The notes under the pieces: model-generated
The model's input: the letters and a program-made list of their open reading frames with translations, nothing else
Told to the model about the DNA's origin: nothing
The model's database searches: none
Translations under genes and position numbers: made by a program
Shown: in pieces, positions 1 to 64,000 of the stretch
Layout of the letters: each line of letters opens with the position of its first letter
Position numbering within the stretch: the stretch's first letter is position 1
Source: Armatimonadota bacterium
GTDB taxonomy: Bacteria > Armatimonadota > Fimbriimonadia > Fimbriimonadales > Fimbriimonadaceae
Length of the DNA stretch: 64,000 nucleotides
Direction: 5' to 3'
Assembly (NCBI GenBank): GCA_016223145.1
Contig: JACRPN010000001.1
Coordinates: 166,325-230,324 of the forward strand

Positions 1-149
1 CCTTGGCTTGTCTTTGCTTTTTGGGGATCTGGCCCCTCAGATGATGTCGAACCTGATGCGAAACCTCGCCGAGCGCCGAATCCAGGTTGTGATGGGGTCG
101 GCGAGGCGTGTGCCCTAGCGAGTCAAAACCTGCTCGACCGTAAAGCGAT
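1..149. other. Non-coding sequence downstream of atpG
   Basis: No coding region is supported here. Read on the minus strand after the atpG stop, there is no ATG or GTG start in these 149 bases, so atpD does not follow directly as it usually does. A 9-bp inverted repeat, CCTCGCCGA at 64-72 and TCGGCGAGG at 98-106, is followed on the minus strand by TTT. It could be a weak terminator for the ATP synthase transcript. Confidence 0.4.
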
Positions 150-1073
150 CTACGACTTCAGCGCTTCGGCGCCGCCGACGACTTCGAGGATTTCCTTGGT
201 GATCGCGGCTTGGCGCTCGCGGTTGGCCTTGAGCGTAAGACTCTGGATCATCTTTCCCGCGTTGTCGGTGGCCGAGGTCATCGCCGTCATTCGCGAGCCG
301 AACTCGCTGGCTGTGGCTTCGAGCATGGCTTGGAGCACCAGAGCGAGGAAGTATCGGGGCAGAAGCGTCTGTACCAGGCTCTTCGCGTCGGGCTCGAACT
401 CGTAGTTGATTGGAGATTGGTGTTCAGGTGACCGGGTGCTCTGGTTGTCAGGTCCCGGAGCATGAGTACCTGAAGACCTGGAAACTTGCGAACCCTCCGC
501 CGGCGGCTCGATGGGGAGCAGTTGCACCACTTGCGGCACCTGGCGGATGGGTGAATAGAACTTGCTGTAGCAGATGTAGAGTTTGGCAATCTCCCCGGAC
601 TCGAACATCGCTTGCGAAATACGCGCGATCTCAACCGCATCGTCGTAGCCAGCGCCGGCGCTGGGCGGGTTGTGCGTGTGCGTGACGGTGTAGCCGCGCT
701 TCCCGAAGAACTGCGAGCCCTTCTTTCCCACTGCGATGATCTTGCAGGCGCCCTCAGTGTCGCGAATGAAGTTGGCAGCTGTTCTGTTCAGGTTCGTATT
801 GTAAGAACCGCACAGACCGCGCTCGGCCGTGATCAGAATCAGGCCGTAGTTGTCTCCAGTCTTCTTCTCTAGCAGAGGGTGTGAAGGCAGCTCTCCGCCA
901 GATCCGAGCGAACCCACGACCTCACGCAGCTTCTCACTGTAGGGGCGGGCCGCCAGAGCCCTTTCGGTTGCCTTTTTGAGGCGAGCCGCGGCCACCAGCT
1001 TCATCGCGCGCGTGATCTGCTGGATGTTCTTCGCCGCTTTGATGCGGCCCCGGATTTGCTTAAGAGTTGCCAT
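150..1073 (-). CDS. atpG: F1Fo ATP synthase subunit gamma
   Basis: Central rotor shaft of F1, coupling c-ring rotation to catalysis in the alpha3beta3 head. The N-terminal helix (ATLKQIRGRIKAAKNIQQIT) and the C-terminal helix (ATDNAGKMIQSLTLKANRER) are the conserved ends that form the coiled-coil shaft. The protein has 307 residues, against about 285-290 for most bacterial gammas. The excess is a low-complexity Ser/Pro/Gly-rich stretch at about residues 195-230, between QVVQLLPIEPP and YEFEPDAKSLVQTLL. Its DNA (about 411-500) resembles the spacer repeats of this genome, and GGTGTTCAGGT at 419-429 recurs at 26622-26632. The site is the normally variable surface loop, so function is probably kept. 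It follows atpA by 46 bp and is the last ATP synthase gene in the window. Confidence 0.97.
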   Translation of the reverse strand: MATLKQIRGRIKAAKNIQQITRAMKLVAAARLKKATERALAARPYSEKLREVVGSLGSGGELPSHPLLEKKTGDNYGLILITAERGLCGSYNTNLNRTAANFIRDTEGACKIIAVGKKGSQFFGKRGYTVTHTHNPPSAGAGYDDAVEIARISQAMFESGEIAKLYICYSKFYSPIRQVPQVVQLLPIEPPAEGSQVSRSSGTHAPGPDNQSTRSPEHQSPINYEFEPDAKSLVQTLLPRYFLALVLQAMLEATASEFGSRMTAMTSATDNAGKMIQSLTLKANRERQAAITKEILEVVGGAEALKS

Positions 1074-1119
1074 TGTTAGGTATAGGTCATATAAGTCTTA
1101 TAGGACATATACGTCGTTG

Positions 1120-2688
1120 CTACGCGGTTACGGCCTCCCTCAGGGGCTTGCCTGAGGTCTGGGACTCCTTGAAGATCGCGGCGTACTCGGTGTAGGCCTT
1201 CTTCATGGCTTCCTCGATTTCGGGGGCCACGGCCTTGGTGGCTCGGATGGATTCGACCACGTCCGGATACTTCTCGTGGATGTAAGCGACGGCGCCCTTC
1301 TCGAACGCGGCGACCTGCTGGTTGGTCACGTCATCCAGATAGCCGCCGGTTCCGCCATAGATCGCGATGATCTCATCGGTGACATCGTAGCTGACGTGCA
1401 GGTCCTGCTTGAGCAGTTCGGTGAGTCGCTGGCCTCGGATGAGCTGCATCTGGGTGGCTTTGTCGAGGTCGCTGGCGAACTGGCTGAACGCCTGCACTTC
1501 GCGGAAGTTTGCCATCTCGAGCTTCAGCTTTCCGGCAACCTGCTTCATCGCCTTGATCTGGGCGTTGCCACCCACGCGGCTGACCGAGATGCCCACGTTG
1601 ATTGCGGGCCGGACACCGGCGAAGAACAGGTCCGGCTCCAGATAGATCTGGCCGTCCGTGATCGAGATGACGTTCGTCGGGATATAGGCTGAAACGTCTC
1701 CCTGTTGGGTTTCGATGATCGGCAGCGCCGTCAAAGAACCGCCTCCAAGCTCGTCGTTGACCTTCGCCGCACGCTCCAGAAGGCGGCTGTGCAGGTAGAA
1801 GACGTCGCCAGGATAGGCTTCGCGTCCGGGGGGTCTCCGTAGGAGAAGCGAGACCGCGCGATAGGCTTGGGCGTGCTTGGAAAGGTCATCGTAGACCACA
1901 AGGGCATGTTGGCCGTTGTCCCGATAAAACTCGCCGATGGCTGCGCCGGCGAACGGCGCCAGGTACTGCATGGCGTTCGGGTCTGAAGCGCCTGACGCCA
2001 CGATGGTCGTGTATTCCATGGCGCCGTACTCTTCCAGGGTCGCCACAACGCGGGCCACGGAGGACATCTTCTGGCCGATGGCGACGTAGATGCAGTACAC
2101 AGGACTTCCGCCGGGCTCGTGCGTCGACTTCTGGTTGATGATCGTGTCGATCGTGATGGCGGTTTTGCCGGTTTGGCGGTCGCCGATGATGAGCTCACGC
2201 TGGCCGCGGCCGATCGGGATCATCGCATCGATAGCCTTGATGCCGGTCTGAAGCGGCTCAACAACGGGCTGGCGTTGCACGACGCCTGGGGCGATGACCT
2301 CAAGCCGGCGGGTTTCGCTCGCTTGGATCGGGCCCTTTCCATCGATAGGCTGGCCCAGCGAGTTCACGACGCGCCCGAGGAGCCCCTTGCCGACCGGAAG
2401 CTCGATGATGCGGCCGGTTTCCTTGACCGGGTCGCCTTCCTTGATCTCCGAATCCGGGCCGATAAGCACCGCGCCGATCGAATCCTCTTCGAGGTTCAGC
2501 GCGAGGCCCATGACGCCGCCGGGGAACTCGAGGAGCTCTCCCATCTGCGCATCGGGCAGGCCATAGACGCGGGCAATGCCGTCTCCAACCTGGAGGACGG
2601 TGCCAACGTATTCGGTCTCGACCTTTCGCTCGAATTTCTCAAGCTCTTGGGTCAGGATCGACGTGATTTCTTCGGGTCGTATTGCCAT
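1120..2688 (-). CDS. atpA: F1Fo ATP synthase subunit alpha
   Basis: Non-catalytic nucleotide-binding subunit of the F1 head. The length of 522 residues is slightly above the usual 500-515. The N-terminal [18 protein letters not shown] segment matches the delta-contacting peptide of alpha subunits. The Walker A motif GDRQTGKT is at residues 169-176, with the beta-barrel domain before it (residues 25-95) and the C-terminal helical domain after about residue 380. It is in the ATP synthase operon, but a four-helix-bundle gene separates it from atpH, where the two are normally adjacent. Confidence 0.98.
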
Positions 2689-2699
2689 GGTGGTATTGA

Positions 2700-3200
2700 T
2701 TAGTGGGGTTGATCCCCTTCGAGAAAGTCGTTCTGTGAAAATGGAAAGACTGGTGAGAATGGTGAGAGTTGCTCCGGATCCAGACCTGCGTAGCTCGCTC
2801 GAAGCTCCCTCACCACGTTTCCTTCCACGCGTTCGATCAAGTTGTAGAGTTTGCGTCCCAACAAATGGAGGGTATCCCTTGCTGCGGCCATCTGCAGTTC
2901 CGTCAGATAGCCGAAGTCCTGCGCCAGGATGAGCTGGGTATCGAGCTCGTAAAGGGAACCGCGTGCGACCTTGAGTGCTTTCACGAACATGCCGGCGCTT
3001 TCGTGTCCCCAGCCTTCAGCAATGTTGCTCGGAACGGAAATGGCAGCTCTACGTACTTGTTGCTTTAAGCCATAGTCCTCAGACTTCGGAAAGAGTGCGC
3101 TTAAGTCATAGACCAAGGAAGCCAGTTGGCGGCCGAGTTGCCAGACTTCAAGCTTCTTGAAGCCTTGCGGCTCGACGCGCAGTTGTGGCACATCGTTCAC
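2700..3200 (-). CDS. Four-helix-bundle protein (23S rRNA intervening-sequence protein family)
   Basis: 166 residues. The core, [20 protein letters not shown], then [18 protein letters not shown] and the helix with [12 protein letters not shown], is typical of the small four-helix-bundle family first described from 23S rRNA intervening sequences (TIGR02436-like). Molecular function is unknown. The GTG start at 3200 is preferred because GGAGG lies 6 bp upstream. The gene sits inside the ATP synthase operon between atpH and atpA, an unusual place. Both ends touch TCTCACCATT-type repeats: 3216-3252 lies upstream, and 2734-2770 encodes part of the C-terminal tail (around [12 protein letters not shown]). 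The tail after about residue 140 is therefore probably repeat-derived. The setting suggests insertion of a repeat-flanked cassette; family membership is confident, its role is not. Confidence 0.9.
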
Positions 3201-3255
3201 TGGCCACCTCCTGCAATTCTCACCATTCTCACAACTCTCACCATTCTCACAGTCC

Positions 3256-3810
3256 CTACGCTTGCTTCAACAGCTCATACCTGAGCTGATCCTTCATGCG
3301 CCTTAGCCCGCCTTTGACGGAGCCGTCTAGAACGTAGTTGCCATAGGCCACGCGAACGCCGGCGATGAGGCCGGGATCGACGCGGAACGTCGCCTCAACC
3401 TTCTTGCCGGAGGTCTTTTCGAGCTTGTCGACGATTTTCTTGCGGTCGGCGTCCTTCAGCTCGGTCGCTGAAGACACCTGCGCGAAGAGCACCTTCCCCT
3501 GTTCGCGCCGGATCTCAACGAACCGGTTGCGTACATCGGGGGTCAGGTCTTCACGCCGCTTGGTGACCAGCAGGCGCAGGGCCGACATCGTGATCTTGGA
3601 GAGCTTCGGGCCAAACACGGTCTCCATGATGCGCAGCCTGCGGTCCCTTGGGACGTTCGGGCTGATCATGAAGTCCTTGAACTTCGCGTCCTGCTCCATC
3701 AGGTCGGCAACCAGGTTGAGGTCCTCTTCCACGCGAGCCGTCTCGCCGCCGCGTTCCGCGACGTCGAAAAGGGCCTGCGCGTAGCGCCGCGCCACTCGCG
3801 TGTCGGCCAT
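3256..3810 (-). CDS. atpH: F1Fo ATP synthase subunit delta
   Basis: Peripheral stalk subunit that joins F1 alpha to the b subunits. At 184 residues it has the normal family length. The start MADTRVARRYAQALFDVA is the conserved first helix, and the C-terminal DGSVKGGLRRMKDQLR (compare Ix(D/G)xSVxxxLxxL in the family) is the conserved delta C-terminus. It follows atpF with a 1-bp gap (atpF stops at 3812), so translational coupling is likely. The downstream neighbour is the four-helix-bundle gene rather than atpA. Confidence 0.97.
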   Translation of the reverse strand: MADTRVARRYAQALFDVAERGGETARVEEDLNLVADLMEQDAKFKDFMISPNVPRDRRLRIMETVFGPKLSKITMSALRLLVTKRREDLTPDVRNRFVEIRREQGKVLFAQVSSATELKDADRKKIVDKLEKTSGKKVEATFRVDPGLIAGVRVAYGNYVLDGSVKGGLRRMKDQLRYELLKQA

Positions 3811-3811
3811 G

Positions 3812-4405
3812 TTAAGCCGTCGCCTCCACCTTGTCGATGAACTCTTCGACGAGCCTTCTGCTCTTCGCGTCGTCCATGCTCTCGCCGACCAATCGCTCGG
3901 TTGCCTGGAGCGTCAGGTTGACCACATGCAGCCGTAGGTCGCCCATGATCTTCTGTTTCTCCTGCTCGATTTCAGCGATGGCCGTCTTCTTCAGCTCTTC
4001 CGCCTGCTTGACGGCATCCGAGCGAAGCTGATCTCGAAGCGATTGCGCTTCCCGAATCGTGGCCTGGATACTCTCCCTGGCCTCGGCTTCGGTCTGCACG
4101 ATGCGCTTCTCATAGTCGCTCTTGAGCTGAGCCATTTCCGCGCGCATTTCGGTGGCCTCGGCGAAGGTTCGCTCGAGTTCCGTGGTGCGGCCGTGGATGG
4201 CGTCTCCCAGCGGCTTGAAATAGAACATGTTCAAGACTGGGAAGAGGATCAAGAACATTCCGATCATCGAAACGGTCTTGCCAAGGTCCAGCGGGATGCC
4301 CTGCGAGGCGAGCGATTCCTGGAAGGCGAGGTGCACTTCCGTGGAAACGTACCAACCCGCAAAGGCGAGCGCAAGACCAACGATGACTATGAAGAGCGTT
4401 TTCAT
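3812..4405 (-). CDS. atpF: F1Fo ATP synthase subunit b
   Basis: Peripheral stalk dimer-forming subunit. The 197 residues include an N-terminal hydrophobic segment (residues 3-20, KTLFIVIVGLALAFAGWYV) that is extra compared with the usual b subunit. The standard membrane helix follows at about residues 43-62 (TVSMIGMFLILFPVLNMFYF). After it comes the long charged coiled coil with ELERTFAEATEMRAEMAQLK and many Glu, Ala, Lys and Gln residues. The first segment may be a signal peptide or a second membrane helix. Upstream is atpE (68 bp away), downstream atpH. Confidence 0.95.
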   Translation of the reverse strand: MKTLFIVIVGLALAFAGWYVSTEVHLAFQESLASQGIPLDLGKTVSMIGMFLILFPVLNMFYFKPLGDAIHGRTTELERTFAEATEMRAEMAQLKSDYEKRIVQTEAEARESIQATIREAQSLRDQLRSDAVKQAEELKKTAIAEIEQEKQKIMGDLRLHVVNLTLQATERLVGESMDDAKSRRLVEEFIDKVEATA

Positions 4406-4473
4406 GGGCGCAAGAGTATCGAGTGGATCCAGTTCTTCTTGGCGGCGCCAAGCAGCCGGCCTATAGAGCCAAC

Positions 4474-4674
4474 TTACTTGTTGAACGAGCCGGGGGCGAC
4501 GAACAGGGTCAAAAGGAACGTAAGCTCGACGAACGCAAACGCGATCAGCATGACGGTCTGCAGTTTGCCGAGCGCTTCAGGCTGGCGGGCCATGCCCGAC
4601 ATCGCGCTGTAGCCGATAAGGCCGAAGCCAATGCCCGCGCCGAGTACGGCCAGGCCAAGTCCGATCATCATCAT
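4474..4674 (-). CDS. atpE: F1Fo ATP synthase subunit c (rotor ring)
   Basis: Proteolipid that forms the rotor ring in the membrane. It has 66 residues, slightly short for the family (70-85). Two hydrophobic helices flank the polar loop [16 protein letters not shown], which contains the conserved Arg-Gln-Pro contact with gamma and epsilon. The ion-binding carboxylate is Glu50 in [10 protein letters not shown]. Helix 1 ([14 protein letters not shown]) has no Gln at the place used by sodium-type rings, so proton coupling is likelier. The start is one of three consecutive ATG codons, and the GGAGG lies about 14 bases upstream, farther than usual. Confidence 0.97.
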
Positions 4675-4719
4675 GGTAGTGTGGTTGTCCTCCTTGTATC
4701 GCGGTAACTAAAATCGTGG

Positions 4720-5526
4720 TTAATGGGCGTGCGCTGCTTCCTTTCCGTGCTCTTCCTCGTGGTGCGTGACCAAGGAGATGTAAACGCAGGTCAGAAGCGT
4801 AAACACCAGGGCTTGGACGACGACAGTCAGCAGCTTGACGAGAATCAGGAAGCCACCGACGGGAAGGTGGAGCATCGGGCCATATGCCGTGTTGAGCGCC
4901 TCGACCGCTGTGTGGCCTCCGTGGATGTTGCCGAAAAGTCGGAGTGAGAGCGAAACGTTCTTCATCAACTCCGAAATCAGTTCGACGACGAAAAGCAAAG
5001 GCGTGATAATGATCGCCATCGCAATCGGAAGCTTGGGCCCTGCGAAGTGCCGCATGTGCAGGAAGAAGCCCTTGAACCAGGCTGCAGCCTTGCCCTCGCC
5101 ATGGGCGATCAGATGGTCGGCGTGGCCCTTGATGCCCTCATGCTGAACATAAGCGATCGCGATGAGCGCCATCGCCAGGTTGAAGCTCAGGTCGGCCGAA
5201 GGGGCGCTCGCAAAGAACAGCGCGACACCGTTCGAGATGAAGATGACCATCCAGAGCGTGCCGATAAGCGGGATGTACTTCCTTCCGTGCGGGCCGATGA
5301 TGTTCAACACCATCGCTTCGACGAATAGATACATCTGCTCGGCGGCCTGGGTGATGGGGTTCTTGAAGACCTTTTTATTCAGCCCCGCTCGTGTGCGGCC
5401 AACCAAGAAGGCGATGATGAGGAGGACTAGCCCAACATAAAAAACGAGCCCGAAATAGCCGGGCCCTTCATGCTCGCCTCCGGCAGAGGCAAGGGGCAAC
5501 ATATTGATCGTCCTGACGTCCATCAT
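4720..5526 (-). CDS. atpB: F1Fo ATP synthase subunit a
   Basis: Membrane stator subunit that forms the proton half-channels. It has 268 residues and at least five hydrophobic helices. Diagnostic are the essential Arg196 in VSLSLRLFGNIHGGH, in the penultimate helix, and the last helix (VGGFLILVKLLTVVVQALVFTLL) carrying the conserved Gln. The C-terminus is His/Glu-rich (HHEEEHGKEAAHAH). It lies between atpI-like and atpE, in standard order. Confidence 0.97.
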   Translation of the reverse strand: MMDVRTINMLPLASAGGEHEGPGYFGLVFYVGLVLLIIAFLVGRTRAGLNKKVFKNPITQAAEQMYLFVEAMVLNIIGPHGRKYIPLIGTLWMVIFISNGVALFFASAPSADLSFNLAMALIAIAYVQHEGIKGHADHLIAHGEGKAAAWFKGFFLHMRHFAGPKLPIAMAIIITPLLFVVELISELMKNVSLSLRLFGNIHGGHTAVEALNTAYGPMLHLPVGGFLILVKLLTVVVQALVFTLLTCVYISLVTHHEEEHGKEAAHAH

Positions 5527-5604
5527 CCCTGGTTGGTCGCGAGCCGCTTGCCGAGGGATATCCGTTTCCGGAGAACGCAGGTCTTTTGCCTACGCTTCGA
5601 AGGT

Positions 5605-5982
5605 CTACGCATAACCCCCGTCTTTGCGGGTTGATGCCCACGCGACGAGCAACGAGTATACCAAGATGACCCCCGTCAAAAAACACCCCGGGGCGGGGTC
5701 GCCGATCTTTTGGGAAACCCTCCACACGACAATGTAGAGGGGGATCTTGGCGAAGAAGGCGAGGATCGAAACGGTCGCGCCGAAGGGGGACGTGGCGCCC
5801 CTTCCCACAGCGTCGCCGAGCAGCCCGATGACCATCTTGAGGGCGAAGACGCCGAAGGCTGCCGAAGCGAGCCCGAGCGCCATGCCCTCCACGGCCTTGC
5901 TCTGGCCGTATACATAGCTGGCGATCAGAGCGGCAAGTCCAGCGGCGGCCAAGAACACCCAGAGCTTTCCTGTTCTCTTCAT
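5605..5982 (-). CDS. atpI: AtpI-like ATP synthase accessory membrane protein
   Basis: Small integral membrane protein of about 125 residues with four hydrophobic segments: KLWVFLAAAGLAALIASYVYG, GMALGLASAAFGVFALKMVIG, a third around ATVSILAFFAKIPLYIVVW, and a fourth near the C-terminus. This is the topology of AtpI/ATP synthase protein I, thought to help assemble the c-ring or supply magnesium. I chose the ATG at 5982 (MKRTGKLW). A TTG at 6048 would add 22 hydrophilic residues. Sequence conservation in this family is low, so the call rests mainly on topology and its place between atpZ and atpB. Confidence 0.7.
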   Translation of the reverse strand: MKRTGKLWVFLAAAGLAALIASYVYGQSKAVEGMALGLASAAFGVFALKMVIGLLGDAVGRGATSPFGATVSILAFFAKIPLYIVVWRVSQKIGDPAPGCFLTGVILVYSLLVAWASTRKDGGYA

Positions 5983-6077
5983 TGCCGGAAGCCCTTTTGA
6001 TGCCTCCGCCCGTTCCGGGCTGGTGGCCTCAAAAGGGGCCTCCTCCAACCCGAAGCGGCGGCTTTCCCAAGATTGTC

Positions 6078-6596
6078 CTACCTCTCCTCATTTCTCTTGA
6101 GCATGAACAGGGCCATGCCCATCCCCAAAGCCGCACCCGCGATGGCGCCGATTCCTGCCCACTGCGAGGTGCCATTCGCCCGATCCACGAACAGCCCGAC
6201 GACGGCGAACAAAACGGGAAATCCGATGATAGTGTACGCGATGGAGAGCCCAACGCCAAGCCCGCGATAGTCCTCTGCATCCTTCGCTGACCGGCGCTTT
6301 GGGATTGAGCCCACGTTTTCGTTGCGCGCGCGGGCGTCCTTGGCCTGGCTCTCGATTCGGCTCAACCGACGCTCCAAATCGGGGTCAATCCCCAAATCCG
6401 GGGCGTTCCGGGTCCGTTCCGCGGCCTCCTCCATCTCACCGAGCCTCGTGCCAAAGGTGACGTCGAGCTCCTTCTCAATGCGATCGACGGCCTTCTGCAG
6501 GCGCTGTTCGACTTCGTCATCCACGGCGTCCTCGCAGACTGGAGAGTCTGCGCCACGGGGGGGCTCCCCTTTTCCAGGTAGAGGCTCGTCTGGCAT
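6078..6596 (-). CDS. atpZ: AtpZ-like protein, first gene of the ATP synthase operon
   Basis: 172 residues. The C-terminal 70 residues hold two membrane helices (GLGVGLSIAYTIIGFPVLFA and a glycine-rich second one, IGAIAGAALGMGMALFML), the pattern of the AtpZ/AtpI family that starts many atp operons. The first 100 residues are a charged, coiled-coil-like region with heptads such as EVEQRLQKAVDRIEKEL, longer than in most AtpZ proteins. Residues 13-21 (PRGADSPVC) are encoded by a copy of the dispersed palindrome GCAGACT/AGTCTGC (6534-6559). It is divergent from recG across 134 bp. Confidence 0.75.
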   Translation of the reverse strand: MPDEPLPGKGEPPRGADSPVCEDAVDDEVEQRLQKAVDRIEKELDVTFGTRLGEMEEAAERTRNAPDLGIDPDLERRLSRIESQAKDARARNENVGSIPKRRSAKDAEDYRGLGVGLSIAYTIIGFPVLFAVVGLFVDRANGTSQWAGIGAIAGAALGMGMALFMLKRNEER

Positions 6597-6730
6597 ACTG
6601 GATAAGGTACCGCGGAAACGCGCAAGTTAAGTGAGAGTTGTAGGAATGGTGAGAATTGTGAGCATTGTCCGGGCCCAATCTCACCAATCTCACCACTCTC
6701 ACCATTCTCACCATTCTCACCGCTCGCACC
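6597..6730. repeat. Inverted TCTCACCATT-type repeat in the atpZ/recG divergent spacer
   Basis: The spacer between atpZ (minus) and recG (plus) is largely repeat. The left arm 6631-6662 reads GTGAG...AATGGTGAGAATTGTGAG. The right arm 6681-6721 is a run of CTCACC(A/A)(T/C)T units on the same strand. Together they form an imperfect palindrome of about 90 bp that would fold as a long hairpin. The same word occurs at 2734-2770 and 3216-3252. Promoters for both genes must lie here, but no clear -35/-10 pair stands out. Confidence 0.75.
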
Positions 6731-8830
6731 ATGTCCTCCGCCCCCGGACCTCATAAACGCACACTGGACGACGAGATTCAGTATCTGAAGGGCGTCGGAC
6801 CCAGGAACGCAGGCCTGCTCGCAAAGGTCGGCATCAAGACCGTTCGCGACATTCTGTTCCACCTCCCCAGGCGCTATGAGGACAGGACCAAGCTCCCCAA
6901 GATGCAGAGCCTGCGCTCCGGCGACGTGGTGACCGTGCGCGGAAAGCTCCTCGGACTGGAGACCAAGCAGGTGCGCGGCGGGATGGTGATTCTGCGCGCC
7001 GTCATCAGCGATGGCACCGGCACGGTCGGGCTCACTTGGTTCAACCAGCCCTGGGTGAAGAAGGCGCTCGAGGGGTTCAAAGGCGAGATCATCGCTTTTG
7101 GCCAGGTCAAGGAATCCGGCTGGACCTACGACATCAACAGCCCCGAGTACGAAAAGGTCGATCCTGAGGATGAGGCCGAGGGGTTTCAGCGGATCATGCC
7201 CGTGTACCCGCTTAGCGAGGGCCTCCCGCAATGGGTGGTCCGAAAGGCTGCCGTGTCTGCCCTGCAGACCCACGCGGAGCTCCTGGAAGAATCGCTTCCT
7301 GCAGCCATCCAGCGGACCCACGGCCTCATGTCCCTCGAACTTGCCATCCAGCGTGTCCACCGGCCCGAGAGCCTTGAGGACGTAGACGCGGCACGGCGCA
7401 GGATGGTCTTCGAGGAGTTCCTGTGGCTGCAACTTGCGCTCGGCATGAAGCGGAACGAGACCCACCGCGAATCTGGCGAGCCGTTCCCGATCTCGAAGAT
7501 GGAGGGGCTTTGGGACGAGATTCACAGGATGCTTCCGTTTGAGCTAACCGGGGCGCAAAAGCGGGTCATCGGCGAGATCTTCTCCGATCTGGAGGCGCCA
7601 TTCCCGATGAACCGATTGCTGCAAGGCGACGTCGGGTCGGGCAAGACCGCCGTGGCGGCAGCGGCGATGCTTGCCGCGGTCCGGTGCGGCTATCAGGCGG
7701 CCCTCATGGCGCCAACCGAGATCCTCGCCGAGCAGCACCGGATGAATCTGGAGAGCCTCTTTGCGCCGCTGGGGATCGAGGTGGCGCTCTTGGTGGGCAG
7801 GCAAACCTCCACGGAGCGAAGAAAGGCCCTGGCGCACACCGAAACGGGCAAGGCCGGCATCGTGATCGGCACCCATGCCCTGATTCAAGAAGGCGTCCGT
7901 TTCCACAAGCTGGGTTTCGTCGTGATCGATGAGCAGCATCGCTTTGGCGTTCTGCAGCGGGCGGCCCTCAAGGAAAAGGGGTACGGCAACCCTGACGTGC
8001 TGGTGATGACGGCCACGCCCATCCCCAGAACCCTGACCATGACCCTTTACGGCGACCTCGATGTGAGCGTCATCGACGAACTGCCGCCGGGGCGAAAGCC
8101 GATCAAGACGCACTGGAAGGTGCGCTCGGAGCGCGATTCGGTCTATGAGGGAGTGCGAAAACTCATCGAGGGTGGCCGGCAGGCGTACATTGTGTGCCCT
8201 TTGGTGGCCGATAGCGAAAAGATGCTCGCCCAAGCCGCCGAAGATTTACATTACAGGCTTACGCATGAAACCTATCCAGATTTTGCGGTAGGGTTGCTGC
8301 ACGGCCAAATGAAACCCAAGGAGAAGGACGACGTGATGGCACGGTTTCGGGCGGGCGAGGTCCAGGTCTTGGTGAGCACTACTGTTATCGAGGTGGGGGT
8401 CGACGTGCCGAATGCGAGCGTGATGGTCGTCGAAGACGCCAACCGCTTCGGCCTTAGCCAGCTTCACCAGCTTCGTGGAAGGGTGGGTAGAGGCTCGGCG
8501 CAGAGCTTCTGTGTTCTGCTAGGCGACGGCCGGACCGAAGACGCCCAGGCCAGGCTGAGCATTATGTCGGAGACCACCGACGGCTTCAGGATCGCAGAAG
8601 AGGACCTGAAACTCAGGGGTCCCGGTGAGCTTCTTGGAACCAAGCAAGCGGGCAGTCTGGGCCTAAAAGTGGCCGACCTCTTAAAGGACGGCAGGGTGCT
8701 TGAGGAGGCTCGTCAGGCGGCGATGCGAATCCTTGAGAACGATCCCGGACTCTCACAACCGGATCACGCAGCGCTTCGCGAAGGCATGCTGCGACTCCAA
8801 CCCGAACGCGCCGCCGTCATCACATCCTGA
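6731..8830 (+). CDS. recG: ATP-dependent DNA helicase RecG
   Basis: Superfamily 2 helicase that remodels stalled replication forks and Holliday junctions. It begins with an N-terminal wedge/OB domain (LPKMQSLRSGDVVTVRGKLLG). The helicase core follows: Q-like motif PFELTGAQKRVI, Walker A GDVGSGKTAVA, motif II DEQHRFGVLQR, then MTATPIPRTL, TTVIEVGVDVPNA and the arginine finger region QLRGRVGRG. The ATG at 6731 gives 699 residues, a normal RecG size. An open frame continues upstream to a TTG at 6665, but those 22 codons translate the CTCACC repeat (NLTNLTTLTILTILT), so I exclude them. It is transcribed away from the ATP synthase operon. Confidence 0.97.
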   Translation: MSSAPGPHKRTLDDEIQYLKGVGPRNAGLLAKVGIKTVRDILFHLPRRYEDRTKLPKMQSLRSGDVVTVRGKLLGLETKQVRGGMVILRAVISDGTGTVGLTWFNQPWVKKALEGFKGEIIAFGQVKESGWTYDINSPEYEKVDPEDEAEGFQRIMPVYPLSEGLPQWVVRKAAVSALQTHAELLEESLPAAIQRTHGLMSLELAIQRVHRPESLEDVDAARRRMVFEEFLWLQLALGMKRNETHRESGEPFPISKMEGLWDEIHRMLPFELTGAQKRVIGEIFSDLEAPFPMNRLLQGDVGSGKTAVAAAAMLAAVRCGYQAALMAPTEILAEQHRMNLESLFAPLGIEVALLVGRQTSTERRKALAHTETGKAGIVIGTHALIQEGVRFHKLGFVVIDEQHRFGVLQRAALKEKGYGNPDVLVMTATPIPRTLTMTLYGDLDVSVIDELPPGRKPIKTHWKVRSERDSVYEGVRKLIEGGRQAYIVCPLVADSEKMLAQAAEDLHYRLTHETYPDFAVGLLHGQMKPKEKDDVMARFRAGEVQVLVSTTVIEVGVDVPNASVMVVEDANRFGLSQLHQLRGRVGRGSAQSFCVLLGDGRTEDAQARLSIMSETTDGFRIAEEDLKLRGPGELLGTKQAGSLGLKVADLLKDGRVLEEARQAAMRILENDPGLSQPDHAALREGMLRLQPERAAVITS

Positions 8831-8833
8831 GCC

Positions 8834-9137
8834 ATGAAACTGCCCTTTGTTGGATCAACCCTCCCCCAGATCTCGCCCCTGGAGCTGAAATCAGAGCTTG
8901 ACGGGAACAACCCGCCCACCCTGCTTGACGTCCGTGAGACAGAGGAACTGGCGATCAGCCATCTGGAGGGAGCCCTGCACATCCCCATGCGGCAACTGCG
9001 TCGTGTGCCGGTCCGGCCACCGAAGCTCTTCGGTAGTCCGTTACTTGATAGAGAACGGCTTCACGTCTGTCCGGAACCTGTCCACGGGCATGAACGGCTG
9101 GTCCCGCGATGTGGACCCTAACGTGCAGAAGTATTGA
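8834..9137 (+). pseudogene. Rhodanese-like protein, internal deletion and frameshift
   Basis: A single-domain rhodanese split across two frames. Residues from 8834 to 8998 (ending ...ALHIPMRQL) are the normal first half, with the LLDVRETEELAISHLEGA motif. From 9000 the other frame gives VVCRSGHRSSSVVRYLIENG and ends at VDPNVQKY, containing the active-site loop CRSGHRS. Compared with family members, about 13 residues that should separate MRQL from the VVVCRSG strand are missing, together with the frame. In the original frame translation continues with unrelated residues to 9121. It is 4 bp after recG. It could be a real pseudogene or an assembly error. Confidence 0.85.
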
Positions 9138-9140
9138 AGG

Positions 9141-9722
9141 TTACTTCAACGCCGCTTCGATCGAGGCAACGAAATCCTTGTCGTCCGGAGTCACGCGGGG
9201 AGCGAAGCGCTTCAGCACCTTGCCGTCCTTTCCGACCAGGAACTTGGCGAAGTTCCACTCGATGTCGCCCTTGTTCTCGGTGGACTGCAGCAGCCAGGTG
9301 TAGAGCGGGTGGATCCCCTCGCCCTTGACCACGATCTTCGAGAACATCGGGAAGGTGACGTTGTACTTGCCGGTGCAGAACTCCTTGATCTCGGTGTCGG
9401 TGCCTGGCTCTTGGCCACCGAACTGGTTCGCCGGGAAGCCGAGGACCACGAGGCCTCTGTCCTTATACGTGGTGTAGAGCTTCTGAAGGCCCTCATATTG
9501 GGGAGTGAGGCCGCACTTGCTGGCCACATTGACCACCAGCACCACCTTGCCCTTGAACTTGGCGAGCGGCATCTCCTTGCCGTCGATGTCCTTCATTTTG
9601 AAGTCGTAAAGGGAGCCGGCCGCTTTGGGATCGAGGGGCGCGGCCTTCCTCCCAAAGAAGAGGCTGAACGACATGGCGAACACGGGCACGGCGAGCAGGG
9701 ACAGGATCATTTGAGTTTTCAT
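9141..9722 (-). CDS. Glutathione peroxidase family protein, membrane-anchored or exported
   Basis: Thiol peroxidase of the GPx family, 193 residues. An N-terminal hydrophobic segment (MILSLLAVPVFAMSFSLFF) predicts export or anchoring. The catalytic site is Cys70 in NVASKCGLT, the Gln in FPANQFGGQEPG (Gln104), and Trp156-Asn157 in IEWNFAKFLV. A Cys (not selenocysteine) at the active site, together with Cys116 in KEFCTGKYNVTF, matches the thioredoxin-dependent two-Cys GPx type; the electron donor is inferred to be thioredoxin. It converges with the rhodanese remnant, 3 bp away. Confidence 0.95.
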   Translation of the reverse strand: MKTQMILSLLAVPVFAMSFSLFFGRKAAPLDPKAAGSLYDFKMKDIDGKEMPLAKFKGKVVLVVNVASKCGLTPQYEGLQKLYTTYKDRGLVVLGFPANQFGGQEPGTDTEIKEFCTGKYNVTFPMFSKIVVKGEGIHPLYTWLLQSTENKGDIEWNFAKFLVGKDGKVLKRFAPRVTPDDKDFVASIEAALK

Positions 9723-9753
9723 CTCGATTCCTCGGCAAAGACCGAATCCAGTC

Positions 9754-11154
9754 TTAGTTTGGCTCTAACTTGACGAGCCTGTAAAGAATGTGCGCATAAA
9801 TCCTGCTCATTTTGTGCAGGCTTTCGATGCTGAGCCTCTCGTCGGTCTCGTGCGCGTTGCCGTCGCCCTCCCATCCTGTACCGATGCTCACGGTGTTCGG
9901 CAGCTTGCGCGCGTAGGTTCCGCCACCCATGGTTCCGGGTTCCTTGTCCTCGCCCGTCTCTTCCTTGTGAACCTCGCAGATGGTCTTGACCAGCGGGTGG
10001 TCCAGCGGGAAGTACAGCGAGGGACTGTCGTCCATCGACGCGAGCTTCCAACCGCTTTTGAGCGAGGCCAGGTGGCCCACACACTTGCCTTTGAGCTGTT
10101 CGCCGGTCCATGTCACTGGGTAACGGATGTTGAAGAGCAGTTCGATTACGCCCTCGCGCGACGAGACGATGCCGAGGTTGCATGTCAGGTCCTGGCTCTC
10201 TTCATCGCGTCCGTGGATGCCAAGGCCGACGCCCGAAATGTGGGCGCTCTCCATGAGTTCATCGTAGAAAGCCTGGGTGCTGAGCGGCGAGAGCTCCCTC
10301 AGGAATCGGAAGAGGCGCGTAGCGGCCGAGTCGCCCCCGAAGGGAAACGCGCCGTGGGCGGCTTTGCCGAGCGCGTGAACCTCCAAGCGGCCACCGCTCC
10401 AGGTCCACTGAACGTTTTTGTCCCAAGCCGACGCCAACTTGTCCTCGACCTCAGATCGAACCGAGCCCGCCACGTGGACGGAAGCCGAGCAGGCGTCGAT
10501 GACAATGTTTGGCCGTTGGCCGCCAGAGACCGATACGATCTGGAAGTCCGATTTAGGAGAATCCAGCTCGACGTGGAGGTTGGCGATGCCCTTTTCTCCG
10601 TGATAAAGGGGCCAGCCGGAGTCTGGCGCGACGCCGAGCGTCGGTGCTCCCTCGACCTCGTAATACTTCTCCACGCACTTCATGCCCGATTCCTCATTGC
10701 AGCCGAAAACGATGCGGATTCGGCCGCCCAGGTTGGGGCAGGTCTCTTTGAGAGCCCTCGCGGCGTAGTAGGAGGCCATCGTGGGGCCTTTGTCGTCGGT
10801 GGAGCCCCGGGCGTAGATATAGCCGCCATCGATTTCCGCGCCGAACGGTTCGTGTTTCCAGCCGTCGCCGACGGGCACGACGTCGAGATGCCCGAGCGAG
10901 ACGATCAGCCGCTCGCCCTCGCCAAATTCGGCATACCCGGCGTAGCCGTCGATGTCCTTCACCCTGAAACCGTCTCTCGCCGCCATCGAGAGCGCCAGAT
11001 CGAGCGCTTTTCGATTGCCCGCGCCGAAGGGGGCGTTGGGCTCAGGGGTGGACTCGATCGAATTGATGCGCAGCATCTCAATCGTGTCGGAAAGGAGTTC
11101 AGCTTCGTGGGCGCGCAGCCAGTCTTGTGCGCGCAAAACGTCGGGTGAAGGCAT
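9754..11154 (-). CDS. M20 family dipeptidase (PepV-like metallopeptidase)
   Basis: Di-zinc M20 peptidase of 466 residues from the ATG at 11154 (MPSPDVLRAQDWLRAHEAE). Metal-site motifs in order are GHLDVVPVGDGW, YARGSTDDKGP, CNEESGMKC and a C-terminal GGGTYARKLPN with the conserved His later (NAHETDERLS). The 'STDDKGP' and 'NEESG' forms point to the PepV/dipeptidase branch, which cleaves dipeptides in the cytoplasm. No signal peptide is seen from this start. The open frame extends upstream to 11475, but that part is encoded by AGGGAGAAAGGG-type repeats and is not protein-like. Confidence 0.93.
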   Translation of the reverse strand: MPSPDVLRAQDWLRAHEAELLSDTIEMLRINSIESTPEPNAPFGAGNRKALDLALSMAARDGFRVKDIDGYAGYAEFGEGERLIVSLGHLDVVPVGDGWKHEPFGAEIDGGYIYARGSTDDKGPTMASYYAARALKETCPNLGGRIRIVFGCNEESGMKCVEKYYEVEGAPTLGVAPDSGWPLYHGEKGIANLHVELDSPKSDFQIVSVSGGQRPNIVIDACSASVHVAGSVRSEVEDKLASAWDKNVQWTWSGGRLEVHALGKAAHGAFPFGGDSAATRLFRFLRELSPLSTQAFYDELMESAHISGVGLGIHGRDEESQDLTCNLGIVSSREGVIELLFNIRYPVTWTGEQLKGKCVGHLASLKSGWKLASMDDSPSLYFPLDHPLVKTICEVHKEETGEDKEPGTMGGGTYARKLPNTVSIGTGWEGDGNAHETDERLSIESLHKMSRIYAHILYRLVKLEPN

Positions 11155-11786
11155 TCCGAAAGGGTACCCACGGGAGGCGATGCGTGAGGGTGTGTGAGGG
11201 TGAATGAGCATGCATGAGGGTGATGAGATTAGGGGAAGATGGGATGATGAGATGAGGGAATATGGGGCCGCCTTTGGTGTGCGGCGACCTTGCGCCGCTT
11301 TGGGCACTGCTCGCTTTGCCGTGATCAAGAGACCCCATAGGTAACCCGTGGTGCAGACTCTCCGTCTTCCATCCCAAAGCCGCATGACGAACGGAGAGAG
11401 GGAGAAAGGGAGAGAGGGAGAAAGGGAGACAGGGAGAAAGGGAGAGAGGGAGAAAGGGTGAAAGCGACAGCCCATGCTGAGCGCAGACTGTCGTCGCTAG
11501 ACGCCATTCGGCAGCAGGCCCGAGCGGCCGTCGAAAAGGAAGAAAGAAAGCGCCGGCAGGTTCGGGCGGTTTATTTGAACCTGCTCGGCGCTATCTCTGG
11601 TATTCCACTCAGGCTCAAGCATGGCCCCAGTAACGTCACCGGGTATCTGGTAACCCGCAAGCAGAGGTTCAAAGTGGGACTGGCAAGGGCCGTTCCTCCC
11701 GGTGCAGGGCGCATGGGACGACTCAGACTGAGAAGGACGGCCATGCTTCGCGGCGTTCCCAGCACTCCAAGTGCCAACATGAAACC
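11155..11786. repeat. 632-bp non-coding spacer built of word-like repeats
   Basis: No supported gene. 11184-11262 is a purine-rich run of GTGAGGGTG, GCATGAGGG and GATGAGA words, also found at 51961-52060 and, inverted, at 45690-45740. 11345-11366 is an inverted copy of the GAGAGTCTGC...ACGGG element. 11393-11460 is a GGGAGA/AAGGGAG tandem run. 11476-11786 is ordinary-looking sequence just before galK and presumably holds its promoter. A 110-codon open frame at 11458-11790 begins inside the repeat and has no recognisable family. Confidence 0.7.
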
Positions 11787-12941
11787 ATGAAGGTTGCCCG
11801 GGCCGCACGCAAAGCCTACATCGAGCAGTTCCGCGATGAACCTGAAGTCGTGGCCTTTGCACCAGGGCGCATCAACCTGATCGGCGAGCACACGGACTAC
11901 AACGACGGCTACGTGTTTCCCGTGGCGATCGATCGCGGCATCGCCGTTGCGGCGTCGCGGTCGAACGGTTCGGTGAGTGAAATGACCTCTCTTGAGGTCG
12001 GCAAGGGTGCGCCATTCGACACCAGCTACCCCATCAACAAAGAACCCAAGAGCTGGACCGTCTACCCGGCCGGCATGGCCTGGGCCATCCATCGGGAGTT
12101 CAAGAGGGCCATGCCCAACCTCTGCGCTGTGGTCCATGGAGACTTGCCCGTGGCCAGCGGCGTGAGTAGCAGCGCGGCCATCGAGGTGGCCTTTGGGCGC
12201 GTGTATGCCGCCATCGAGGGGTTCGAGCTCGATCCATTCCGGCTGGCGCAGATCGCCCAGCGGTGCGAGATCGAGTTCGTCGGCGTGAATTGCGGGATCA
12301 TGGACATGACGGCGTCTTCCTGTGCCAAGGCGGGCTGCGCGATGCTGCTCGACACGCGCTCGTTCGAGATCCGGCACGTTCCATTGCCGAAAGGGCTGAG
12401 CATCGCGCTTCTCGACACTTGCACGCCGCGAGCCCTGAGCGCTTCCGCCTACAACGAGCGCCGGTCGCAATGCGAAGCGGCGGCCGCGGCCCTGGGCGTT
12501 CCGTCCCTGCGTGACGCCACCGAGTCGGCTCTTGAAGCCAAGAAGAACGACCTTCCAGCGACCGTCTTTCGCCGCGCTCGGCACGTCATCACCGAGAATC
12601 AGCGGTGCCTTGACTTTGTGGCCGCGCTCGAAGGGGGCGACTTCAGCGCGCTTGGCGACCTCATGGCGGGAAGCCACGCCAGCCTCAGAGACGATTATGA
12701 GGTCAGCAGTCCCGAACTGAACGCGATGGTCGAGGCGGCGCTGGCGTCGCCCGGATGCGTTGGCGCCCGCATGACCGGGGCCGGCTTCGGGGGGGCTTGT
12801 GTGGCCCTCACACGCTCGAAAGAGGCAGCGAATTTCCTTGATTCGACGAAGGTCGGGTACGCTCAAAGAACCGGCCGGAAAGGGAGTTTTCTGCTCTGTA
12901 GCCCAAGTGAGGGGGCGCACATCGTGGAATCCATTTCCTAG
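11787..12941 (+). CDS. galK: Galactokinase
   Basis: GHMP-family kinase that phosphorylates galactose to galactose 1-phosphate, the first step of the Leloir pathway. It has 384 residues. The galactokinase signature PGRINLIGEHTDYNDGYVFP is at residues 26-45, the ATP-binding GHMP motif is VASGVSSSAAIEVA, and motif 3 is MTGAGFGGACVAL near the C-terminus. No galT or galE is adjacent. A link to the alpha-galactosidase at 60.3-62.9 kb (galactose release) is plausible, but the two genes are far apart. The Shine-Dalgarno sequence is weak, and an ATG at 11780 is out of frame. Confidence 0.97.
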   Translation: MKVARAARKAYIEQFRDEPEVVAFAPGRINLIGEHTDYNDGYVFPVAIDRGIAVAASRSNGSVSEMTSLEVGKGAPFDTSYPINKEPKSWTVYPAGMAWAIHREFKRAMPNLCAVVHGDLPVASGVSSSAAIEVAFGRVYAAIEGFELDPFRLAQIAQRCEIEFVGVNCGIMDMTASSCAKAGCAMLLDTRSFEIRHVPLPKGLSIALLDTCTPRALSASAYNERRSQCEAAAAALGVPSLRDATESALEAKKNDLPATVFRRARHVITENQRCLDFVAALEGGDFSALGDLMAGSHASLRDDYEVSSPELNAMVEAALASPGCVGARMTGAGFGGACVALTRSKEAANFLDSTKVGYAQRTGRKGSFLLCSPSEGAHIVESIS

Positions 12942-13226
12942 CGAACCCGAAGAAGCGATGATTTGGGAACATGCGGGGCTCCCTTTTCTTCTGAGTGTTG
13001 AACGGGTACGCAGACTCCTCTGAGGGAACTCCTTTAGGTAGGCCACTGTTTCTGGCAGGGGAAGCTTGCATGCCTCCAGATTTGAGGTACATCAGAGACA
13101 TGACGTTAGGTTGCCTGTCAGAAGTACCGAGTGGCGAAAAAAAGAGGGCCAAGCATCTCAAATTGATAGGCGCTTGTGGAATGAACCATGTAGGCGGTTA
13201 TCCAAACCAAAGTGAGGGGTGGGTTC
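12942..13226. other. Spacer upstream of the small LuxR-type regulator
   Basis: No supported gene. The spacer has noticeably lower GC content than its surroundings. An 81-codon frame (12995-13240) has no family features and overlaps the regulator start. The promoter of the regulator should lie here; I cannot assign -35/-10 boxes with confidence. Confidence 0.4.
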
Positions 13227-13496
13227 ATGGCAATGCCTAGCGCATCGAGATCGGACGTGGCCAAGCGCGGCGTTCGTCTTACAAAGCGAGAAATCGAAGT
13301 ACTGAGCTTGATTGCACAAGGACACAGCAGCAAGGAAGCGGCTGACGTTCTGTTCGTTTCGAAGCGAACTGTCGATTTTCATCTCGCAAACATCTACGAT
13401 AAACTTCAAGTGAACAATCGTGTCCAGGCCTTCCGCGCGGCGACGCGTCTCGGTCTGATTCCGTTCGAGCCGGTTTTCGGCGCGATGCGGGACTAA
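13227..13496 (+). CDS. Small LuxR/GerE-type DNA-binding protein
   Basis: 89 residues, almost entirely a LuxR-type helix-turn-helix: LTKREIEVLSLIAQGHSSKEAADVLFVSKRTVDFHLANIYDKLQVNNRVQA. There is no receiver or ligand domain, so it is a stand-alone GerE-like regulator, possibly controlled by its own expression level. The ATG at 13227 has AGGGG 8 bases upstream; a GTG at 13212 or an ATG at 13233 are alternatives. A strong terminator follows 28 bp after the stop, so it is a monocistronic unit. Its targets are unknown. Confidence 0.9.
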   Translation: MAMPSASRSDVAKRGVRLTKREIEVLSLIAQGHSSKEAADVLFVSKRTVDFHLANIYDKLQVNNRVQAFRAATRLGLIPFEPVFGAMRD

Positions 13497-13524
13497 GCGG
13501 TCGTTTCACATAAGGTACGGTTTT

Positions 13525-13556
13525 GCCCGGGAGGGTTTCCTCCCGGGCTTCTGTTT
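13525..13556 (+). terminator. Rho-independent terminator after the LuxR-type gene
   Basis: Perfect 10-bp stem GCCCGGGAGG (13525-13534) / CCTCCCGGGC (13539-13548) with a GTTT loop, followed by TTCTGTTT. It ends the transcript of the small regulator just before the permease genes. Confidence 0.85.
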
Positions 13557-13590
13557 ATTGGGCCCGGCCTGAAGCGGTATTCTGTGCCCC

Positions 13591-14541
13591 GTGAGGATCG
13601 CGAGGGCCGTACTGCTCAGGTTTGTCTATGGCCTCGTCAGCCTGATCTTTATCAGCTTCATCACCTTTCTGGCGGATGAGGTCGCCCCTGGAGACGCCGC
13701 GACCGTCCGGGCCGGCGAAAAGGCCACCAAAGCACAACTCACCTTGCTCCGGCATCAAATGGGCCTCGATCGGCCGATGATGATCCGCTATGGCGAGTGG
13801 CTGGGCAAGGCGGCAAGGTTTGATTTTGGGGAAAGTTATTACGGGACCAAAGAGCCGGTCACCGACATCGTCAAGCGCAACCTCCCCACCACCCTCAAGA
13901 TAGCCACGAGCGCGATCCTGCTCGCCGCGATCCTCGGCATCTTCTTCGGCACGTTGGCCGCAGTCTGGGAGAACCGTTTCCTTGACCGCACCGTTTTGAG
14001 CGTAAGCACTCTGGGGGTGACGCTGCCCAACTTTGTGTTGGCGCCGATCCTCATCTATGTCTTCGCGCTCAAGCTCGACCGGCTGCCCCAGAACTGGACG
14101 ACCCCCCTTGCGGGCCCCGAGTGGATGTACCTCTTGTTGCCCGTGGTGGTGCTTTCCGCCAGGCCCACGGCCATGCTGACCCGTCTCACCCGTGCCAGCA
14201 TGGTGGAGACGCTCAAGCAGGAATTCATCAAACTGGCCATCGCCAAGGGTGTGCCCACAAACCGCCTCATCTTCCGACACGCGCTGCGCAACGCCATCCT
14301 GCCGGTCGTCACGGCGATCGGTACCAGCTTCGGCTTCTTGCTCACAGGCTCGTTCGTCGTCGAGACGTTCTTCACGTTACCGGGCATTGGGCGTGAGGCC
14401 ATCGAGGCCATTCAAAAGGGCAACATGCCCGTGGTGCAAGCCTGCATCCTGATAACCGGCCTGATGTTCATCACGATCAACACGCTCGTGGACATGGTGC
14501 TGCCGATCCTCGATCCGCGCATTAGGGAGAGCCAGGTATGA
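13591..14541 (+). CDS. ABC transporter permease, DppB/OppB type
   Basis: Inner-membrane permease of the dipeptide/oligopeptide/nickel ABC importer family, 316 residues, GTG start. Conserved features are the N-terminal helix (GLVSLIFISFITFL), the periplasmic LRHQMGLDRPMMIRYGEWLGKAARFDFGESY region, and the EAA loop EFIKLAIAKGVPTNRLIFRHALRNAILPVVT, ending with the typical VDMVLPILDPRI. It overlaps the next permease by 4 bp (ATGA). No ABC ATPase or substrate-binding protein gene is nearby, so substrate is inferred from family only. Confidence 0.95.
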   Translation: MRIARAVLLRFVYGLVSLIFISFITFLADEVAPGDAATVRAGEKATKAQLTLLRHQMGLDRPMMIRYGEWLGKAARFDFGESYYGTKEPVTDIVKRNLPTTLKIATSAILLAAILGIFFGTLAAVWENRFLDRTVLSVSTLGVTLPNFVLAPILIYVFALKLDRLPQNWTTPLAGPEWMYLLLPVVVLSARPTAMLTRLTRASMVETLKQEFIKLAIAKGVPTNRLIFRHALRNAILPVVTAIGTSFGFLLTGSFVVETFFTLPGIGREAIEAIQKGNMPVVQACILITGLMFITINTLVDMVLPILDPRIRESQV

Positions 14542-15347
14542 AGCGAACCGGCGCTCGGTGGGGGATGATTGTCGGCGGCGCGTTCCTCGTGCTGCTGATC
14601 TTGGTGGCGGTCATCTATCCGATGGTGGGTCCTGCCTATACCAAGGAGGTTGGCCCCAAGTTCTCAGGTCCGAGCCTCCAGTATTGGCTGGGCACCGACG
14701 AGTTGGGCCGCGACACCTTCGCGCGCGTGGCCTATGGAGCCCGGATTTCCCTGTTCATCGGCTTGGCTGTTCAGGCGATTGCTCTGATTGTGGGGATCGC
14801 GGTGGGCACAGCGGGCGTCTTCGCGCCGAAGTGGATCCGCGTTCCGCTCATGCGCTTCACCGATGGCATGTTCGCCTTTCCCGATTTGCTGCTCGCCGTG
14901 CTTCTCATCGCGATCTTCGGCATGGGGGTGACGCCAGTGATTGCTGCGCTCGCCATCACCCACTGGCCGGGAACCGCCCGCTTGGTCATGACCCAAACGG
15001 CCTCACTGAAGGACCGCGAATTTGTGGTGGCAGCGCGTGCTCTGGGAGCCAACACCTTCTATATCACCGTCAAACACGTCCTTCCACAGATGTGGGGCAT
15101 CCTGCTCGCAGTGAGCATGGTCGACCTGGCCGGCACGATCCTTGCCGAAAGCACATTGAGCTTCCTTGGCATCGGTGTGCAGGCGCCTGAGCCCAGTTGG
15201 GGCAGCCTAATCATGCGGGGGCGGGCGAACATCGAGTCGCACCCCGAGCTGCTCATCTGGCCCTGCCTGGCGCTCAGCGCCACCATCTATGCGTTGAACT
15301 TCGTCGGCGACGGCTTGCGCGAATGGCTTGACCCGAGGTCGAAGTAG
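14538..15347 (+). CDS. ABC transporter permease, DppC/OppC type
   Basis: Second permease of the importer, 269 residues. It has the family hallmark LGTDELGRDTFARVAYGARISLFIG after the first membrane helix, and the EAA loop DREFVVAARALGANTFYITVKHVLPQMWG. It ends with LGIGVQAPEPSWGSLI and the conserved NFVGDGLREWLDPR. It is translationally coupled to the upstream permease, with which it forms a heterodimer. The operon ends here without ATPase genes. Confidence 0.95.
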   Translation: MKRTGARWGMIVGGAFLVLLILVAVIYPMVGPAYTKEVGPKFSGPSLQYWLGTDELGRDTFARVAYGARISLFIGLAVQAIALIVGIAVGTAGVFAPKWIRVPLMRFTDGMFAFPDLLLAVLLIAIFGMGVTPVIAALAITHWPGTARLVMTQTASLKDREFVVAARALGANTFYITVKHVLPQMWGILLAVSMVDLAGTILAESTLSFLGIGVQAPEPSWGSLIMRGRANIESHPELLIWPCLALSATIYALNFVGDGLREWLDPRSK

Positions 15348-15716
15348 CTGCACGGTTGTGGGTCTGCTCGCCTAACTCACATAGGCGAAGAGCGAGGTGC
15401 GAAGAGCGAACCGATCGCAATACGCGATGGGCGATGGGAACGGTGCGTCGGGCCAGGGGCGACGGTCTCAGCATAGGCCCAAGGGGCCGTAAGGTGAAAG
15501 CGAAGGCCCTAGGCCTGGAACGATGGGTATCCCAACCATCTTCTCTATCCCCAATCGGGCGCAAGGCGAAACGAAGGAAGAAGAGCGAGGAGCGAAGGGC
15601 TAGGTTTCCCGGTTATCGCATCGCGCATCGGCTGGGTATTGGGCGTAGCCCTGGAAGGGTGCATCTCATCGAGCAAGCTCAGCAAAGGGCGGCCCATCCA
15701 TCACTTCGATCGCGCG
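15348..15716. repeat. 369-bp spacer with GCGA(A/G)GAGCGA words
   Basis: No supported gene between the permease and the convergent ATP-grasp gene. Two stretches are near-repeats: 15382-15410 (GCGAAGAGCGAGGTGCGAAG...) and about 15571-15600 (AAGAGCGAGGAGCGAAGG). ACGCGATGGGCGATGGG at 15422-15438 is also word-like. This is the same style of degenerate repeat as in other spacers. Confidence 0.55.
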
Positions 15717-16529
15717 TCAGGCCATCCGCTCAATACCCGTGACGAATCTCTGTAGCGCCCTCGGTTCCTGTAGGAAGAACAGGCTCGGCTCGATCAACTC
15801 CAATTCCGAAACGCACAACTTATCTTCGTTATCTCTCATCAAATCGGCCCGCGCGTAGAGGAGCGGACCCGGCGCTGCCTGGATCGCGCGAAGCGCCAAT
15901 TCGGCCTCCTCCTGAGTCGGCTTGATCGCACTGGAGACCGATTCCTCGTCGCCGCTGAACCGAGGTTTCTTACGGATCGCATGGGTGATCGCCCCGTCGA
16001 TCCACACCACGGAACACTCACCTTCCGTCTCAACGGATCCGAGAAAGGGCTGGAACATCGGCTCATGGGTCCTGCTGAGCTGATCGACAAACCGCTCCGC
16101 GTCCTCTCGCTCGTCCTGTGAAAACACCCTCGTCAGATACGACCCGCAAGAGACCGTCGGCTTGACGACGTACCGATTCCACGGCACCTCCGCCAGGTCC
16201 CGACCAATCCAGGTCGTGACCGTCGGGACGCCTTTGGCTTCCAGGTCGTGCAAGTATCGCTTGTTAAGATTCCATCGAACGACGCTTGGCGGGTTCCAAA
16301 TCCTGGTTTGGCCCTCAACGGCGTCAAGCCAATGGCGAAAAGCCGTTTCATTCCACGGGTAGTCCCAGCAAGAGCGAAGGAGAGCCATGTCGAACTGAGA
16401 CCAGTTGACGTCAGATTGCCAGGGCACGACCTGCACCTCGAATCCGGCCCGAGACAGCGCCGCGACCGTCATCTCTTCGTCGACATCCGGCTCGGGCAAG
16501 GGGTCGCAAGATACGATGGCAAGGCGCAT
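15717..16529 (-). CDS. ATP-grasp domain protein (RimK/DcsG-like)
   Basis: 270 residues from the ATG at 16529 ([19 protein letters not shown]). It has an N-terminal pre-ATP-grasp fold with [19 protein letters not shown], followed by an ATP-grasp core ([38 protein letters not shown], and the metal-binding [10 protein letters not shown] and [15 protein letters not shown]). This resembles the glutathione-synthetase-like/cycloserine DcsG-like group of carboxylate-amine ligases. The substrate is unknown. It is divergent from hisI with a 58-bp shared promoter region. The open frame reaches 16622, but the extra 31 codons overlap the hisI start and look spurious. Confidence 0.85.
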
Positions 16530-16587
16530 CGCGGGATCGTACCGCAAGCTCCTCATCGTTCTCTTAGCGGTACAATCGGCCCTTCGC

Positions 16588-16959
16588 ATGAGCCAACTCG
16601 ATCGCCTCCTCGATAGCCTCAAGTACGATTCAAACGGATTGATCCCGGCAGTGATTCAGGATCACGAAAACGGTCAAGTGTTGATGGTCGCGTGGATGAA
16701 TCGCGAATCATTGGAGCAGACGATAGCGACTGGCAAGTGCACTTATTGGAGCCGCTCGCGGCAGAAGTTCTGGGTGAAAGGTGAAACGAGCGGCCACACC
16801 CAGGCAGTCAAGCGCATCGCGATCGATTGCGATCTGGACACGCTACTGATCTGGGTCGACCAGGCTGGGGCGGCATGCCACGAGAACTATAGGTCCTGCT
16901 TCTTTAGGGATCTGACGTCGGATGGCCTCACGGTGAACGCTGAGCGCGTGGAAGACTGA
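16588..16959 (+). CDS. hisI: Phosphoribosyl-AMP cyclohydrolase
   Basis: Histidine biosynthesis step 3, opening the adenine ring of PR-AMP; cytoplasmic Zn/Mg enzyme. 123 residues from the ATG at 16588. Conserved motifs are [40 protein letters not shown], then the metal-binding [26 protein letters not shown] with its three Cys. There is no fused HisE (PR-ATP pyrophosphatase) domain. The other his gene in the window, hisC, is 40 kb away, so the pathway is scattered. Confidence 0.97.
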
Positions 16960-17010
16960 TGACGTTAGGGCATTAGGGCATTAGGGCGTTGAGGCATTGG
17001 GGCATCGGGT
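16960..17010. repeat. GGGCATT/GGGCGTT heptad repeat
   Basis: 16966-17009 reads as tandem degenerate heptads GGGCATTAGGGCATTAGGGC... The same heptad family occurs at 50238-50272 and 51923-51952. All three lie immediately next to gene ends or starts. Confidence 0.7.
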
Positions 17011-17028
17011 GCTAGGGCTGCGGATGGG

Positions 17029-17074
17029 GGCGGGCTTCAGCCCGCCTTTTTGGGGTCGGCGAGCTTCAGCTCGC
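17029..17074 (+). terminator. Terminator hairpin after hisI plus a second matching hairpin
   Basis: GGCGGGC (17029-17035), TTCA loop, GCCCGCC (17040-17046), then TTTTT: a standard intrinsic terminator for hisI. It is followed by GCGAGC TTCA GCTCGC at 17059-17074, a second stem with the identical TTCA loop. The shared loop suggests that both belong to one small palindromic repeat family. Confidence 0.7.
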
Positions 17075-17107
17075 GATCAAACAGCCGAATAGAGCCAAAC
17101 TGAAGCC

Positions 17108-18214
17108 GTGGCGACGTCCTTTGAGAACCTAAGTCCCCTGCTAGAGAGCGCTATTGCCGAGCGGGTATTTCCCTGCGCCGCCTACGCGATCGGCGTTCCT
17201 GGCGACCTTGAATTCGGATTCGCCGGAGCGCACACCTATGCTGCCGCGGCCCCACGAGCCGCTTCAGAAACCCTCTTCGATCTTGCTTCCCTAACCAAAC
17301 CTCTCTACGTGACGGCCGCCGCCATGCTGCTCCATCAGGAGGGCCGGCTGGACCTGGATGCCCACGCCATAGACATCTGGCCCGAGTTCACCGGAGCGGG
17401 CATGGAGGCGATCACGGTGCGCCACTTGCTGCGCCACGACTCGGGGCTGCCGGCCTATCTTCGGATAGAAGACGATGCGCCGACGCCCGGGGAAGCGGCG
17501 GCCAAACTGCTCGGACTGCTGCACAAGCCCCTGCCTAGCGATCCGGGGGAAGAGACCGTCTATTCCTGCTTGAACGCAATCTATCTGGATGCCGTTCTAC
17601 ACGAAGTCGTCAATGGCGATGTGAAGATGTTTGTTCGAAAAAAGCTCTATGACACGATCGCTATCCGGCCGCACTTCTTGCCCTCGGAAGAGGATCACGC
17701 CCGCTGCGCGCCGACGATCGCCATCGAACCATGGCGGAGACGGGTTCGCGAGAAACAGGGCAAGCCATATGCCGCTGATGCGGTCTTCGTCCAAGGCGAG
17801 GTCCACGATCCCCTCGCCTTCCTCCAGGGTGGCGTTTCTGGCAATGCGGGGCTTTTTGGCACGATCGCGGACGTGTCGGGCTTCGCTCAGGAAATGCTGC
17901 GGGCATGGCACGGCTCAGGCAAGGTCTTCAGGCAAGAAACGGTCCGTCGTTTCACCGCTCCCGATGCCCCGGGCAAACGTCCGCTGGGATGGGACATCAA
18001 GGCCTCCGAGGGGTCGAGCGCGGGATCGCTCTTTGGCCCGCACACTTTCGGCCACACGGGCTACACCGGTACGTCCATCTGGATTGACCCCGAGGCTGCT
18101 ATTTTCGCGGTGCTTCTTACGAACCGTGTGCACCCGAACGACGACCATGCCGAAGCCATGTTGGCGGTTCGTCGAGCATTCCATGACAACGCGTACCGGC
18201 TCCTGACCCAGTAA
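17108..18214 (+). CDS. Serine hydrolase of the beta-lactamase/class C family
   Basis: 368 residues, GTG start, no signal peptide. It has the S12 triad of motifs: Ser61-Leu-Thr-Lys64 (SLTK) as nucleophile and base, Tyr152-Ser-Cys as the YxN-equivalent, and GHTGYTGTSIWIDP as the KTG-equivalent. The motif VHDPLAFLQGGVSGNAGLFGTIADVSGFAQ is typical of esterase or peptidase members rather than antibiotic-resistance enzymes. The probable role is hydrolysis of an ester or D-amino peptide. An antiporter gene follows 10 bp downstream, so co-transcription is likely. Confidence 0.92.
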   Translation: MATSFENLSPLLESAIAERVFPCAAYAIGVPGDLEFGFAGAHTYAAAAPRAASETLFDLASLTKPLYVTAAAMLLHQEGRLDLDAHAIDIWPEFTGAGMEAITVRHLLRHDSGLPAYLRIEDDAPTPGEAAAKLLGLLHKPLPSDPGEETVYSCLNAIYLDAVLHEVVNGDVKMFVRKKLYDTIAIRPHFLPSEEDHARCAPTIAIEPWRRRVREKQGKPYAADAVFVQGEVHDPLAFLQGGVSGNAGLFGTIADVSGFAQEMLRAWHGSGKVFRQETVRRFTAPDAPGKRPLGWDIKASEGSSAGSLFGPHTFGHTGYTGTSIWIDPEAAIFAVLLTNRVHPNDDHAEAMLAVRRAFHDNAYRLLTQ

Positions 18215-18223
18215 ACTCCCGAT

Positions 18224-19891
18224 ATGGAGGGGCAGGGATGGGGCCTGATGCTGGACCTTGTGGCGATCCTCGCTGCCGCTTTCCTGCTCGGTGCGCTCAT
18301 GGAGCGCTTTCGCCAGGGCGCGGTGCTCGGCTACATCCTCGCCGGCGTGATTTTAGGACCGAGCTGTGCGGGCTTGGTGAAGGACGTCGCCACCGTTCAC
18401 AGCCTTTCCGAACTGGGTGTCAGCCTGGTTCTGTTCTCGATCGGCCTCGAGTTCTCGGGCCGTGAGCTGCGAAAACTGGGGCGTATCGGCATTGGCGGCG
18501 GATCCCTTCAGATCTTTCTCACAGCCACCTTGTTTGCTGCCATCGCCTTGGTCTGCCGGTTGCCGTGGCGCGAGGCGGTGGCGCTTGGCGCGATCGCTTC
18601 GCTCAGCAGCACGATGCTGGTCTTGAGGGGCCTCAAAGAGACCGGAGAACTCGACGCGCCCCACGGCAAGGCCTGCTTTGGTGTCCTCCTGGTTCAGGAC
18701 ATCGCGTTGATCCCGCTCGTCCTCCTCTTCACGTTGATCTCGCCTGTGCGCGTGCAAGGCGCCGCGGATTGGCAAGATGTCGGAACAAGTCTGGCCGGCG
18801 TTCTCGCGGGCATCAGCGCTTTTGTTCTGATTGCCGTGCTGCTATTGCCGCGACTTCTTTCTTCGCGCGCGATGGCGCGAAACCGCGAACTCCCGATCCT
18901 GCTTGCAGTGACCACGTGCATTGGCGCGGCATGGGCGGCCGAAACGATTGGGATTTCGCCCGCTCTTGGCGCGTTTGTAGCGGGCATCCTCTTGGCGGAG
19001 ACCGGCTTCGCGTCTCAACTCCTCGCCGACGTCGCCCCGCTCAAGGCACTCTTTGCCACCATGTTTTTCGCTTCTATCGGCATGCTCGCGAACCTGCACT
19101 GGGTCTGGGGCAACTTGGGGCTGGTGGTCTTGTTCTCGGCGGTGCTGATCGTAGGAAAGACCTTCATGGCGGCCGGCGCGCTTCACGCGCTCCGTCTTCC
19201 GCCTATCTCCGCGGCCGCTTCAGGACTCTGCTTGGCGCAGGTCGGGGAGTTGTCGTTCGTTCTGCTTCAACTGGCGCTGACTCTGGGGCTGCTTTCAGAG
19301 CGAAGCGGACAGTTGGCCACATCGACGGCGGTCATCTCGCTTCTGGCCTGCCCTTTTCTCGTGGCGAGGAGTTCCAGCCTGGCGGCAGTCCTCGCGATCC
19401 CACTCTTGAAGCGAAAGCAAGGGGGCCTGCAGGTCTGGGAGCCGAAAGAAAAGCCGAGCGGGCACGTGGTGGTGGTCGGCTATGGCCAAGCGGGCAGGGA
19501 AGCCTGCAGGAGCCTGATCCGGGCTGGCGGCGAGGTGCTGGTGCTGGAGACGAACCGCCGCCTGGTTCACCTGGCCAGGGATGCGGGGATCAAGGCGCTG
19601 CTCGCCGATGGGTCGCAAACCGAAAACCTGGAACACGCCGGCTTGGAGCAAGCCAAAGGGCTCATCATCGCTCTTTCCGAGCACCGAACGGTCTCGCTTG
19701 TGGCCTCTCAGGCCAAGCGGCTGGCGCCTGATCTTCCCGTCGTGGCCCGCGCGCGCTACCATCTGTTTCACGAAGAAATCGACCTGGCCGGCGCGGACAT
19801 CGTGGTGGACGAAGAGTCGGAAACTGGGCGGCTTCTTGGCGAAGAAATGGCCCACCATTTGGGCCTCAGGTGGGAGAACGAAGGGTCGTGA
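18224..19891 (+). CDS. Cation:proton antiporter (CPA2/KefB type) with TrkA-N domain
   Basis: 555 residues. The membrane half (about residues 10-395) has 12 or so hydrophobic helices, including the family motifs GYILAGVILGPSCAGL and ISPALGAFVAGILLAETGFASQL. A cytoplasmic Rossmann RCK/TrkA-N domain follows from about residue 410: VVVVGYGQAGREACRSLIRAGGEVLVLE (GxGxxG). This architecture is that of KefB/KefC/YbaL exchangers, which exchange potassium or sodium for protons under nucleotide control. No KefF/KefG partner gene is visible. Translation could also start at ATG 18248. Confidence 0.93.
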   Translation: MEGQGWGLMLDLVAILAAAFLLGALMERFRQGAVLGYILAGVILGPSCAGLVKDVATVHSLSELGVSLVLFSIGLEFSGRELRKLGRIGIGGGSLQIFLTATLFAAIALVCRLPWREAVALGAIASLSSTMLVLRGLKETGELDAPHGKACFGVLLVQDIALIPLVLLFTLISPVRVQGAADWQDVGTSLAGVLAGISAFVLIAVLLLPRLLSSRAMARNRELPILLAVTTCIGAAWAAETIGISPALGAFVAGILLAETGFASQLLADVAPLKALFATMFFASIGMLANLHWVWGNLGLVVLFSAVLIVGKTFMAAGALHALRLPPISAAASGLCLAQVGELSFVLLQLALTLGLLSERSGQLATSTAVISLLACPFLVARSSSLAAVLAIPLLKRKQGGLQVWEPKEKPSGHVVVVGYGQAGREACRSLIRAGGEVLVLETNRRLVHLARDAGIKALLADGSQTENLEHAGLEQAKGLIIALSEHRTVSLVASQAKRLAPDLPVVARARYHLFHEEIDLAGADIVVDEESETGRLLGEEMAHHLGLRWENEGS

Positions 19892-19972
19892 GGGAGAGAC
19901 GGTGAGACGGAGAGTCTGCCCTACGGGTTCCTTGCTTCTACCATTTGCACCCTCGTTCAGCCTTACTCATCC
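19892..19972. repeat. Repeat-filled convergent spacer
   Basis: 19906-19927 is a copy of the GAGAGTCTGCCCTACGGG element, and 19951-19980 (ACTCATCCTCACTCATTT) is an inverted copy of the GAGGATGAGTGAG word. It lies between two convergent genes. Confidence 0.65.
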
Positions 19973-22591
19973 TCACTCATTTCTCGCATCTTTGACGCAC
20001 CGAAACCCGATCGTCGAGCAGCGGTTTAGCGCCGGACCGAGCAGCAGAAACTTGGTGTGGTGGTCCAGCGGATGGGCGCCTCCCAGCACGTACCAGCCGC
20101 TGCCTTTGGCTTGAAACCACGATCCGCCGCGGAGGATGCAGTAGCGCGTGTTGCCGCCCAGGCGTTCGGATTCGGTCCACTGATACACGTTGCCGACGGT
20201 GTCGTAGAGCCCATTGGGGCCACGGCCGTTCGGGTAGGCATGAACCTTGGAAGGGCCGCTCGAGTCGGCGTTGCGCCGAGCAGGATCGTCCTTGTCGCCC
20301 CAGGGCCACTTGCGGCCGTCGGTCCCTTGCGCTGCGAACTGCCATTCGGCTTCGGTCGGCAACCGCTTGCCCGCCCATTTGGCATAGGCCCGGGCATCGT
20401 CGAGGTCGACGTAGACGACCGGCAGGTCGCGGAGCGCGGAGGGGCAATCCCTTGTGCCCACCGCCCCCCAGTGTTTCAGGAAGTTGTCTTTCACCTTCGG
20501 GACATAACCCGAGGCCTTCAAAAACGCCTCGAAGTCTCCATTCGTGACCAGCGCCTCGTCAATGAAGAAGGACCCAACGTGCTCGGCGTAGTCGTGGGTG
20601 ATCTCCTGCCACCACGGGTCGCCCCAGGTCCAATAGGATGGGTCCAGGGTCTTGGGTCCGAGGTGCAGGTCCGGAGGGTCCGGGTAGCACCCGCACTCGC
20701 GTCGTTGGTGGGTGATCTTCATCCGGGCGGTGCCGCCCGGGATGAAGACCATGCCGGGAGGCCTATCAGAGCGAGAGAGACGGAGAGTCGGAGAAGGGTT
20801 GATTGGGAGGTGGTCGCCGGGGTCTACGGTGACATTGGGAGGTGTCTTGAAGGTGTCGCCTTGGAAGTGGCCCTGGATGCCGTTGAAGAACGCATAGGCG
20901 TCGTCTGTGTTCGCCCCGCCGATGGCGCCATTTCGATCGATCGGTGCGTAGAACCGTCCGTTCTGTGCCGGCCCAAGCTCCGAACGGCCGACGTCGTGCC
21001 CAAATCGCTGTCCTTCCATCTTCACGCCCACCTTCCCAAATCCTCTCGGCACAGCGATGAGTGCCACGGCGGCGTCCTTGGCCGAAAACAGGTTGGCATA
21101 AGCGTCCTCGGGCGTGGATTGGGCATATGGGACCCAACGGCTTCGCTCGATCAGAGGCGTCAAGTAGGACAACAAGCGGGAGTCAACAGACCATTTGGCG
21201 GCGTCTCCATCGCCCCACGGATTCCAGGTCCCGAAGATGTTCTCCCAAACCAACATGCCGCTGGCGTTGAAAAACGCCTCATCGATCTCTCTCGCATGAT
21301 CGGTGTTCCATCGCCGGATCTGGTGCTGCATGTGCCTTGGCTCGATCCACTTGTGGACCAGGATGCCTGGAGTGTCGTAATAAGGCAGCCATTGGCCCCA
21401 GGAAGAGTCGCAGACGGCGAGCTCGCCGAAGTCCGGCAGCGTGCCTTCCGGTTCAAGAGACTGCCCCAGGTTCAGCCTATCCAGCTCTTCGCGCAGACCC
21501 GCCTGAGGCTCGTTCATGGTGTCCAGGAACACGCCGTCCGCGCCGATCGCTTTCACAAGTTGAGCCAAGGCCACGGCGTCCGAGACGCCTTCCCGCCGGG
21601 TTCCGGTGTCCCAAGGGTTATAGGGGATCATCGCCTTGGCGCCCGACTTGTGGATTTGGTCCACTGCTGCCTTTAGGCCGGCGAGCCCACCGGGCAAGTC
21701 TCGAAAGAAGTCGAACTGGTTGCGCTCGTCCACGCCGATGCGCGGGTAGGCCTGCCAGAGGAGCACGACGTCTGCGCCGCCATAGCGGATCCACATGCGC
21801 TTGAGGAACGGGTCCATATCCAACCGATCGTTCTGCGGCTGATAGGCCGTCGCATCGTAGAGAAACAAGAACGCGCTGGTGAATGCGCGGCTCGCCCACT
21901 GGAGCTCCTTTCGATCGTAGAGGCTCAGATCGAGTGGTTTCTTGAGCCCCTTGGCTACCTTCTGCCGAGCGGCGTTCGACGACAGCGAAATCGTCAGGTC
22001 TTTGACCTCGATCGTGCCCTTGTCCTTCGAGAGCACGGCGTCCTTGCCGACAATGGGTTCGGCGTATTGCGTCTTCGGATCGAAGTCCGGCGGCTTGGCA
22101 GTGAAGGTCACTTGCTGCCATGGGCCGCCCGCCTTCAAGTTCGTGTTCGAAGGGACTTCGCCTGACCAAGCCCGCCACTGTCCGTTCATGTCACGGACCT
22201 CGAACGCGAGCCCAAACTGGCCGTTGCCTTCGGTGCATCGCGCCTGGCAGGTGACGGTAACCGGTTCGCCCGGCTGGATCGCCAGCGCCTTGGCCAGTTC
22301 GAAACGAAGCCTCACCCAAGACCACCGGCCGTCGAAGCGCAGAACCACGCATTCCGGATTGCCGGCTCGCACGTCTTTCCGAAAGGTCTCCAGAGCCTTC
22401 CGCCATTTGGCCAAATCCGCGTCCGGCTTTGGGGCGCGGATGATGAGGCCGTTGCTCTCGAACTGGCTTTCGGTGCGGTAGCGCCATGACGCTGCGGGCG
22501 GATCGGGCCGCCAGACGTTGGGCGAGAATACGGCGATCTTGAGCTGGGCTTGAGGCATGGCCAAGACTGCGAGCAGCAGGAGGCTCGTCAT
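19973..22591 (-). CDS. Secreted TIM-barrel glycosidase-like protein fused to a SUMF1 domain
   Basis: 872 residues with signal peptide MTSLLLLAVLAMPQA. Residues 30-210 look like a carbohydrate-binding beta-sandwich (VVLRFDGRWSWVRLRFELAK, DMNGQWRAWSGEVPSN). Residues 220-520 resemble a glycoside-hydrolase TIM barrel (GGADVVLLWQAYPRIGVDERNQF, GAKAMIPYNPWDTG, GADGVFLDTMNEP). Residues about 630-872 form a SUMF1/FGE-sulfatase domain (GMVFIPGGTARM, SFFIDEALVTNGDFEAFLKASG, GKRLPTEAEWQFAAQG, GPNGLYDTVGNVYQWTES, ILRGGSWF, TIGFRCVKD). It lacks the SxxCHxSYC cysteine pair of true formylglycine-generating enzymes, so sulfatase activation is unlikely. Nothing adjacent is a sulfatase. Just before the SUMF1 part, SPTLRLSRSDRPPG is encoded by GAGACGGAGAGTCGG repeat DNA (20771-20795). 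Confidence 0.82.
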   Translation of the reverse strand: MTSLLLLAVLAMPQAQLKIAVFSPNVWRPDPPAASWRYRTESQFESNGLIIRAPKPDADLAKWRKALETFRKDVRAGNPECVVLRFDGRWSWVRLRFELAKALAIQPGEPVTVTCQARCTEGNGQFGLAFEVRDMNGQWRAWSGEVPSNTNLKAGGPWQQVTFTAKPPDFDPKTQYAEPIVGKDAVLSKDKGTIEVKDLTISLSSNAARQKVAKGLKKPLDLSLYDRKELQWASRAFTSAFLFLYDATAYQPQNDRLDMDPFLKRMWIRYGGADVVLLWQAYPRIGVDERNQFDFFRDLPGGLAGLKAAVDQIHKSGAKAMIPYNPWDTGTRREGVSDAVALAQLVKAIGADGVFLDTMNEPQAGLREELDRLNLGQSLEPEGTLPDFGELAVCDSSWGQWLPYYDTPGILVHKWIEPRHMQHQIRRWNTDHAREIDEAFFNASGMLVWENIFGTWNPWGDGDAAKWSVDSRLLSYLTPLIERSRWVPYAQSTPEDAYANLFSAKDAAVALIAVPRGFGKVGVKMEGQRFGHDVGRSELGPAQNGRFYAPIDRNGAIGGANTDDAYAFFNGIQGHFQGDTFKTPPNVTVDPGDHLPINPSPTLRLSRSDRPPGMVFIPGGTARMKITHQRRECGCYPDPPDLHLGPKTLDPSYWTWGDPWWQEITHDYAEHVGSFFIDEALVTNGDFEAFLKASGYVPKVKDNFLKHWGAVGTRDCPSALRDLPVVYVDLDDARAYAKWAGKRLPTEAEWQFAAQGTDGRKWPWGDKDDPARRNADSSGPSKVHAYPNGRGPNGLYDTVGNVYQWTESERLGGNTRYCILRGGSWFQAKGSGWYVLGGAHPLDHHTKFLLLGPALNRCSTIGFRCVKDARNE

Positions 22592-22704
22592 GGTCTCTTG
22601 ATTCGATCAGAGTCTGCCGTTGACCTCCTGCCTCCAAAATTCCGAGCTGAGAGACCGCACTGGCATGGGCGAACAGCGGGCAAGAGGAGCCCCTTGGTAC
22701 GGGG

Positions 22705-23811
22705 CTATTCGCCAAGAATCAGGATTCCCCTCGCGACCTTGCCCGACAGCATGTCGGCATAGGCTTCGTTGATCTGGGCCAGAGGGTATCGCCGTGAGAC
22801 CATTTTCGCTAGCGGCAGGGCGCCGGCGAGGGCCTTTGCGGCGTAGTCGGGAAAGTCACGAGCCGCGTCGCAGGTGCCGTAATAGCTTCCCATCACGGTC
22901 TTTTCCTCGCGGACGAGGCGTGCGGCGGGGAAGTTGGTGTCTTCACCCATCGGCGAAAGCCCCGCGATGACGAGCGTCCCGCCGGGTCGAAGGCAGTCGA
23001 AGGCAAGCTCCTGGACGGAGCGAGCGCCTACGCACTCGATGGCGCAATCGACACCTCGGTCCTCGGTGAGTTCTTTGATCGCGCTTCGCACGTCGCTCTT
23101 CGCCAAGATGAACTCCGTCGCCCCCGCTGCCAGAGCAAATACCTGCTTTGCTTCCTCCCGATCAATCGCCATGATCTTCCCGGCGCCGGCGACCTTGGCG
23201 CCCATGATCGCGCTCAATCCCACGCCACCACATCCAAACACCGCCACGCTTGAACCGGGCGTGACCTTCGCCGTATTCAGCACCGCACCAACCCCCGTAG
23301 CGACCGCGCAACCGATCAGCGCCGACAGTTCGAACGGAAGCTCCCGGGGCATGAGCACACAAGAGACCTCCGGAACGACGGTGTACTCGGCGTGACATGC
23401 CAGGCCGCAATAGTGATAGAGCGGCTGGCCGTCGCGGCTCAGGCGCGTTGTTCCGTCGAGCATCGTCCCGGCCCAAATCGGTCCGATGTACGCCGCGCAG
23501 AGCGCCGGACGTCCGGCCTTACAGTAGAAGCATGCGCCGCACGAAGGGGCCCAGTTCAGCGCCACGGGGTCGCCGACCTTGAGCTTGGTGACGCCTGCGC
23601 CGGTCGCCGCCACCACGCCCGATCCCTCATGACCTGCGACGCAAGGGAACGGGTGCCGGGTCGCGCCGCTCACCAGGTGCCAGTCCGAGTGGCACACACC
23701 GACGGCCTTGACCTGTACGAGCACCTCGCCGGCCTGGGGCTCCTGAAGCTCGACCTCTTGAACTCGGAACGGCTGTCCCGGCCCTTCGAGCACGGCGGCT
23801 TGAATGCGCAT
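22705..23811 (-). CDS. Zinc-dependent alcohol dehydrogenase (class III-like/MDR family)
   Basis: 368 residues, cytoplasmic. Catalytic zinc ligands are Cys40 in GVCHSDWH and the GHEGSGVV His/Glu. The structural zinc loop has four Cys (CGACFYCKAGRPALC). The NAD-binding motif is VAVFGCGGVGLSAIMGAKVAGAG. The overall form matches S-(hydroxymethyl)glutathione or mycothiol dehydrogenase-like enzymes, although the substrate cannot be read from sequence. It is 113 bp from the SUMF1 gene start and downstream of sdhB, same strand. Confidence 0.93.
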   Translation of the reverse strand: MRIQAAVLEGPGQPFRVQEVELQEPQAGEVLVQVKAVGVCHSDWHLVSGATRHPFPCVAGHEGSGVVAATGAGVTKLKVGDPVALNWAPSCGACFYCKAGRPALCAAYIGPIWAGTMLDGTTRLSRDGQPLYHYCGLACHAEYTVVPEVSCVLMPRELPFELSALIGCAVATGVGAVLNTAKVTPGSSVAVFGCGGVGLSAIMGAKVAGAGKIMAIDREEAKQVFALAAGATEFILAKSDVRSAIKELTEDRGVDCAIECVGARSVQELAFDCLRPGGTLVIAGLSPMGEDTNFPAARLVREEKTVMGSYYGTCDAARDFPDYAAKALAGALPLAKMVSRRYPLAQINEAYADMLSGKVARGILILGE

Positions 23812-23963
23812 GGGGAGATGTTAGCAGGGGAGGGGGACAGAGGGACGTTGGGACAAAGGGACACAGGGACCTGATAACCGGATGATGGTGGGCGGGAACC
23901 CAGACATGATTTGGGGTGGCACCCACCGCAGTGCTCAAGTCCCCTGACCAACAGGCCGAGCCG
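23812..23963. repeat. Spacer with GGGAC tandem words
   Basis: 23832-23871 consists of about five units of the form GGGACAGAGGGACGTTGGGA, with a period of 9-10 bp. Similar GGGAC words occur at 52034-52056. No gene is supported. Confidence 0.6.
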
Positions 23964-24707
23964 TTACGAGCCGACGCCGATCAACCTTAGCAGCTTCGCG
24001 ATCGGATCGTAATACCGGTCCACGACGCGCTCCTTCAGCGGGATGATCGCGTTGTCGGTGATCTTGATGTGCTCGGGGCAGACCACGGTGCAGCACTTGG
24101 TGATGTTGCAGTAGCCGATGCCGTCGCGCTTCTTCAGGTCTTCCAGGCGGTCCTCGGTGTCCAGGGGGTTCATTTCAAGCTGGGCGACGTGGATGAAGAG
24201 CCTCGGGCCGATGAACTCGCCAAACTTGTCGTGCTCGCGCAGCACGTGGCAGACGTTCTGGCACATGAAGCACTCGATGCACTTGCGGAATTCCTGGGCG
24301 CGGTCGATGTCTTCCTGCTGCAAGCGCCAGGTGCCATCGGGAGCGTCCGGCTTGCGCGGCTTGAACGGTTTGATGAGCTTCTTTTGCTCGTAGTTATAAG
24401 AAACGTCGGTGACCAGGTCGCGGATGTGCGGCCAGGTGTGCATCGGCTCGACGGTGACGCCCTGCTCGAGCGGGAGCTCCGAGCACCGGGTCATGCACAT
24501 CAATCTGGGGTTGCCGTTGACCTCGGCGGAGCAGGAGCCGCACTTGCCGGCCTTGCAGTTCCACCGGACGGCGAGGTCGGGCGCTTGCTCGGCCTGAATC
24601 TGGAGCACGGCATCGAGCACGACCATCCCTTCGCCGACCTCGGTCTCATAGGTCTCGTGCTTGCCCGCGCCCTTGTCCCCACGCCAGATCTTGAACTTGG
24701 TCTTCAT
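23964..24707 (-). CDS. sdhB: Succinate dehydrogenase / fumarate reductase iron-sulfur subunit
   Basis: 247 residues. The N-terminal 2Fe-2S domain has NCKAGKCGSCSAEVNGNPRLMC. The C-terminal ferredoxin-like domain carries CIECFMCQNVC and YCNITKCCTVVCPEH for the 4Fe-4S and 3Fe-4S clusters. It carries electrons from SdhA to the membrane anchor. The sequence style (KFKIWRGDKGAGKHETYE start) is that of the actinobacterial/Armatimonadota type. It begins 2 bp after the sdhA stop. No sdhC or sdhD gene is found on either side. Confidence 0.96.
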   Translation of the reverse strand: MKTKFKIWRGDKGAGKHETYETEVGEGMVVLDAVLQIQAEQAPDLAVRWNCKAGKCGSCSAEVNGNPRLMCMTRCSELPLEQGVTVEPMHTWPHIRDLVTDVSYNYEQKKLIKPFKPRKPDAPDGTWRLQQEDIDRAQEFRKCIECFMCQNVCHVLREHDKFGEFIGPRLFIHVAQLEMNPLDTEDRLEDLKKRDGIGYCNITKCCTVVCPEHIKITDNAIIPLKERVVDRYYDPIAKLLRLIGVGS

Positions 24708-24709
24708 GG

Positions 24710-26527
24710 CTAGCTCTTCTGCTCCTCGATGATGGCCTTTTGCTCTTCCGATAGGGGAACGATGGGCACGTGCTCCAGTTCCATCGCTCCGTTCTTTCCA
24801 AGCCTAACGACGGTGTTGACCTTGGCGAATTCGTCGCTCTTCTCCGGATAGTCCTCGCGGAACTGCGCCCCTCGGCTCTCTTTGCGCCCGATCGCCGAGC
24901 GAGTGATGGCCTCAGAGGCGTCGATCAGGTTTTCCAGCGCCAGCGCCAGGTTCCAGCCGGGGTTATAGGCCGGGCCGCCGCTAACCGGTACGACTTTGGC
25001 GCGCTTGCGCAGTTCGTCCAGCTTGGGCAGGGCTTCCTCCATCTCGTCCTGCAGCCTCACGATGCCGACCAGCGCCTGCATCGTCGCCTGAAGGTCGGCG
25101 CTGATCTTGAACGCGTTGTCGCCGTTGGCGGCGCGCTCCAGCGGCGCGAGCGCCTTTTGAACGGCGTCCTCGGCGTCCTTCTTGTTCAAGGGGCCGATGG
25201 AGTTGTTCTTGGCGTATTCGGCGGCGTACTTTCCGGCGCGCTGGCCAAAGACGATCAGGTCAGAGAGTGAATTGCCGCCGAGTCGGTTCGCGCCGTGCAG
25301 TCCCGCGCCGCACTCGCCCGCGGCGAAAAGACCGGGCACCGTGGACATTTGCGTTTCGGCATCGACCCTGACGCCGCCCATGATGTAGTGGCAGGTCGGG
25401 CCAATCTCCATCGCGTCCTTCGTGATGTCCACTCCGGCGAGCTCCTTGAACTGGTGGTACATGCCGGGGAGTTTTCGTTTGATGTGCTCCTCCGAATTCG
25501 GGATGTGCTGCTTGATCCAGGCGATATCGAGGAACACTCCGCCGTGGGGGCTGCCCCGCCCCTCTTTGACTTCGCGGTTGATGCACCGCGCGACGTGGTC
25601 GCGCGTCAGCAGTTCCGGAGGCCGGTGGGCGGTCTTGTCGCCCGTCACATAGCGCCAACCCTCTTCGGGGTCCTTGGCGGTCTGGTTGACGTAGTTCTCC
25701 GGGATGTCGTTGAACATGAACCGCTCGCCCTTGTTGTTCTTGAGCACGCCGCCCTCGCCGCGCACGGCCTCGGTGACGAGGATGCCCTTGACCGAGGGCG
25801 GCCACACCATGCCGGTGGGGTGGAACTGCAGGAACTCCATATCAAGCAGGTCCGCGCCGACGCGATAGGCCAAGGAATGCCCGTCAGCGGTGTATTCCCA
25901 GGAGTTGCTGGTGATCGCGTAAGCCTTGCCCACACCGCCGGTGGCCAGAATGACGGCCTTGGCGTGGTAGATGTGAAACTCGCCGGTGGGCCGATCATAG
26001 CCGACTGCGCCGACCACCTTGCCGCCGTCCTTCAAGAGGTCGGTCACGCACACTTCCATGTAGAAGTCGATGCCCTGGTGGATGCCATGATCCTGGAGGG
26101 TACGGATGAGCTCGAGGCCGGTTCGGTCTCCCACGTGTGCGAGGCGCGGGTAGCGGTGTCCACCGAAGTTGCGCTGGAGCATGCGGCCGTCTTTCTGGCG
26201 ATCGAACAGCGCACCCCAACCCTCGAGTTCGAGCACGCGCACGGGGGATTCCTTGGCGTGGAACTCGGCCATTTTCGGGTTGTTCAGGTACTGTCCGCCG
26301 CGCATGGTGTCGGCAAAGTGGACGCGCCAGTTGTCGCGGTCGTCGGTGTTGCCGATGGCAGCGGCCATGCCCCCTTCCGCCATGACGGTGTGGGCCTTTC
26401 CGAGTAGGGATTTGCAGACGACGCCGACGCTGACGCCCATTCCCGAAGCTTCGATGGCGGCTCTGAGGCCCGCTCCCCCTGCGCCGATCACGAGAACGTC
26501 ATGCTCGTGAACCTTGTGCTCGCTCAT
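24710..26527 (-). CDS. sdhA: Succinate dehydrogenase / fumarate reductase flavoprotein subunit
   Basis: 605 residues. FAD-binding GAGGAGLRAAIEAS is at residues 16-29, and the covalent FAD site is probably His46 in KAHTVMAEGGMAAAIGN. Substrate-binding and catalytic motifs include FHPTGMVWPPSVKGILVTEAVRGEGG, HYIMGGVRVD and GLHGANRLGGNSLSDLIVFG. It oxidises succinate to fumarate in the TCA cycle (or the reverse). It is the first gene of a two-gene unit. The usual cytochrome b anchor gene, which would be expected upstream, is replaced by a hairpin-rich spacer. Confidence 0.97.
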   Translation of the reverse strand: MSEHKVHEHDVLVIGAGGAGLRAAIEASGMGVSVGVVCKSLLGKAHTVMAEGGMAAAIGNTDDRDNWRVHFADTMRGGQYLNNPKMAEFHAKESPVRVLELEGWGALFDRQKDGRMLQRNFGGHRYPRLAHVGDRTGLELIRTLQDHGIHQGIDFYMEVCVTDLLKDGGKVVGAVGYDRPTGEFHIYHAKAVILATGGVGKAYAITSNSWEYTADGHSLAYRVGADLLDMEFLQFHPTGMVWPPSVKGILVTEAVRGEGGVLKNNKGERFMFNDIPENYVNQTAKDPEEGWRYVTGDKTAHRPPELLTRDHVARCINREVKEGRGSPHGGVFLDIAWIKQHIPNSEEHIKRKLPGMYHQFKELAGVDITKDAMEIGPTCHYIMGGVRVDAETQMSTVPGLFAAGECGAGLHGANRLGGNSLSDLIVFGQRAGKYAAEYAKNNSIGPLNKKDAEDAVQKALAPLERAANGDNAFKISADLQATMQALVGIVRLQDEMEEALPKLDELRKRAKVVPVSGGPAYNPGWNLALALENLIDASEAITRSAIGRKESRGAQFREDYPEKSDEFAKVNTVVRLGKNGAMELEHVPIVPLSEEQKAIIEEQKS

Positions 26528-27026
26528 TGTCTCTGGTTCTACCTGGAATTGCAGGCGGATGGTGGGAGGGGGAGGCTGAGGAGTGTGTGATCGGGTGAGG
26601 AGGTGAGGTGAGGTGAGGTGAGGTGTTCAGGTTCTGGGTGTTGGGGGTTTTGGGCGTGGTATGAAGCGCGGTCCGATGATCGGACCGCTTTGGCCTGCGC
26701 GATTTGTCATTTGGGAGTGCGCTGACTTTTCAGCGCTTTTCCCCTGCGCGACTTGTCACGCAGCTGAACAGTTGAGACCCAAGGTGTCTTCGCTGGTTCA
26801 GGTTTGGGGTATAGGCACTGCGAACAGGGATGTTCGCGGTCCGGGGTGCGGACTGGAAGTCCGCGCTCCATCCGCCTCCAGAATGCCCTTTTGCCTGAGC
26901 CCAGATCATCGGGGTTGAAGCTCGTGCGCGATCATCGCGACGGGTGGCGAGCCTCAATACCTGAAGGTGCTGAGGCAACCGAAAGGACAACAAGAAGACT
27001 GCCCCTAGGGCAAGCTGCCGATTTGC
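26528..27026. repeat. 499-bp spacer: AGGTG tandem repeat and an array of hairpins
   Basis: No gene supported. 26601-26625 is five exact AGGTG units. Then come four hairpins: CGGTCCG/CGGACCG (26669-26687), GCGCTGA CTTT TCAGCGC followed by TTTT (26719-26740, terminator-like on the plus strand), GCGAACA GGGA TGTTCGC (26820-26837) and GCGGACT GGA AGTCCGC (26848-26864). The promoter of sdhA must lie within the first part. The other stems resemble the palindromic repeats seen elsewhere in the window. Confidence 0.7.
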
Positions 27027-27161
27027 CTATTTTCCCTTGCCCTTCTTCTTGTCGTCCGGCTTGGGGCCTGCCGCCAGGCGGTTTGCGTCGGCCTTGGCGC
27101 CCTTGGCCTTGTGCTTGTCGGCGCTGCCCGAGGAGGTCTTCTTTGGTTTTCTGTCACCCAT
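27027..27161 (-). CDS. Small lysine-rich protein (44 residues)
   Basis: Complete small ORF, ATG at 27161, TAG at 27027-27029. It encodes 44 residues beginning MGDRKPKKTSSGSADKHKAK and ending KPDDKKKGKGK. Thirteen Lys, no hydrophobic core; it is predicted to be disordered and strongly basic. A nucleic-acid-binding or ribosome-associated role is possible but is only inference. It shares orientation and character with the next small ORF at 27280. The Shine-Dalgarno signal is weak. Confidence 0.5.
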   Translation of the reverse strand: MGDRKPKKTSSGSADKHKAKGAKADANRLAAGPKPDDKKKGKGK

Positions 27162-27279
27162 GATTCACCAGTATGGCGGGACGATGGCACGCCACGGCTA
27201 GGAGCCTGCTGAAAAGGAGGCTTCGGGCGCTGCGCGCATCGCCCTCTTTTCGCCGATCGCTTCTCTCCTCGCGCCCTTA

Positions 27280-27426
27280 CTAGATCCCTTGCTTTCGGAT
27301 GCGGTTCTTGTTGGGCTTCTTGTCTTCGACCTTAGGCACGGATCGATCCGGGGTGTAGGATCCCTTTTTGTGCTCCTTCAGCTTCTCGACGGCGGCACGG
27401 ATCTCTTCTTTGGAGGGACGTTTCAT
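27280..27426 (-). CDS. Small lysine-rich protein (48 residues)
   Basis: Complete small ORF, ATG at 27426, TAG at 27280-27282. It encodes 48 residues: an amphipathic N-terminal helix (MKRPSKEEIRAAVEKLKEHK) followed by a basic tail ending KPNKNRIRKQGI. Codon use looks coding, with GC-rich third positions and balanced Glu/Lys. It is adjacent to and upstream of the 44-residue lysine-rich ORF. No family is recognised; it may be a small Armatimonadota-specific protein. Confidence 0.6.
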   Translation of the reverse strand: MKRPSKEEIRAAVEKLKEHKKGSYTPDRSVPKVEDKKPNKNRIRKQGI

Positions 27427-27492
27427 GGCTCAAGGTACCTGTTTTGTGCTCGCGAGGAGCCTGAAGGACCCTAAGTACAGCAAGCCCTCCCC

Positions 27493-29367
27493 CTACCTCT
27501 CCCTCCCAACAAACTCACTCAACAAGCGAATGTAGGTGGACTGGTAGTAGATCGCCGGTTCGCTCAGTTCCCAACTCGCCTCGGGCCAGGCTTTGTCGAA
27601 GTCGGCATACGCTTTCCCGCGGGGCTGCGTCTTGATCCATTCCACGCTCGGCGCGCCGTCGGCGGCCTTTCCGCCGAACTGCTGGTTGGGCCCGCCCACC
27701 ACATAGCCCGGCGCGGGGTTGCCTGAGTGCTTCGAGCCGGCGCCCCAGCGCGCGTGATACAGGTACTGGCATGAGAGCTCCGCTCCGTAGCGGCCCATGT
27801 TCGAGAGATACACGAGCGTCAGCGGGTTCACCCCATGAAACGAGTGCAGCATATCGGCCGCACGCGACCTAAGCCTGCGCCGGGTGGCCCCGTCCACGTC
27901 GGCGGCTTTCGCCGCGAGGAGCGCGACGATCCCGTGGTTCGCCCGGACCGTGTTGCTGCCCCAGTGGTAGCAGGTCGTGGGCATCCAAGCACGGTAGAGG
28001 TCGGCCTCGGGTCCCGGTGCGGCCTGAGCGCTGAGCGCCGACTTGGTGAGCTGGGCCCTGATGCGCTTGCAGAGCCCGGCGTCGGCCTTTGGAAGGCTCA
28101 GATAATCCACCAGGGCTTCGGCCGCAGAAGCGCCATAGGGGCTCCAGACCGGCTCGCTGAGCTGGCGCATCTTGCCTGCCTTGGCCACGGCGACGTCGTT
28201 GTATTTCTGCTCGCCGGTCAGCGCGAAAAGGTGGATCGCCGCCAGAACCTCGAGCTGCTCCTGCTCCTCGACACTTCGGTTCGCTCCGCCGCTTTTGATC
28301 TCGCCGGTGTCCGACTTCGTGGTTTTGGGGGTCCTCTGGTACCAGTTCCAAGAGAGCACCGCGCGGCGCTTCAGGTCGTTCGCAAAAGCCCTCCACCGGG
28401 GGAATTGCCCATACACCCGCGCGGCGTGCGCGTAGAAGCCTGACGTTGCGATCGCGGCGCCCGTGTCCTTGGGCCCGTAGTAGCGAGGCCTCAGGTCGTC
28501 GCTGATCGGGTATTTGCCGTTGTAGTCGATCACGCCCATCTTCACGGGCACCGCGCCATCGGTGAACTGCATCTTGACCAGCCAATCAAGCTGCACCTTC
28601 AACTCGTCCAGGATGTCCGGAAGGCCGTTGCCGGACTCCGGGATGCCGTTCTTGTCGCCGAACGCCTTGGGGTTGCCGCGAAAGGCATAGAGCAGGGGGT
28701 GGATGACCTCCACGTTGAAGGGCGGGTACTTGTTCTCGTCGCCTGCATCCATCCAGCCTCCGCTCATGTCGCGGTCGGTGCTGGGGTCGTTCTTGGCGTT
28801 CACATAGCGCGTGTGGGAGTCCTGCCTGTAGGCGGCCTTTTCGGTCCAGGGGTTCTCGGCATAGGGCGCCGGCAGGTCTTCATTTTCGCGCTGGTAGTAG
28901 TACATCCGACTGGCAGCGCGGAGGATCGGCGCGAACACGTCGCTCCTGATTTCAAAGATCGCCGAGCGCTTGCCGGTACCGGGGTCCAAGATGTAGTATT
29001 CGCCGGGCCTCAAAACGCTGGAGAAGTCGAACCACCAGCCCTTGTCGCCAGAGTCTTCGTGCACGGCGCCGCTTTTCCAAGGGCGAACTGGGGCGCTGAA
29101 GAGGGCCCTGCCGGTCTTTCGGTCGATCACTTTGAGTGTGTTGCCCGGCGCGTAGCCTCTTCCGGCGTTGTAGCCCTTCACCGGGTCGCTGATGATCGCG
29201 ACCTTGTTCTCCTGCGGCAGATAGCCGAACTGGTCCACGTGGATGCGGCTGGTGATCGGCGGGAGCCCCGGCACGGTGACGCCATCGAGTTCAGGCACCG
29301 CATAGGGCGGGAAGGCCCGGGTTTGGAATCCAATGGAGAGGACGAGGAGGTGGAGTACCAGTCCCAT
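27493..29367 (-). CDS. Glycoside hydrolase family 9 endoglucanase with N-terminal Ig-like (CelD) domain
   Basis: 624 residues from the ATG at 29367, with signal peptide MGLVLHLLVLSIGFQTRA. An N-terminal CelD-type Ig-like domain (IHVDQFGYLPQENKVAIISDP) is followed by the (alpha/alpha)6 GH9 barrel. The catalytic Asp pair is in SGGWMDAGDENKYPPFNV. The C-terminal catalytic Glu is in WELSEPAIYYQSTYIRLL, and WMPTTCYHWGSNTVRANHG is the substrate-groove segment. It hydrolyses internal beta-1,4-glucan bonds outside the cell. It is the last gene of a four-gene operon of exported proteins. The longer open frame to 30114 overlaps capA in another frame and is a shadow. Confidence 0.94.
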   Translation of the reverse strand: MGLVLHLLVLSIGFQTRAFPPYAVPELDGVTVPGLPPITSRIHVDQFGYLPQENKVAIISDPVKGYNAGRGYAPGNTLKVIDRKTGRALFSAPVRPWKSGAVHEDSGDKGWWFDFSSVLRPGEYYILDPGTGKRSAIFEIRSDVFAPILRAASRMYYYQRENEDLPAPYAENPWTEKAAYRQDSHTRYVNAKNDPSTDRDMSGGWMDAGDENKYPPFNVEVIHPLLYAFRGNPKAFGDKNGIPESGNGLPDILDELKVQLDWLVKMQFTDGAVPVKMGVIDYNGKYPISDDLRPRYYGPKDTGAAIATSGFYAHAARVYGQFPRWRAFANDLKRRAVLSWNWYQRTPKTTKSDTGEIKSGGANRSVEEQEQLEVLAAIHLFALTGEQKYNDVAVAKAGKMRQLSEPVWSPYGASAAEALVDYLSLPKADAGLCKRIRAQLTKSALSAQAAPGPEADLYRAWMPTTCYHWGSNTVRANHGIVALLAAKAADVDGATRRRLRSRAADMLHSFHGVNPLTLVYLSNMGRYGAELSCQYLYHARWGAGSKHSGNPAPGYVVGGPNQQFGGKAADGAPSVEWIKTQPRGKAYADFDKAWPEASWELSEPAIYYQSTYIRLLSEFVGRER

Positions 29368-29426
29368 GTTTGCAGATTGGCACAAGCGCTCCGCCGGTGT
29401 CGTAGGTGCAGGTTCGGCGCCATTCT

Positions 29427-30398
29427 TTACTTCTGAATAGGGATGGGCGCGCCGTTCTGGATGCGGTAGGAGCTCAGGGTATAGCCCTGAACGCCGCCCT
29501 TGCCCAACCGCACTTTGAGGATCGCCGTTCGGCGCTCCGGTTCCTTCACGGCGTCGAAGATGAAGTTGCCGAGCGAGTAGGCGACCAGGCACCTTCTGCC
29601 GTCGTTTCGCGGGATCCACTCGACCGGCTGCAATACGTGGGGATGGCTGCCCAGGATAAGGTCCGCGCCTGCGCTTGCGGCCAGGCGCGCCAAGTGGCGT
29701 TGGCGGGCGTTTGGCTTTGCCGAACCTTCGGTCCCCCAATGCCAGGCGACAACGACCACGTCGGTGCCCTGCTGCTTGGCAAGCGAGATGTCGGCTGCGA
29801 GCGTTTCCTCGTCGGTGTAGCGGATGCCCTTGCCGCCGGAGTCCCTGGGGAAGTCGCAATAGGCGAGAAAGGCGACCGTGACGCCCTTGAGCTCCCACAG
29901 CACGGGATCGGATTCGCGGCCGATCGGGACGAGGTTGGCGGCCTTTAGCGCAGAGACCGTTTCGTCCAGACCGGATTCGCCGAAGTCGAGCGCGTGGTTG
30001 TTCGCGAGTGAGAGCAGGCTGAATCCTGCGCGCGAGAGGGCTGGGGCCAGGGCTGGATCGGCTCTCAGGACGATCTTCTTGTTGGCCGATTTCGTTGTTT
30101 TGGTGAGGGCGCACTCCAGGTTGGCGAAGGTCATGTCGGCCTGGTTGAGTTCTTTGCTGAACCCAGAAAAGAACTGGTCTGTCCCCACCTTTGCGATCCG
30201 CTTACCGACCCATCGGCCCAGCATGACGTCACCGACTGCGGCGAGGGTGATCACAGGGGAACTCTCGCCCAGGCGCGAAGACGCCAAGGTGCGCGATGGG
30301 GATTCGACTATGCCCAAGGGACCAGGCAACAAGTGGCCCGGACATGTGCCAACGGCCCAGACCGCCGCAAGCCCCGCCACCCGGAGAAGTGTCGTCAA
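29427..30398 (-). CDS. CapA family protein (PGA_cap metallophosphoesterase-like), exported
   Basis: 323 residues from a TTG at 30398 that overlaps the TGA of the upstream gene (TTGA). Translational coupling and a following signal-peptide-like stretch (RVAGLAAVWAVGTCPG) support this start. Domain motifs are AAVGDVMLGRWVGK, MTFANLECALT, LANNHALDFGESGLDETV, VVVAWHWGTEG, GSHPHVLQPVEW and the closing SLGNFIFD. CapA/PgsA proteins act in poly-gamma-glutamate export or in degradation of extracellular polymers. No pgsB or pgsC is nearby, so a poly-glutamate role is doubtful. It lies between DUF3160 and GH9 genes. Confidence 0.87.
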   Translation of the reverse strand: MTTLLRVAGLAAVWAVGTCPGHLLPGPLGIVESPSRTLASSRLGESSPVITLAAVGDVMLGRWVGKRIAKVGTDQFFSGFSKELNQADMTFANLECALTKTTKSANKKIVLRADPALAPALSRAGFSLLSLANNHALDFGESGLDETVSALKAANLVPIGRESDPVLWELKGVTVAFLAYCDFPRDSGGKGIRYTDEETLAADISLAKQQGTDVVVVAWHWGTEGSAKPNARQRHLARLAASAGADLILGSHPHVLQPVEWIPRNDGRRCLVAYSLGNFIFDAVKEPERRTAILKVRLGKGGVQGYTLSSYRIQNGAPIPIQK

Positions 30399-32437
30399 TC
30401 CTCCTTCTCGATCGTGTCTTTGCTGAAGAAGGACTTGATCCAGAACGGGCGTTCCGGCGCCTCTCCGCTCTCCAGCATCGTCTGCCACTGCTTGTCTGTG
30501 AGCCGCCCCGAGACCGGCACCTTGAACTCGTAGAAGCTGAGCGAGGAGCCATGCGCCAGATAGAGTTTGCCTTCAATGGGCACCACCGCGACCAGCCCGT
30601 CGGCACTCCCGACCGCCACGGTTAGCGCCTGGCCATAGGCGGTGTGGATGTCGGCTACCAGGGCCATGTTCAGGTCGTCCTGGCTGAGCTGCTGATACCC
30701 TGCGGCGGTTCGCAAGAGATCATAGTTGAGGTTTTCGAGCTCGCCTTCGATGTGCCGGATTCGCTCATGGTCCTTCTTGGCGAGCTTGCCGTTCCTCAAC
30801 TCGGTCTGGCTGACTCTGAGGAAGAAGTCAAGAAGGCCGAGGAAGGCGGTGGCGTCGTCTTTGATCGGCTTGGTGAGAAATCCCCGGGATTTCAGGCCGT
30901 CTCGGGTCTGGATCACAAACTCCTTCAGGCGCTTGTAGAAGGCGACATTGGGCTCCACATAACCCTTCACAAAGGGAGGCGGCTCGTCCTCTCCACCTCC
31001 CATTTCGGCAACGGATTGCTCGCCATAGAGGATCGTGTCGTGCCGAAGCTCCGCCCAGGATGCCAGAGCGCTGTAGAGGCAGCGGTCGGTCCAGGCTTGG
31101 CTGCGCATGAAGCTGGGATAGCCGCTTGGCACGGTCGCCAGGTACGGCTTGAGCGTGTCCAGCCACGACCAATAGAGGTCGCGCCGCCATTCGACCGCCT
31201 TGATGGCCGCGAACTGAGCCTCCAGCGTCTTGCGCTGCGAGCCGTACTCCCTCCAGCCCTTGGCGTTGAACTCCTTCGGGTTGCCATCGAGGATCTGCCT
31301 CGCCCGGGCGCTGCCCAAGACCGCCATCACGTCGAGGCCGGTGGGGAAGGGCCTCATGTCCGGCTCGCTGAGGCGCTGAAGCATCGCGCTGTCGGGGATG
31401 GCGCGTTGGCCCATGAACCGGAGCTGCAGGTCGCCCGCGACTGCGCCGGTTCGGCTGCGATGGACCGGCACGATCGGGGGTTGGCGCATGCCCCTAGCCA
31501 GGTTCACAAACGCTCTGAGCTTGGCGTCTTCAGAGTAGGCCTTGACGGGTGGCTTGGCCCCGAAGACCTTGGCGCAGGCTGTCGCCCACTCGCCCGGGGT
31601 CAGGTTGTTCGACTTGCCCGCAAAGAGAGCGGTGACATCGTAGATGCGCTGCCAACGCGTCTTCGCCTTCGAGAGTTCGAGGTCCCGAGCCAGCAGGAGC
31701 GACTGCTGAAGCTGCTCCTTGATGAGCACGGTCTTGCCGTTCACGGTCTTCTCGACCGAAAACGGCACAAGTCCGTAGAGCATCATCGTGAGGAAGTAGC
31801 GCGTGAGGAGCGGCGTCTTGGTGTAGTGCCCGCGAGGGATGAACTGGGAATAGTCGATCTCATAGGGGAAGATCGCGCTCTTGGCGAACCCCTGATGGGC
31901 TTTGATCAGCGCCAGCTCTTGGTCCACCATCGCTTTCGCGACGGCGGGCATTTTGGCGGGTTTGCCGCTTAAGCTTGATGCGAGACCAAAGTAAGCCAGG
32001 TTCTTCAGCGCCGCCGATTCGAGCGGCGTCCCCTTGCAGTCCTGGTAGGTCTTGGCGGCTTGGCTGAGCATCGAGGATGTCAGTCCCAGGAGCTCTTTGT
32101 TCAGCGCGGTTTGCTCGGCGATGCGCAGCGTGGATTCGAAGAAAACGTGATAGATCTGGAGGACGTTGTCGGCGGTTACGATCGAGCTCAGGTTCTTGTA
32201 GTCGTTACGGCCGTAGACCCAGAACATCTCGGCGTCGCCAAGGGGATAGGTGAAAAAGAGGTTTTTGGCGAGGAGGGCCCGCTGGCCGTCGGTGAGGCTG
32301 TATCCCTCGACAAAGGTCTTGGCGTTGGCGACTTCTTTTAGGCTGGCCGTGACCTTGTAGGGTTTGTTGGCGGCGGTCTGGGCAACACTGGTGCCCACGA
32401 CCAAGGTCAGAAAGATGACATGGGCAATGCGCTTCAA
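30395..32437 (-). CDS. Exported DUF3160 domain protein
   Basis: 680 residues from a TTG at 32437, chosen because it gives a clean signal peptide (KRIAHVIFLTLVVGTSVAQ) and has AGGGG about 7 bases upstream. An upstream ATG at 32569 would overlap the preceding gene. The remainder is a DUF3160-type protein: FVEGYSLTDGQRALLAKNLFFTYP, TADNVLQIYHVFFESTLR, LPSGYPSFMRSQAWTDRCLYSALASWAELRHDTILYGEQS. The motif WAELRHDTILY (His/Asp) is the most conserved part. The function of the family is unknown. It is coupled to capA and downstream of the FG-GAP gene. Confidence 0.85.
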   Translation of the reverse strand: MKRIAHVIFLTLVVGTSVAQTAANKPYKVTASLKEVANAKTFVEGYSLTDGQRALLAKNLFFTYPLGDAEMFWVYGRNDYKNLSSIVTADNVLQIYHVFFESTLRIAEQTALNKELLGLTSSMLSQAAKTYQDCKGTPLESAALKNLAYFGLASSLSGKPAKMPAVAKAMVDQELALIKAHQGFAKSAIFPYEIDYSQFIPRGHYTKTPLLTRYFLTMMLYGLVPFSVEKTVNGKTVLIKEQLQQSLLLARDLELSKAKTRWQRIYDVTALFAGKSNNLTPGEWATACAKVFGAKPPVKAYSEDAKLRAFVNLARGMRQPPIVPVHRSRTGAVAGDLQLRFMGQRAIPDSAMLQRLSEPDMRPFPTGLDVMAVLGSARARQILDGNPKEFNAKGWREYGSQRKTLEAQFAAIKAVEWRRDLYWSWLDTLKPYLATVPSGYPSFMRSQAWTDRCLYSALASWAELRHDTILYGEQSVAEMGGGEDEPPPFVKGYVEPNVAFYKRLKEFVIQTRDGLKSRGFLTKPIKDDATAFLGLLDFFLRVSQTELRNGKLAKKDHERIRHIEGELENLNYDLLRTAAGYQQLSQDDLNMALVADIHTAYGQALTVAVGSADGLVAVVPIEGKLYLAHGSSLSFYEFKVPVSGRLTDKQWQTMLESGEAPERPFWIKSFFSKDTIEKED

Positions 32438-32547
32438 GGTCGCCCCTACAGGGCTCGTCCCAGAAATGGCCCGCCTTTCCAGGGCGATGCCCTTCGCTGA
32501 GTTAGGTCGGCCCGTTGGGCCTCCAGACGATTCGGAGGCGAGAGGCT

Positions 32548-33171
32548 TCAGTGCTGAGAATCGTTCCATGGTCCATCCTTGGCCGGCAGGGAGAACGGTT
32601 TGCCGGACACCGTCATGCTGATTGTGCCATCCCGAAAGCTCAGATGGGTTGCCCGCTCGAACACCCGCTCCCCTTCTTGCTTGCGAAACCCGAACCCCGA
32701 CCAGACGTACCTCGAGAGCGCCGTCTTGCCATTGAGGGTGGTTTCAAGCGTGTAGAGTTGCTGTCGGCCCTTGGCGTCGGGTTCGCCGAAGCAGAAGTCC
32801 TTGAGCGGCCTCCCGAGCGAAGATCCCATCCAAAGCTTGTCGATCCTAAGCCCGTCGAACTGATACACGAACAGCGTCGTGTGGGGTTTGGGGTGGTTGT
32901 GGGTCGCCTTGACGATGCCGATCGCGAGGTCGGGACGACCGTTGCCGTCGGCGTCGGCAACCTCCAGCCTCCAAGGTCGCCATTCCTGCTTGGCGGCTTC
33001 CGCCACCTTCTTGTCGTCGCGAAAGATCTGGAGCGGCCTGGCGGCGCCTGGGACTAGCGCAGCCCGGAAGCCAACCCCTCGACACGAGAAGTCAAAGCTC
33101 TGCTGGATCCAGATAGCGCATACGGCGAGCACACCGAACAGACGTCGCGGGCCCACGAACCGAACCATCAA
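32548..33171 (-). CDS. Exported FG-GAP/VCBS-like repeat protein
   Basis: 207 residues with an N-terminal hydrophobic signal (RRLFGVLAVCAIWIQQSF). A calcium-binding FG-GAP-like repeat, WRLEVADADGNGRPDLAIGI, carries the DxDxNGxxD motif. A beta-rich region follows (YQFDGLRIDKLWMGSSLGRP), suggesting a short propeller or integrin-like fragment that binds a partner or surface polymer. It appears to be the first gene of the FG-GAP/DUF3160/CapA/GH9 unit. There is no recognisable enzyme domain. Confidence 0.7.
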   Translation of the reverse strand: MMVRFVGPRRLFGVLAVCAIWIQQSFDFSCRGVGFRAALVPGAARPLQIFRDDKKVAEAAKQEWRPWRLEVADADGNGRPDLAIGIVKATHNHPKPHTTLFVYQFDGLRIDKLWMGSSLGRPLKDFCFGEPDAKGRQQLYTLETTLNGKTALSRYVWSGFGFRKQEGERVFERATHLSFRDGTISMTVSGKPFSLPAKDGPWNDSQH

Positions 33172-33195
33172 CGTGCCGTCCTGGGGCGAAAGGGC

Positions 33196-34269
33196 CTAGA
33201 TCGCCAGACATGCCTGGCGTCGTTTCGCAGCCGCAGCGCCTTCGATCTCCAGAAGCCGCTGCTTGCGCCAGAGCCCGCCGCCATAGCCGCCCAGGGTTCC
33301 GTCAGTCCGGATGACCCGGTGGCATGGGATCAGGATGGCGATCCGGTTGTCGCCGTTGGCGGAGCCCACCGCCCGGATCGCGCCGGGGTTCCCGATCTTC
33401 GCGGCGAGCTCGGCATAGGAAAGGGTGCGGCCATAGGGAATCCGCAACAGCTCCCTCCAAGCAGATTCCTGAAATGGCGTGCCATCGATCACCAGCGGGA
33501 CGCTGAACTCCCTCCTCTCACCTTCAAAATAGGCCTCCAACTCGGCGGCCGTTTGGTCGAGAAACTTGTGCTCTCCGGGGACGACCCGGCATCCAAGACG
33601 CGAGGAGAGCGTTCTCAACTGCGTTTCCAGCATCCGGCGATCCACGAACTCCAGGAGCGTCAGTCCGGCATCGGTGGCGATGGCGATCATCGGTCCCAGT
33701 GGCGTCTCGATCCACTTGGCTTGCGCCGGCGTCAGGCCGTTCGCCTTGCTCGGGATCGCCCCCAGAATTCGCTGAAAGGCATCACGGAAGCCGCTGTCCG
33801 AGCTATATCCGGTCTGAATCGCCGCCTCCACGGGATGCGCTCCGTTCCGAATCTCGCTGAGGGCCATTCCCATCCTGCGCGCGCGCTGATAAGCGTGAAA
33901 GGTCATCCCGAAGCGCTTTAGGAACGTGCGCCGGACCGTGGCGGGCTCAAGCCCCATGTCGCGAAGGTTCTGGTCCTTGAGCCGAACGTGAGGCGAGGCA
34001 TCGATCCGCGCCCTCAGGACCTCGATCCATGCGGGCGGCTCCGCGCCCATGTCCAGCGGACGGCAACGCTTGCAGGGGCGGTAGCCGGCCTCCAGAGCTT
34101 CCTTTGCCGAGGCGAAGAACTCGACGTTCTGGGCATAGGGGGTCCGTGCCGGACAAATTGGCCTGCAGAAGATCTTGGTGGTCTTGACCGCCTGGAAGTA
34201 CAGCCCATCATACTCGTGGCTTCTTGCGCAAACGGCGGCATACAATTCCTCGAACGACGGGCGGCTCAT
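33196..34269 (-). CDS. ada: Bifunctional Ada: methylphosphotriester/O6-methylguanine-DNA methyltransferase and activator
   Basis: 357 residues with all Ada parts. The N-terminal zinc domain has Cys35, Cys39, Cys66 and Cys69 (FCRPICPARTP, YRPCKRC). An AraC-type helix-turn-helix follows (residues 80-170, QTGYSSDSGFRDAFQRILGAIP), then the C-terminal methyltransferase with Cys316 in IPCHRVIRTDG. It repairs methylated DNA by self-methylation and, once methylated, activates its regulon. No alkA or alkB lies beside it. It is 24 bp after the FG-GAP gene start on the same strand but is not obviously part of that operon. Confidence 0.97.
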   Translation of the reverse strand: MSRPSFEELYAAVCARSHEYDGLYFQAVKTTKIFCRPICPARTPYAQNVEFFASAKEALEAGYRPCKRCRPLDMGAEPPAWIEVLRARIDASPHVRLKDQNLRDMGLEPATVRRTFLKRFGMTFHAYQRARRMGMALSEIRNGAHPVEAAIQTGYSSDSGFRDAFQRILGAIPSKANGLTPAQAKWIETPLGPMIAIATDAGLTLLEFVDRRMLETQLRTLSSRLGCRVVPGEHKFLDQTAAELEAYFEGERREFSVPLVIDGTPFQESAWRELLRIPYGRTLSYAELAAKIGNPGAIRAVGSANGDNRIAILIPCHRVIRTDGTLGGYGGGLWRKQRLLEIEGAAAAKRRQACLAI

Positions 34270-34336
34270 GCGTTGAAGTTAGCGCGAAACCCGCCACCGT
34301 GGCAAGCGAAAAACGGACTTCAATGTCCACTTGCCC

Positions 34337-35331
34337 TCAAGCCGCGTCCAGCAACTCTTCGCGAAAGGCGGTCTGGCGGCAGAGCCTGTGGAGGATGGTG
34401 ATCAAACGCGAGTCAAAGAGGTCGCCGGACATAGACTGAAGCGCCTCGAGGGCCTTTTCAACAGACAGCCCGGGCCGGTCAGAGCGTGCCCGCATCATGG
34501 CATCAAACGTGTCCACCATTCCCACAACCTGTCCCACGAGCGGGATTTCGTCCCCTTTGAGGCCTTTGGGATAGCCCGTGCCATTCCAACGTTCGTGGTG
34601 GGTACGCGCGATCACTTCGGCCATCTTGACAACGGGGCTGGCGCCGCCCGCAAGGATGCGCGCGCCAATGACCGTGTGTTCCTTCATGACCTCGAACTCC
34701 TCGGGCGTCAGGCTGCCTTCCGTTCATGCGCGATTTTGGAGGAGATCAGGCCCACCTTCTTGGTGTGGTCTTGAGAGGGGTGGTCTCGCAGTTCCGCTAC
34801 GATGACGAGGCGCCGGTGCATGTCCCAGGCCGCCGTTTCGAGCAGGCGCACGTACTTCTGCACCTCGATTTGCTTCTGGGCGGCGACCTCTCTGAGCTTT
34901 GCTTCGAGCGCACTTGTCGAAAGGGCGCTTCGGACCCGAAACAGGATCTCCCAAGCGTCGCCAGGTACGGAGAACGCCTCGCTGGCGCCGAGAGTCAGGG
35001 CATGCTGCTTGGTCTCGGTGCTGGCCAGTTGCAGGCAAACGAGCAAGGGCGAGAATCGGGCTGGGGAGCTTTCGTCTCGGAGCGCCTTGATGCACCGCGT
35101 CTCGGCCAACCCGAGTGAGTCGGCCGTCAGAAGGACCACGTCGGGCGAGAGCGTCTGGGCCGTGGCGATCGCCGAGGAGATGTCTGTGGCCAGCGCGGCT
35201 TCGCCAAACCCTGCCCACTCGAAGAACCTGGGCGTCAGCGCCGTCTGCCCTTGCGAGGTGTTGACGATCAGCACCTTTCGCTTTGCGAACTCTTGCCCAA
35301 GGTGGGGAGCGTTTTCGCTGGTTAGGTCCAT
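34337..35331 (-). pseudogene. Response-regulator-like HD-GYP protein, core deletion and frameshift
   Basis: Start ATG 35331 (MDLTSENAPHLGQEFAKRKVL) with AAGGA 5-6 bases upstream. Residues 20-130 form a receiver-like domain, but PDVVLLTADS has Thr where the phospho-accepting Asp normally is. A linker helix then leads into an HD-GYP start (ELRDHPSQDHTKKVGLISSKIAHE). At about 34717-34725 the frame is lost; the downstream frame continues with GSLTPEEFEVMKEHTVIGARILAG and HHERWNGTGYPKGLKGDE to 34337. About 33 residues, including the catalytic HDxGK motif, are absent. The retained GYP part alone cannot be active as a cyclic-di-GMP phosphodiesterase. Confidence 0.87.
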
Positions 35332-35475
35332 GACGTCCTTCTGTACTCCGCGTGAGGGGAACTTGCCCCAATACCTTTTTCGGCGGATTGTTGATCGTTT
35401 TAGAGACAAGCTTTTGAAGGTGCACAGATTACTGGAGTACTGTGATAATCCAAGCGCGATGGGCGCCAACCCAAG
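35332..35475. promoter_or_regulatory. Divergent spacer between the HD-GYP remnant and a LuxR-type gene
   Basis: 144 bp, lower in GC than its neighbours (TTTTAGAGACAAGCTTTTGA at 35398-35417). It must contain the promoters of both divergent regulator genes. I see no certain -35/-10 boxes or operator. Confidence 0.4.
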
Positions 35476-36042
35476 GTGAGTACACTTTGGTGTGTGAAGG
35501 TCAAGGTATCACACCCGTTGCCCATCTATGCCGAGGCCCTGGAGTGCCTCATTGAGAAGCGCGGCGGCCTCGAAGTGGCGGCCGGGCAATTGTCCCCAAA
35601 CGAGCCAGCCGTGCGGGTTGCGGTGGACACCAGGCTCACGGCCGGCGACCTCGCCGAGCTGCAGAAGATCCGTCGTGCAGGGTCTGCGGTGCTCGTGCTT
35701 GCTGAAGGAAAGTCTCTGTCCACCGAGGTTGCGGCGGCCGCCGATGCGGTTGTCAGCCTCTCGTCGCCGACCGAGGAGTTCCTCGGCAAACTCTCGGCCC
35801 TCGGCGCCAGTCGGCGCGTGATCGGCGTGTCGGATCAAGGCGCCGGCTACTTTGAGGTGCGGCTCTCCTCCAACGAGCAGAAAGCCGCGCAATTCCTCGC
35901 TCGCGGCGCCTCGAATCAGGAGATCGCGGCCGCGATGGGCTGCAGCGAGCAGTCGGTGAAGAACTACATGCGCCAACTAATGAGGAAGCTGGGCTGCAAG
36001 AACCGGGTGCAGCTACTGCTCAAGTTGAGCCGAGCGGAGTAG
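35476..36042 (+). CDS. LuxR-family regulator with degenerate receiver
   Basis: 188 residues, GTG start. The N-terminal part (residues 8-120) has receiver-like secondary structure (VRVAVDTRLTAGDLAELQKI, GSAVLVLAEG) but no convincing acidic pocket or phosphorylation Asp. The C-terminal 65 residues are a clear LuxR helix-turn-helix: LSSNEQKAAQFLARGASNQEIAAAMGCSEQSVKNYMRQLMRKLGC. It is probably phosphorylation-independent. It is divergent from the HD-GYP remnant, whose receiver is also degenerate, which suggests the pair once worked together. Confidence 0.85.
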   Translation: MSTLWCVKVKVSHPLPIYAEALECLIEKRGGLEVAAGQLSPNEPAVRVAVDTRLTAGDLAELQKIRRAGSAVLVLAEGKSLSTEVAAAADAVVSLSSPTEEFLGKLSALGASRRVIGVSDQGAGYFEVRLSSNEQKAAQFLARGASNQEIAAAMGCSEQSVKNYMRQLMRKLGCKNRVQLLLKLSRAE

Positions 36043-36213
36043 GAGCAGTCGATTCGCCCGTAGCGAGGGTCTGTGCTGCGAAGCAATGGGGGTGCAGGGA
36101 TTGCAGAGGCGTGGCCCGGCCATGCCACTAGCCATCCCACCGGCAAGGCTAAGTTCTTGCGAGCCTAGGCCCTTCCATCATTGGCCCGGAAAAAGGCAGT
36201 AGTCTAGGCCGCT

Positions 36214-39200
36214 ATGCTTTCCTCACTTCTCCTTGCACTGCCGCTCGCGGCGCTGCGGCCGGCCGTCGATGGCCCTCACTGGTTCGAAGATCCTACCGTC
36301 AGCGGCAAGCGCATCTGCTTCGCCCTTGGCGGCGATTTGTGGGACGTTCCTCGCGAGGGTGGCGATGCCCGACGGCTCACAGCGAGTGTTGGCCAAGAGG
36401 GAGTTCCTTCGTACTCACCTGACGGAAATTGGATCGCCTTTTCTGGCCAATACGCTGGAAAAACCGACGTTTATGTGATGCCCGCTGAGGGCGGTGTTCC
36501 CAAACAGCTCACCTTTGGCCCTGCCGAGGATGAAGTGCTCGGCTGGAGTCCAGACGGAAAATCCGTTCTATTTGCGACGACGGAAGGTGGAATGCCCTTT
36601 ACCCCTCGCCTCTACACCGTGCCGGCAGCGGGAGGCCAGCCTGAGGGATTGCCGTTTCCTCAAGGCACGATGGGCAGCTTCTCCCCGGACGGCAAGCAGA
36701 TTGCTTACGTGCCCTATGGGCAGTTCCAGAAGGCTTGGAAGCGCTATCGGGGCGGACAAGCGTTTCCGATTTGGATATCCAAGCTAGAAGATTCCTCCTG
36801 GAAAGAGGTGCCTCGGAGGAACTGGAACGACAAGGCGCCGATGTGGGTCGGCAACCGGATCTATTACTTGAGCGATCGAACCGGCAAGTTCAACCTCTAT
36901 TCCTGCGACACGTCGGGCGGATCTCAGCGCGAGCATGTCAAGAGCGCAGTGTTCGGGTTCACTTCGGCTACGGCGGGAGCAGACGCAATAGCGCTCTGCG
37001 AGCCCGGCTCGATCTCTCTTTTTGATTTGAAGTCCGGAAAAGCCAGCCCGGTTTCTATCACGGTGCGCGGGGACTTCCCGGAGGTTCGCGCCAAGTATGT
37101 GCCGATCTCTCAGGGCATCGCCGGCGCGGACGTCTCGCCGACCGGCAAGCGGGTGGCCTTTGAATCGCGAGGCGAGATCGTGACCGTGCCCGCCAGCAAA
37201 GGGGACGCTCGAAACCTGAGCAACAGCAGCTCCTCAGCTGAGCGGTCGCCGGCATGGTCGCCAGACGGCAAGTCCATCGCTTACTTCAGCGATGCCGGCG
37301 GTGAATACAAGATTGTGGTTCGACTGTCCGACGGATCTGGAGACTCCAAGACGATCGAGCCCGGTGGTGGCAAGGGGTTCTACCAGGGCCTGGCCTTTTC
37401 GCCGGACTCCAAGAAGCTCTCCTACTCGGATAATCGGGGCGCCCTTTGGGTTACCGAAGTCGAGAGTGGAAAGGCCACCAAGGTAGATGAGGCGCCGCTT
37501 TACCCGGTCACTTATGGCTATTCACCCTCCTGGTCACCCGATAGCAAATGGCTGGCCTTCAGCAGGATCATCGACAACTATCAACAGGCTGCCTTTGTGT
37601 ATAGTCTTGAAAGCTCAAAGCTAACACAGATCACCGACGGCATGAGTGAAGCGTTTTCGCCGGCGTTCGACCGAAACGGGAAGTACCTCTATTTCCTGGC
37701 GAGCACCAACGCCAAATCCGCGCCCGGATGGCTCGACCTGACCGCGCTCGAGACTCCCAACCAGACCTACAGCGTCTACATGGCGCTTCTACAGAAGGAA
37801 CTGCCTTCGCCGTTCCTCCCTGAGAGCGATGAAGAACCCGTCGCCGAAGCCAAGAAGCCGGAGAAAAAGGATGAGCCGTTCCGTATTGACCTCGAAGGGC
37901 TGAACCGGCGGGTGCTCAGCGTGCCGATGCCTTCGAGAGTCTATCGAGCCCTGGTTGCTGGCACAGAAGGCACGTTCTTCACCATAGATACGCCTCCTCA
38001 ACCAAACGCAGCGCAGCCTGGCGGCCCGCCGACGATTCGCAAGTACGAGTTCAGCTCCAAGAAGGAGAGCGTGTTCTTTACCGGCGCCAACGGGTTTGTC
38101 ATATCCCCCACGGGGGGGCACATGATGATCCTCGGGCCCGCCGGCCCGCAGCTGGTCTCTACCGCTGCGCCGGCTACGCCGGGACAGGGCGCCCTCGACG
38201 TCAGCGCCCAGGTCATCAAAGTGGATCCTCGGGCCGAATGGCGGCAGATCTTCCATGAGGCGGTGCGCTTGCAGCGCGACTATTTCTACGATCCCGGACA
38301 CCACGGGGTAGACCTGGTTGCGCTTGAAAAGCGCTACGAGCCGTTCCTCGCCGGCCTCATGAGCCGGGCGGATTTGAACTCGCTCTTCGAAGACATGATG
38401 GGCGAGATCTGCGTTGGCCACATGTACATCGGCGGCGGCGACATCCCGGGAACCTCGGGCCCCGCAGTGGGCTTGCTCGGCGCGGACTTCAGCCAGGAAA
38501 ACGGCCGATATCGGTTCTCAAAGGTCTACACTGGCGAAAGCTGGAACCCCGGTCTGCGTGGGCCCTTGGCGCATCCTGGAGTAAACGTCGAGGCTGGAGA
38601 ATATCTCCTTGGTGTTGGAGGCAAGGAGCTCAAGGCTGGAGAGGATCTGTATCAGCTCTTCGAGGGCAAGGTCGGCAAGCAGGTCAGGATCAAAGTTGGC
38701 CCCAAGCCGGATGGAACCGACTCGCGCGAGGTCACCGTGGTACCGACAGGAAACGAGACGCAGCTTCGCGTGTTCGACTGGGTGGAAGGTAACCGGAGAA
38801 AGGTGGAGGAGCTAAGCGGTGGCCGACTGGGATATGTGTGGTTCCCGAACACGACGGTTCAGGGCTATACGTTCTTCAACCGGTACTACTACGCGCAGGT
38901 GAACAAGGAAGGCATGGTGTTGGACGAGCGCTACAACGGTGGCGGTTCGGTGGACGATTACTTCATCAACAACATCACCCGCCCGCACATGAGCTGGTGG
39001 ATGACTCGATATGGCAAGGACTTCAGCAGCCCGCTGATGACGGTCTACGGACCGAAAGCTCTGATCATCAATCAGTATGCCGGCTCCGGAGGCGATTACT
39101 TCCCGTGGGCGTTCCGCAAGGCGAAACTGGGTCCGCTGGTGGGCAAACGAACCTGGGGCGGCTTGGTCGGCATCCTCGGATTCCCGGCCTTTGTAGACGG

Positions 39201-39438
39201 CGGCAGCATGACGTCGCCGAACCTCGCCTTCTACAGTCCTGATGGAGAGTGGGAGATTGAGAACTTCGGCACTGCGCCTGACATCGAGGTGGAATGGGAT
39301 CCGGTGCTGTGGCGGCAGGGCCGCGACGCCCAGCTTGAGAAGGCGGTGGCCGAGGTCATGAACCAGCTCAAGTCCTACAAGAAGCCAACGCCCAAGCGGC
39401 CTCCGTTCAAGGACAACACCAAGATCGGCGGCGGGTAG
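36214..39438 (+). CDS. Tricorn protease homologue, S41 family, exported
   Basis: 1074 residues. Signal-like start MLSSLLLALPLAAL, then two WD40/TolB-type beta-propellers (many YSPDGNWIAF, WSPDGKSVLF, FSPDSKKLSY blades, residues 20-560). A PDZ-like domain follows (about 780-860, GEYLLGVGGKELKAGEDLYQ). The last part is the S41 tail-protease core with nucleophile Ser958 in QYAGSGGDYFPWAFRK and KRTWGGLVGI. His736 in VGHMYIGGGD is the likely general base. Tricorn degrades oligopeptides from larger proteases; here export suggests extracytoplasmic protein scavenging. It is followed by a terminator. Confidence 0.95.
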   Translation: MLSSLLLALPLAALRPAVDGPHWFEDPTVSGKRICFALGGDLWDVPREGGDARRLTASVGQEGVPSYSPDGNWIAFSGQYAGKTDVYVMPAEGGVPKQLTFGPAEDEVLGWSPDGKSVLFATTEGGMPFTPRLYTVPAAGGQPEGLPFPQGTMGSFSPDGKQIAYVPYGQFQKAWKRYRGGQAFPIWISKLEDSSWKEVPRRNWNDKAPMWVGNRIYYLSDRTGKFNLYSCDTSGGSQREHVKSAVFGFTSATAGADAIALCEPGSISLFDLKSGKASPVSITVRGDFPEVRAKYVPISQGIAGADVSPTGKRVAFESRGEIVTVPASKGDARNLSNSSSSAERSPAWSPDGKSIAYFSDAGGEYKIVVRLSDGSGDSKTIEPGGGKGFYQGLAFSPDSKKLSYSDNRGALWVTEVESGKATKVDEAPLYPVTYGYSPSWSPDSKWLAFSRIIDNYQQAAFVYSLESSKLTQITDGMSEAFSPAFDRNGKYLYFLASTNAKSAPGWLDLTALETPNQTYSVYMALLQKELPSPFLPESDEEPVAEAKKPEKKDEPFRIDLEGLNRRVLSVPMPSRVYRALVAGTEGTFFTIDTPPQPNAAQPGGPPTIRKYEFSSKKESVFFTGANGFVISPTGGHMMILGPAGPQLVSTAAPATPGQGALDVSAQVIKVDPRAEWRQIFHEAVRLQRDYFYDPGHHGVDLVALEKRYEPFLAGLMSRADLNSLFEDMMGEICVGHMYIGGGDIPGTSGPAVGLLGADFSQENGRYRFSKVYTGESWNPGLRGPLAHPGVNVEAGEYLLGVGGKELKAGEDLYQLFEGKVGKQVRIKVGPKPDGTDSREVTVVPTGNETQLRVFDWVEGNRRKVEELSGGRLGYVWFPNTTVQGYTFFNRYYYAQVNKEGMVLDERYNGGGSVDDYFINNITRPHMSWWMTRYGKDFSSPLMTVYGPKALIINQYAGSGGDYFPWAFRKAKLGPLVGKRTWGGLVGILGFPAFVDGGSMTSPNLAFYSPDGEWEIENFGTAPDIEVEWDPVLWRQGRDAQLEKAVAEVMNQLKSYKKPTPKRPPFKDNTKIGGG

Positions 39439-39682
39439 GGCGCTCCATTGATGGCTCCTGAATAGCTAGGTACTTAAGCTCATCCCATAATCAATCTCGC
39501 AGGGCGAGGAACGCGAGTCTCCAGACTCGCACAAGGATGCCGAGTCTCCAGACTCGGCCAGGTTGCGGGCTCGAGGGATAGGTACTAGGATAAGGGGATG
39601 GGACCACTTGTGGGTTCCCATCCCCGTTTTCGTTCGGCTAATCTGGCAACCGTAGGTAGGATTGGGCTGAGGGTATTCACAC
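39439..39682. repeat. Spacer with twin GAGTCTCCAGACTC palindromes
   Basis: Two near-identical palindromes 9 bp apart: GCGAGTCTCCAGACTCGC at 39513-39530 and CCGAGTCTCCAGACTCGG at 39540-39557. Their cores are identical and only the outer pair differs, with compensating change on both arms. A terminator hairpin follows at 39594-39630. Confidence 0.8.
39594..39630 (+). terminator. Intrinsic terminator after the tricorn gene
   Basis: GGGGATGGGA (39594-39603) pairs with TCCCATCCCC (39616-39625), followed by GTTTT. It separates the tricorn transcript from the GH5 gene. Confidence 0.75.
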
Positions 39683-40900
39683 ATGTTTCTTGCGGTTGGT
39701 CTTGGGTTCGTTGTGTCTCTCTTTGTTGTCGCACCCAAGCCCCTTCACATCGAAGGAACCCAGGTCGTCGATTCCGGCGGCCGGCAAGTGGTACTTCGCG
39801 GGGTCAACGTGGCGTCCCTCGAGTGGTCGAGCGATGGCGAGGGCCACGTGCTGAAAACCATCGAGGTCGCCATCAAGGACTGGAAGGTTAACCATATCCG
39901 GCTGCCGATGAGCCAAGATCGCTGGTTTGGCAAGGCCCCGGAGCAGAAGGACGGCGGCAAATCCTATCGCAAGCTGGTGGACGAATGCGTCCAGCTTTGT
40001 TCCAAGAATGGGGTCTATATCATGCTGGACCTGCATTGGAACAGCCCGAACGAATGGGGCAAGCACATCGGCCAGCACTTCATGCCGGATATGTTCAGCG
40101 TGGACTTCTGGAAAGACGTCGCGAAGGTCTACAAGAACCATCCGGCCGTGCTCTTCGACCTCTACAACGAGCCGCACGACACGACTTGGGAGATCTGGAA
40201 GAACGGCGGCACGATCGACGAAACGCGGGGCGTCGGTGCACGGCAAGGGAGGTTCACTCCGATCAAATACCAGACCCCCGGCATGCAGGCCCTGGTGAAC
40301 ACCGTGCGTGCGACCGGTGCAAGGAATCTATTGGTTGTCGGCGGCTTGGATTGGGCTTACGATCTCAAGGGGGTATTGGAGGGCTATGCGCTGACAGACC
40401 CGGGGGTCACGGATGCCCCTCGCCGGCACGGAACCGGCGGCTACGATGGGTTTGGCGACCTGCGCCGGCACGGAACCGGCGGCTACGCTGGGTTTGGCGA
40501 CCTGCGCCGGCACGGAACCGGCGGCTACGGGGATTCTCCTACTCGCTCCTCAGACCTCGGACCTCAGACCTCACACCTACCCGGCAACGGCATCCTCTAT
40601 GTCTGCCACAACTACCCGTTCAAAGGCGACACGTTCGAGACCTGGCTGGGCAAGATGAAGCGCTACACCGAGAAACTGCCGGTGATCATGAGCGAGTTCG
40701 GCGCTCAAAACCTCGGGAAGGCGATCAACGATCCGAACCCCTGGGTGGCGAACGTCCTGAGAGCCTGCAAGGAGAACGGCTGGATGTGGACGGCCTGGGA
40801 CCTTCATCCCGCCGCCGGTCCGACGCTGATTTCCGACTGGAACTACACGCCCACGCCGAGCTTCGGGAAACTCGTCAAGGAGGCGTTGGCGAAGAAGTGA
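39683..40900 (+). CDS. Glycoside hydrolase family 5 cellulase with a repeat array inside the catalytic domain
   Basis: 405 residues with signal-like MFLAVGLGFVVSLFVVA. GH5 TIM barrel: VVLRGVNVASLEW, NHIRLPMSQDRW, YIMLDLHWNS, acid/base Glu163 in DLYNEPHDTTW and nucleophile Glu338 in VIMSEFGAQN. It is expected to cleave beta-1,4-glucan or mannan outside the cell. Residues about 243-301 are an insert between barrel elements. Two full 14-residue units and a partial third of RRHGTGGY-type sequence (42-bp DNA repeats at 40421, 40463 and 40505) are followed by Ser/Thr-rich residues. Without it, TDP would join GNGILYVCHNYPFKGD as in normal family members. It converges with the esterase gene, 1 bp apart. 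Confidence 0.93.
   Translation: MFLAVGLGFVVSLFVVAPKPLHIEGTQVVDSGGRQVVLRGVNVASLEWSSDGEGHVLKTIEVAIKDWKVNHIRLPMSQDRWFGKAPEQKDGGKSYRKLVDECVQLCSKNGVYIMLDLHWNSPNEWGKHIGQHFMPDMFSVDFWKDVAKVYKNHPAVLFDLYNEPHDTTWEIWKNGGTIDETRGVGARQGRFTPIKYQTPGMQALVNTVRATGARNLLVVGGLDWAYDLKGVLEGYALTDPGVTDAPRRHGTGGYDGFGDLRRHGTGGYAGFGDLRRHGTGGYGDSPTRSSDLGPQTSHLPGNGILYVCHNYPFKGDTFETWLGKMKRYTEKLPVIMSEFGAQNLGKAINDPNPWVANVLRACKENGWMWTAWDLHPAAGPTLISDWNYTPTPSFGKLVKEALAKK
40421..40534 (+). repeat. Three tandem 42-bp palindromic repeat units inside the GH5 gene
   Basis: Units start at 40421, 40463 and 40505. The first two are complete and differ at one base (GATGGG/GCTGGG); the third diverges after CGGCTACG. Each begins CGCCGGCACGGAACCGGCGG, whose arms CGCCGG/CCGGCG form a stem around a 7-base loop. 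The period is a multiple of three, so the GH5 frame is kept. The following 40550-40580 (CTCAGACCTCGGACCTCAGA) is a second low-complexity run. Confidence 0.9.
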
Positions 40901-40901
40901 C

Positions 40902-41894
40902 CTACTTCCCCAACAGGTACACCAGCGCCTCTTCCATCCTGTTGCGCCAGGCCGTCCAGTTGTGCCCTTCGTGCGTGGCCTTGCTGCCGAACTTCCGCCC
41001 CAGATTATTCAGCGACTTCACGCACCGCTCGTTGGCGGCGGTCAGGTCTCCCTCATAGCTTCCCCAGCAGATCCAGAGCCTGAGGCTCGGCGCAAGCTGC
41101 TTGAGCTTGGCCTCTGAGCCGGTTTCGCTGAAGTCCTCCGTCGATGCCTTGAGGAAGGCGCCTGATTGGGAATGAACGCCACCGGCCACCTTGTCCGGAA
41201 ATTCCTCTGCCAACCTCAGCGAAATCAGGCCGCCCATGCTTGAGCCGCCGACGTAGAGGTCTTCGGGCTTGTTGCTAGCGCCTGTGAGCGCTCGGACCGC
41301 AGGGAGGATCTCGTTGAAGAGCGTGTCGGCGTAGCCCTTCCAGCCCGATCCATACTCCTTCCAGCGGTCGACCGGCGGAACCAGAACGATCACCACCGGC
41401 TTGATCTTCTTGGCTTCGACCAGGTTCTGGACGACGTTTTGGATCTTGCCGTACTTCTCGTAGTTCGGCCCGTCGCCGTAGAGCAGGATCGGAAGGCCCT
41501 TGGGGCTGTCGGGGGAGAAGATGGTGATTTCGCGGCTGGGTAGCTTGATCGAAGACCGGTTGAGCGGCTTCTTGGGAGCGCCCTCGTTGGTCGTGGCTTT
41601 GTACTTGGGGCCCTCCCAGATGCTGTTCTGGCCACCGACGCCGTTGTCGCCCTTCTTGGGGTTGGCGGGGTCGAGCCACCACTGCTGATCGACCGTGAAC
41701 TTGTATTCGAACCGGGCATCGTCGGGAATGTCGAAAGTGATGGTCCAGTCGGATCCGCTCTTCGTCATCGGCTTAGGCTCGGCCCAACCGGTCAGGTCGC
41801 CCACGAAGAACACCTCTTTGGCTGCGGGCGCGGTGAGCTTGATCGTGACGGGGTTGGGGGCCAGAAATGCGGCGGCGATGAGCGCGGCGATCAT
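40902..41894 (-). CDS. Exported esterase of the enterochelin-esterase-like family with N-terminal E-set domain
   Basis: 330 residues from the ATG at 41894, with signal peptide MIAALIAAAFLAPNP. Residues 15-95 are a CBM48/E-set-like module (VFFVGDLTGWAEPKPMTKSG, RFEYKFTVDQQWWLDPANP). The alpha/beta-hydrolase domain (esterase D/Fes type) has nucleophile Ser in YVGGSSMGGLISLRLAEE and a C-terminal His in HEGHNWTAWRNRMEEAL. Such proteins include feruloyl and acetyl-xylan esterases, consistent with the neighbouring GH5. A role in siderophore release is less likely here. Confidence 0.92.
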   Translation of the reverse strand: MIAALIAAAFLAPNPVTIKLTAPAAKEVFFVGDLTGWAEPKPMTKSGSDWTITFDIPDDARFEYKFTVDQQWWLDPANPKKGDNGVGGQNSIWEGPKYKATTNEGAPKKPLNRSSIKLPSREITIFSPDSPKGLPILLYGDGPNYEKYGKIQNVVQNLVEAKKIKPVVIVLVPPVDRWKEYGSGWKGYADTLFNEILPAVRALTGASNKPEDLYVGGSSMGGLISLRLAEEFPDKVAGGVHSQSGAFLKASTEDFSETGSEAKLKQLAPSLRLWICWGSYEGDLTAANERCVKSLNNLGRKFGSKATHEGHNWTAWRNRMEEALVYLLGK

Positions 41895-41959
41895 GGCCCG
41901 AGTATACGGCCCGGTGCGCAAGGAGATGCTCCAACGGTCCCGGAGTTCGGTCCCGGTGT

Positions 41960-42952
41960 ATGCTCGGTTCCGTGAAGTTCAGGCAGTTTGGAAGGCATGG
42001 GTTCGAGGTCTCGGAGATCGGCGTCGGAGCGTGGGCGATGGGCGGAGGATGGGGGCCGCAGGCGGAGGAGGACTCCTTTGGCTCGATGAACGCCGCGCTG
42101 GATGCGGGTGTCAACTTCGTGGATACGGCGGCGGTCTACGGCATGGGCCACGGAGAGCGGGTAGTGGCGAAGGCGCTCGCGGCGAGAGGCGGGAAGCGCC
42201 CGTTCGTCGCCACCAAGACACCTCCCAAGCTGCCGGGCACCTGGCCGCCCGCCAACTCCGAGGACTCCGAGGAGCGGTATTCCGAGGCGTACCTGCGCGA
42301 GAACCTTGCCGAACGCATGGAGAACCTGCAGACCGACAAGATCGACCTCTTGCAGCTTCACACCTGGACCCGCGCCTGGAACCGGGACCCCAAGCCGTAC
42401 AAGCACCTGAGGAACCTCCAGAACGAGGGCAAAATCGGGCTGATTGGCGTCTCAACCCCCGAGCACGACCAGAATTCGGTGATCGATCTGATGCGCGGGG
42501 GATGGGTGGATTCGGTGCAGGTGATCTACAACATTTTTGAGCAGGAACCGGCCGCGGAGCTTCTCGACGTCGCCGGTGAGACGGGCACCGGAATCATCGT
42601 GCGCGTGGCGTTGAACGAGGGGTCCCTGACCGGGCGATTCACTCCTGACACCACCTTTCCGGAAGGCGACTTCCGGCGCGGCTACTTCGCCGGAGACCGT
42701 CTGGGGCGAGCGGTGGCCCGCGCCGAGAGAATCAGATCCGAGCTGGAGGGTTCGGGGTACACGATGGTCCAGGCGGCACTCAAGTTCGTACTGGCGCATC
42801 CGGCGGTGAGCACGGTGATCGTCGGGATGCGGAATAGGGAGCAAGCTCTGGCGAACTGCGCGGTCTCTGAATTACCAGATCTTCCAGAAGAACTGCTGGG
42901 CCGCCTCAAAACCCACTATTGGCGCCGGGGCATGTGGAACGGTGGGAAGTAG
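41960..42952 (+). CDS. Aldo/keto reductase
   Basis: 330-residue NAD(P)H-dependent oxidoreductase with a TIM barrel. Motifs in order are VSEIGVGAWAMGGGWG, FVDTAAVYGMGHGERVV (catalytic Asp and Tyr), FVATKTPP (Lys), KIDLLQLHTW (His) and, near the end, AVSTVIVGMRNREQALANC for coenzyme binding. It resembles the YghZ/sugar-dehydrogenase-like AKR group. Substrate unknown. An in-frame GTG (GTGAAGTTCAGGCAG) 12 bases downstream could be the true start. Confidence 0.93.
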   Translation: MLGSVKFRQFGRHGFEVSEIGVGAWAMGGGWGPQAEEDSFGSMNAALDAGVNFVDTAAVYGMGHGERVVAKALAARGGKRPFVATKTPPKLPGTWPPANSEDSEERYSEAYLRENLAERMENLQTDKIDLLQLHTWTRAWNRDPKPYKHLRNLQNEGKIGLIGVSTPEHDQNSVIDLMRGGWVDSVQVIYNIFEQEPAAELLDVAGETGTGIIVRVALNEGSLTGRFTPDTTFPEGDFRRGYFAGDRLGRAVARAERIRSELEGSGYTMVQAALKFVLAHPAVSTVIVGMRNREQALANCAVSELPDLPEELLGRLKTHYWRRGMWNGGK

Positions 42953-42953
42953 C

Positions 42954-43922
42954 CTATCGCGTGGTTCGCCAGCGCTTGATCGGGAGCCAAATGATCTCGG
43001 ATCGCCCGACGATCTGCTCTTCGGTGACGAGGCCCCAGGCCCGGCCGTCGAAGGATTGCCCACGGTTGTCGCCCATCATCAGATAGTGCCCCGGTGGAAT
43101 CGCGGCAGGCGGAGCGTCGGCCAGCTCCTTGGCGGTTCTGAGCTCCTGCTCATTGAGCTCGTCGACGTTCTTCCACATGAGGACCCACGGTTCGCCGTCG
43201 GCATGAGCGGGAGGATCGGGCAACGCACCGACCGCATATTTCTTGGCGATACCGGGAATCTGGAAGTTGCCCCGGCCCGTGGTGGCATCTAGACTGACGG
43301 GCACGAACTGCCCCTTTAGCGGCTCGTATTCGCCGGTGTAATGGACGAGCTTCCAATCGTACTCGTTGCTCCCTTTCCTAAAGGGCTCCTCGAACGCCTT
43401 TCCGTTGCGATACAGCACTCCGCCGCGTATCTCCACGACGTCTCCGGGAACCCCGATACAACGCTTGATGAAGTCCACTTTGGGCTGCCCATCGGTGTCG
43501 AGTTGGGATTGGGAGCAGGCATACGCGGGCGGGCGGAAGACCACGATGTCCTTGCACTGCGGGTGGGTGTAGCGATAGACGGCCTTGTTGGCGACGATAA
43601 AGTCGTTCACCAAGAGCGTGTCCACCATCGAGGGCGAGGGAATTTGGAACGCCTGGATGCCGAACGGCCGAATGACCATGAACACCACGACGCCGGCATA
43701 GACGATGGCGTCGAGCGTCTCATTGAAGAAGCGCCTCGCCTTGTAGCCGCCGGTGCGCATGTGCGGTGGCGTCTTGGCAAGCCCAGGCGCCAACGCGAGG
43801 CGCAGGACTGTGCACACGGCCACGAAAATGAAGACCTTGCTGAGTGGAGTTCGGGCGAGCGTGTCGATGATCGACACGCCGTCGCTTGGGCCACCTGTGG
43901 ATTGGGCGAGCAGGAACTCCAC
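42954..43922 (-). CDS. lepB: Signal peptidase I
   Basis: 322 residues, membrane anchored. It has two N-terminal hydrophobic helices (VFIFVAVCTVLRLAL, DAIVYAGVVVFMVIRPFGI). Box B has the Ser nucleophile in FQIPSPSMVDTLLVND, box D the Lys base in VDFIKRCIGVPGDVVEIRGG, and box E is MGDNRGQSFDGRAWG. It removes signal peptides from the many exported proteins encoded here. It is 7 bp downstream of rplS in a trmD-rplS-lepB row, an order seen in several phyla. Confidence 0.97.
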   Translation of the reverse strand: MEFLLAQSTGGPSDGVSIIDTLARTPLSKVFIFVAVCTVLRLALAPGLAKTPPHMRTGGYKARRFFNETLDAIVYAGVVVFMVIRPFGIQAFQIPSPSMVDTLLVNDFIVANKAVYRYTHPQCKDIVVFRPPAYACSQSQLDTDGQPKVDFIKRCIGVPGDVVEIRGGVLYRNGKAFEEPFRKGSNEYDWKLVHYTGEYEPLKGQFVPVSLDATTGRGNFQIPGIAKKYAVGALPDPPAHADGEPWVLMWKNVDELNEQELRTAKELADAPPAAIPPGHYLMMGDNRGQSFDGRAWGLVTEEQIVGRSEIIWLPIKRWRTTR

Positions 43923-43928
43923 GGGGTA

Positions 43929-44279
43929 TTACCGTCGCTCGCGGATTCGTGCGGCCTTTCCAATCTTGTCGCGGAGGTAATAGAGCTTCGCGCGGCGAAC
44001 CACTCCGTGCCGCAACACTTCGAACTTGGCAATGTTCGGCGAGTGCAGTGGGAAGCTTCTCTCTACGCCGACGCCGTTGCTGATCTTGCGGAGCACGATC
44101 GTCTTGGAGATGCCGCCACCCTTAACGGCGATGCAAAGGCCCTCGAAGACCTGCAGCCTCTCCTTGCCCGCTTCGCGCACCTTCACGTGGGCGCGGACCG
44201 TGTCGCCGGGCTGAAAATCGGGCAGATCCGACTTGATGTTCGGTTCGGCGACGCTGCGCAGGATGGCATCTCTGGACAT
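43929..44279 (-). CDS. rplS: 50S ribosomal protein L19
   Basis: 116 residues from the ATG at 44279 ([18 protein letters not shown]); the open frame extends 6 codons to a TTG at 44297. Conserved core: [30 protein letters not shown], then [44 protein letters not shown]. It lies at the 30S-50S interface. Directly after trmD, as expected. Confidence 0.97.
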
Positions 44280-44329
44280 GGTTGAAACTCCCAACAAGCA
44301 GGCGGGCGTGGTGCGTTCCCGTCTGGAGC

Positions 44330-45220
44330 CTAAAAGGATAGCATATCAGCGTCTCTCTTTTCCAACGTCGCGCGCCAAAACAGGTCGGGGCGGTTTTGCC
44401 GTGTCGTTCGAAGCGATTGAAGGCGTTTCCATGTCGCTGCGCCCCCGTGGTCGCCGGATCGGAGAACCTCAGGAATGGTGGCACCTTGAAAGGTCTCCGG
44501 GTGGGTGAATTGCGGCGCGCTGAGAAGGCCGTCGAAGAAGCTGTCCTGCTCCAGTGAACCCGAGCAGCCGAGCACTCCTGGAAGCAGCCGAACGACTGCG
44601 TCCGCAATGGTGAGCGCAGGCAGTTCGCCCCCGGTCAACACGTAGTCGCCCATTGAAAAGACGTGCGTGGCGAGAAGCTGCCGGATGCGGTCGTCGATTC
44701 CCTCATAGTGTCCGCAGAGCAGGACGATTTGGTCCGTTTGAGCCAGCTCGTGGGCGTCGGACTGCTGGAACAAAGGTCCCGTCGGATCGGGTAGGACGAC
44801 GGCGACTCTCGATTTCGGATTTCGGATTACGGATTTCGGATTACGGATTGCGGATTGCGGATCGCGGATTGCGGATTGCGGACATGGGCTCCCCTCCCTT
44901 GTTTTTCGCGAAGCGGAAAATGAGGGAGGGGCTGGGGGAGGGAGACATACTGCCTCATCTTGATCTCCACCTTTCCATCCCTCCAAACTCCCCACAAGGC
45001 TCTCCACTGCGGCCCACACTGGCTCGCACTTCATCACCATGCCCGGCCCGCCGCCAAATGGGTCGTCATCGACCGTGCGGTGCTTGTCGTGGGTGAAGTC
45101 ACGCGGGTTGACGGCGCCGAACGCCACCAGGCCGCTCTCCTCGGCGCGCTTCATCATGCTGTGCCGGATGGCGGGCAGCACCATCTCGGGAAACAGGGTG
45201 ACGAAGTCGACGCGAAGCAT
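44330..45220 (-). CDS. trmD: tRNA (guanine-N1)-methyltransferase TrmD with repeat-encoded insertion
   Basis: Methylates G37 of tRNAs to prevent frameshifting; SPOUT knot enzyme, usually essential. 296 residues, against about 230-255 for the family. Conserved N-terminus [31 protein letters not shown]; knot motifs [26 protein letters not shown] and [16 protein letters not shown], then [20 protein letters not shown]. Residues about 79-137 are an insert in the loop before the first knot strand. It includes [12 protein letters not shown], encoded by the dispersed palindrome at 44891-44931, and four SAIRNP-like units encoded by CGGATTGCGGATT repeats (44812-44881). The reading frame is intact. Confidence 0.95.
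44812..44931. repeat. Composite repeat inside trmD: CGGATT tandem plus palindromic element
   Basis: 44812-44881 is about ten units of CGGATT(G/A/T)(C), for example CGGATTGCGGATTGCGGA. 44891-44931 is a palindrome with arms CCCCTCCCT (44891-44899) and AGGGAGGGG (44923-44931) around TTTTTCGCGAAGCGGAAAA. Its reverse complement shares CTTCG and AAAAACAAGGGAGGGG with the spacer copy at 52190-52224, showing that it is a dispersed element. Both parts are translated in the trmD frame. Confidence 0.85.
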
Positions 45221-45254
45221 GCACGAAAGGTACCTGGGCGCCGCCTTTCAGGCT

Positions 45255-45545
45255 CTACAGCAGGGCTTCGATCCGGCTCGCCAGTTCAAAGTCGTATGGC
45301 GAAAGCCCATTCACAGCGTGGGTGTTCATGCGGATCGCCACCTTGCGCCACGTTATCGTGATGTCCGGGTGGTGGTCCAGGTCCTCGGCGGCGTAGCCGA
45401 CCTTGGCCGCAAAGTCTACGCCTTTCAGGTAGCTCTCGAACTCAAAGGTCTTGCTGAGCATTCCCTCCTTCACACTCCAACTCGGAAGCGAGGACAGCCC
45501 CTCGGCCACCTGCTCAGGCGATAGAAGGACGTAGGCGAGTTCCAT
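45255..45545 (-). CDS. phhB: Pterin-4a-carbinolamine dehydratase
   Basis: 96 residues from the ATG at 45545 (MELAYVLLSPEQVAEGL). It has the family signature DLDHHPDITITWRKVAIRMNTHAVNGLSPYDFELASRI with the His-His-Pro motif. It dehydrates 4a-hydroxytetrahydropterin; in bacteria without phenylalanine hydroxylase it may have a pterin-recycling role, possibly for molybdopterin. The open frame to 45614 adds 23 residues that look non-native. Upstream lies repeat-filled spacer. Confidence 0.95.
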   Translation of the reverse strand: MELAYVLLSPEQVAEGLSSLPSWSVKEGMLSKTFEFESYLKGVDFAAKVGYAAEDLDHHPDITITWRKVAIRMNTHAVNGLSPYDFELASRIEALL

Positions 45546-45871
45546 GGCGGGATTGTACTGGAGCTGGAGACGGAGATTGATCGTCCTGGGTGCCAGGTGT
45601 AGGGTGCGGGGCACAAGGCCCTATGGCGGGAGCAGAACGCCTTTCCGCTCTTTGCCCGCAGAAGGCAGACTGAGAGTCTGCCCAACGGGCTCATCCTCAT
45701 ACACCCCCACTCATCCTCGTTCACCCTCATGCACCCTCCCTGCCAAATCCCTACACCTTGGTAGGGTTTCCAGAGGGGTCTCGGCGGGACGTCCCAGGTA
45801 AAATGCCCCATCCGCAGCCGATCGTCGCGCCTCCCCATGCGTTGACACTGGGCTTGCAAGGTAGACCGACA
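45546..45871. repeat. 326-bp divergent spacer with dispersed repeats
   Basis: No gene supported. 45664-45689 is the most symmetric copy of the palindromic element: GGCAGACT GAG AGTCTGCC followed by CAACGGG. 45690-45740 is an inverted copy of the GAGGATGAGTGAGGGTGCATG word. The pckA and phhB promoters should lie outside these. An in-frame upstream ATG at 45758 would extend pckA by 38 unlikely residues. Confidence 0.65.
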
Positions 45872-47404
45872 ATGGCGTCACAGGCTCCTTCAAACGCACC
45901 CTTCGAAATGGAATTCACAGGCGAAACCCTCCGCAACCTCTCCACACCCGAACTGGTGGAGCTCAGCGTCCGGGATGGCGATCAACTCGCAGCGAACGGC
46001 GCCCTAGTTGCCCTCACCGGCAAATACACCGGGCGCACCCCCAAGGACAAGTACACCGTCCGCGAGCCCGGCAGCGAACCGAATGTCTGGTGGGACAACA
46101 ACCAGGCCATGTCACCGGAGACCTTCGAGAGGCTCCTGAACAAAGCCAAAGCCCACATTGAAGGAAGGCGGCTCTTCGTGGTGGACACTTATGGCGGAGC
46201 GGACCCCGCGCACCGCATTGCGGCTCGGTTCATCGTCGAGCGTCCTTACCATGCCCTCTTCATCAAGCAGCTTCTCATCCGCCCCCACGAAGCTGAACTC
46301 GCCCTCTACGCGCCGGATTGGACGATCCTCGACCTTTGCACCCTCACTGCCGATCCCGAGAAGGATGGCACCCGCAGCGAGGCCGTGATCGCGCTCGATT
46401 TCTCCAGGAAGATGGTGCTGATCTTTGGCACTCACTATGCCGGCGAAATGAAGAAGAGCGTGTTCACGATCCTGAACTACCTTCTTCCGCTCAAAGGTGT
46501 GCTGTCGATGCACTGCTCGGCAAACATCGGGTCCAAGGGCGACACCGCGCTCTTCTTCGGCCTTTCGGGCACCGGCAAGACCACGCTCTCTGCCGACCCG
46601 GGCCGAAAGCTCATCGGCGACGACGAGCACGGCTGGACCGACGACGGCGTGTTCAACTTTGAGGGCGGATGCTATGCCAAATGCATCAAGCTGAGCAAAG
46701 AGGGCGAGCCCCAGATTTGGAACGCGGTCCGCTTCGGATCGGTGCTGGAGAACGTGGTGCTCGACGAGGGCCGGGTGCCAAATTACGACGATTGTTCGCT
46801 GACCGAAAACACACGCTGCGCCTATCCTGTGGACTTCATCGAGGGCGCCGTGATCCCGAGTGTTGGCGGCCATCCGAAGAACATCTGCTTCCTCACGTGC
46901 GATGCCTTCGGCGTTCTTCCACCGATCAGCAAACTCACGCCCGAACAGGCGATGTACCACTTCTTGAATGGCTACACCGCCAAGGTCGCCGGCACCGAGG
47001 CCGGAATTACCGAGCCGCAGGTCACCTTTTCAACCTGCTTCGGCGCGCCCTTCCTGCCGCTACGTCCGAGGGTCTATGCCGACCTGCTCGGAAAGAAGAT
47101 CGAGCAGCACAAGACTCGCGTTTGGCTGATCAACACCGGTTGGACCGGCGGTCCCTACGGCGTCGGCAACCGCATGAAGCTGGCCTTCACGCGCGCCATG
47201 ATCAAGGCTGCCTTCGACGGCAAGCTGGACAAGGTGAGCTACGTGAAGGACCCGGTGTTTGGGCTGAATGTGCCCACGGCATGCCCCGACGTGCCCGACC
47301 ACATTCTATTGCCACGCGGCACCTGGAAGAGCGGCAAAGCCTACGACGCCAAGGCGCAAGAGCTTTTTGGCATGTTTGAAGCGAACTATAAGAAGTTCGC
47401 CTAG
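45872..47404 (+). CDS. pckA: Phosphoenolpyruvate carboxykinase (ATP)
   Basis: Converts oxaloacetate to PEP with ATP, the first committed step of gluconeogenesis. 510 residues from the ATG at 45872 ([15 protein letters not shown]). Motifs: [60 protein letters not shown] (kinase 1a P-loop), LIGDDEHGW (kinase 2) and [10 protein letters not shown]. The C-terminal lid carries [24 protein letters not shown]. It is followed by two strong hairpins. Confidence 0.97.
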
Positions 47405-47421
47405 CTTTGGGTTGGCAAACA

Positions 47422-47503
47422 CTCAAGCCTCCGCCCCTCTGGGGTGGAGGCTTGAGTTCGGGTTATTCAGCCCCTAAGCCTCCACCCCTGAAGGGGCGGA
47501 GGC
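47422..47503 (+). terminator. Two related GC-rich hairpins after pckA
   Basis: Hairpin 1 is CTCAAGCCTCCGCCCC / GGGGTGGAGGCTTGAG (47422-47437 / 47441-47456), 16 bp with one G.T pair and a TCT loop. Hairpin 2 is GCCTCCACCCC / GGGGCGGAGGC (47478-47488 / 47493-47503), with one mismatch and a TGAA loop. They share the CCTCC(G/A)CCCC arm. No T-tract follows either, so they may be repeat elements that also act as an mRNA end structure. Confidence 0.6.
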
Positions 47504-47594
47504 ATTCCTTGCATCCTTTGGGTGTCAAGTTCGAGCAACTTTGGGCCGCAATCGGAGCCAAATCGTCGTAGAATGCCAGTAGGGGAACCCTCTG

Positions 47595-48014
47595 ATGGCG
47601 CGCCCGACTTTTCTCTTCATCCTCGCGGGAGACGACCCTTGGCTCCAAGTCCGCATAACCAAGGATCTCGACGTGACACTGGCCGTCGAGCAGCGTCGCG
47701 CCGGCAAGCCACTCAAGATCGTTTACGTCGAAGAGGTCCGAACGACGCTTGACGCCCTGCGCAGGGCCAGCAAGCTGTCGAGAATGTCCGGGCGACGGCT
47801 TGCCGAATTGGTGTCCACCCAAAACCCCGAGTGGAGGAACCTGGTGCCGGCGGCGGAATGGGTGGGGCCGTCAGGGGGTCCGCTGGATGATTTCTATGGC
47901 GGCTGGCCAGGCGAGGATTGGGGCGATGCGGCGGGCGGTGTTCCGGCCAGAGTGCCTGTTGGCCCGCGAGGGCCGAGGCTTGCTGCAGCGGCGAAGGAAA
48001 TCCCAGAGTTTTGA
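47595..48014 (+). CDS. Degenerate GIY-YIG-like protein, predicted catalytically inactive
   Basis: 139 residues. Residues 4-85 align by eye with the small GIY-YIG (UPF0213/YhbQ-like) proteins. TFLFILAGDDPWLQVRITKDLDVTLAVEQ fits the GIY...YIG...LERRLxEH segment, and IVYVEEVRTTLDALRRASKLSRMSGRRLAEL fits the YYExF...REKQIKxWSRxKKxxLI helix. QNPEWRNL corresponds to the hallmark NPEWxDL. The GIY and YIG residues, including the nucleophilic Tyr and the Arg, are replaced (LFI, QVR). A Gly/Pro-rich tail of about 50 residues follows. No nuclease activity is expected. The start is ATG 47595, with AGGGGA about 9 bases upstream. Confidence 0.7.
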   Translation: MARPTFLFILAGDDPWLQVRITKDLDVTLAVEQRRAGKPLKIVYVEEVRTTLDALRRASKLSRMSGRRLAELVSTQNPEWRNLVPAAEWVGPSGGPLDDFYGGWPGEDWGDAAGGVPARVPVGPRGPRLAAAAKEIPEF

Positions 48015-48021
48015 ATCAGAG

Positions 48022-49038
48022 TCAGGGCACGATCTGGGCCAGCAGCGCACGATGATCGGAGCCTGAAGCAGGAGAAACGGAGCAGCTCCTTACGAGAGAG
48101 GTGCCGCGGACCCATACATAGTCGAGGCGCGTGAGAGGAAGGGAAGATGGGATCGTCAACCCAAATCCCGCTCCGGCTTCACGGAAGGCGTCCTTGAACT
48201 CTGAAGAGAGCTTCTGATACACGCGCCCTTGCGGCGGGCCGTTGAAGTCGCCACACAGGATAACGGGCGTCTTTGGGTCGATCTTGGCGGTCTCCGCGAT
48301 CATGCTCTCTGCCTGCGCCAGCCGAATCCGTCCGCAAACCCTAAGGTGGTCCGGCAGCTTGCCGATTTCACCTAACAGAAACCGATCCCAGTGGACGGGG
48401 TTGAGGTGCGTCGAGGCGACGACCAGCGTCTTGCCCTGCCAGTCAATCTCTGCAAAGAGCGCCCAGCGATGGGTTGGTGTTTGGTAGTCGGTGGTCCACT
48501 GCCGTCGAACGCCCCACCGGCTGGCAATGGCCAGGTTTTCGAACGTGGCGAGCCTCCCAGGAAGGGCGAGGAGGATCGGTTTGGACTTTGGCGACCAGGT
48601 TCTAAGGAACTTGGCCTCTTGAAAGGCGCAGATGTCCGGGTCCGTTTCGCGTATGAGGTGCGCGATGCGCTCAGGGTCTTCGTTGCCTTCTTTGAGGTTG
48701 AAGGTGAGAACGCGGACCGAGGCGGCCTCATCGGCGTTGGAATCTGTTCTGGCGCCGCGCCAGCAGGGTCCACAAAGATGAAGGGCAAGCAGCAAGGAGG
48801 CCGAAGCAGCGCAGAGCACTTTCCATCTTCGCCTCCAGGCGGCAAAGCATACAATTGCCATTGGGCCCAGCGTGAGCGGGCCCTGCGGCAGGTAGGTCAC
48901 CAACATCGTGAACCAACCGTCTTCGGCCCCAAACGTCTCAAGAAGGTAGGCCAGCAAGGGAGCGGTTAGGATGAGGCCCGCAAGGATAGGCCCCATTCGT
49001 CGGGCGACACTTGGACGTCTGGACTCCCCAGCTCCCAT
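48022..49038 (-). CDS. Endonuclease/exonuclease/phosphatase (EEP) family membrane protein
   Basis: 338 residues from the ATG at 49038 (MGAGESRRPSVARRM); the open frame extends to 49170. Three N-terminal membrane helices (GPILAGLILTAPLLAYLLETF, TLGPMAIVCFAAW, VLCAASASLLLALHL) precede an EEP domain. Its motifs are RVLTFNLKEGN, DICAFQEAKF, VVASTHLNPVHW, VILCGDFNGPPQG, RLDYVWVRG and the final SGSDHRALLAQI. The active site probably faces the periplasm. Related proteins act on nucleic acids, inositol phosphates or lipids; substrate unknown. It converges with the GIY-YIG-like gene, 7 bp apart. Confidence 0.88.
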   Translation of the reverse strand: MGAGESRRPSVARRMGPILAGLILTAPLLAYLLETFGAEDGWFTMLVTYLPQGPLTLGPMAIVCFAAWRRRWKVLCAASASLLLALHLCGPCWRGARTDSNADEAASVRVLTFNLKEGNEDPERIAHLIRETDPDICAFQEAKFLRTWSPKSKPILLALPGRLATFENLAIASRWGVRRQWTTDYQTPTHRWALFAEIDWQGKTLVVASTHLNPVHWDRFLLGEIGKLPDHLRVCGRIRLAQAESMIAETAKIDPKTPVILCGDFNGPPQGRVYQKLSSEFKDAFREAGAGFGLTIPSSLPLTRLDYVWVRGTSLVRSCSVSPASGSDHRALLAQIVP

Positions 49039-49132
49039 GTCAGAAGAAACGGATTCGGAAGGACATCCGTGCCCAAGTAAAAAGGCCCCCACGTCAATTG
49101 ACAAGAGGGCCTCTCTGGGACTTGTTCCGGAA

Positions 49133-49273
49133 CTACCCAGACGGCGGTTTCGGAGTGCCTTTGCGGTCAAACGGAGGTTTGTCGTCGCCCCTTGGGATGG
49201 TTTCGTTACAGCCGCAGCCGATGGACGTCCAGGCCACTAAAACGGCGAGCGTGATCCAGCAGAGCGTTTTCAT
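49133..49273 (-). CDS. Small lipoprotein (46 residues) coupled to the prepilin gene
   Basis: Start ATG 49273 overlaps the prepilin TGA as ATGA, a sign of translational coupling. The signal is MKTLCWITLAVLVAWTSIGC with a lipobox ending at Cys20. The mature part is only about 27 residues, charged and proline-rich, ending GTPKPPSG. No known family. Being co-translated with the prepilin it may be an accessory of the same surface structure. Confidence 0.65.
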   Translation of the reverse strand: MKTLCWITLAVLVAWTSIGCGCNETIPRGDDKPPFDRKGTPKPPSG

Positions 49274-50064
49274 GTTCCTTGCCAAGGACGGCCCCAGAAG
49301 CCCCAGAGCTTCTCTCCGACCGAGCATCTTGCGTTGTACGACCAATCTTCAGGCACAAACATCTGCGGACCGACTTTGCCAGCGTGGCCGTCAGAGAATC
49401 CGACCGTCAGGCGCTTGGCGGGATACACGAACGTCGCATCCCAGACTTCGTTCCACCAGCTCCAATAGTTCTGGGGGTTCTTGTAGGGCCAGGCAGCGTA
49501 CCAGCCGAGGAAGCGCATCCAGCCGACGTTGGTCTTGCCGCCCCAAACGGTGGGCATGATCGCAGCGCGTTCTGCGGGCGGATCGATCGACGTCAGGCTT
49601 CGTGGCTGTGCATCGGCGTCTGCCGTTGAGCCGTATGGGTTGAAGCAGTCGGTTCCGCCGTACATCGCCGCGTAGCCGTCGTGGTTGATGCCGAGGTTGT
49701 TGAACCATGCCCAGGTGTACACGGTGCCGTCATCGGGATCGGTAAACGTGTCGTCCAGGTTTTTCGACCGCACGCCGTCCCAATAGATCGGGCGGCTCTT
49801 GCAGTAGGGGTAGGTTAGGCCAACCCAGGTGTCTTCCCGGGCGTACTGGTTCGGGCCTGGAGGATAAACGCGCACCGCCAGATCGTCGTAGTCGCTCGAA
49901 TACATCATCAACGCGAGGTTGATCTGCTTCAAGTTGGAGATCGTGACGATCGCCTTGGCCGCCGCCTTCGCCTGGGCAAAGACCGGGAACAGGATCGAGG
50001 CCAAAATCGCGATGATGGCGATCACGACCAGAAGCTCGATGAGCGTAAATGCTTTCTTCAACAA
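49270..50064 (-). CDS. Prepilin-type N-terminal cleavage/methylation protein (H-X9-DG-like group)
   Basis: 264 residues. Type III/IV prepilin signal KKAFTLIELLVVIAIIAILASILFPVFAQAK with cleavage before the Phe and Glu5 of the mature form. The FPVFAQAKAAAKAI form and the tail FSDGHAGKVGPQMFVPEDW are typical of the large pseudopilin-like family expanded in Armatimonadota and Planctomycetota. It is exported via a type II secretion/pilus-like machine. No assembly genes are nearby, so it is one of many scattered copies, presumably. Function unknown. Confidence 0.93.
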   Translation of the reverse strand: MLKKAFTLIELLVVIAIIAILASILFPVFAQAKAAAKAIVTISNLKQINLALMMYSSDYDDLAVRVYPPGPNQYAREDTWVGLTYPYCKSRPIYWDGVRSKNLDDTFTDPDDGTVYTWAWFNNLGINHDGYAAMYGGTDCFNPYGSTADADAQPRSLTSIDPPAERAAIMPTVWGGKTNVGWMRFLGWYAAWPYKNPQNYWSWWNEVWDATFVYPAKRLTVGFSDGHAGKVGPQMFVPEDWSYNARCSVGEKLWGFWGRPWQGT

Positions 50065-50386
50065 AGGTCACCTCCGTTACGGTGGTACTGACTGGATGCC
50101 TTTAGAGCCTCGAAAAGTTCTGCCCGTTGGGCAGCGCCAGACCAAAGTCCACCTTCCTTTCGCGTTCTCAAAGCTTGATTTAGGTTACATCAAGTTTCGC
50201 GCCATCGGTTGCCAGTTGTGGCGAAGTTTGGAGAGAAGGGCGTTGGGGCATTGGGGCGTTAGGGCATTGGGCGAAGCGCGATGGATCACCTCGCCCCAAT
50301 GGGGAGAGGTCTGTGAGCGTAGCGAACTGGGGTGAGGGGGCGGCACCGATACTGCAAAACCGGCGCCAGGTCGCCGCACTCCAAAG
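50065..50386. repeat. 322-bp spacer with heptad repeat and inverted element
   Basis: 50238-50272 is the GGGCGTT/GGGCATT heptad repeat. 50289-50337 is an element with ends CCTCGCCCCA and TGGGGTGAGG; its centre GAGCGTAGCGA (50315-50325) recurs inverted as TCGCTACGCTC at 52131-52141. The promoter of the prepilin gene is probably at 50065-50200, where the sequence looks ordinary. Confidence 0.65.
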
Positions 50387-51889
50387 TCAGTCGCCGTCGT
50401 TCTTGCTGCTGGGGCGGGTGCGCATTTCGGCCCAGGTGCGGAGTTCCTCGATCTCAGAGTCCATCATCACGGAGAGGGGAACCGTGGCCCCGGCTTCGGT
50501 CTTCAGGTCCTCGGTGGTGATGTCGCGCTTGGCATCATAGGCTGTGTAGAGCGAGCTCACGACCACCTGCTCGATCTCAGCGCCTGAGAATCCCTTGGTG
50601 GTTTTCGCCAGTTCTGAGAGCTTGAACTTAGAAACATCGCGCTTTCGCTTTTTGAGATGGATCTTGAAGATCTGCTCCCGCTCCTTTGCGTCGGGGAGGT
50701 CGACGAAGAATATCTCGTCGAATCGCCCCTTGCGGAGCATTTCGGGGGGAAGCTTGGTCACGTCGTTGGCTGTGGCGATCAGGAACACAGGCTTCGTTTT
50801 CTCCTGCATCCACGTGAGAAACGTGGAGAAAACGCGCGCCGTCGTGCCGGAATCGCTAACCCCCGAACCCCCGATTCCAGAGAAGCCTTTCTCCAGTTCA
50901 TCGGCCCAGAGGATGCAGGGCGCAACGGATTCGGCGATGCGGATCGCCCTGCGCATGTTTTCCTCGCTTTGGCCCACCAGGCTTCCGAAGATTCGGCCGA
51001 CGTCCATTTTGAGCATCGGCAGGTTCCAGTTCGCCGCGATCGCCTTGGCCACCAGCGACTTGCCGCAGCCTTGTACCCCGAGGAGCAGCACGCCCTTTGG
51101 CGCAGGAATGCCGAACTCCTTGGCCTTGTCGGTGAAGGCCTCCTTGCGCCGGCCCAGCCATTCCTTCAGAAGCTCCAGTCCGCCAACGTCTTCGAGCTTG
51201 TTCTCGGCGGGGTAGTACTCCAGCAGCCCCGATTTGCGCACGATCTGCTTCTTCTCTTCGAGGATGGCCTCCATGTCGAAGCGCCTCTTGCTGACCAGGC
51301 TGAGCGCGAAAACGTTTTCGATCTCGTCGCGCGTGAGTCCCTGGCTCGACTTGACGATGAGCTCGCGCTCCTGCTTCTTAAGCTTGGTGTCGAGCTTTGG
51401 GTCGTCCTTGACCGCTTCGATGACCTTGCTGAGCACTTCGTCGATGTCCTCGGCGTTGGGCAGCGGGAACTCGAGTACCGTCACATCTTTTTCAAGCTCG
51501 ACCGGGAGATTCAGCGTGGGCGCCAGCAGGATCAAAGTCTGGGCGCGGGTGCGCAGTCGGAAGGAAAGGTCGCGCAGCAGGCGCACGACGCGGTAGTCCT
51601 TGAGGAAGGCGTGGTAGTCGCGGAGGAGAAAAACCGTGCGTTCGGGCGCCTCGTGGATGAGTGCGAGCGCTTCGAGTTCGCCGGAAAGCGCCGAGGGCTT
51701 GTCGGGCCCGCTGGTGCGCTGCACCTGAGGGCGCATGCCCTGGGTGACCGACCATGTGTGCAGTTTGCGGCCGAGGTCCGTGCAGATTTTGGTGACGGCC
51801 TCCTCGACCCTTCGCTCTTCCCAAGAGACAACGTAGAGGATCGGGTACTTGGCCCGAATCAAAACCTCGATCTGCCCGGCTTCGTCCAT
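50387..51889 (-). CDS. AAA+ ATPase of the Ycf46 type
   Basis: 500 residues from the ATG at 51889 (MDEAGQIEVLIRAKYPILYVV). The N-terminal domain (1-240) has the RAKYPILYVVSWEERRVEEAV start and a degenerate P-loop-like part; the C-terminal AAA+ module has Walker A LLLGVQGCGKSLVAKAIA, Walker B PCILWADELEKGFSG and the arginine region RKGRFDEIFFVDLPD. This two-part layout and the ELEKGFSG signature match Ycf46/Slr0374 proteins, which are linked in cyanobacteria to carbon limitation and are of unknown molecular role. The longer frame to 52216 is repeat-encoded. Divergent from moaA. Confidence 0.88.
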   Translation of the reverse strand: MDEAGQIEVLIRAKYPILYVVSWEERRVEEAVTKICTDLGRKLHTWSVTQGMRPQVQRTSGPDKPSALSGELEALALIHEAPERTVFLLRDYHAFLKDYRVVRLLRDLSFRLRTRAQTLILLAPTLNLPVELEKDVTVLEFPLPNAEDIDEVLSKVIEAVKDDPKLDTKLKKQERELIVKSSQGLTRDEIENVFALSLVSKRRFDMEAILEEKKQIVRKSGLLEYYPAENKLEDVGGLELLKEWLGRRKEAFTDKAKEFGIPAPKGVLLLGVQGCGKSLVAKAIAANWNLPMLKMDVGRIFGSLVGQSEENMRRAIRIAESVAPCILWADELEKGFSGIGGSGVSDSGTTARVFSTFLTWMQEKTKPVFLIATANDVTKLPPEMLRKGRFDEIFFVDLPDAKEREQIFKIHLKKRKRDVSKFKLSELAKTTKGFSGAEIEQVVVSSLYTAYDAKRDITTEDLKTEAGATVPLSVMMDSEIEELRTWAEMRTRPSSKNDGD

Positions 51890-52332
51890 GCGGGTTGAAG
51901 GGTACCTGGGGGGAGCATGGAGGCAATAGGGCGTTGGGGCGTTATGGCGTTGGCCCTTGAGTGCATGAGGATGAATGAGGATGAGTGAGGGTGCATGAGG
52001 GTGGGGGGAGGGATGATGAGATGAAGGGAAGAAGGGACGGAGGGACGAAGGGACAGGGGGCGGGTTCTTTGGTGCGCGAGGACGCTGCGCTGCTGTTCCC
52101 CGAGTCTCCACCCCTCCCGACTTCGTTGCCCTCGCTACGCTCGGCGGGATCTGCGACAACCCCTCCCTTCCCGACAAGCCGGGACTCGGAAGCATTTTCG
52201 ACTTCGTCAAAAACAAGGGAGGGGCTCACCCATCATCCCATCATCGCTTTATCCCTTCACTGTAACTCACGCTCTTCCACCTGACCCCCGTCATAGACCG
52301 AACCTGAAATGCGTTCTACAATAGAGGACCCT
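51890..52332. repeat. 443-bp spacer: densest cluster of repeat families
   Basis: No gene supported. In order: heptads GGGCGTTGGGGCGTT (51923-51952), GAGGATGAATGAGGATGAGT words (51961-52004), GATGAGATGAAGGGA and GGGACGGAGGGAC words (52013-52060), TCGCTACGCTC (52131-52141), and an element with arms CCCCTCCCTT (52160-52169) and AAGGGAGGGG (52215-52224). The last element shares its right half with the trmD insert. Each family has a second copy elsewhere in the window. Confidence 0.75.
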
Positions 52333-53319
52333 ATGACGCCGCAGCTCATCGACCGGTTTGGCAGAAGGCACTCCTATCTCAGGATCTCCCTGACGGATCG
52401 CTGCAACTTCCGCTGCGTCTATTGCATGCCGCCCGAAGGCGTCCCATGGCGCGAGCGCGATGAGCTCCTTACGTACGAAGAGATCCTTAGGCTCACCAAG
52501 CTCTTTGTGAAGATGGGGGTGGACAAGGTGCGCCTCACCGGCGGAGAGCCGACCGTGCGCAAGGGCCACGAGCGCCTGATCGCCGATATCGCCGCGATCG
52601 AGGGTGTGCGAAGCCTGCTCATGACCACCAACGGCTTTACGCTCCCGAAAATGGCTCAGACCTATCGGGACAACGGCCTGACCGGGCTGAACGTAAGCCT
52701 GGACAGCTTGAGACCAGAGCGCTTCGAGGCGATCACGCGAACCAAGCACTTCGACAGCGTGTGGACTGGGATCGACGCCGCGCTCAAGGCGGGCTTTGCT
52801 CCGCTCAAGGTCAATTGCGTCGTGATGGACGGCGTCAATCAGGACGAGATCTTGGACTTCGTGGAGCTCACCCGCGAGCGGCCGCTCAACGTAAGGTTCA
52901 TCGAGTTCATGCCGTTCGATTCCAACGGGTGGAGCAAGGGAACGCTCTACCCCTATCGCAAGATGCGCGAGGACATTCAGGCTCGCTACGAATTGGATCC
53001 GATCGTGACGGAGCCCAGCGCCGTCGCGAAGGATTTTCGCGTTCCTGGGTTTTCCGGCATGGTCAGCTTCGTGACCTCGATGACCGAGGACTTCTGCGGC
53101 GGCTGCAACAGGCTCCGGCTGACGAGCGAAGGCGCGCTCAAACCTTGCCTATTTTCGCCACTCGAGGTCAGCCTGCGCGATCCGATGAGGGCTGGGGCCA
53201 GCGACGACCAGCTTGCAGACGTAATCCGGTCCACGGTCTTGCGCAAACCCAAAGGGCACGCTTCGCTGGATGTCCTTCCCTTGATTGAAAACAAGCCCAT
53301 GGTGAGCATCGGCGGATGA
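52333..53319 (+). CDS. moaA: GTP 3',8-cyclase MoaA
   Basis: Radical SAM enzyme that starts molybdopterin synthesis from GTP. 328 residues from the ATG at 52333, preferred over 52309 because GAGGA lies 6 bases upstream. N-terminal cluster motif DRCNFRCVYCMPPEG; LTGGEPTVRKG; C-terminal second cluster CGGCNRLRLTSEGALKPCL; and the conserved Gly-Gly end (SIGG). First gene of the moa operon; it overlaps the next by ATGA. Confidence 0.97.
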   Translation: MTPQLIDRFGRRHSYLRISLTDRCNFRCVYCMPPEGVPWRERDELLTYEEILRLTKLFVKMGVDKVRLTGGEPTVRKGHERLIADIAAIEGVRSLLMTTNGFTLPKMAQTYRDNGLTGLNVSLDSLRPERFEAITRTKHFDSVWTGIDAALKAGFAPLKVNCVVMDGVNQDEILDFVELTRERPLNVRFIEFMPFDSNGWSKGTLYPYRKMREDIQARYELDPIVTEPSAVAKDFRVPGFSGMVSFVTSMTEDFCGGCNRLRLTSEGALKPCLFSPLEVSLRDPMRAGASDDQLADVIRSTVLRKPKGHASLDVLPLIENKPMVSIGG

Positions 53320-54245
53320 GAGACGTCACACAGAAGATCGACACGCTTCGGACCGCGAAGGCGGTCGCAGAGCTGCGCGCCAGCCCTTCGACCCTCCAGA
53401 TGATCCGTGATGGAAAGGTGCCCAAGGGCGATCCGCTGCCCGTGGCCAAAGTCGCCGCCGTCTCGGCCGCCAAAAACACGCCGCTCTTTATCCCCTACTG
53501 CCACCCCGTACCTCTGACTGCTCTGACCGTGGAATTCGAGATGGGGGAGAGCTGGATCAGAGTTACTTGTGAGGCAAAAGCCATCTACAAAACGGGTGTC
53601 GAGATGGAAGCCCTGACCGCGGCGGCGGCGGCAGCGCTGAACCTCTATGACATGCTGAAGATGGTTGACGAGGAGATGGAGATCGTCGGGGTCCGGCTGC
53701 TCGAAAAGCGGGGCGGCAAGTCCGATTTCCGAAAGGCGCAAGCGGTGGGGAAGAGGGCGCTGGTGCTGGTGGTGTCCGATTCGGTCAGCCGTGGCGACGC
53801 CGAAGATCTGAGCGGTGCGATCCTCAACGAAAGGCTGCAAGACTTCGGGCTGGATGTGGCCATGCAGGTCGTCGCTGACGAGGCCGACCTGATCCGGCAC
53901 GCGGTGCAGTCCGCGGTTGCAGAAGGCTTCGACATGGTGGTTTCGACCGGCGGAACCGGTGTTGGCCCGCGCGACGTGACGCCCGAGGCCGTGCGCCCGA
54001 TGCTCGAACGTGAACTTGAGGGCGCCAATGAGGCGTTCCGTTCATTTGGGCAAGTGCGGACCCCCTACGCGATGCTTAGCCGGTGCGTCTGCGGGCTCAT
54101 CGGCGAGGCGGTGATACTGTGCCTTCCAGGTTCTCCAGCGGCTGTGGAGGATGGCCTCACAGCGCTGTTCCCTTATCTGCTGCATATCCTCCAGGTGCGC
54201 GAGGGCTGTAGGCATGAACCGGTCTCGGAGGGCGCCACGGCTTGA
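53316..54245 (+). CDS. Bifunctional MoaC-MoaB/MogA fusion
   Basis: 309 residues. Residues 1-145 are MoaC (cyclic pyranopterin monophosphate synthase): IPYCHPVPLTALTVEFE, CEAKAIYKTGVEMEALTAAAAAALNLYDMLK. Residues 146-309 are a MogA/MoaB-type molybdopterin adenylyltransferase fold: ALVLVVSDSVSRGDAEDLSG, DMVVSTGGTGVGPRDVTPEA and CLPGSPAAVEDGL. Such fusions are known in several phyla. It joins an early and a late step of cofactor synthesis in one chain. Overlaps moaA (ATGA) and moeA (TTGA). Confidence 0.95.
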   Translation: MRDVTQKIDTLRTAKAVAELRASPSTLQMIRDGKVPKGDPLPVAKVAAVSAAKNTPLFIPYCHPVPLTALTVEFEMGESWIRVTCEAKAIYKTGVEMEALTAAAAAALNLYDMLKMVDEEMEIVGVRLLEKRGGKSDFRKAQAVGKRALVLVVSDSVSRGDAEDLSGAILNERLQDFGLDVAMQVVADEADLIRHAVQSAVAEGFDMVVSTGGTGVGPRDVTPEAVRPMLERELEGANEAFRSFGQVRTPYAMLSRCVCGLIGEAVILCLPGSPAAVEDGLTALFPYLLHILQVREGCRHEPVSEGATA

Positions 54246-55474
54246 TCTCCTATCGGGAGGCCCTCGCCAAGATCGCCGCCGAGGTGGGTCCCCTTGAGCC
54301 GACGAGCCTCCCCGTTGATGAGTGCCTTTTCCGGTCGCTCAGCGAATCGGTGAAGGCGCCGTTTGATGCGCCGCGATTTGACAATTCTGCGGTGGACGGG
54401 TATGCCGTGCGGGCCATAGATTTGGCACAGGCGAGCCCTGAGTCGCCTGTCGAACTCCCTCTCTGTGGCAAGGTCCAGGCAGGAGATGCCGGGTCCCTTG
54501 CGTATCCGGAAGGCTCGACGGTGCAGGTGCTCACGGGCGCTGCCATACCTTCCGGCTTCGACGCAATGGTCATGCAGGAAGATGTGAGCGCTGAAAACGG
54601 CTCGGTTCGGTTTGTACATCCAGCCGAGCGGGGTGCGCATGTCCGGTGGCAAGGGGAGGAGTACCGGACGGGCCACAGGCTTTTTGAGGCGGGGACTCGG
54701 ATCACGCCTCAGTTATTGGCCTCGCTCGCCGGTCTGGGAATGGCGCAAGTTCCGGTCACGAGGCCGCCCAAGCTGGGGATTCTCGCCACGGGCAACGAGC
54801 TTGCAGAGCCTGGGGCTTCGCTATCGCCGGGGGGGATATACGAGTCGAATTCGTTTGGCATCGAGGCCGCCGCCAAGACCCTCGGGCTGACTCATGTCGT
54901 TCGGGATCGCGCCAAGGATGACCCCGACGAGACCCGCGCCAAACTAGAAGCTTTGCTGCTCGAGTGTGACTGCGTGGTGACCACCGGCGGTGTGTCGGTG
55001 GGGGAGCACGACCTGGTCCGGGCGGCGCTGGGCGAGCTGGGGGTTCGCGAGGTGTTCTGGCGGGTGGCGATCAAGCCCGGCAAGCCCGTGGCCTTCGGAG
55101 TCTGGGAGTCGGAAGGCAGGCGGCGGCTCGTGTTTGGCCTTCCTGGGAATCCGGTTTCGGCGTTGGTGACGTTCGCGCTGTTTGCCGTGCCCGCTCTTGG
55201 AGCGCTGAACGGAAACGGCTTTCAGTCTCAGCCGGAATGGCCTGCGACGCTTGCGTCGGAACTTCACAAGGCGCCGGGGCGGATGGAGTTCGTGCGCTGC
55301 GAACTGGAGCACACGGAGTCCGGGCTCTTGGCAAGACCGATCGAGGCCCGGGGCTCGCACATGCTCGGTTCGATGGGCGGTGCATCGGGACTGATCCACC
55401 TTCCTCAAAACGCCGAGCATGTTTCGGCGGGCTCGAGAGTGACGGTTTCGCCGTTCGATTGGAGGTGGCCGTGA
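54242..55474 (+). CDS. moeA: Molybdopterin molybdenumtransferase MoeA
   Basis: Inserts molybdate into adenylated molybdopterin. 410 residues, TTG start overlapping the upstream stop (TTGA). Motifs: DNSAVDGYAVRA, VQVLTGAAIPSGFDAMVMQED, LGILATGNEL, GGIYESNSF, VVTTGGVSVGEHDLVR, FGLPGNPVSALVTFALF. A C-terminal beta-barrel domain IV is present. It overlaps moaD by GTGA, so the whole set is translationally coupled. Confidence 0.96.
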   Translation: MISYREALAKIAAEVGPLEPTSLPVDECLFRSLSESVKAPFDAPRFDNSAVDGYAVRAIDLAQASPESPVELPLCGKVQAGDAGSLAYPEGSTVQVLTGAAIPSGFDAMVMQEDVSAENGSVRFVHPAERGAHVRWQGEEYRTGHRLFEAGTRITPQLLASLAGLGMAQVPVTRPPKLGILATGNELAEPGASLSPGGIYESNSFGIEAAAKTLGLTHVVRDRAKDDPDETRAKLEALLLECDCVVTTGGVSVGEHDLVRAALGELGVREVFWRVAIKPGKPVAFGVWESEGRRRLVFGLPGNPVSALVTFALFAVPALGALNGNGFQSQPEWPATLASELHKAPGRMEFVRCELEHTESGLLARPIEARGSHMLGSMGGASGLIHLPQNAEHVSAGSRVTVSPFDWRWP

Positions 55475-55710
55475 AAGTCACGATTCAGTATTTCGCTGCG
55501 CTCAGGGATCAGCGGGGACTCTCCGAAGAAGCGCTGGAGACGTCGGCCACCACGTGCCGCGAGCTCTACCGTGAGCTTGCGGAGCGCCACGGCTTTCGGC
55601 TGAAGGAACAGCACGTCCGCGCGGCCATCAACCTGGAGTATGTCGGCCTTGATACGCCCTTGCGTGACGGCGACACCGTCGTTTGGATACCGCCGGTGGC
55701 GGGAGGTTGA
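55471..55710 (+). CDS. moaD: Molybdopterin synthase sulfur carrier subunit MoaD
   Basis: 79 residues with beta-grasp ubiquitin-like fold: VTIQYFAALRDQRGLSEE, then INLEYVGLDTPLRDGDTVVWIPPVAGG. It ends in Gly-Gly, the site of thiocarboxylate formation. GTG start at 55471 overlaps the moeA stop. Works with MoaE, 8 bp downstream. No moeB-like adenylyltransferase is in the window. Confidence 0.95.
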   Translation: MKVTIQYFAALRDQRGLSEEALETSATTCRELYRELAERHGFRLKEQHVRAAINLEYVGLDTPLRDGDTVVWIPPVAGG

Positions 55711-55718
55711 GGAGAGCC

Positions 55719-56150
55719 ATGCCTGACGTCGCGACTCATTTCGAGATCACCGAAAGCCCGATCGGCTCGCCCGATTTATCGCTTGAGAGCGCGGGGGCTC
55801 ACGTCGTCTTCGAGGGTTGGGTCCGCGACCATCATCAGGGCCGTGAGGTGGTGCGGTTGGAATATGAGGCCTATGTCGCCATGGCGGTGAAAGAGGGCGA
55901 AAGGGTGATGGCGGAAGCCGCCTCCCGATTTCCTATCCAGGCAGTCTGGTGCGCCCATCGCATCGGCGTGCTGGAGATTGGCGAGGTGGCCGTGCGGATC
56001 GATGTGCTTGCAGGCCACCGTCAAGAGGCGTTCGCCGCCTGCTCCTGGGTCATCGACGCCATCAAGGAGCGTGTGCCGATATGGAAAAAGGAGACGTACC
56101 GCGAGGGGGACGCGACGTGGGTGAACGTCGAGGGTCCCGGCGCAGCGTGA
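55719..56150 (+). CDS. moaE: Molybdopterin synthase catalytic subunit MoaE
   Basis: 143 residues from the ATG at 55719 (MPDVATHFEITESPI), with GGAGAG upstream. Conserved motifs: AHVVFEGWVRDHHQGREVVRLEYEAYVAMA, VWCAHRIGVLEIGEVAVRI, and the active-site region HRQEAFAACSWVIDAIKERVPIWKKETYREGD with the two catalytic Lys. It forms a heterotetramer with MoaD. Last gene of the operon. Confidence 0.96.
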   Translation: MPDVATHFEITESPIGSPDLSLESAGAHVVFEGWVRDHHQGREVVRLEYEAYVAMAVKEGERVMAEAASRFPIQAVWCAHRIGVLEIGEVAVRIDVLAGHRQEAFAACSWVIDAIKERVPIWKKETYREGDATWVNVEGPGAA

Positions 56151-56369
56151 TCGGTTTTCCATAGGCAGAAGTCTGCCGATATAGCACCCCTTGCGGGGTG
56201 CGGGGGATTGGTGGCCACTGTCCAGGGGCGTCGTCTCGACAGCTCGGGGTCCGGAGACTCGCGCTCAACCTATGGCTATTCTCTGCTGACCCGTGCAGGG
56301 TCGTCCCTTAAGGGTTTGCCAATTGCCCCCGCAACCTTTGGCCTTCGTGCAAGCATCTACAATGGAGTC
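56151..56369. repeat. Spacer with two small hairpins after the moa operon
   Basis: GGCAGA AG TCTGCC at 56164-56177 (a short form of the GGCAGACT palindrome) is followed by GCACCCC TTGC GGGGTGC at 56184-56201. The rest of the spacer before the ankyrin gene shows nothing distinctive. Confidence 0.55.
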
Positions 56370-57273
56370 ATGTCGAGAGGGCGTTCGTGGTTGTTTTTCG
56401 TTGCACTTGCTGCGGCGATTGTAGCGGGCTGCGGGGAGCCGCCGTCCGAGTCCGATATGATCGACGCCGTTGCGGCGGGAGACGTTGCCAAGGCCAAGGA
56501 GCTTTTGGCGAGCGGCGGATTCGTCGAATCGCGGGACAAGCGCGGCTTTACGGCCATGGGGATCGCCTGTCTCAACGGGGACGCCAAGATGGCGGAGCTG
56601 CTTCTGGAGCACCGGGCAGGACTGCAATCGGCAGGGTCCGCGCCCGAGCCGCTCGGGCTGGCGGTGCAGTCCGGCTCCCTTGAGACGGTCAAGGTGCTCC
56701 TGGACCATAAGGCCCCCGCGAACGGCGGCGGACTCAAACCCGCGCCCATCGGCCTCGCGACGACCGTCGAAATGGCCCAGCTCCTGCTATCAAACGGCGC
56801 CGACCCCAATGGGATGAAGGAGGCCGTTTCCGACCCGCCGCTGATCCTCGCCGTGCGGCGAGGCAAGCTCCCGGTGGTCCGGTTTCTTCTGGAGCATGGT
56901 GCAAAGGTGGACGCGACCACCAAGCAGGGCCAGACGGCGCTGCACCAACCCTCGAGCCGTAGACGCCCTTGGCAATCAGCCGATTCACTATGTGGCGCGA
57001 AACGGGCTCTCAACCGTGGATGCAGCGATCGCCCTTGCTGAGGCGAAAGCACCCTTGAAGGTGCTGAACAACGACAACGAGACGCCGCTGATGATCGCCC
57101 TCAAGATTGGGCGAGATGAGGACGATCCGATCGTCAGGTACTTGCGTGAGAAGACAAGGGATGACTCCAGGGTCCGGCGCAATCGACCTACGCGCGAGGA
57201 AATGCTCCCAGACCTGGGTCCACATGGTGGGAACGCCAAGGGATCGCAGCGCACGCGCAATACGCCAGAATAG
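56370..57273 (+). pseudogene. Ankyrin-repeat lipoprotein with internal deletion and frameshift
   Basis: Start ATG 56370, lipoprotein signal SWLFFVALAAAIVAGC with a lipobox Cys. Ankyrin repeats follow: MIDAVAAGDVAKAKELLASGG, DKRGFTAMGIACLNGDAKMAELLLEH, PLGLAVQSGSLETVKVLLDH, PPLILAVRRGKLPVVRFLLEHGAKVDA. After GQTALHQ (to 56948) the frame changes: the next phase gives NPRAVDALGNQPIHYVARNGLSTVDAAIALAEA and NDNETPLMIALKIGRDEDDPIV to 57273. One repeat lacks its middle (about 19 residues). Without the frame loss it would be a normal exported ankyrin protein. Followed by hisC after 3 bp. Confidence 0.85.
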
Positions 57274-57276
57274 GGC

Positions 57277-58389
57277 GTGGCGCCCCCGATTCGACCCAAT
57301 GTTCTTGGCATGCACGCCTACACGGCGGGCAAGCCACTCGACGTCTTGGCCAAGGAATTTGGGGTGGGCCGGTGGGCAAAGCTCGGTGCGAATGAGAATC
57401 CCTGGGGACCCTCACCGAAGGCGATCGAGGCGCTGGTCCGACATGCCGACGGGCTGAACCGCTATCCGGACGGCTCGGCTCATCTGCTTCGGGAAGGAAT
57501 CAGCGCACATTTCGGCGTTCCGGCCAATCAGATCGCGCTTGGAAACGGCGGAGACGAGATTCTGAGGATGTCGGGGTGGATTTTGCTGGGCGACCCGGAG
57601 GATGAGATACTCACGAGCGATCCCTCGTTTGTGGTGTATGCCCACTCCGCCCAGATCGCGCCGTGTCGGTTCGTGAGCGTGCCACTGAAGCAAGACCTCT
57701 CGCACGATTTGAAGGCTATTCTGGAGCGGGTCAGCGAGCACACCAAGATTATCTTTCTGGCGAACCCCAACAACCCGACGGGAACCTATGCCCGGGAGCC
57801 GGAACTGCAAGCGTTCCTGAAGGGGCTCCCTGATAGCGTGCTCCTTGTGCTGGATGAAGCCTATTTTGAGTTTGCCGAAGGGTGTGAGGACTACCCGGAT
57901 GGCAGACTCGAAGTTCTCGCGGGGAGGCCCAATGTGCTCGTGTTGCGCACGTTCAGCAAGGCCTACGGCTTGGCTGGGATTCGGTGCGGGTATGCGTTCA
58001 CCAGCCCGGCGATTGCCGACGCCATCGAGCGGGCGAGGCAGCCATTCAACGTCAACCGCGCCGCCCAAGCAGCCTGTGTGGCGGCGCTGGAGGATGGCGC
58101 GTATGTCGCGGAGACCGTGGGCAAGACTCGGACCTCGCTGGCCAAGATCACAGCGATGCTGGAGGAGGCCGGCGCCAAGGTGGCGCCCAGCGCGGCAAAC
58201 TTCGTTTGGGCCGACTTTGGGCGCGACACCAAGCCGATTGCCGGCGCGCTTTTGAGGCAAGGGGTCGTCACAAGAACGGGTGACGTTTTTGGGTGTCCGA
58301 CCTGCCTGAGGGTCAGCGCGGGAACTGACGAGGACCTGGATCAATTGGCACGCGCCTTGCGCGAAGCGGTCTCTGGAGCACCGGCTTAG
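57277..58389 (+). CDS. hisC: Histidinol-phosphate aminotransferase
   Basis: 370-residue PLP class I/II aminotransferase. GTG start at 57277; N-terminus IRPNVLGMHAYTAGKPLDVLAKEFG fits the family. Motifs: KLGANENPWGPSPKAIEAL, LGNGGDEILRM, NPNNPTGTYA, LDEAYFEFAEG and the PLP Lys in LRTFSKAYGLAGIRCGY. It transaminates imidazole acetol phosphate and can also act on aromatic keto acids, which fits the DAHP synthase gene directly adjacent downstream. Confidence 0.95.
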   Translation: MAPPIRPNVLGMHAYTAGKPLDVLAKEFGVGRWAKLGANENPWGPSPKAIEALVRHADGLNRYPDGSAHLLREGISAHFGVPANQIALGNGGDEILRMSGWILLGDPEDEILTSDPSFVVYAHSAQIAPCRFVSVPLKQDLSHDLKAILERVSEHTKIIFLANPNNPTGTYAREPELQAFLKGLPDSVLLVLDEAYFEFAEGCEDYPDGRLEVLAGRPNVLVLRTFSKAYGLAGIRCGYAFTSPAIADAIERARQPFNVNRAAQAACVAALEDGAYVAETVGKTRTSLAKITAMLEEAGAKVAPSAANFVWADFGRDTKPIAGALLRQGVVTRTGDVFGCPTCLRVSAGTDEDLDQLARALREAVSGAPA

Positions 58390-59496
58390 GTGGGAAGTGA
58401 AGAGATGAAGGGATCAAGAGATGAGGGGAACGGCCACTCCTCACCTCCCGAGGCGGACCACGCCCTCATAGACTTACGCATCCAGGCGACGCGCCCCTTG
58501 ATCGCCCCGGCGATTCTGCGCGAGGAGGACATCCCCCGCTCTGAAGCAGCTTCCAAGGTTGTGCTTCAGGCGCGCCAGGCCGCGAAAGGAATAGTCTTCG
58601 GCGGGGACCCAAGGATGCTTGCCATCGTTGGCCCTTGCAGCATTCATGATCCCGCCGCCGCGCGTGCTTATGCCGAGAGGTTGGGAGTCCTACGCAAGCG
58701 ATACGAAGACAAACTGCTGGTCCTCATGCGCGCCTACTTTGAAAAGCCCCGAACGGTCGGCGGATGGAAGGGGTTCATCTACGATCCCGATCTGGACGGC
58801 TCGCATCGGATCAACCACGGGCTGCGGCAGGCGCGCCAGCTCCTCAGCGATTTGAACGATGCCGGGATGCCTTGTGCCACGGAGTTCCTCGATCCGACGG
58901 TGCCCCAGTTCATCGCGGACTTGGTCTCTTGGGGGGCGATCGGGGCGAGAACCGTGGAGAGCCAGACGCACCGCGAGCTTTCGAGCGGTCTCTCAATGCC
59001 GATTGGGTTTAAAAACGCCACCGACGGGCGGGTCCAACCGGCTGTGGACGCCGTGCTCGCGGCGAGGATGCCCCACTGGTTTGCTTCGAACACCGTGGAC
59101 GGTGTGGCAGCGCACTTCCAGTCCACCGGAAACAACACCGGCCACATCGTTCTGCGGGGCGGGGCGAAGACCCCCAATTACGACGAGGCGCACATCGATG
59201 AGGCGGTTCACAAGCTGGAGCGCGCCAACCTGCCGCCCTATTTGATGGTGGACTGCAGCCACGGCAACAGCGGCAAGGACCACACCAAGCAGCATCTGGT
59301 GGCCGAGGAGATCGCGCGACAGCACATGGCAGGGTCAAGGAGCGTGATGGGTGTGATGATCGAGAGCAACCTGGTCGCGGGGCGACAAGATTGGTCGGCC
59401 GATGCGCCGCAAACTTTCGGCCAGAGCATCACCGACTCCTGCGTGGACCTGGTTGAGACCGAGTCAATGCTGGAGACTCTGGCGCGGGCGGTGTAG
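58390..59496 (+). CDS. 3-deoxy-7-phosphoheptulonate synthase (class I)
   Basis: First enzyme of the shikimate pathway, condensing PEP and erythrose 4-phosphate. Motifs: LAIVGPCSIHDPAAARAYAERL, LLVLMRAYFEKPRTVGGWKGFIYDPDLDGS, GARTVESQTHRELSSGLSMPIGFKNATDG, MVDCSHGNSGKDHTKQ and GVMIESNLVAGRQ. Up to 368 residues. The GTG at 58390 directly follows the hisC stop, but the first 15-18 codons (GSEEMKGSRDEGNGHSS) are GAAGAGATGAAGGGA repeat-like DNA. The true start may be ATG 58405 or later. Type AroF/G/H cannot be told from sequence alone. Confidence 0.95.
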   Translation: MGSEEMKGSRDEGNGHSSPPEADHALIDLRIQATRPLIAPAILREEDIPRSEAASKVVLQARQAAKGIVFGGDPRMLAIVGPCSIHDPAAARAYAERLGVLRKRYEDKLLVLMRAYFEKPRTVGGWKGFIYDPDLDGSHRINHGLRQARQLLSDLNDAGMPCATEFLDPTVPQFIADLVSWGAIGARTVESQTHRELSSGLSMPIGFKNATDGRVQPAVDAVLAARMPHWFASNTVDGVAAHFQSTGNNTGHIVLRGGAKTPNYDEAHIDEAVHKLERANLPPYLMVDCSHGNSGKDHTKQHLVAEEIARQHMAGSRSVMGVMIESNLVAGRQDWSADAPQTFGQSITDSCVDLVETESMLETLARAV

Positions 59497-59691
59497 CCTC
59501 GGAGGGCTCCTGGATAGGCAAACCACGGATGCTTCGCATCTCAGTTCCTGAATAGGTCGGCCAGCCCAGTGCTTTTGCTGGTTTTCTGAGATACTTTCTT
59601 TGGAGTCTTGGCTGGCTCCAAAGGTGCGAGTTAACATTGGTCCAGGTGGGTGGCGTTGGCCTTCCACTTCACTCCAAAAGGGGGAATACAC
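59497..59691. promoter_or_regulatory. Spacer upstream of the PEP-CTERM gene
   Basis: 195 bp with no gene. It contains an AT-richer part (59560-59640) and ends in AAAAGGGGGAATACACATG, a strong ribosome-binding site for the next gene. No clear hairpin terminator for the DAHP synthase gene. Confidence 0.4.
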
Positions 59692-60345
59692 ATGAGATCT
59701 TTCGCAAAATTGGCTGTGCTGGCCGGCGCTGGCACACTACTCTTGGTGGCTCAAGCTAGCGCTCAGCAGATCGCGAGCCAAGCAGCCCTTGCCGGCATCC
59801 TCGGCGGCAACATGACCATGGAGGACTTTGAGGGCAATGGCCAGCTTCCTTCTGGCCAGCTCTACCAGGCCAGCGCGGTCCTCAACTCAGGCAGCACGTT
59901 TGCTGGCTATGGCCCGGGACTGGTCCAGGCGGGGGTCGATTACTCAGCAAACAGTTTGTGGTGGAACGACAACGGCTATTTCGGTCTGAACACCCGCACG
60001 TTGGCCGACAGCAGCGCTTGGCGCGGCGCCGGAATCACGATCACCTATACGTCTTTCGTGACAGCCTTTGGGTTTGACATGCAGGGCTATTCGGGCTATG
60101 GCATGAGCGGCGTCATCGACGTGTACGACACCTCGAACAACCTCTTGAGCTCCACCGCGGTCAACGGCGGGTTCTTTGGCTGGCAGAATGCCGCCGGAAT
60201 CGGTAGGGTGTACGTTGCGGCGAACTCCGATGAGTACATCATGGTCGACAACCATGGCTACGGCGCCGTGCCGGAGCCCTCGAGTTTGGTGGTCGCCGGC
60301 ATCGGACTTCTCGGGCTCATGCGCCGACGCGCTACCCGCTCGTAA
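59692..60345 (+). CDS. PEP-CTERM sorted exported protein
   Basis: 217 residues. Signal peptide RSFAKLAVLAGAGTLLLVAQASAQ; C-terminal sorting signal VPEPSSLVVAGIGLLGLMRRRATRS (VPEP, hydrophobic helix, Arg cluster), recognised by an exosortase. The middle is a beta-rich jelly-roll-like domain with GAGITITYTSFVTAFGFDMQGYSG, as in many surface PEP-CTERM proteins of unknown role. ATG 59692 is preferred over the upstream 59650 because of the GGGGGA ribosome-binding site 6 bases before it. No exosortase gene is in the window. Confidence 0.92.
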   Translation: MRSFAKLAVLAGAGTLLLVAQASAQQIASQAALAGILGGNMTMEDFEGNGQLPSGQLYQASAVLNSGSTFAGYGPGLVQAGVDYSANSLWWNDNGYFGLNTRTLADSSAWRGAGITITYTSFVTAFGFDMQGYSGYGMSGVIDVYDTSNNLLSSTAVNGGFFGWQNAAGIGRVYVAANSDEYIMVDNHGYGAVPEPSSLVVAGIGLLGLMRRRATRS

Positions 60346-62896
60346 GTTCAAGCACGGCGACGCCGGGCACTTTTGTAACTTCGATGTCGAGACCCTCGCG
60401 CATCAGGCTCATGCCTGATGCGCGAGTTGTTGTTTTGACCCCGTTGGTTCTCGCGCGAACGGTGTACGACGTCTTTGGATCAAGTCCCCGAAGCACCAGG
60501 CGAACCTTGCCGGTGGGCTCCTTCTGCCTTCGGAACGCCATGACCAACGCCGACTTGCCCTTGGGCATGACAAACGACCAAGCGATCCAGACATCCTCGG
60601 CTTGGCTGTAGGGCGTCAAGGGGTAGTAGTCGCCGTAGCAGTAGGGCTCGGTCGCCCGCCAGTCGCCGATCAGCTTTCTCAGCGTTTCGTAGTCCAGCCC
60701 CCGCTCGCGGATGTCGATGCCGAGGCCCAAGCTCGGGGCGGTGTTACTCCAGAAGGCGTAGGGATCCACGCCGGTCGGTCCTCCACCATAATAGGGGGCA
60801 TCGACCTGGGCCACCGTGCCCGTGCCGTGGTAGGGGAGCCACATGGAGATTCCGTAGGTCATGCACTGATGGCCGATCGGCTCGAAAGCATAGTCGCTGC
60901 GCCACAAGGGAACCGACCGGCGCATGGTCTCCAAGTCGTTCCTCCTGCCGCCCGAGGCACACGAGTCGATCAGCATGTTCGGGTGGCGTCGGCGAAGCTC
61001 GTCCCAGTACGCCAAATAGCCCGTGACGTGCTTGATTTCGGTGATGCCCTGGCGGTCCGGCGCGTCGTTCGATCTCCAGAACTCCAGAGGGTCGAAGTTG
61101 AAATCCTGACGGTAGAGGCCGATGCCGTTCTTGGTGATCAACCCGTCCACGTGCTCGATCAGCCACTTGAGCGCTTGCGGGTTGCCTAGATAGAGCAGCC
61201 GGTTGCCCGAATTGCCACCCTCGACCTCTTTGTCGAACTTGGAGAAAGCCGATGCATCGGGGGCTGGGGCTGGTGGGAGCCAGCCGAAGGTCCAACCCGT
61301 ACCAGCCACTGAATGGCTAGGCATCCTGCCTAATGCGGCAAAGGGCGCAGCCCCTTCTCGCTCGCTTAGCCGGACCGTTAAGCCCGTCGTGTCGTAATGG
61401 AACGCTCCGTTGCCATAGCCCACGACGAAGTCGAGCGTATCGCCCGGATTGAGATCCACCTGAAGTCTGCAAAGGGCCTCGTCTTTGCCCGCAGGGCGGT
61501 CCACCTTTCCATTCCAAAGCGGTCTGCCGTTCAGGAGCACGTGGCCGTCCGTGGTGGTGCGGCCGTCGCAGCCGAAGAAGCGGGCGTCCACGAAAACTCG
61601 GCGTGAGGCGTCAGCGGTGTACCTTGCCACGGCATACTCACCCTTTGGTCCCGGATGCAGGCTGAACTCCCTAGGCTCCCAAACGATACCGAGCGTGCGG
61701 GTCTGAGTGTCGCTTTGGTTGAAGACGGCGCAGGGCTCGCCTGTGCCGAGCTTGGAGGCCCTTTGAGCGCGCAGCGCCCCGAGCGGGCTGATCAGCCATT
61801 CGGGGTGGTGCGTTGCCAGCCACGTGCCCGGCGCAACGCGCTCCGGCTCGAACCAGACCAGGGTCTTCATTCCGTTCTTTCGGGCGTGGTCGCTGATCGG
61901 CTTGAAGCCCCTCGGGAAGCGCTTGGGATCGGGCTCCCAGGTGCCCACCTGCGGCCAACCCTGCTCCTGGATGTACCAGCCCGCGTCCATCCACCAGTAG
62001 TCCAGGGGGATGCGCTCCTCCTTGTAGCGGTCGATGTGCATGATCTGGTTGGCCTCGTTCGCCCCGATCATTTCGCCATAGGCACGGCTGCTGCTGGCCT
62101 CCAACATGGGTTGGGGGAGCTTGCCGCCCGGTTTGGGCATACCATAGGCCATCATCCAGCGCCGCCATTGGTTCTGCCCGTCGATCCAGTCGCCTTTGTA
62201 GCGCTGGACCACCATCAGCGGCGAGCGGACTTCTTCGCCCGGGTGAAGCTTGAAGTGGGTCAATTCCTGCCCGGCGCGAACCCGAAGGGTGCTGCCCGCG
62301 TCTCGGGCGAACGTCGAAGTCCATTGCCCGGGCCAGCCCACGACGATCAGCGCGCCGCCGCCATCATAGGCCAGATTGAAATAGGACATGTCGGTGTTCG
62401 TCGGCCGCCCGCCGGCCGCGCCGATGCGCTTGAAGGCGTTTGGGCCCAAGGGGGTTTCCAGAGGGCCGTAGTCGCTCTTGCTGGCGGGAGAGCCCACGTT
62501 GTGATGGAGCAGGAACTCGCCGGCTCCCGTACGCACGAATGGCTGGTCGAGGGCCTGGATGTCCTGCAGGATCGGTGTGTCGGCTTTGCCCTCGTTCTTG
62601 AAGGTGAGGGTCCATTCCACGCAAGGGAAATCGGCGTACCAAACCTCGCGACTGGTGAGCAGGAGGTGCGAGGCAGGATCGCGCCAGGTTCTCACCACCT
62701 GCTTGCGGCCGGCGTCGAGGCGGCGGCTCGATGTGGCCGGCTTCCAGGTGGGTAGGAGACTCTGGGAGGAGCGTCCGCCATAGACGAAGGAGAACTCAGG
62801 CTGGGCGATCTTTAGTGGCTTGGACTTGTCGCCCTGGCTGAGGGGAAGAGTCGCGGCGGCCACCGCCGCCAAGAGCCCGAACAGGAATCCGGCCAT
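60332..62896 (-). CDS. GH36/GH27-type alpha-galactosidase with a beta-sandwich domain inserted in the barrel
   Basis: 854 residues, signal MAGFLFGLLAAVAAATLPLS. N-terminal beta-supersandwich (30-260), then the barrel: LDYWWMDAGWYIQEQGWPQVGTW (299-320), KTLVWFEPERVAPGTWL, GLYRQDFNFDPLEFW with nucleophile Asp598 and MLIDSCASGGRRNDLETMRRSVPLWRSDY with acid/base Asp654. Between HPEWLI (365-369) and LLYLGNPQALKWLIEHVD (567-585), where normal enzymes have a short loop, there are about 185 extra residues. They form a beta-sandwich-like module (EYAVARYTADASRRVFVDARFFG, HVLLNGRPLWNGKV, NPGDTLDFVVGYGNGAFHYDTTGL). C-terminal beta domain ends the protein. It overlaps the PEP-CTERM gene end by 14 bp, convergent. 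Confidence 0.9.
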   Translation of the reverse strand: MAGFLFGLLAAVAAATLPLSQGDKSKPLKIAQPEFSFVYGGRSSQSLLPTWKPATSSRRLDAGRKQVVRTWRDPASHLLLTSREVWYADFPCVEWTLTFKNEGKADTPILQDIQALDQPFVRTGAGEFLLHHNVGSPASKSDYGPLETPLGPNAFKRIGAAGGRPTNTDMSYFNLAYDGGGALIVVGWPGQWTSTFARDAGSTLRVRAGQELTHFKLHPGEEVRSPLMVVQRYKGDWIDGQNQWRRWMMAYGMPKPGGKLPQPMLEASSSRAYGEMIGANEANQIMHIDRYKEERIPLDYWWMDAGWYIQEQGWPQVGTWEPDPKRFPRGFKPISDHARKNGMKTLVWFEPERVAPGTWLATHHPEWLISPLGALRAQRASKLGTGEPCAVFNQSDTQTRTLGIVWEPREFSLHPGPKGEYAVARYTADASRRVFVDARFFGCDGRTTTDGHVLLNGRPLWNGKVDRPAGKDEALCRLQVDLNPGDTLDFVVGYGNGAFHYDTTGLTVRLSEREGAAPFAALGRMPSHSVAGTGWTFGWLPPAPAPDASAFSKFDKEVEGGNSGNRLLYLGNPQALKWLIEHVDGLITKNGIGLYRQDFNFDPLEFWRSNDAPDRQGITEIKHVTGYLAYWDELRRRHPNMLIDSCASGGRRNDLETMRRSVPLWRSDYAFEPIGHQCMTYGISMWLPYHGTGTVAQVDAPYYGGGPTGVDPYAFWSNTAPSLGLGIDIRERGLDYETLRKLIGDWRATEPYCYGDYYPLTPYSQAEDVWIAWSFVMPKGKSALVMAFRRQKEPTGKVRLVLRGLDPKTSYTVRARTNGVKTTTRASGMSLMREGLDIEVTKVPGVAVLELTSG

Positions 62897-63246
62897 GCGG
62901 CAAGGTTACTTGCTTTCTGGCGATAGTGGGTGGCTATAGCCCGGACCTCATGCAACCCGAGGAGTGCCTCCCACTTTGTTCCTTCCGCGATCCGCCGCGC
63001 ATCGCACCGATGACGCCAAAAGACGATGGTTGCGGACGCAATGGCGCGGTTTCAGGACGGTGCAGGGGCGGCCCTGTGTGAGGCGGGCTTCCTCTCTAAT
63101 GGGCCCTGTTGCAGCTCCTCTAATGACATATTCAGATCGTGACCTACACTCATCGATACTATGAATAAAAGTATAGAATCCTCACTATCCACCGATTTAG
63201 CTTAGGACCTAAGTACACTGCTCTTTCGTACGTTGGAGGTATACCG
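62897..63246. other. Spacer upstream of the cytochrome gene
   Basis: 350 bp without supported coding. The part from 63120 to 63240 is clearly lower in GC than the rest of the window and holds TATAGAAT at 63172-63179, a possible -10 element with no convincing -35. It ends in GTTGGAGGTATACCG, a good ribosome-binding site for the next gene. Confidence 0.45.
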
Positions 63247-64000
63247 ATGTCCCCTAAGAGAGCTCCCAAAAAAGTTTGCTTCACTGTCATCTTGGCTTCA
63301 ACTAGTTTTCTTCTCGCGATAGTCGGCTGTGGGGGATCCGGCAGCGTTGCACCCATTATCAGCGATCCGGCGGGCTATGTTTCGGCCCAGGGCATTCCAG
63401 GTGGAAAGGCCTATGACAAGTTCTGGGCGAAGGAGGTCGGCTGGGATCAGGACGATCCCAACCTCTCGATCTTCAATGCCTTTCCCGACTTCTTCCGCTG
63501 CAAGCAGTGCCACGGATGGGACCTGCTTGGTACAGGAGGGGCCTACATCAATCGGGCAGCCAAGACCAGTCGGCCGAATGTTTCATCGGTCAACCTCGCG
63601 GCGCTTGCAGCGGCTCTGTCGCCACAGGAGCTGTTCGACGCCATCAAGAGGTCCACGGGTCGGCGCGCCATCAGCGCGGACCTCTCCACCTATCACCCTG
63701 TGAACAACCCGACAGTGGGCGACCAGATGCCGGATTACGGCTCCATCTTCACGGACCAGAGAATCTGGATCATCGTGAAGTTCCTCAAGACTCAAGCCAT
63801 CGACGTGAGCCAATTGTACGATTCGACGACTGGGGGCGCCTATCCAACGGGCACGATCTCATTCGCAAACATCGGCAAGGACGGCAACGCGGCCAATGGC
63901 GACGCCATCTTTGCGGCAAAGTGCGCAATTTGCCACGGTGCAGATGGTAGAACGATACTTGTGGACGGAGGGGCCTATACCGTAGGCCGACACTTAAGGG
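63247..64000 (+). CDS. Two-heme c-type cytochrome lipoprotein (3' end beyond window)
   Basis: Open from ATG 63247 to the window edge (251 codons so far, no stop). GGAGG is 7-8 bases upstream. Lipoprotein signal KKVCFTVILASTSFLLAIVGC with a lipobox Cys. First heme site FFRCKQCHGWDLLG (CxxCH) about residue 85; second CAICHGADG near residue 225, in a class I cytochrome c domain (ANGDAIFAAKCAICHG). The first domain has SPQELFDAIKRSTG and MPDYGSIFTDQRIWIIVKFLKT, typical of small cytochrome c folds with a Met ligand. Probably a periplasmic electron carrier; partner unknown. Confidence 0.88.
   Translation, partial: MSPKRAPKKVCFTVILASTSFLLAIVGCGGSGSVAPIISDPAGYVSAQGIPGGKAYDKFWAKEVGWDQDDPNLSIFNAFPDFFRCKQCHGWDLLGTGGAYINRAAKTSRPNVSSVNLAALAAALSPQELFDAIKRSTGRRAISADLSTYHPVNNPTVGDQMPDYGSIFTDQRIWIIVKFLKTQAIDVSQLYDSTTGGAYPTGTISFANIGKDGNAANGDAIFAAKCAICHGADGRTILVDGGAYTVGRHLR

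Follow-up and report, generated by a model that had tools for sequence, protein, structure and literature searches.

The tRNA methyltransferase gene trmD of an Armatimonadota bacterium carries a large insert that probably combines a heptanucleotide tandem with a hairpin element, each of a repeat family dispersed in the genome; both families sit in frame in permissive loops that are predicted to be disordered, and there they are likely translated and tolerated rather than removed. A repeat insert in this gene had been proposed in a first-pass annotation of the same DNA. The insert proved to be real and in frame, but the period of the tandem and the extent of a second palindrome had to be corrected. 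Positions given without a contig are those of the window, i.e. the whole stretch of 64,000 nucleotides that was analyzed. It belongs to a genome of 3.87 Mb in 23 contigs (G000), termed the own genome below.

Composition of the expanded TrmD loop

TrmD is a tRNA-modifying enzyme, and bacteria are normally not viable without it. The gene (44330..45220, minus strand; tRNA (guanine37-N1)-methyltransferase, 296 amino acids) was recognized by Pfam (PF01746, E 8e-54) and by its relatives in the PDB. It provided the sole full-length hit among four TrmD matches in the own genome. Two of the remaining matches were other frames of the trmD insert, and one was a hairpin-bearing 6-phosphogluconate dehydrogenase gene. 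The PDB alignments covered residues 2-75 and 139-294 and skipped residues 76-138 (44807..44995, minus strand). This loop comprises 63 residues here versus about five in most homologues, leaving about 58 extra residues. The earlier placement of the extra residues at about 79-137 agreed well with this result.

TRF reported a period of 7 with 10.3 copies and 90% matches at 44811..44882. The array consists of about ten units, which read GATTNCG on the plus strand and CGNAATC on the coding strand and are read as RNPQSAI-like repeats. The unit had been described as a hexamer, CGGATT, which is the 7-base unit minus its variable base. The 41-bp palindrome described earlier was found at 44891..44931. 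On the plus strand, antisense to trmD, it reads CCCCTCCCT...AGGGAGGGG; it is a short-form hairpin element and is read as 13 residues. Folded as RNA, the plus strand reached -31.4 kcal/mol versus -22.9 kcal/mol for the other strand.

An AlphaFold model built from 100 sequences (mean pLDDT 85.4) was used instead of a weak one built from 22 sequences (mean pLDDT 70.4). Ten-residue blocks of the core scored 80-98, and those of the insert, located between helix 65-76 and strand 137-144, scored 49-70. Top Foldseek matches of the model were TrmD structures, with 8byh as the best (TM 0.91 by target length). From the block scores and these matches, the TrmD fold is predicted to be intact and the insert to form a disordered loop, although the low pLDDT of the insert is partly due to the small number of aligned sequences that span it. 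The surface position that the first-pass annotation gave to such loops is that of the predicted model.

Dispersal of the heptamer and hairpin families

Both repeats were searched for in the whole own genome and, as had been supposed, both were dispersed. The heptamer pattern (2.5 units) gave 54 matches in 30 arrays versus four matches for the reversed pattern, and the palindrome was present in 13 copies by a strict and 14 by a looser pattern versus none in controls. Tandem 7-base units at many loci, above chance, place the former among the dispersed heptanucleotide tandem repeats.

Of the 30 heptamer arrays, 17 are part of ORFs and keep the frame, a count that comes partly from array-spanning ORFs and is biased towards kept frames; the other 13 were, in our judgement, sited between or beside genes. 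As read from the sequence, the heptamer occupies seven conserved genes, including trmD, and five more ORFs in frame. The conserved genes hold eight arrays, with matched protein on either side in Pfam and PDB alignments: trmD, dxs, miaB, moeB (ThiF-rhodanese), a uroD-like gene (two arrays), the class II ribonucleotide reductase gene, and rsmE. The five further long ORFs hold seven arrays and have a Pfam match on one side or none. They are a GH38 gene and a methyltransferase gene (a pair of arrays each), an esterase-like ORF, and L136 and L019, both without a Pfam match. Two arrays are close to N-termini, those of sufB and L133. The main infiltrator of genes is the tandem heptamer, which had been taken for a hexamer. 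Seven of the 13 arrays outside genes (L015, L016, L018, L122, L127, L129, and L130) are crossed by an open frame, possibly as an N-terminal extension, or as a short or unmatched ORF or the end of one. Among the scanned neighbors in the own genome, to which the split-gene check applied, there was no recognized case of a gene split by a heptamer array. The inserts often carry additional repeats, for example octamers in miaB and moeB, an inverted repeat in L136, and inverted GGCGAGA-like units in sufB. Octamers of the type GGGACNNA form a third dispersed family in the own genome, with 87 matches versus one for the control.

Several side observations concern related repeats. Opposite-facing GGGACNNA arrays also form convergent pairs, e.g. 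at C5:400831/401368 and C14:136938/137225 (as noted from the list of matches). L136 contains another inverted-repeat family in frame, read as GVRELARAF...SASKLAHSQT; similar peptides are present in L132 and in the MiaB homologue P0139, all of them unrelated proteins. A convergent heptamer pair (L012/L015, G000:C5:161563-162508) flanks nuoJ in the nuo operon, with one array in the gap after nuoH and the other in the gap before nuoK. In the window, a GH5 cellulase-like gene (39683-40900, plus strand) contains 2.6 in-frame copies of a 42-bp unit (RRHGTGGYDGFGDL) and after them a 7-base tandem; these repeats sit past the best Pfam stretch. The open frames of recG (6665-8830, plus strand) and of an AAA ATPase gene (50387-52216, minus strand) run upstream across short tandem repeats; these repeat-containing extensions are probably untranslated spacer.

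Hairpin copies measure either 39-42 bp (short form) or 63-66 bp (long form), the latter with a second small hairpin added. Letters of the inner stem vary among copies and mostly still pair (CGC/GCG, GAC/GTC, and GCC/GGC; copy L033 is imperfect), as read from the copies and their folds; the nine-copy alignment A2 shifts the inner stem by one base. The 3' flank TTGGGG[AT]GGGAGAC is recurrent. RNA folds ranged from -25.9 to -35.2 kcal/mol, and in 14 of 14 copies the written strand folded better than the opposite one, on which wobble pairs turn into mismatches. The first-pass annotation had located a relative of the trmD palindrome at 52190-52224. A relative is indeed present there, but it is a 65-bp long form that spans 52160..52224 on the minus strand, in the spacer before a moaA-like gene (named by eye).

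Three of the 14 hairpins are in frame in genes: those in trmD (antisense), in the 6-phosphogluconate dehydrogenase gene (sense; one flank matched by Pfam, the other assigned by eye), and in a murC-ddl fusion (antisense). The last of these, a long form (L031, G000:C13:158042-158106), separates two Ddl domains and is read as 22 residues. Another six follow a same-strand ORF, 8-21 bases past its stop codon, and four such ORFs have a Pfam match (RNase J, S1/P1 nuclease, AMP-binding, and glutamate-type dehydrogenase). Five are by our reading elsewhere between genes. Of 60 relatives, one (G001, same genus) contained the hairpin pattern. This copy, L137, the sole one in these relatives, lies in what by eye is an apparent out-of-frame remnant of uvrA.

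The heptamer pattern was detected in 17 of 291 genomes of the phylum, including the own genome. The richest genomes had 54, 40, 34, 14, 12, 10, and 10 matches, ten more had 1-6, and the rest had none; in G015 and G019, which belong to the group with 1-6, the reversed control exceeded the pattern. Two genomes of the same genus had zero and one match. Of 20 loci fetched from five other genomes of the phylum, seven had in-frame arrays; the genes concerned were those for RlmN, RuvC, a FolC-like Mur ligase, an M16 peptidase, an AAA_23 protein, a sulfatase, and a glycosidase (in RuvC and the sulfatase, Pfam matched one side). In another genome of the phylum, Lgt has an array at its C-terminus. A contig scan with TrmD returned 44 loci, of which 43 were distant TrmD genes with 36-51% identity in the best segment. 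The remaining locus (L119), from a genome of the Verrucomicrobia (Chthoniobacteraceae), matched the repeat alone and proved to be an intergenic CGCAATC array. Thus, the heptamer is found in another phylum as well, and it could have been seeded independently in different lineages. The earlier view that this lineage has repeats of its own would fit the hairpin, which was detected in one of 60 relatives, but not the heptamer.

In trmD, palindrome and tandem adjoin, palindromes are dispersed, and two more of them are in frame (6-phosphogluconate dehydrogenase gene and murC-ddl fusion), as would be expected if the insert were a single Rickettsia-type palindromic mobile element that carried the tandem along. 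However, none of the 13 other palindrome copies had a heptamer array in its 60-base flanks, the flanks of heptamer arrays look unrelated by eye, and the TrmD proteins P0003 and P0004 contain an EGTEGRRD stretch and heptamer peptides without the palindrome peptide. We consider a single element improbable. One mobile unit with both repeats was dropped, as the two families are apart at most sites in the own genome.

The hairpin family might alternatively consist of REP elements moved by a RAYT (Y1 tyrosine transposase). The position of six of the 14 hairpins just past stop codons is a REP site according to section 15 of PMC3733652. The own genome has 12 Y1_Tnp matches, and such matches were somewhat commoner in heptamer-rich genomes (12, 7, 3, 5, 13, 0, 4, and 2) than in heptamer-poor genomes taken for comparison (4, 4, 4, 0, 3, 1, 0, and 7). 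Yet none of the 12 own Y1_Tnp loci had a hairpin within up to 1.5 kb, none of the 14 hairpin copies had a GTAG or CGTC tag in the flanks beside the stem, and G203 is heptamer-rich and has no Y1_Tnp. One of 39 Y1 loci had a heptamer in reach, namely the miaB array. This origin of the hairpins appears unlikely, and the own Y1_Tnp loci and the 39 Y1 loci checked do not support a role of Y1 transposase in the spread. Mobility, as claimed by the first-pass annotation, would agree with the dispersal and with the presence or absence of the repeats, but neither a carrier nor a transposase was found.

Turnover of the loops and the reading frame

Among 120 listed TrmD proteins including the query, the loop had 3-10 residues in 109 and 44-98 residues in 11, one of which is the query itself, and no lengths in between were seen. 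In relative genomes, the loop could be read in 31 of 60, and it had 4-14 residues in 29 of these 31; the insert is not a conserved trait of all relatives. The TrmD loop of G020 is about 33 residues long without an obvious repeat, and that of G059, from another family of the same order, about 36 residues (APSPPALLPQRGSGE...RGSGGEG); both contain neither heptamer nor hairpin. By eye, the extra residues of G059 TrmD (L230, G059:C117:1600-2650) look like a different palindrome read through. P0002, an independent metagenome protein with 93% identity (alignment A1), has the same palindrome peptide in the same place, and its tandem is shorter than that of P0001 by 14 residues, which equals the length of six heptamers.

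For MoeB, 34 of 120 listed proteins were compared. The loop has 66 residues here, 58, 17, 98, and 25 residues in P0242-P0245, and one residue in P0246 and in 28 further proteins. Outside the loop, identities were 100% (own), 91, 85, 83, and 83% (P0242-P0245), and 83% (P0246). The MiaB linker, compared in 51 of 120 listed proteins, seven of which were picked from lower in the list, has 119 residues here and ranges from 27 to 169 residues. In TrmD, MoeB, and MiaB, one loop carries other repeats, fewer units, or none in the sequences of relatives, with presence or absence judged from proteins with 83-93% identity outside the loop. As a separate observation at the protein level, the linkers of the MiaB homologues P0123, P0125, and P0139 contain PSLFERSENGEGVGGG, a peptide that resembles the translation of a hairpin built like the palindrome in the window.

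TrmD, MiaB, RsmE, and RlmN act on RNA, and the RNPQSAI unit has a basic residue. The inserts may be adaptive, for example by giving tRNA-modifying and other enzymes an arm for RNA binding or regulation. Against this, one and the same loop differs in content and length between relatives, and the targets dxs, ribonucleotide reductase, moeB, murC-ddl, glycosidases, and sulfatase have no common function. An adaptive role is therefore given little credence here.

Since 7 equals 1 modulo 3, the three frames of a given strand of a heptamer array all yield the same cyclic heptapeptide. Repeated CGCAATC encodes R-N-P-Q-S-A-I in every frame and GATTGCG encodes D-C-G-L-R-I-A, both without stops, so that only the total length of an array must be a multiple of three. 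Of the ORFs whose internal arrays were confined to a single strand, 14 of 14 (nine own and five from other genomes) had RNPQSAI in the sense orientation. This count excludes terminal arrays (L016, L018, L121, L122, L129, L130, L133, and L201), inverted-pair genes (L125, L126, L131, L190, and L197), and short or overlapping ORFs (L015, L017, L127, L182, L199, and L200). Terminal arrays were mixed, with RNPQSAI in L018, L121, L129, L133, and L201 and the opposite strand in L016, L122, and L130. Inverted pairs place both peptides in frame in five ORFs, showing that DCGLRIA is tolerated at times. The hydrophilic peptide RNPQSAI thus appears to be favored, and the other one not forbidden.

Opposite-facing neighboring arrays within 1 kb were convergent (GATTNCG...CGNAATC) in 12 of 12 cases; five neighbors were same-facing. 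Polarity was counted over 45 loci, 25 own and 20 other, with L015 and L018 omitted as duplicates of the pairs in L012 and L017. For G063 and G225 all listed places entered the count, and for G226 (3 of 6), G203, and G062 places were chosen, the G226 pair having been seen beforehand. By eye, the sequence between paired arrays varies among copies. Both strands of seven tested pairs folded better than mononucleotide shuffles (z -3.2 to -10.3), as is expected of inverted repeats. As to how copies might reach new sites, this constant polarity hints at template switching or at a hairpin formed in single-stranded DNA or in RNA.

Hairpins and inverted repeats occur in translational bypass elements, and they are frequent in the inserts examined here. 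The inserts might hence remain untranslated, through ribosome bypass or through removal by RNA or protein splicing. Bypass or excision needs neither a length divisible by three nor the absence of stops, whereas the arrays in recognized genes keep the frame and are stop-free. Moreover, the occurrence of single internal arrays on one strand in all 14 ORFs is as expected if the peptide matters. We regard this explanation as very improbable. An assembly or binning artefact is hardly credible: repeats often cause misassembly and the genome is in 23 contigs, but the loop of P0002, a protein of separate origin, holds this composite peptide too, other proteins have other repeats in the same loops, and the ORFs remain open. 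We infer from the kept frame of the sequence that the inserts would be translated.

Comparison with known systems and meaning of the repeats

Rickettsia palindromic elements (RPEs) are described as short, inserted in frame in many conserved genes, and solvent-exposed, with lengths of 105-146 bp; they are known from Rickettsia, with related ones in Wolbachia (PMC2229807, PMC3767692). The first-pass annotation had drawn the parallel to these elements, and it is borne out by in-frame siting in conserved genes, with dispersed, patchily distributed repeats and three of 14 palindromes in frame. RPEs and the repeats studied here have in common in-frame palindromes in conserved genes and possible hotspots with different elements per gene. 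In contrast to RPEs, hairpins of 39-66 bp occur here together with tandem heptamers and octamers, in another phylum, and the tandem is the main infiltrator. Length and host set the repeats apart from RPEs; among the few named TrmD relatives, most are called Fimbriimonadaceae.

GTAG/CGTC REPs are small hairpins, many of which lie past stop codons and some in conserved genes, e.g. Opitutus terrae uvrA (PMC3733652). The hairpins of the own genome likewise are small, many are directly past stop codons, and some are within conserved genes. They differ from REPs in that no GTAG/CGTC tag and no Y1 transposase were found nearby, and the tandem heptamer is not a REP. REPs inside uvrA as given in that source and the palindrome copy of G001 share an apparent location, the latter being in a uvrA remnant.

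Dispersed heptamers are on record as GGGNATC from Xanthomonas and Nostoc (PMC4692102) and TAACTGA from Beggiatoaceae and cyanobacteria (PMC4679880). They are reported to be mainly intergenic, with 7-11% intragenic in two xanthomonads and 68% intergenic in Nostoc. CGNAATC resembles them as a 7-base tandem unit that is dispersed in the genome and patchy across lineages. It differs in the in-frame siting of 17 of 30 arrays within ORFs and in the formation of several convergent inverted pairs. Unlike the G-quadruplex-type GGGNATC, the unit has GG runs and not GGG.

In nematomorph mitochondria, inverted repeats lie within coding genes and a functional protein is still made (PMC6649704); there, the palindrome arms encode conserved residues, whereas here they add extra loop sequence. 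PARCELs are described in PMC2996958 as dispersed tandem coding repeats with dyad symmetry and patchy distribution, properties that the present repeats share. PARCELs, however, form repeat domains in surface proteins, and some are carried on mobile elements, whereas the inserts studied here are in housekeeping enzymes. In the literature searched, which was mostly open-access, there was no precedent for core enzymes whose in-frame inserts are chiefly tandem heptamers.

The facts that bear on the mechanism are dispersal, the kept frame, turnover in fixed loops, pair polarity, and the strand preference of internal arrays. In the proposed mechanism, arrays would grow and shrink by slippage, selection would retain changes in multiples of three bases and would favor the strand that encodes the hydrophilic peptide, and loops that tolerate one insert may turn into landing sites or traps for others. 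Tentatively, and as a possibility rather than an expectation, the CGNAATC heptamer may be a phylum-spanning class of protein-coding repeat elements. The unit of such elements would encode one heptapeptide, free of stops, whichever frame of a strand is read. Opposite-facing arrays would fold into hairpins with GATTNCG always as the 5' arm and CGNAATC as the 3' arm, and in their spread among housekeeping genes the sense strand would be the one that encodes the hydrophilic peptide.

The known in-frame selfish palindromes are mainly those of Rickettsia and intragenic REPs. Here, a number of core enzymes have been entered by a tandem repeat, and the content of a given loop changes from relative to relative. 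For annotators, this means that RNPQSAI-like peptides in unrelated proteins are to be read as repeats and not as domains. The system makes it testable how foreign DNA turns into new protein sequence without lethality and whether stop-free repeats that are independent of frame gain an advantage. If the proposal is true, the loops of core enzymes would serve as a reservoir of DNA of a kind otherwise found mainly between genes.
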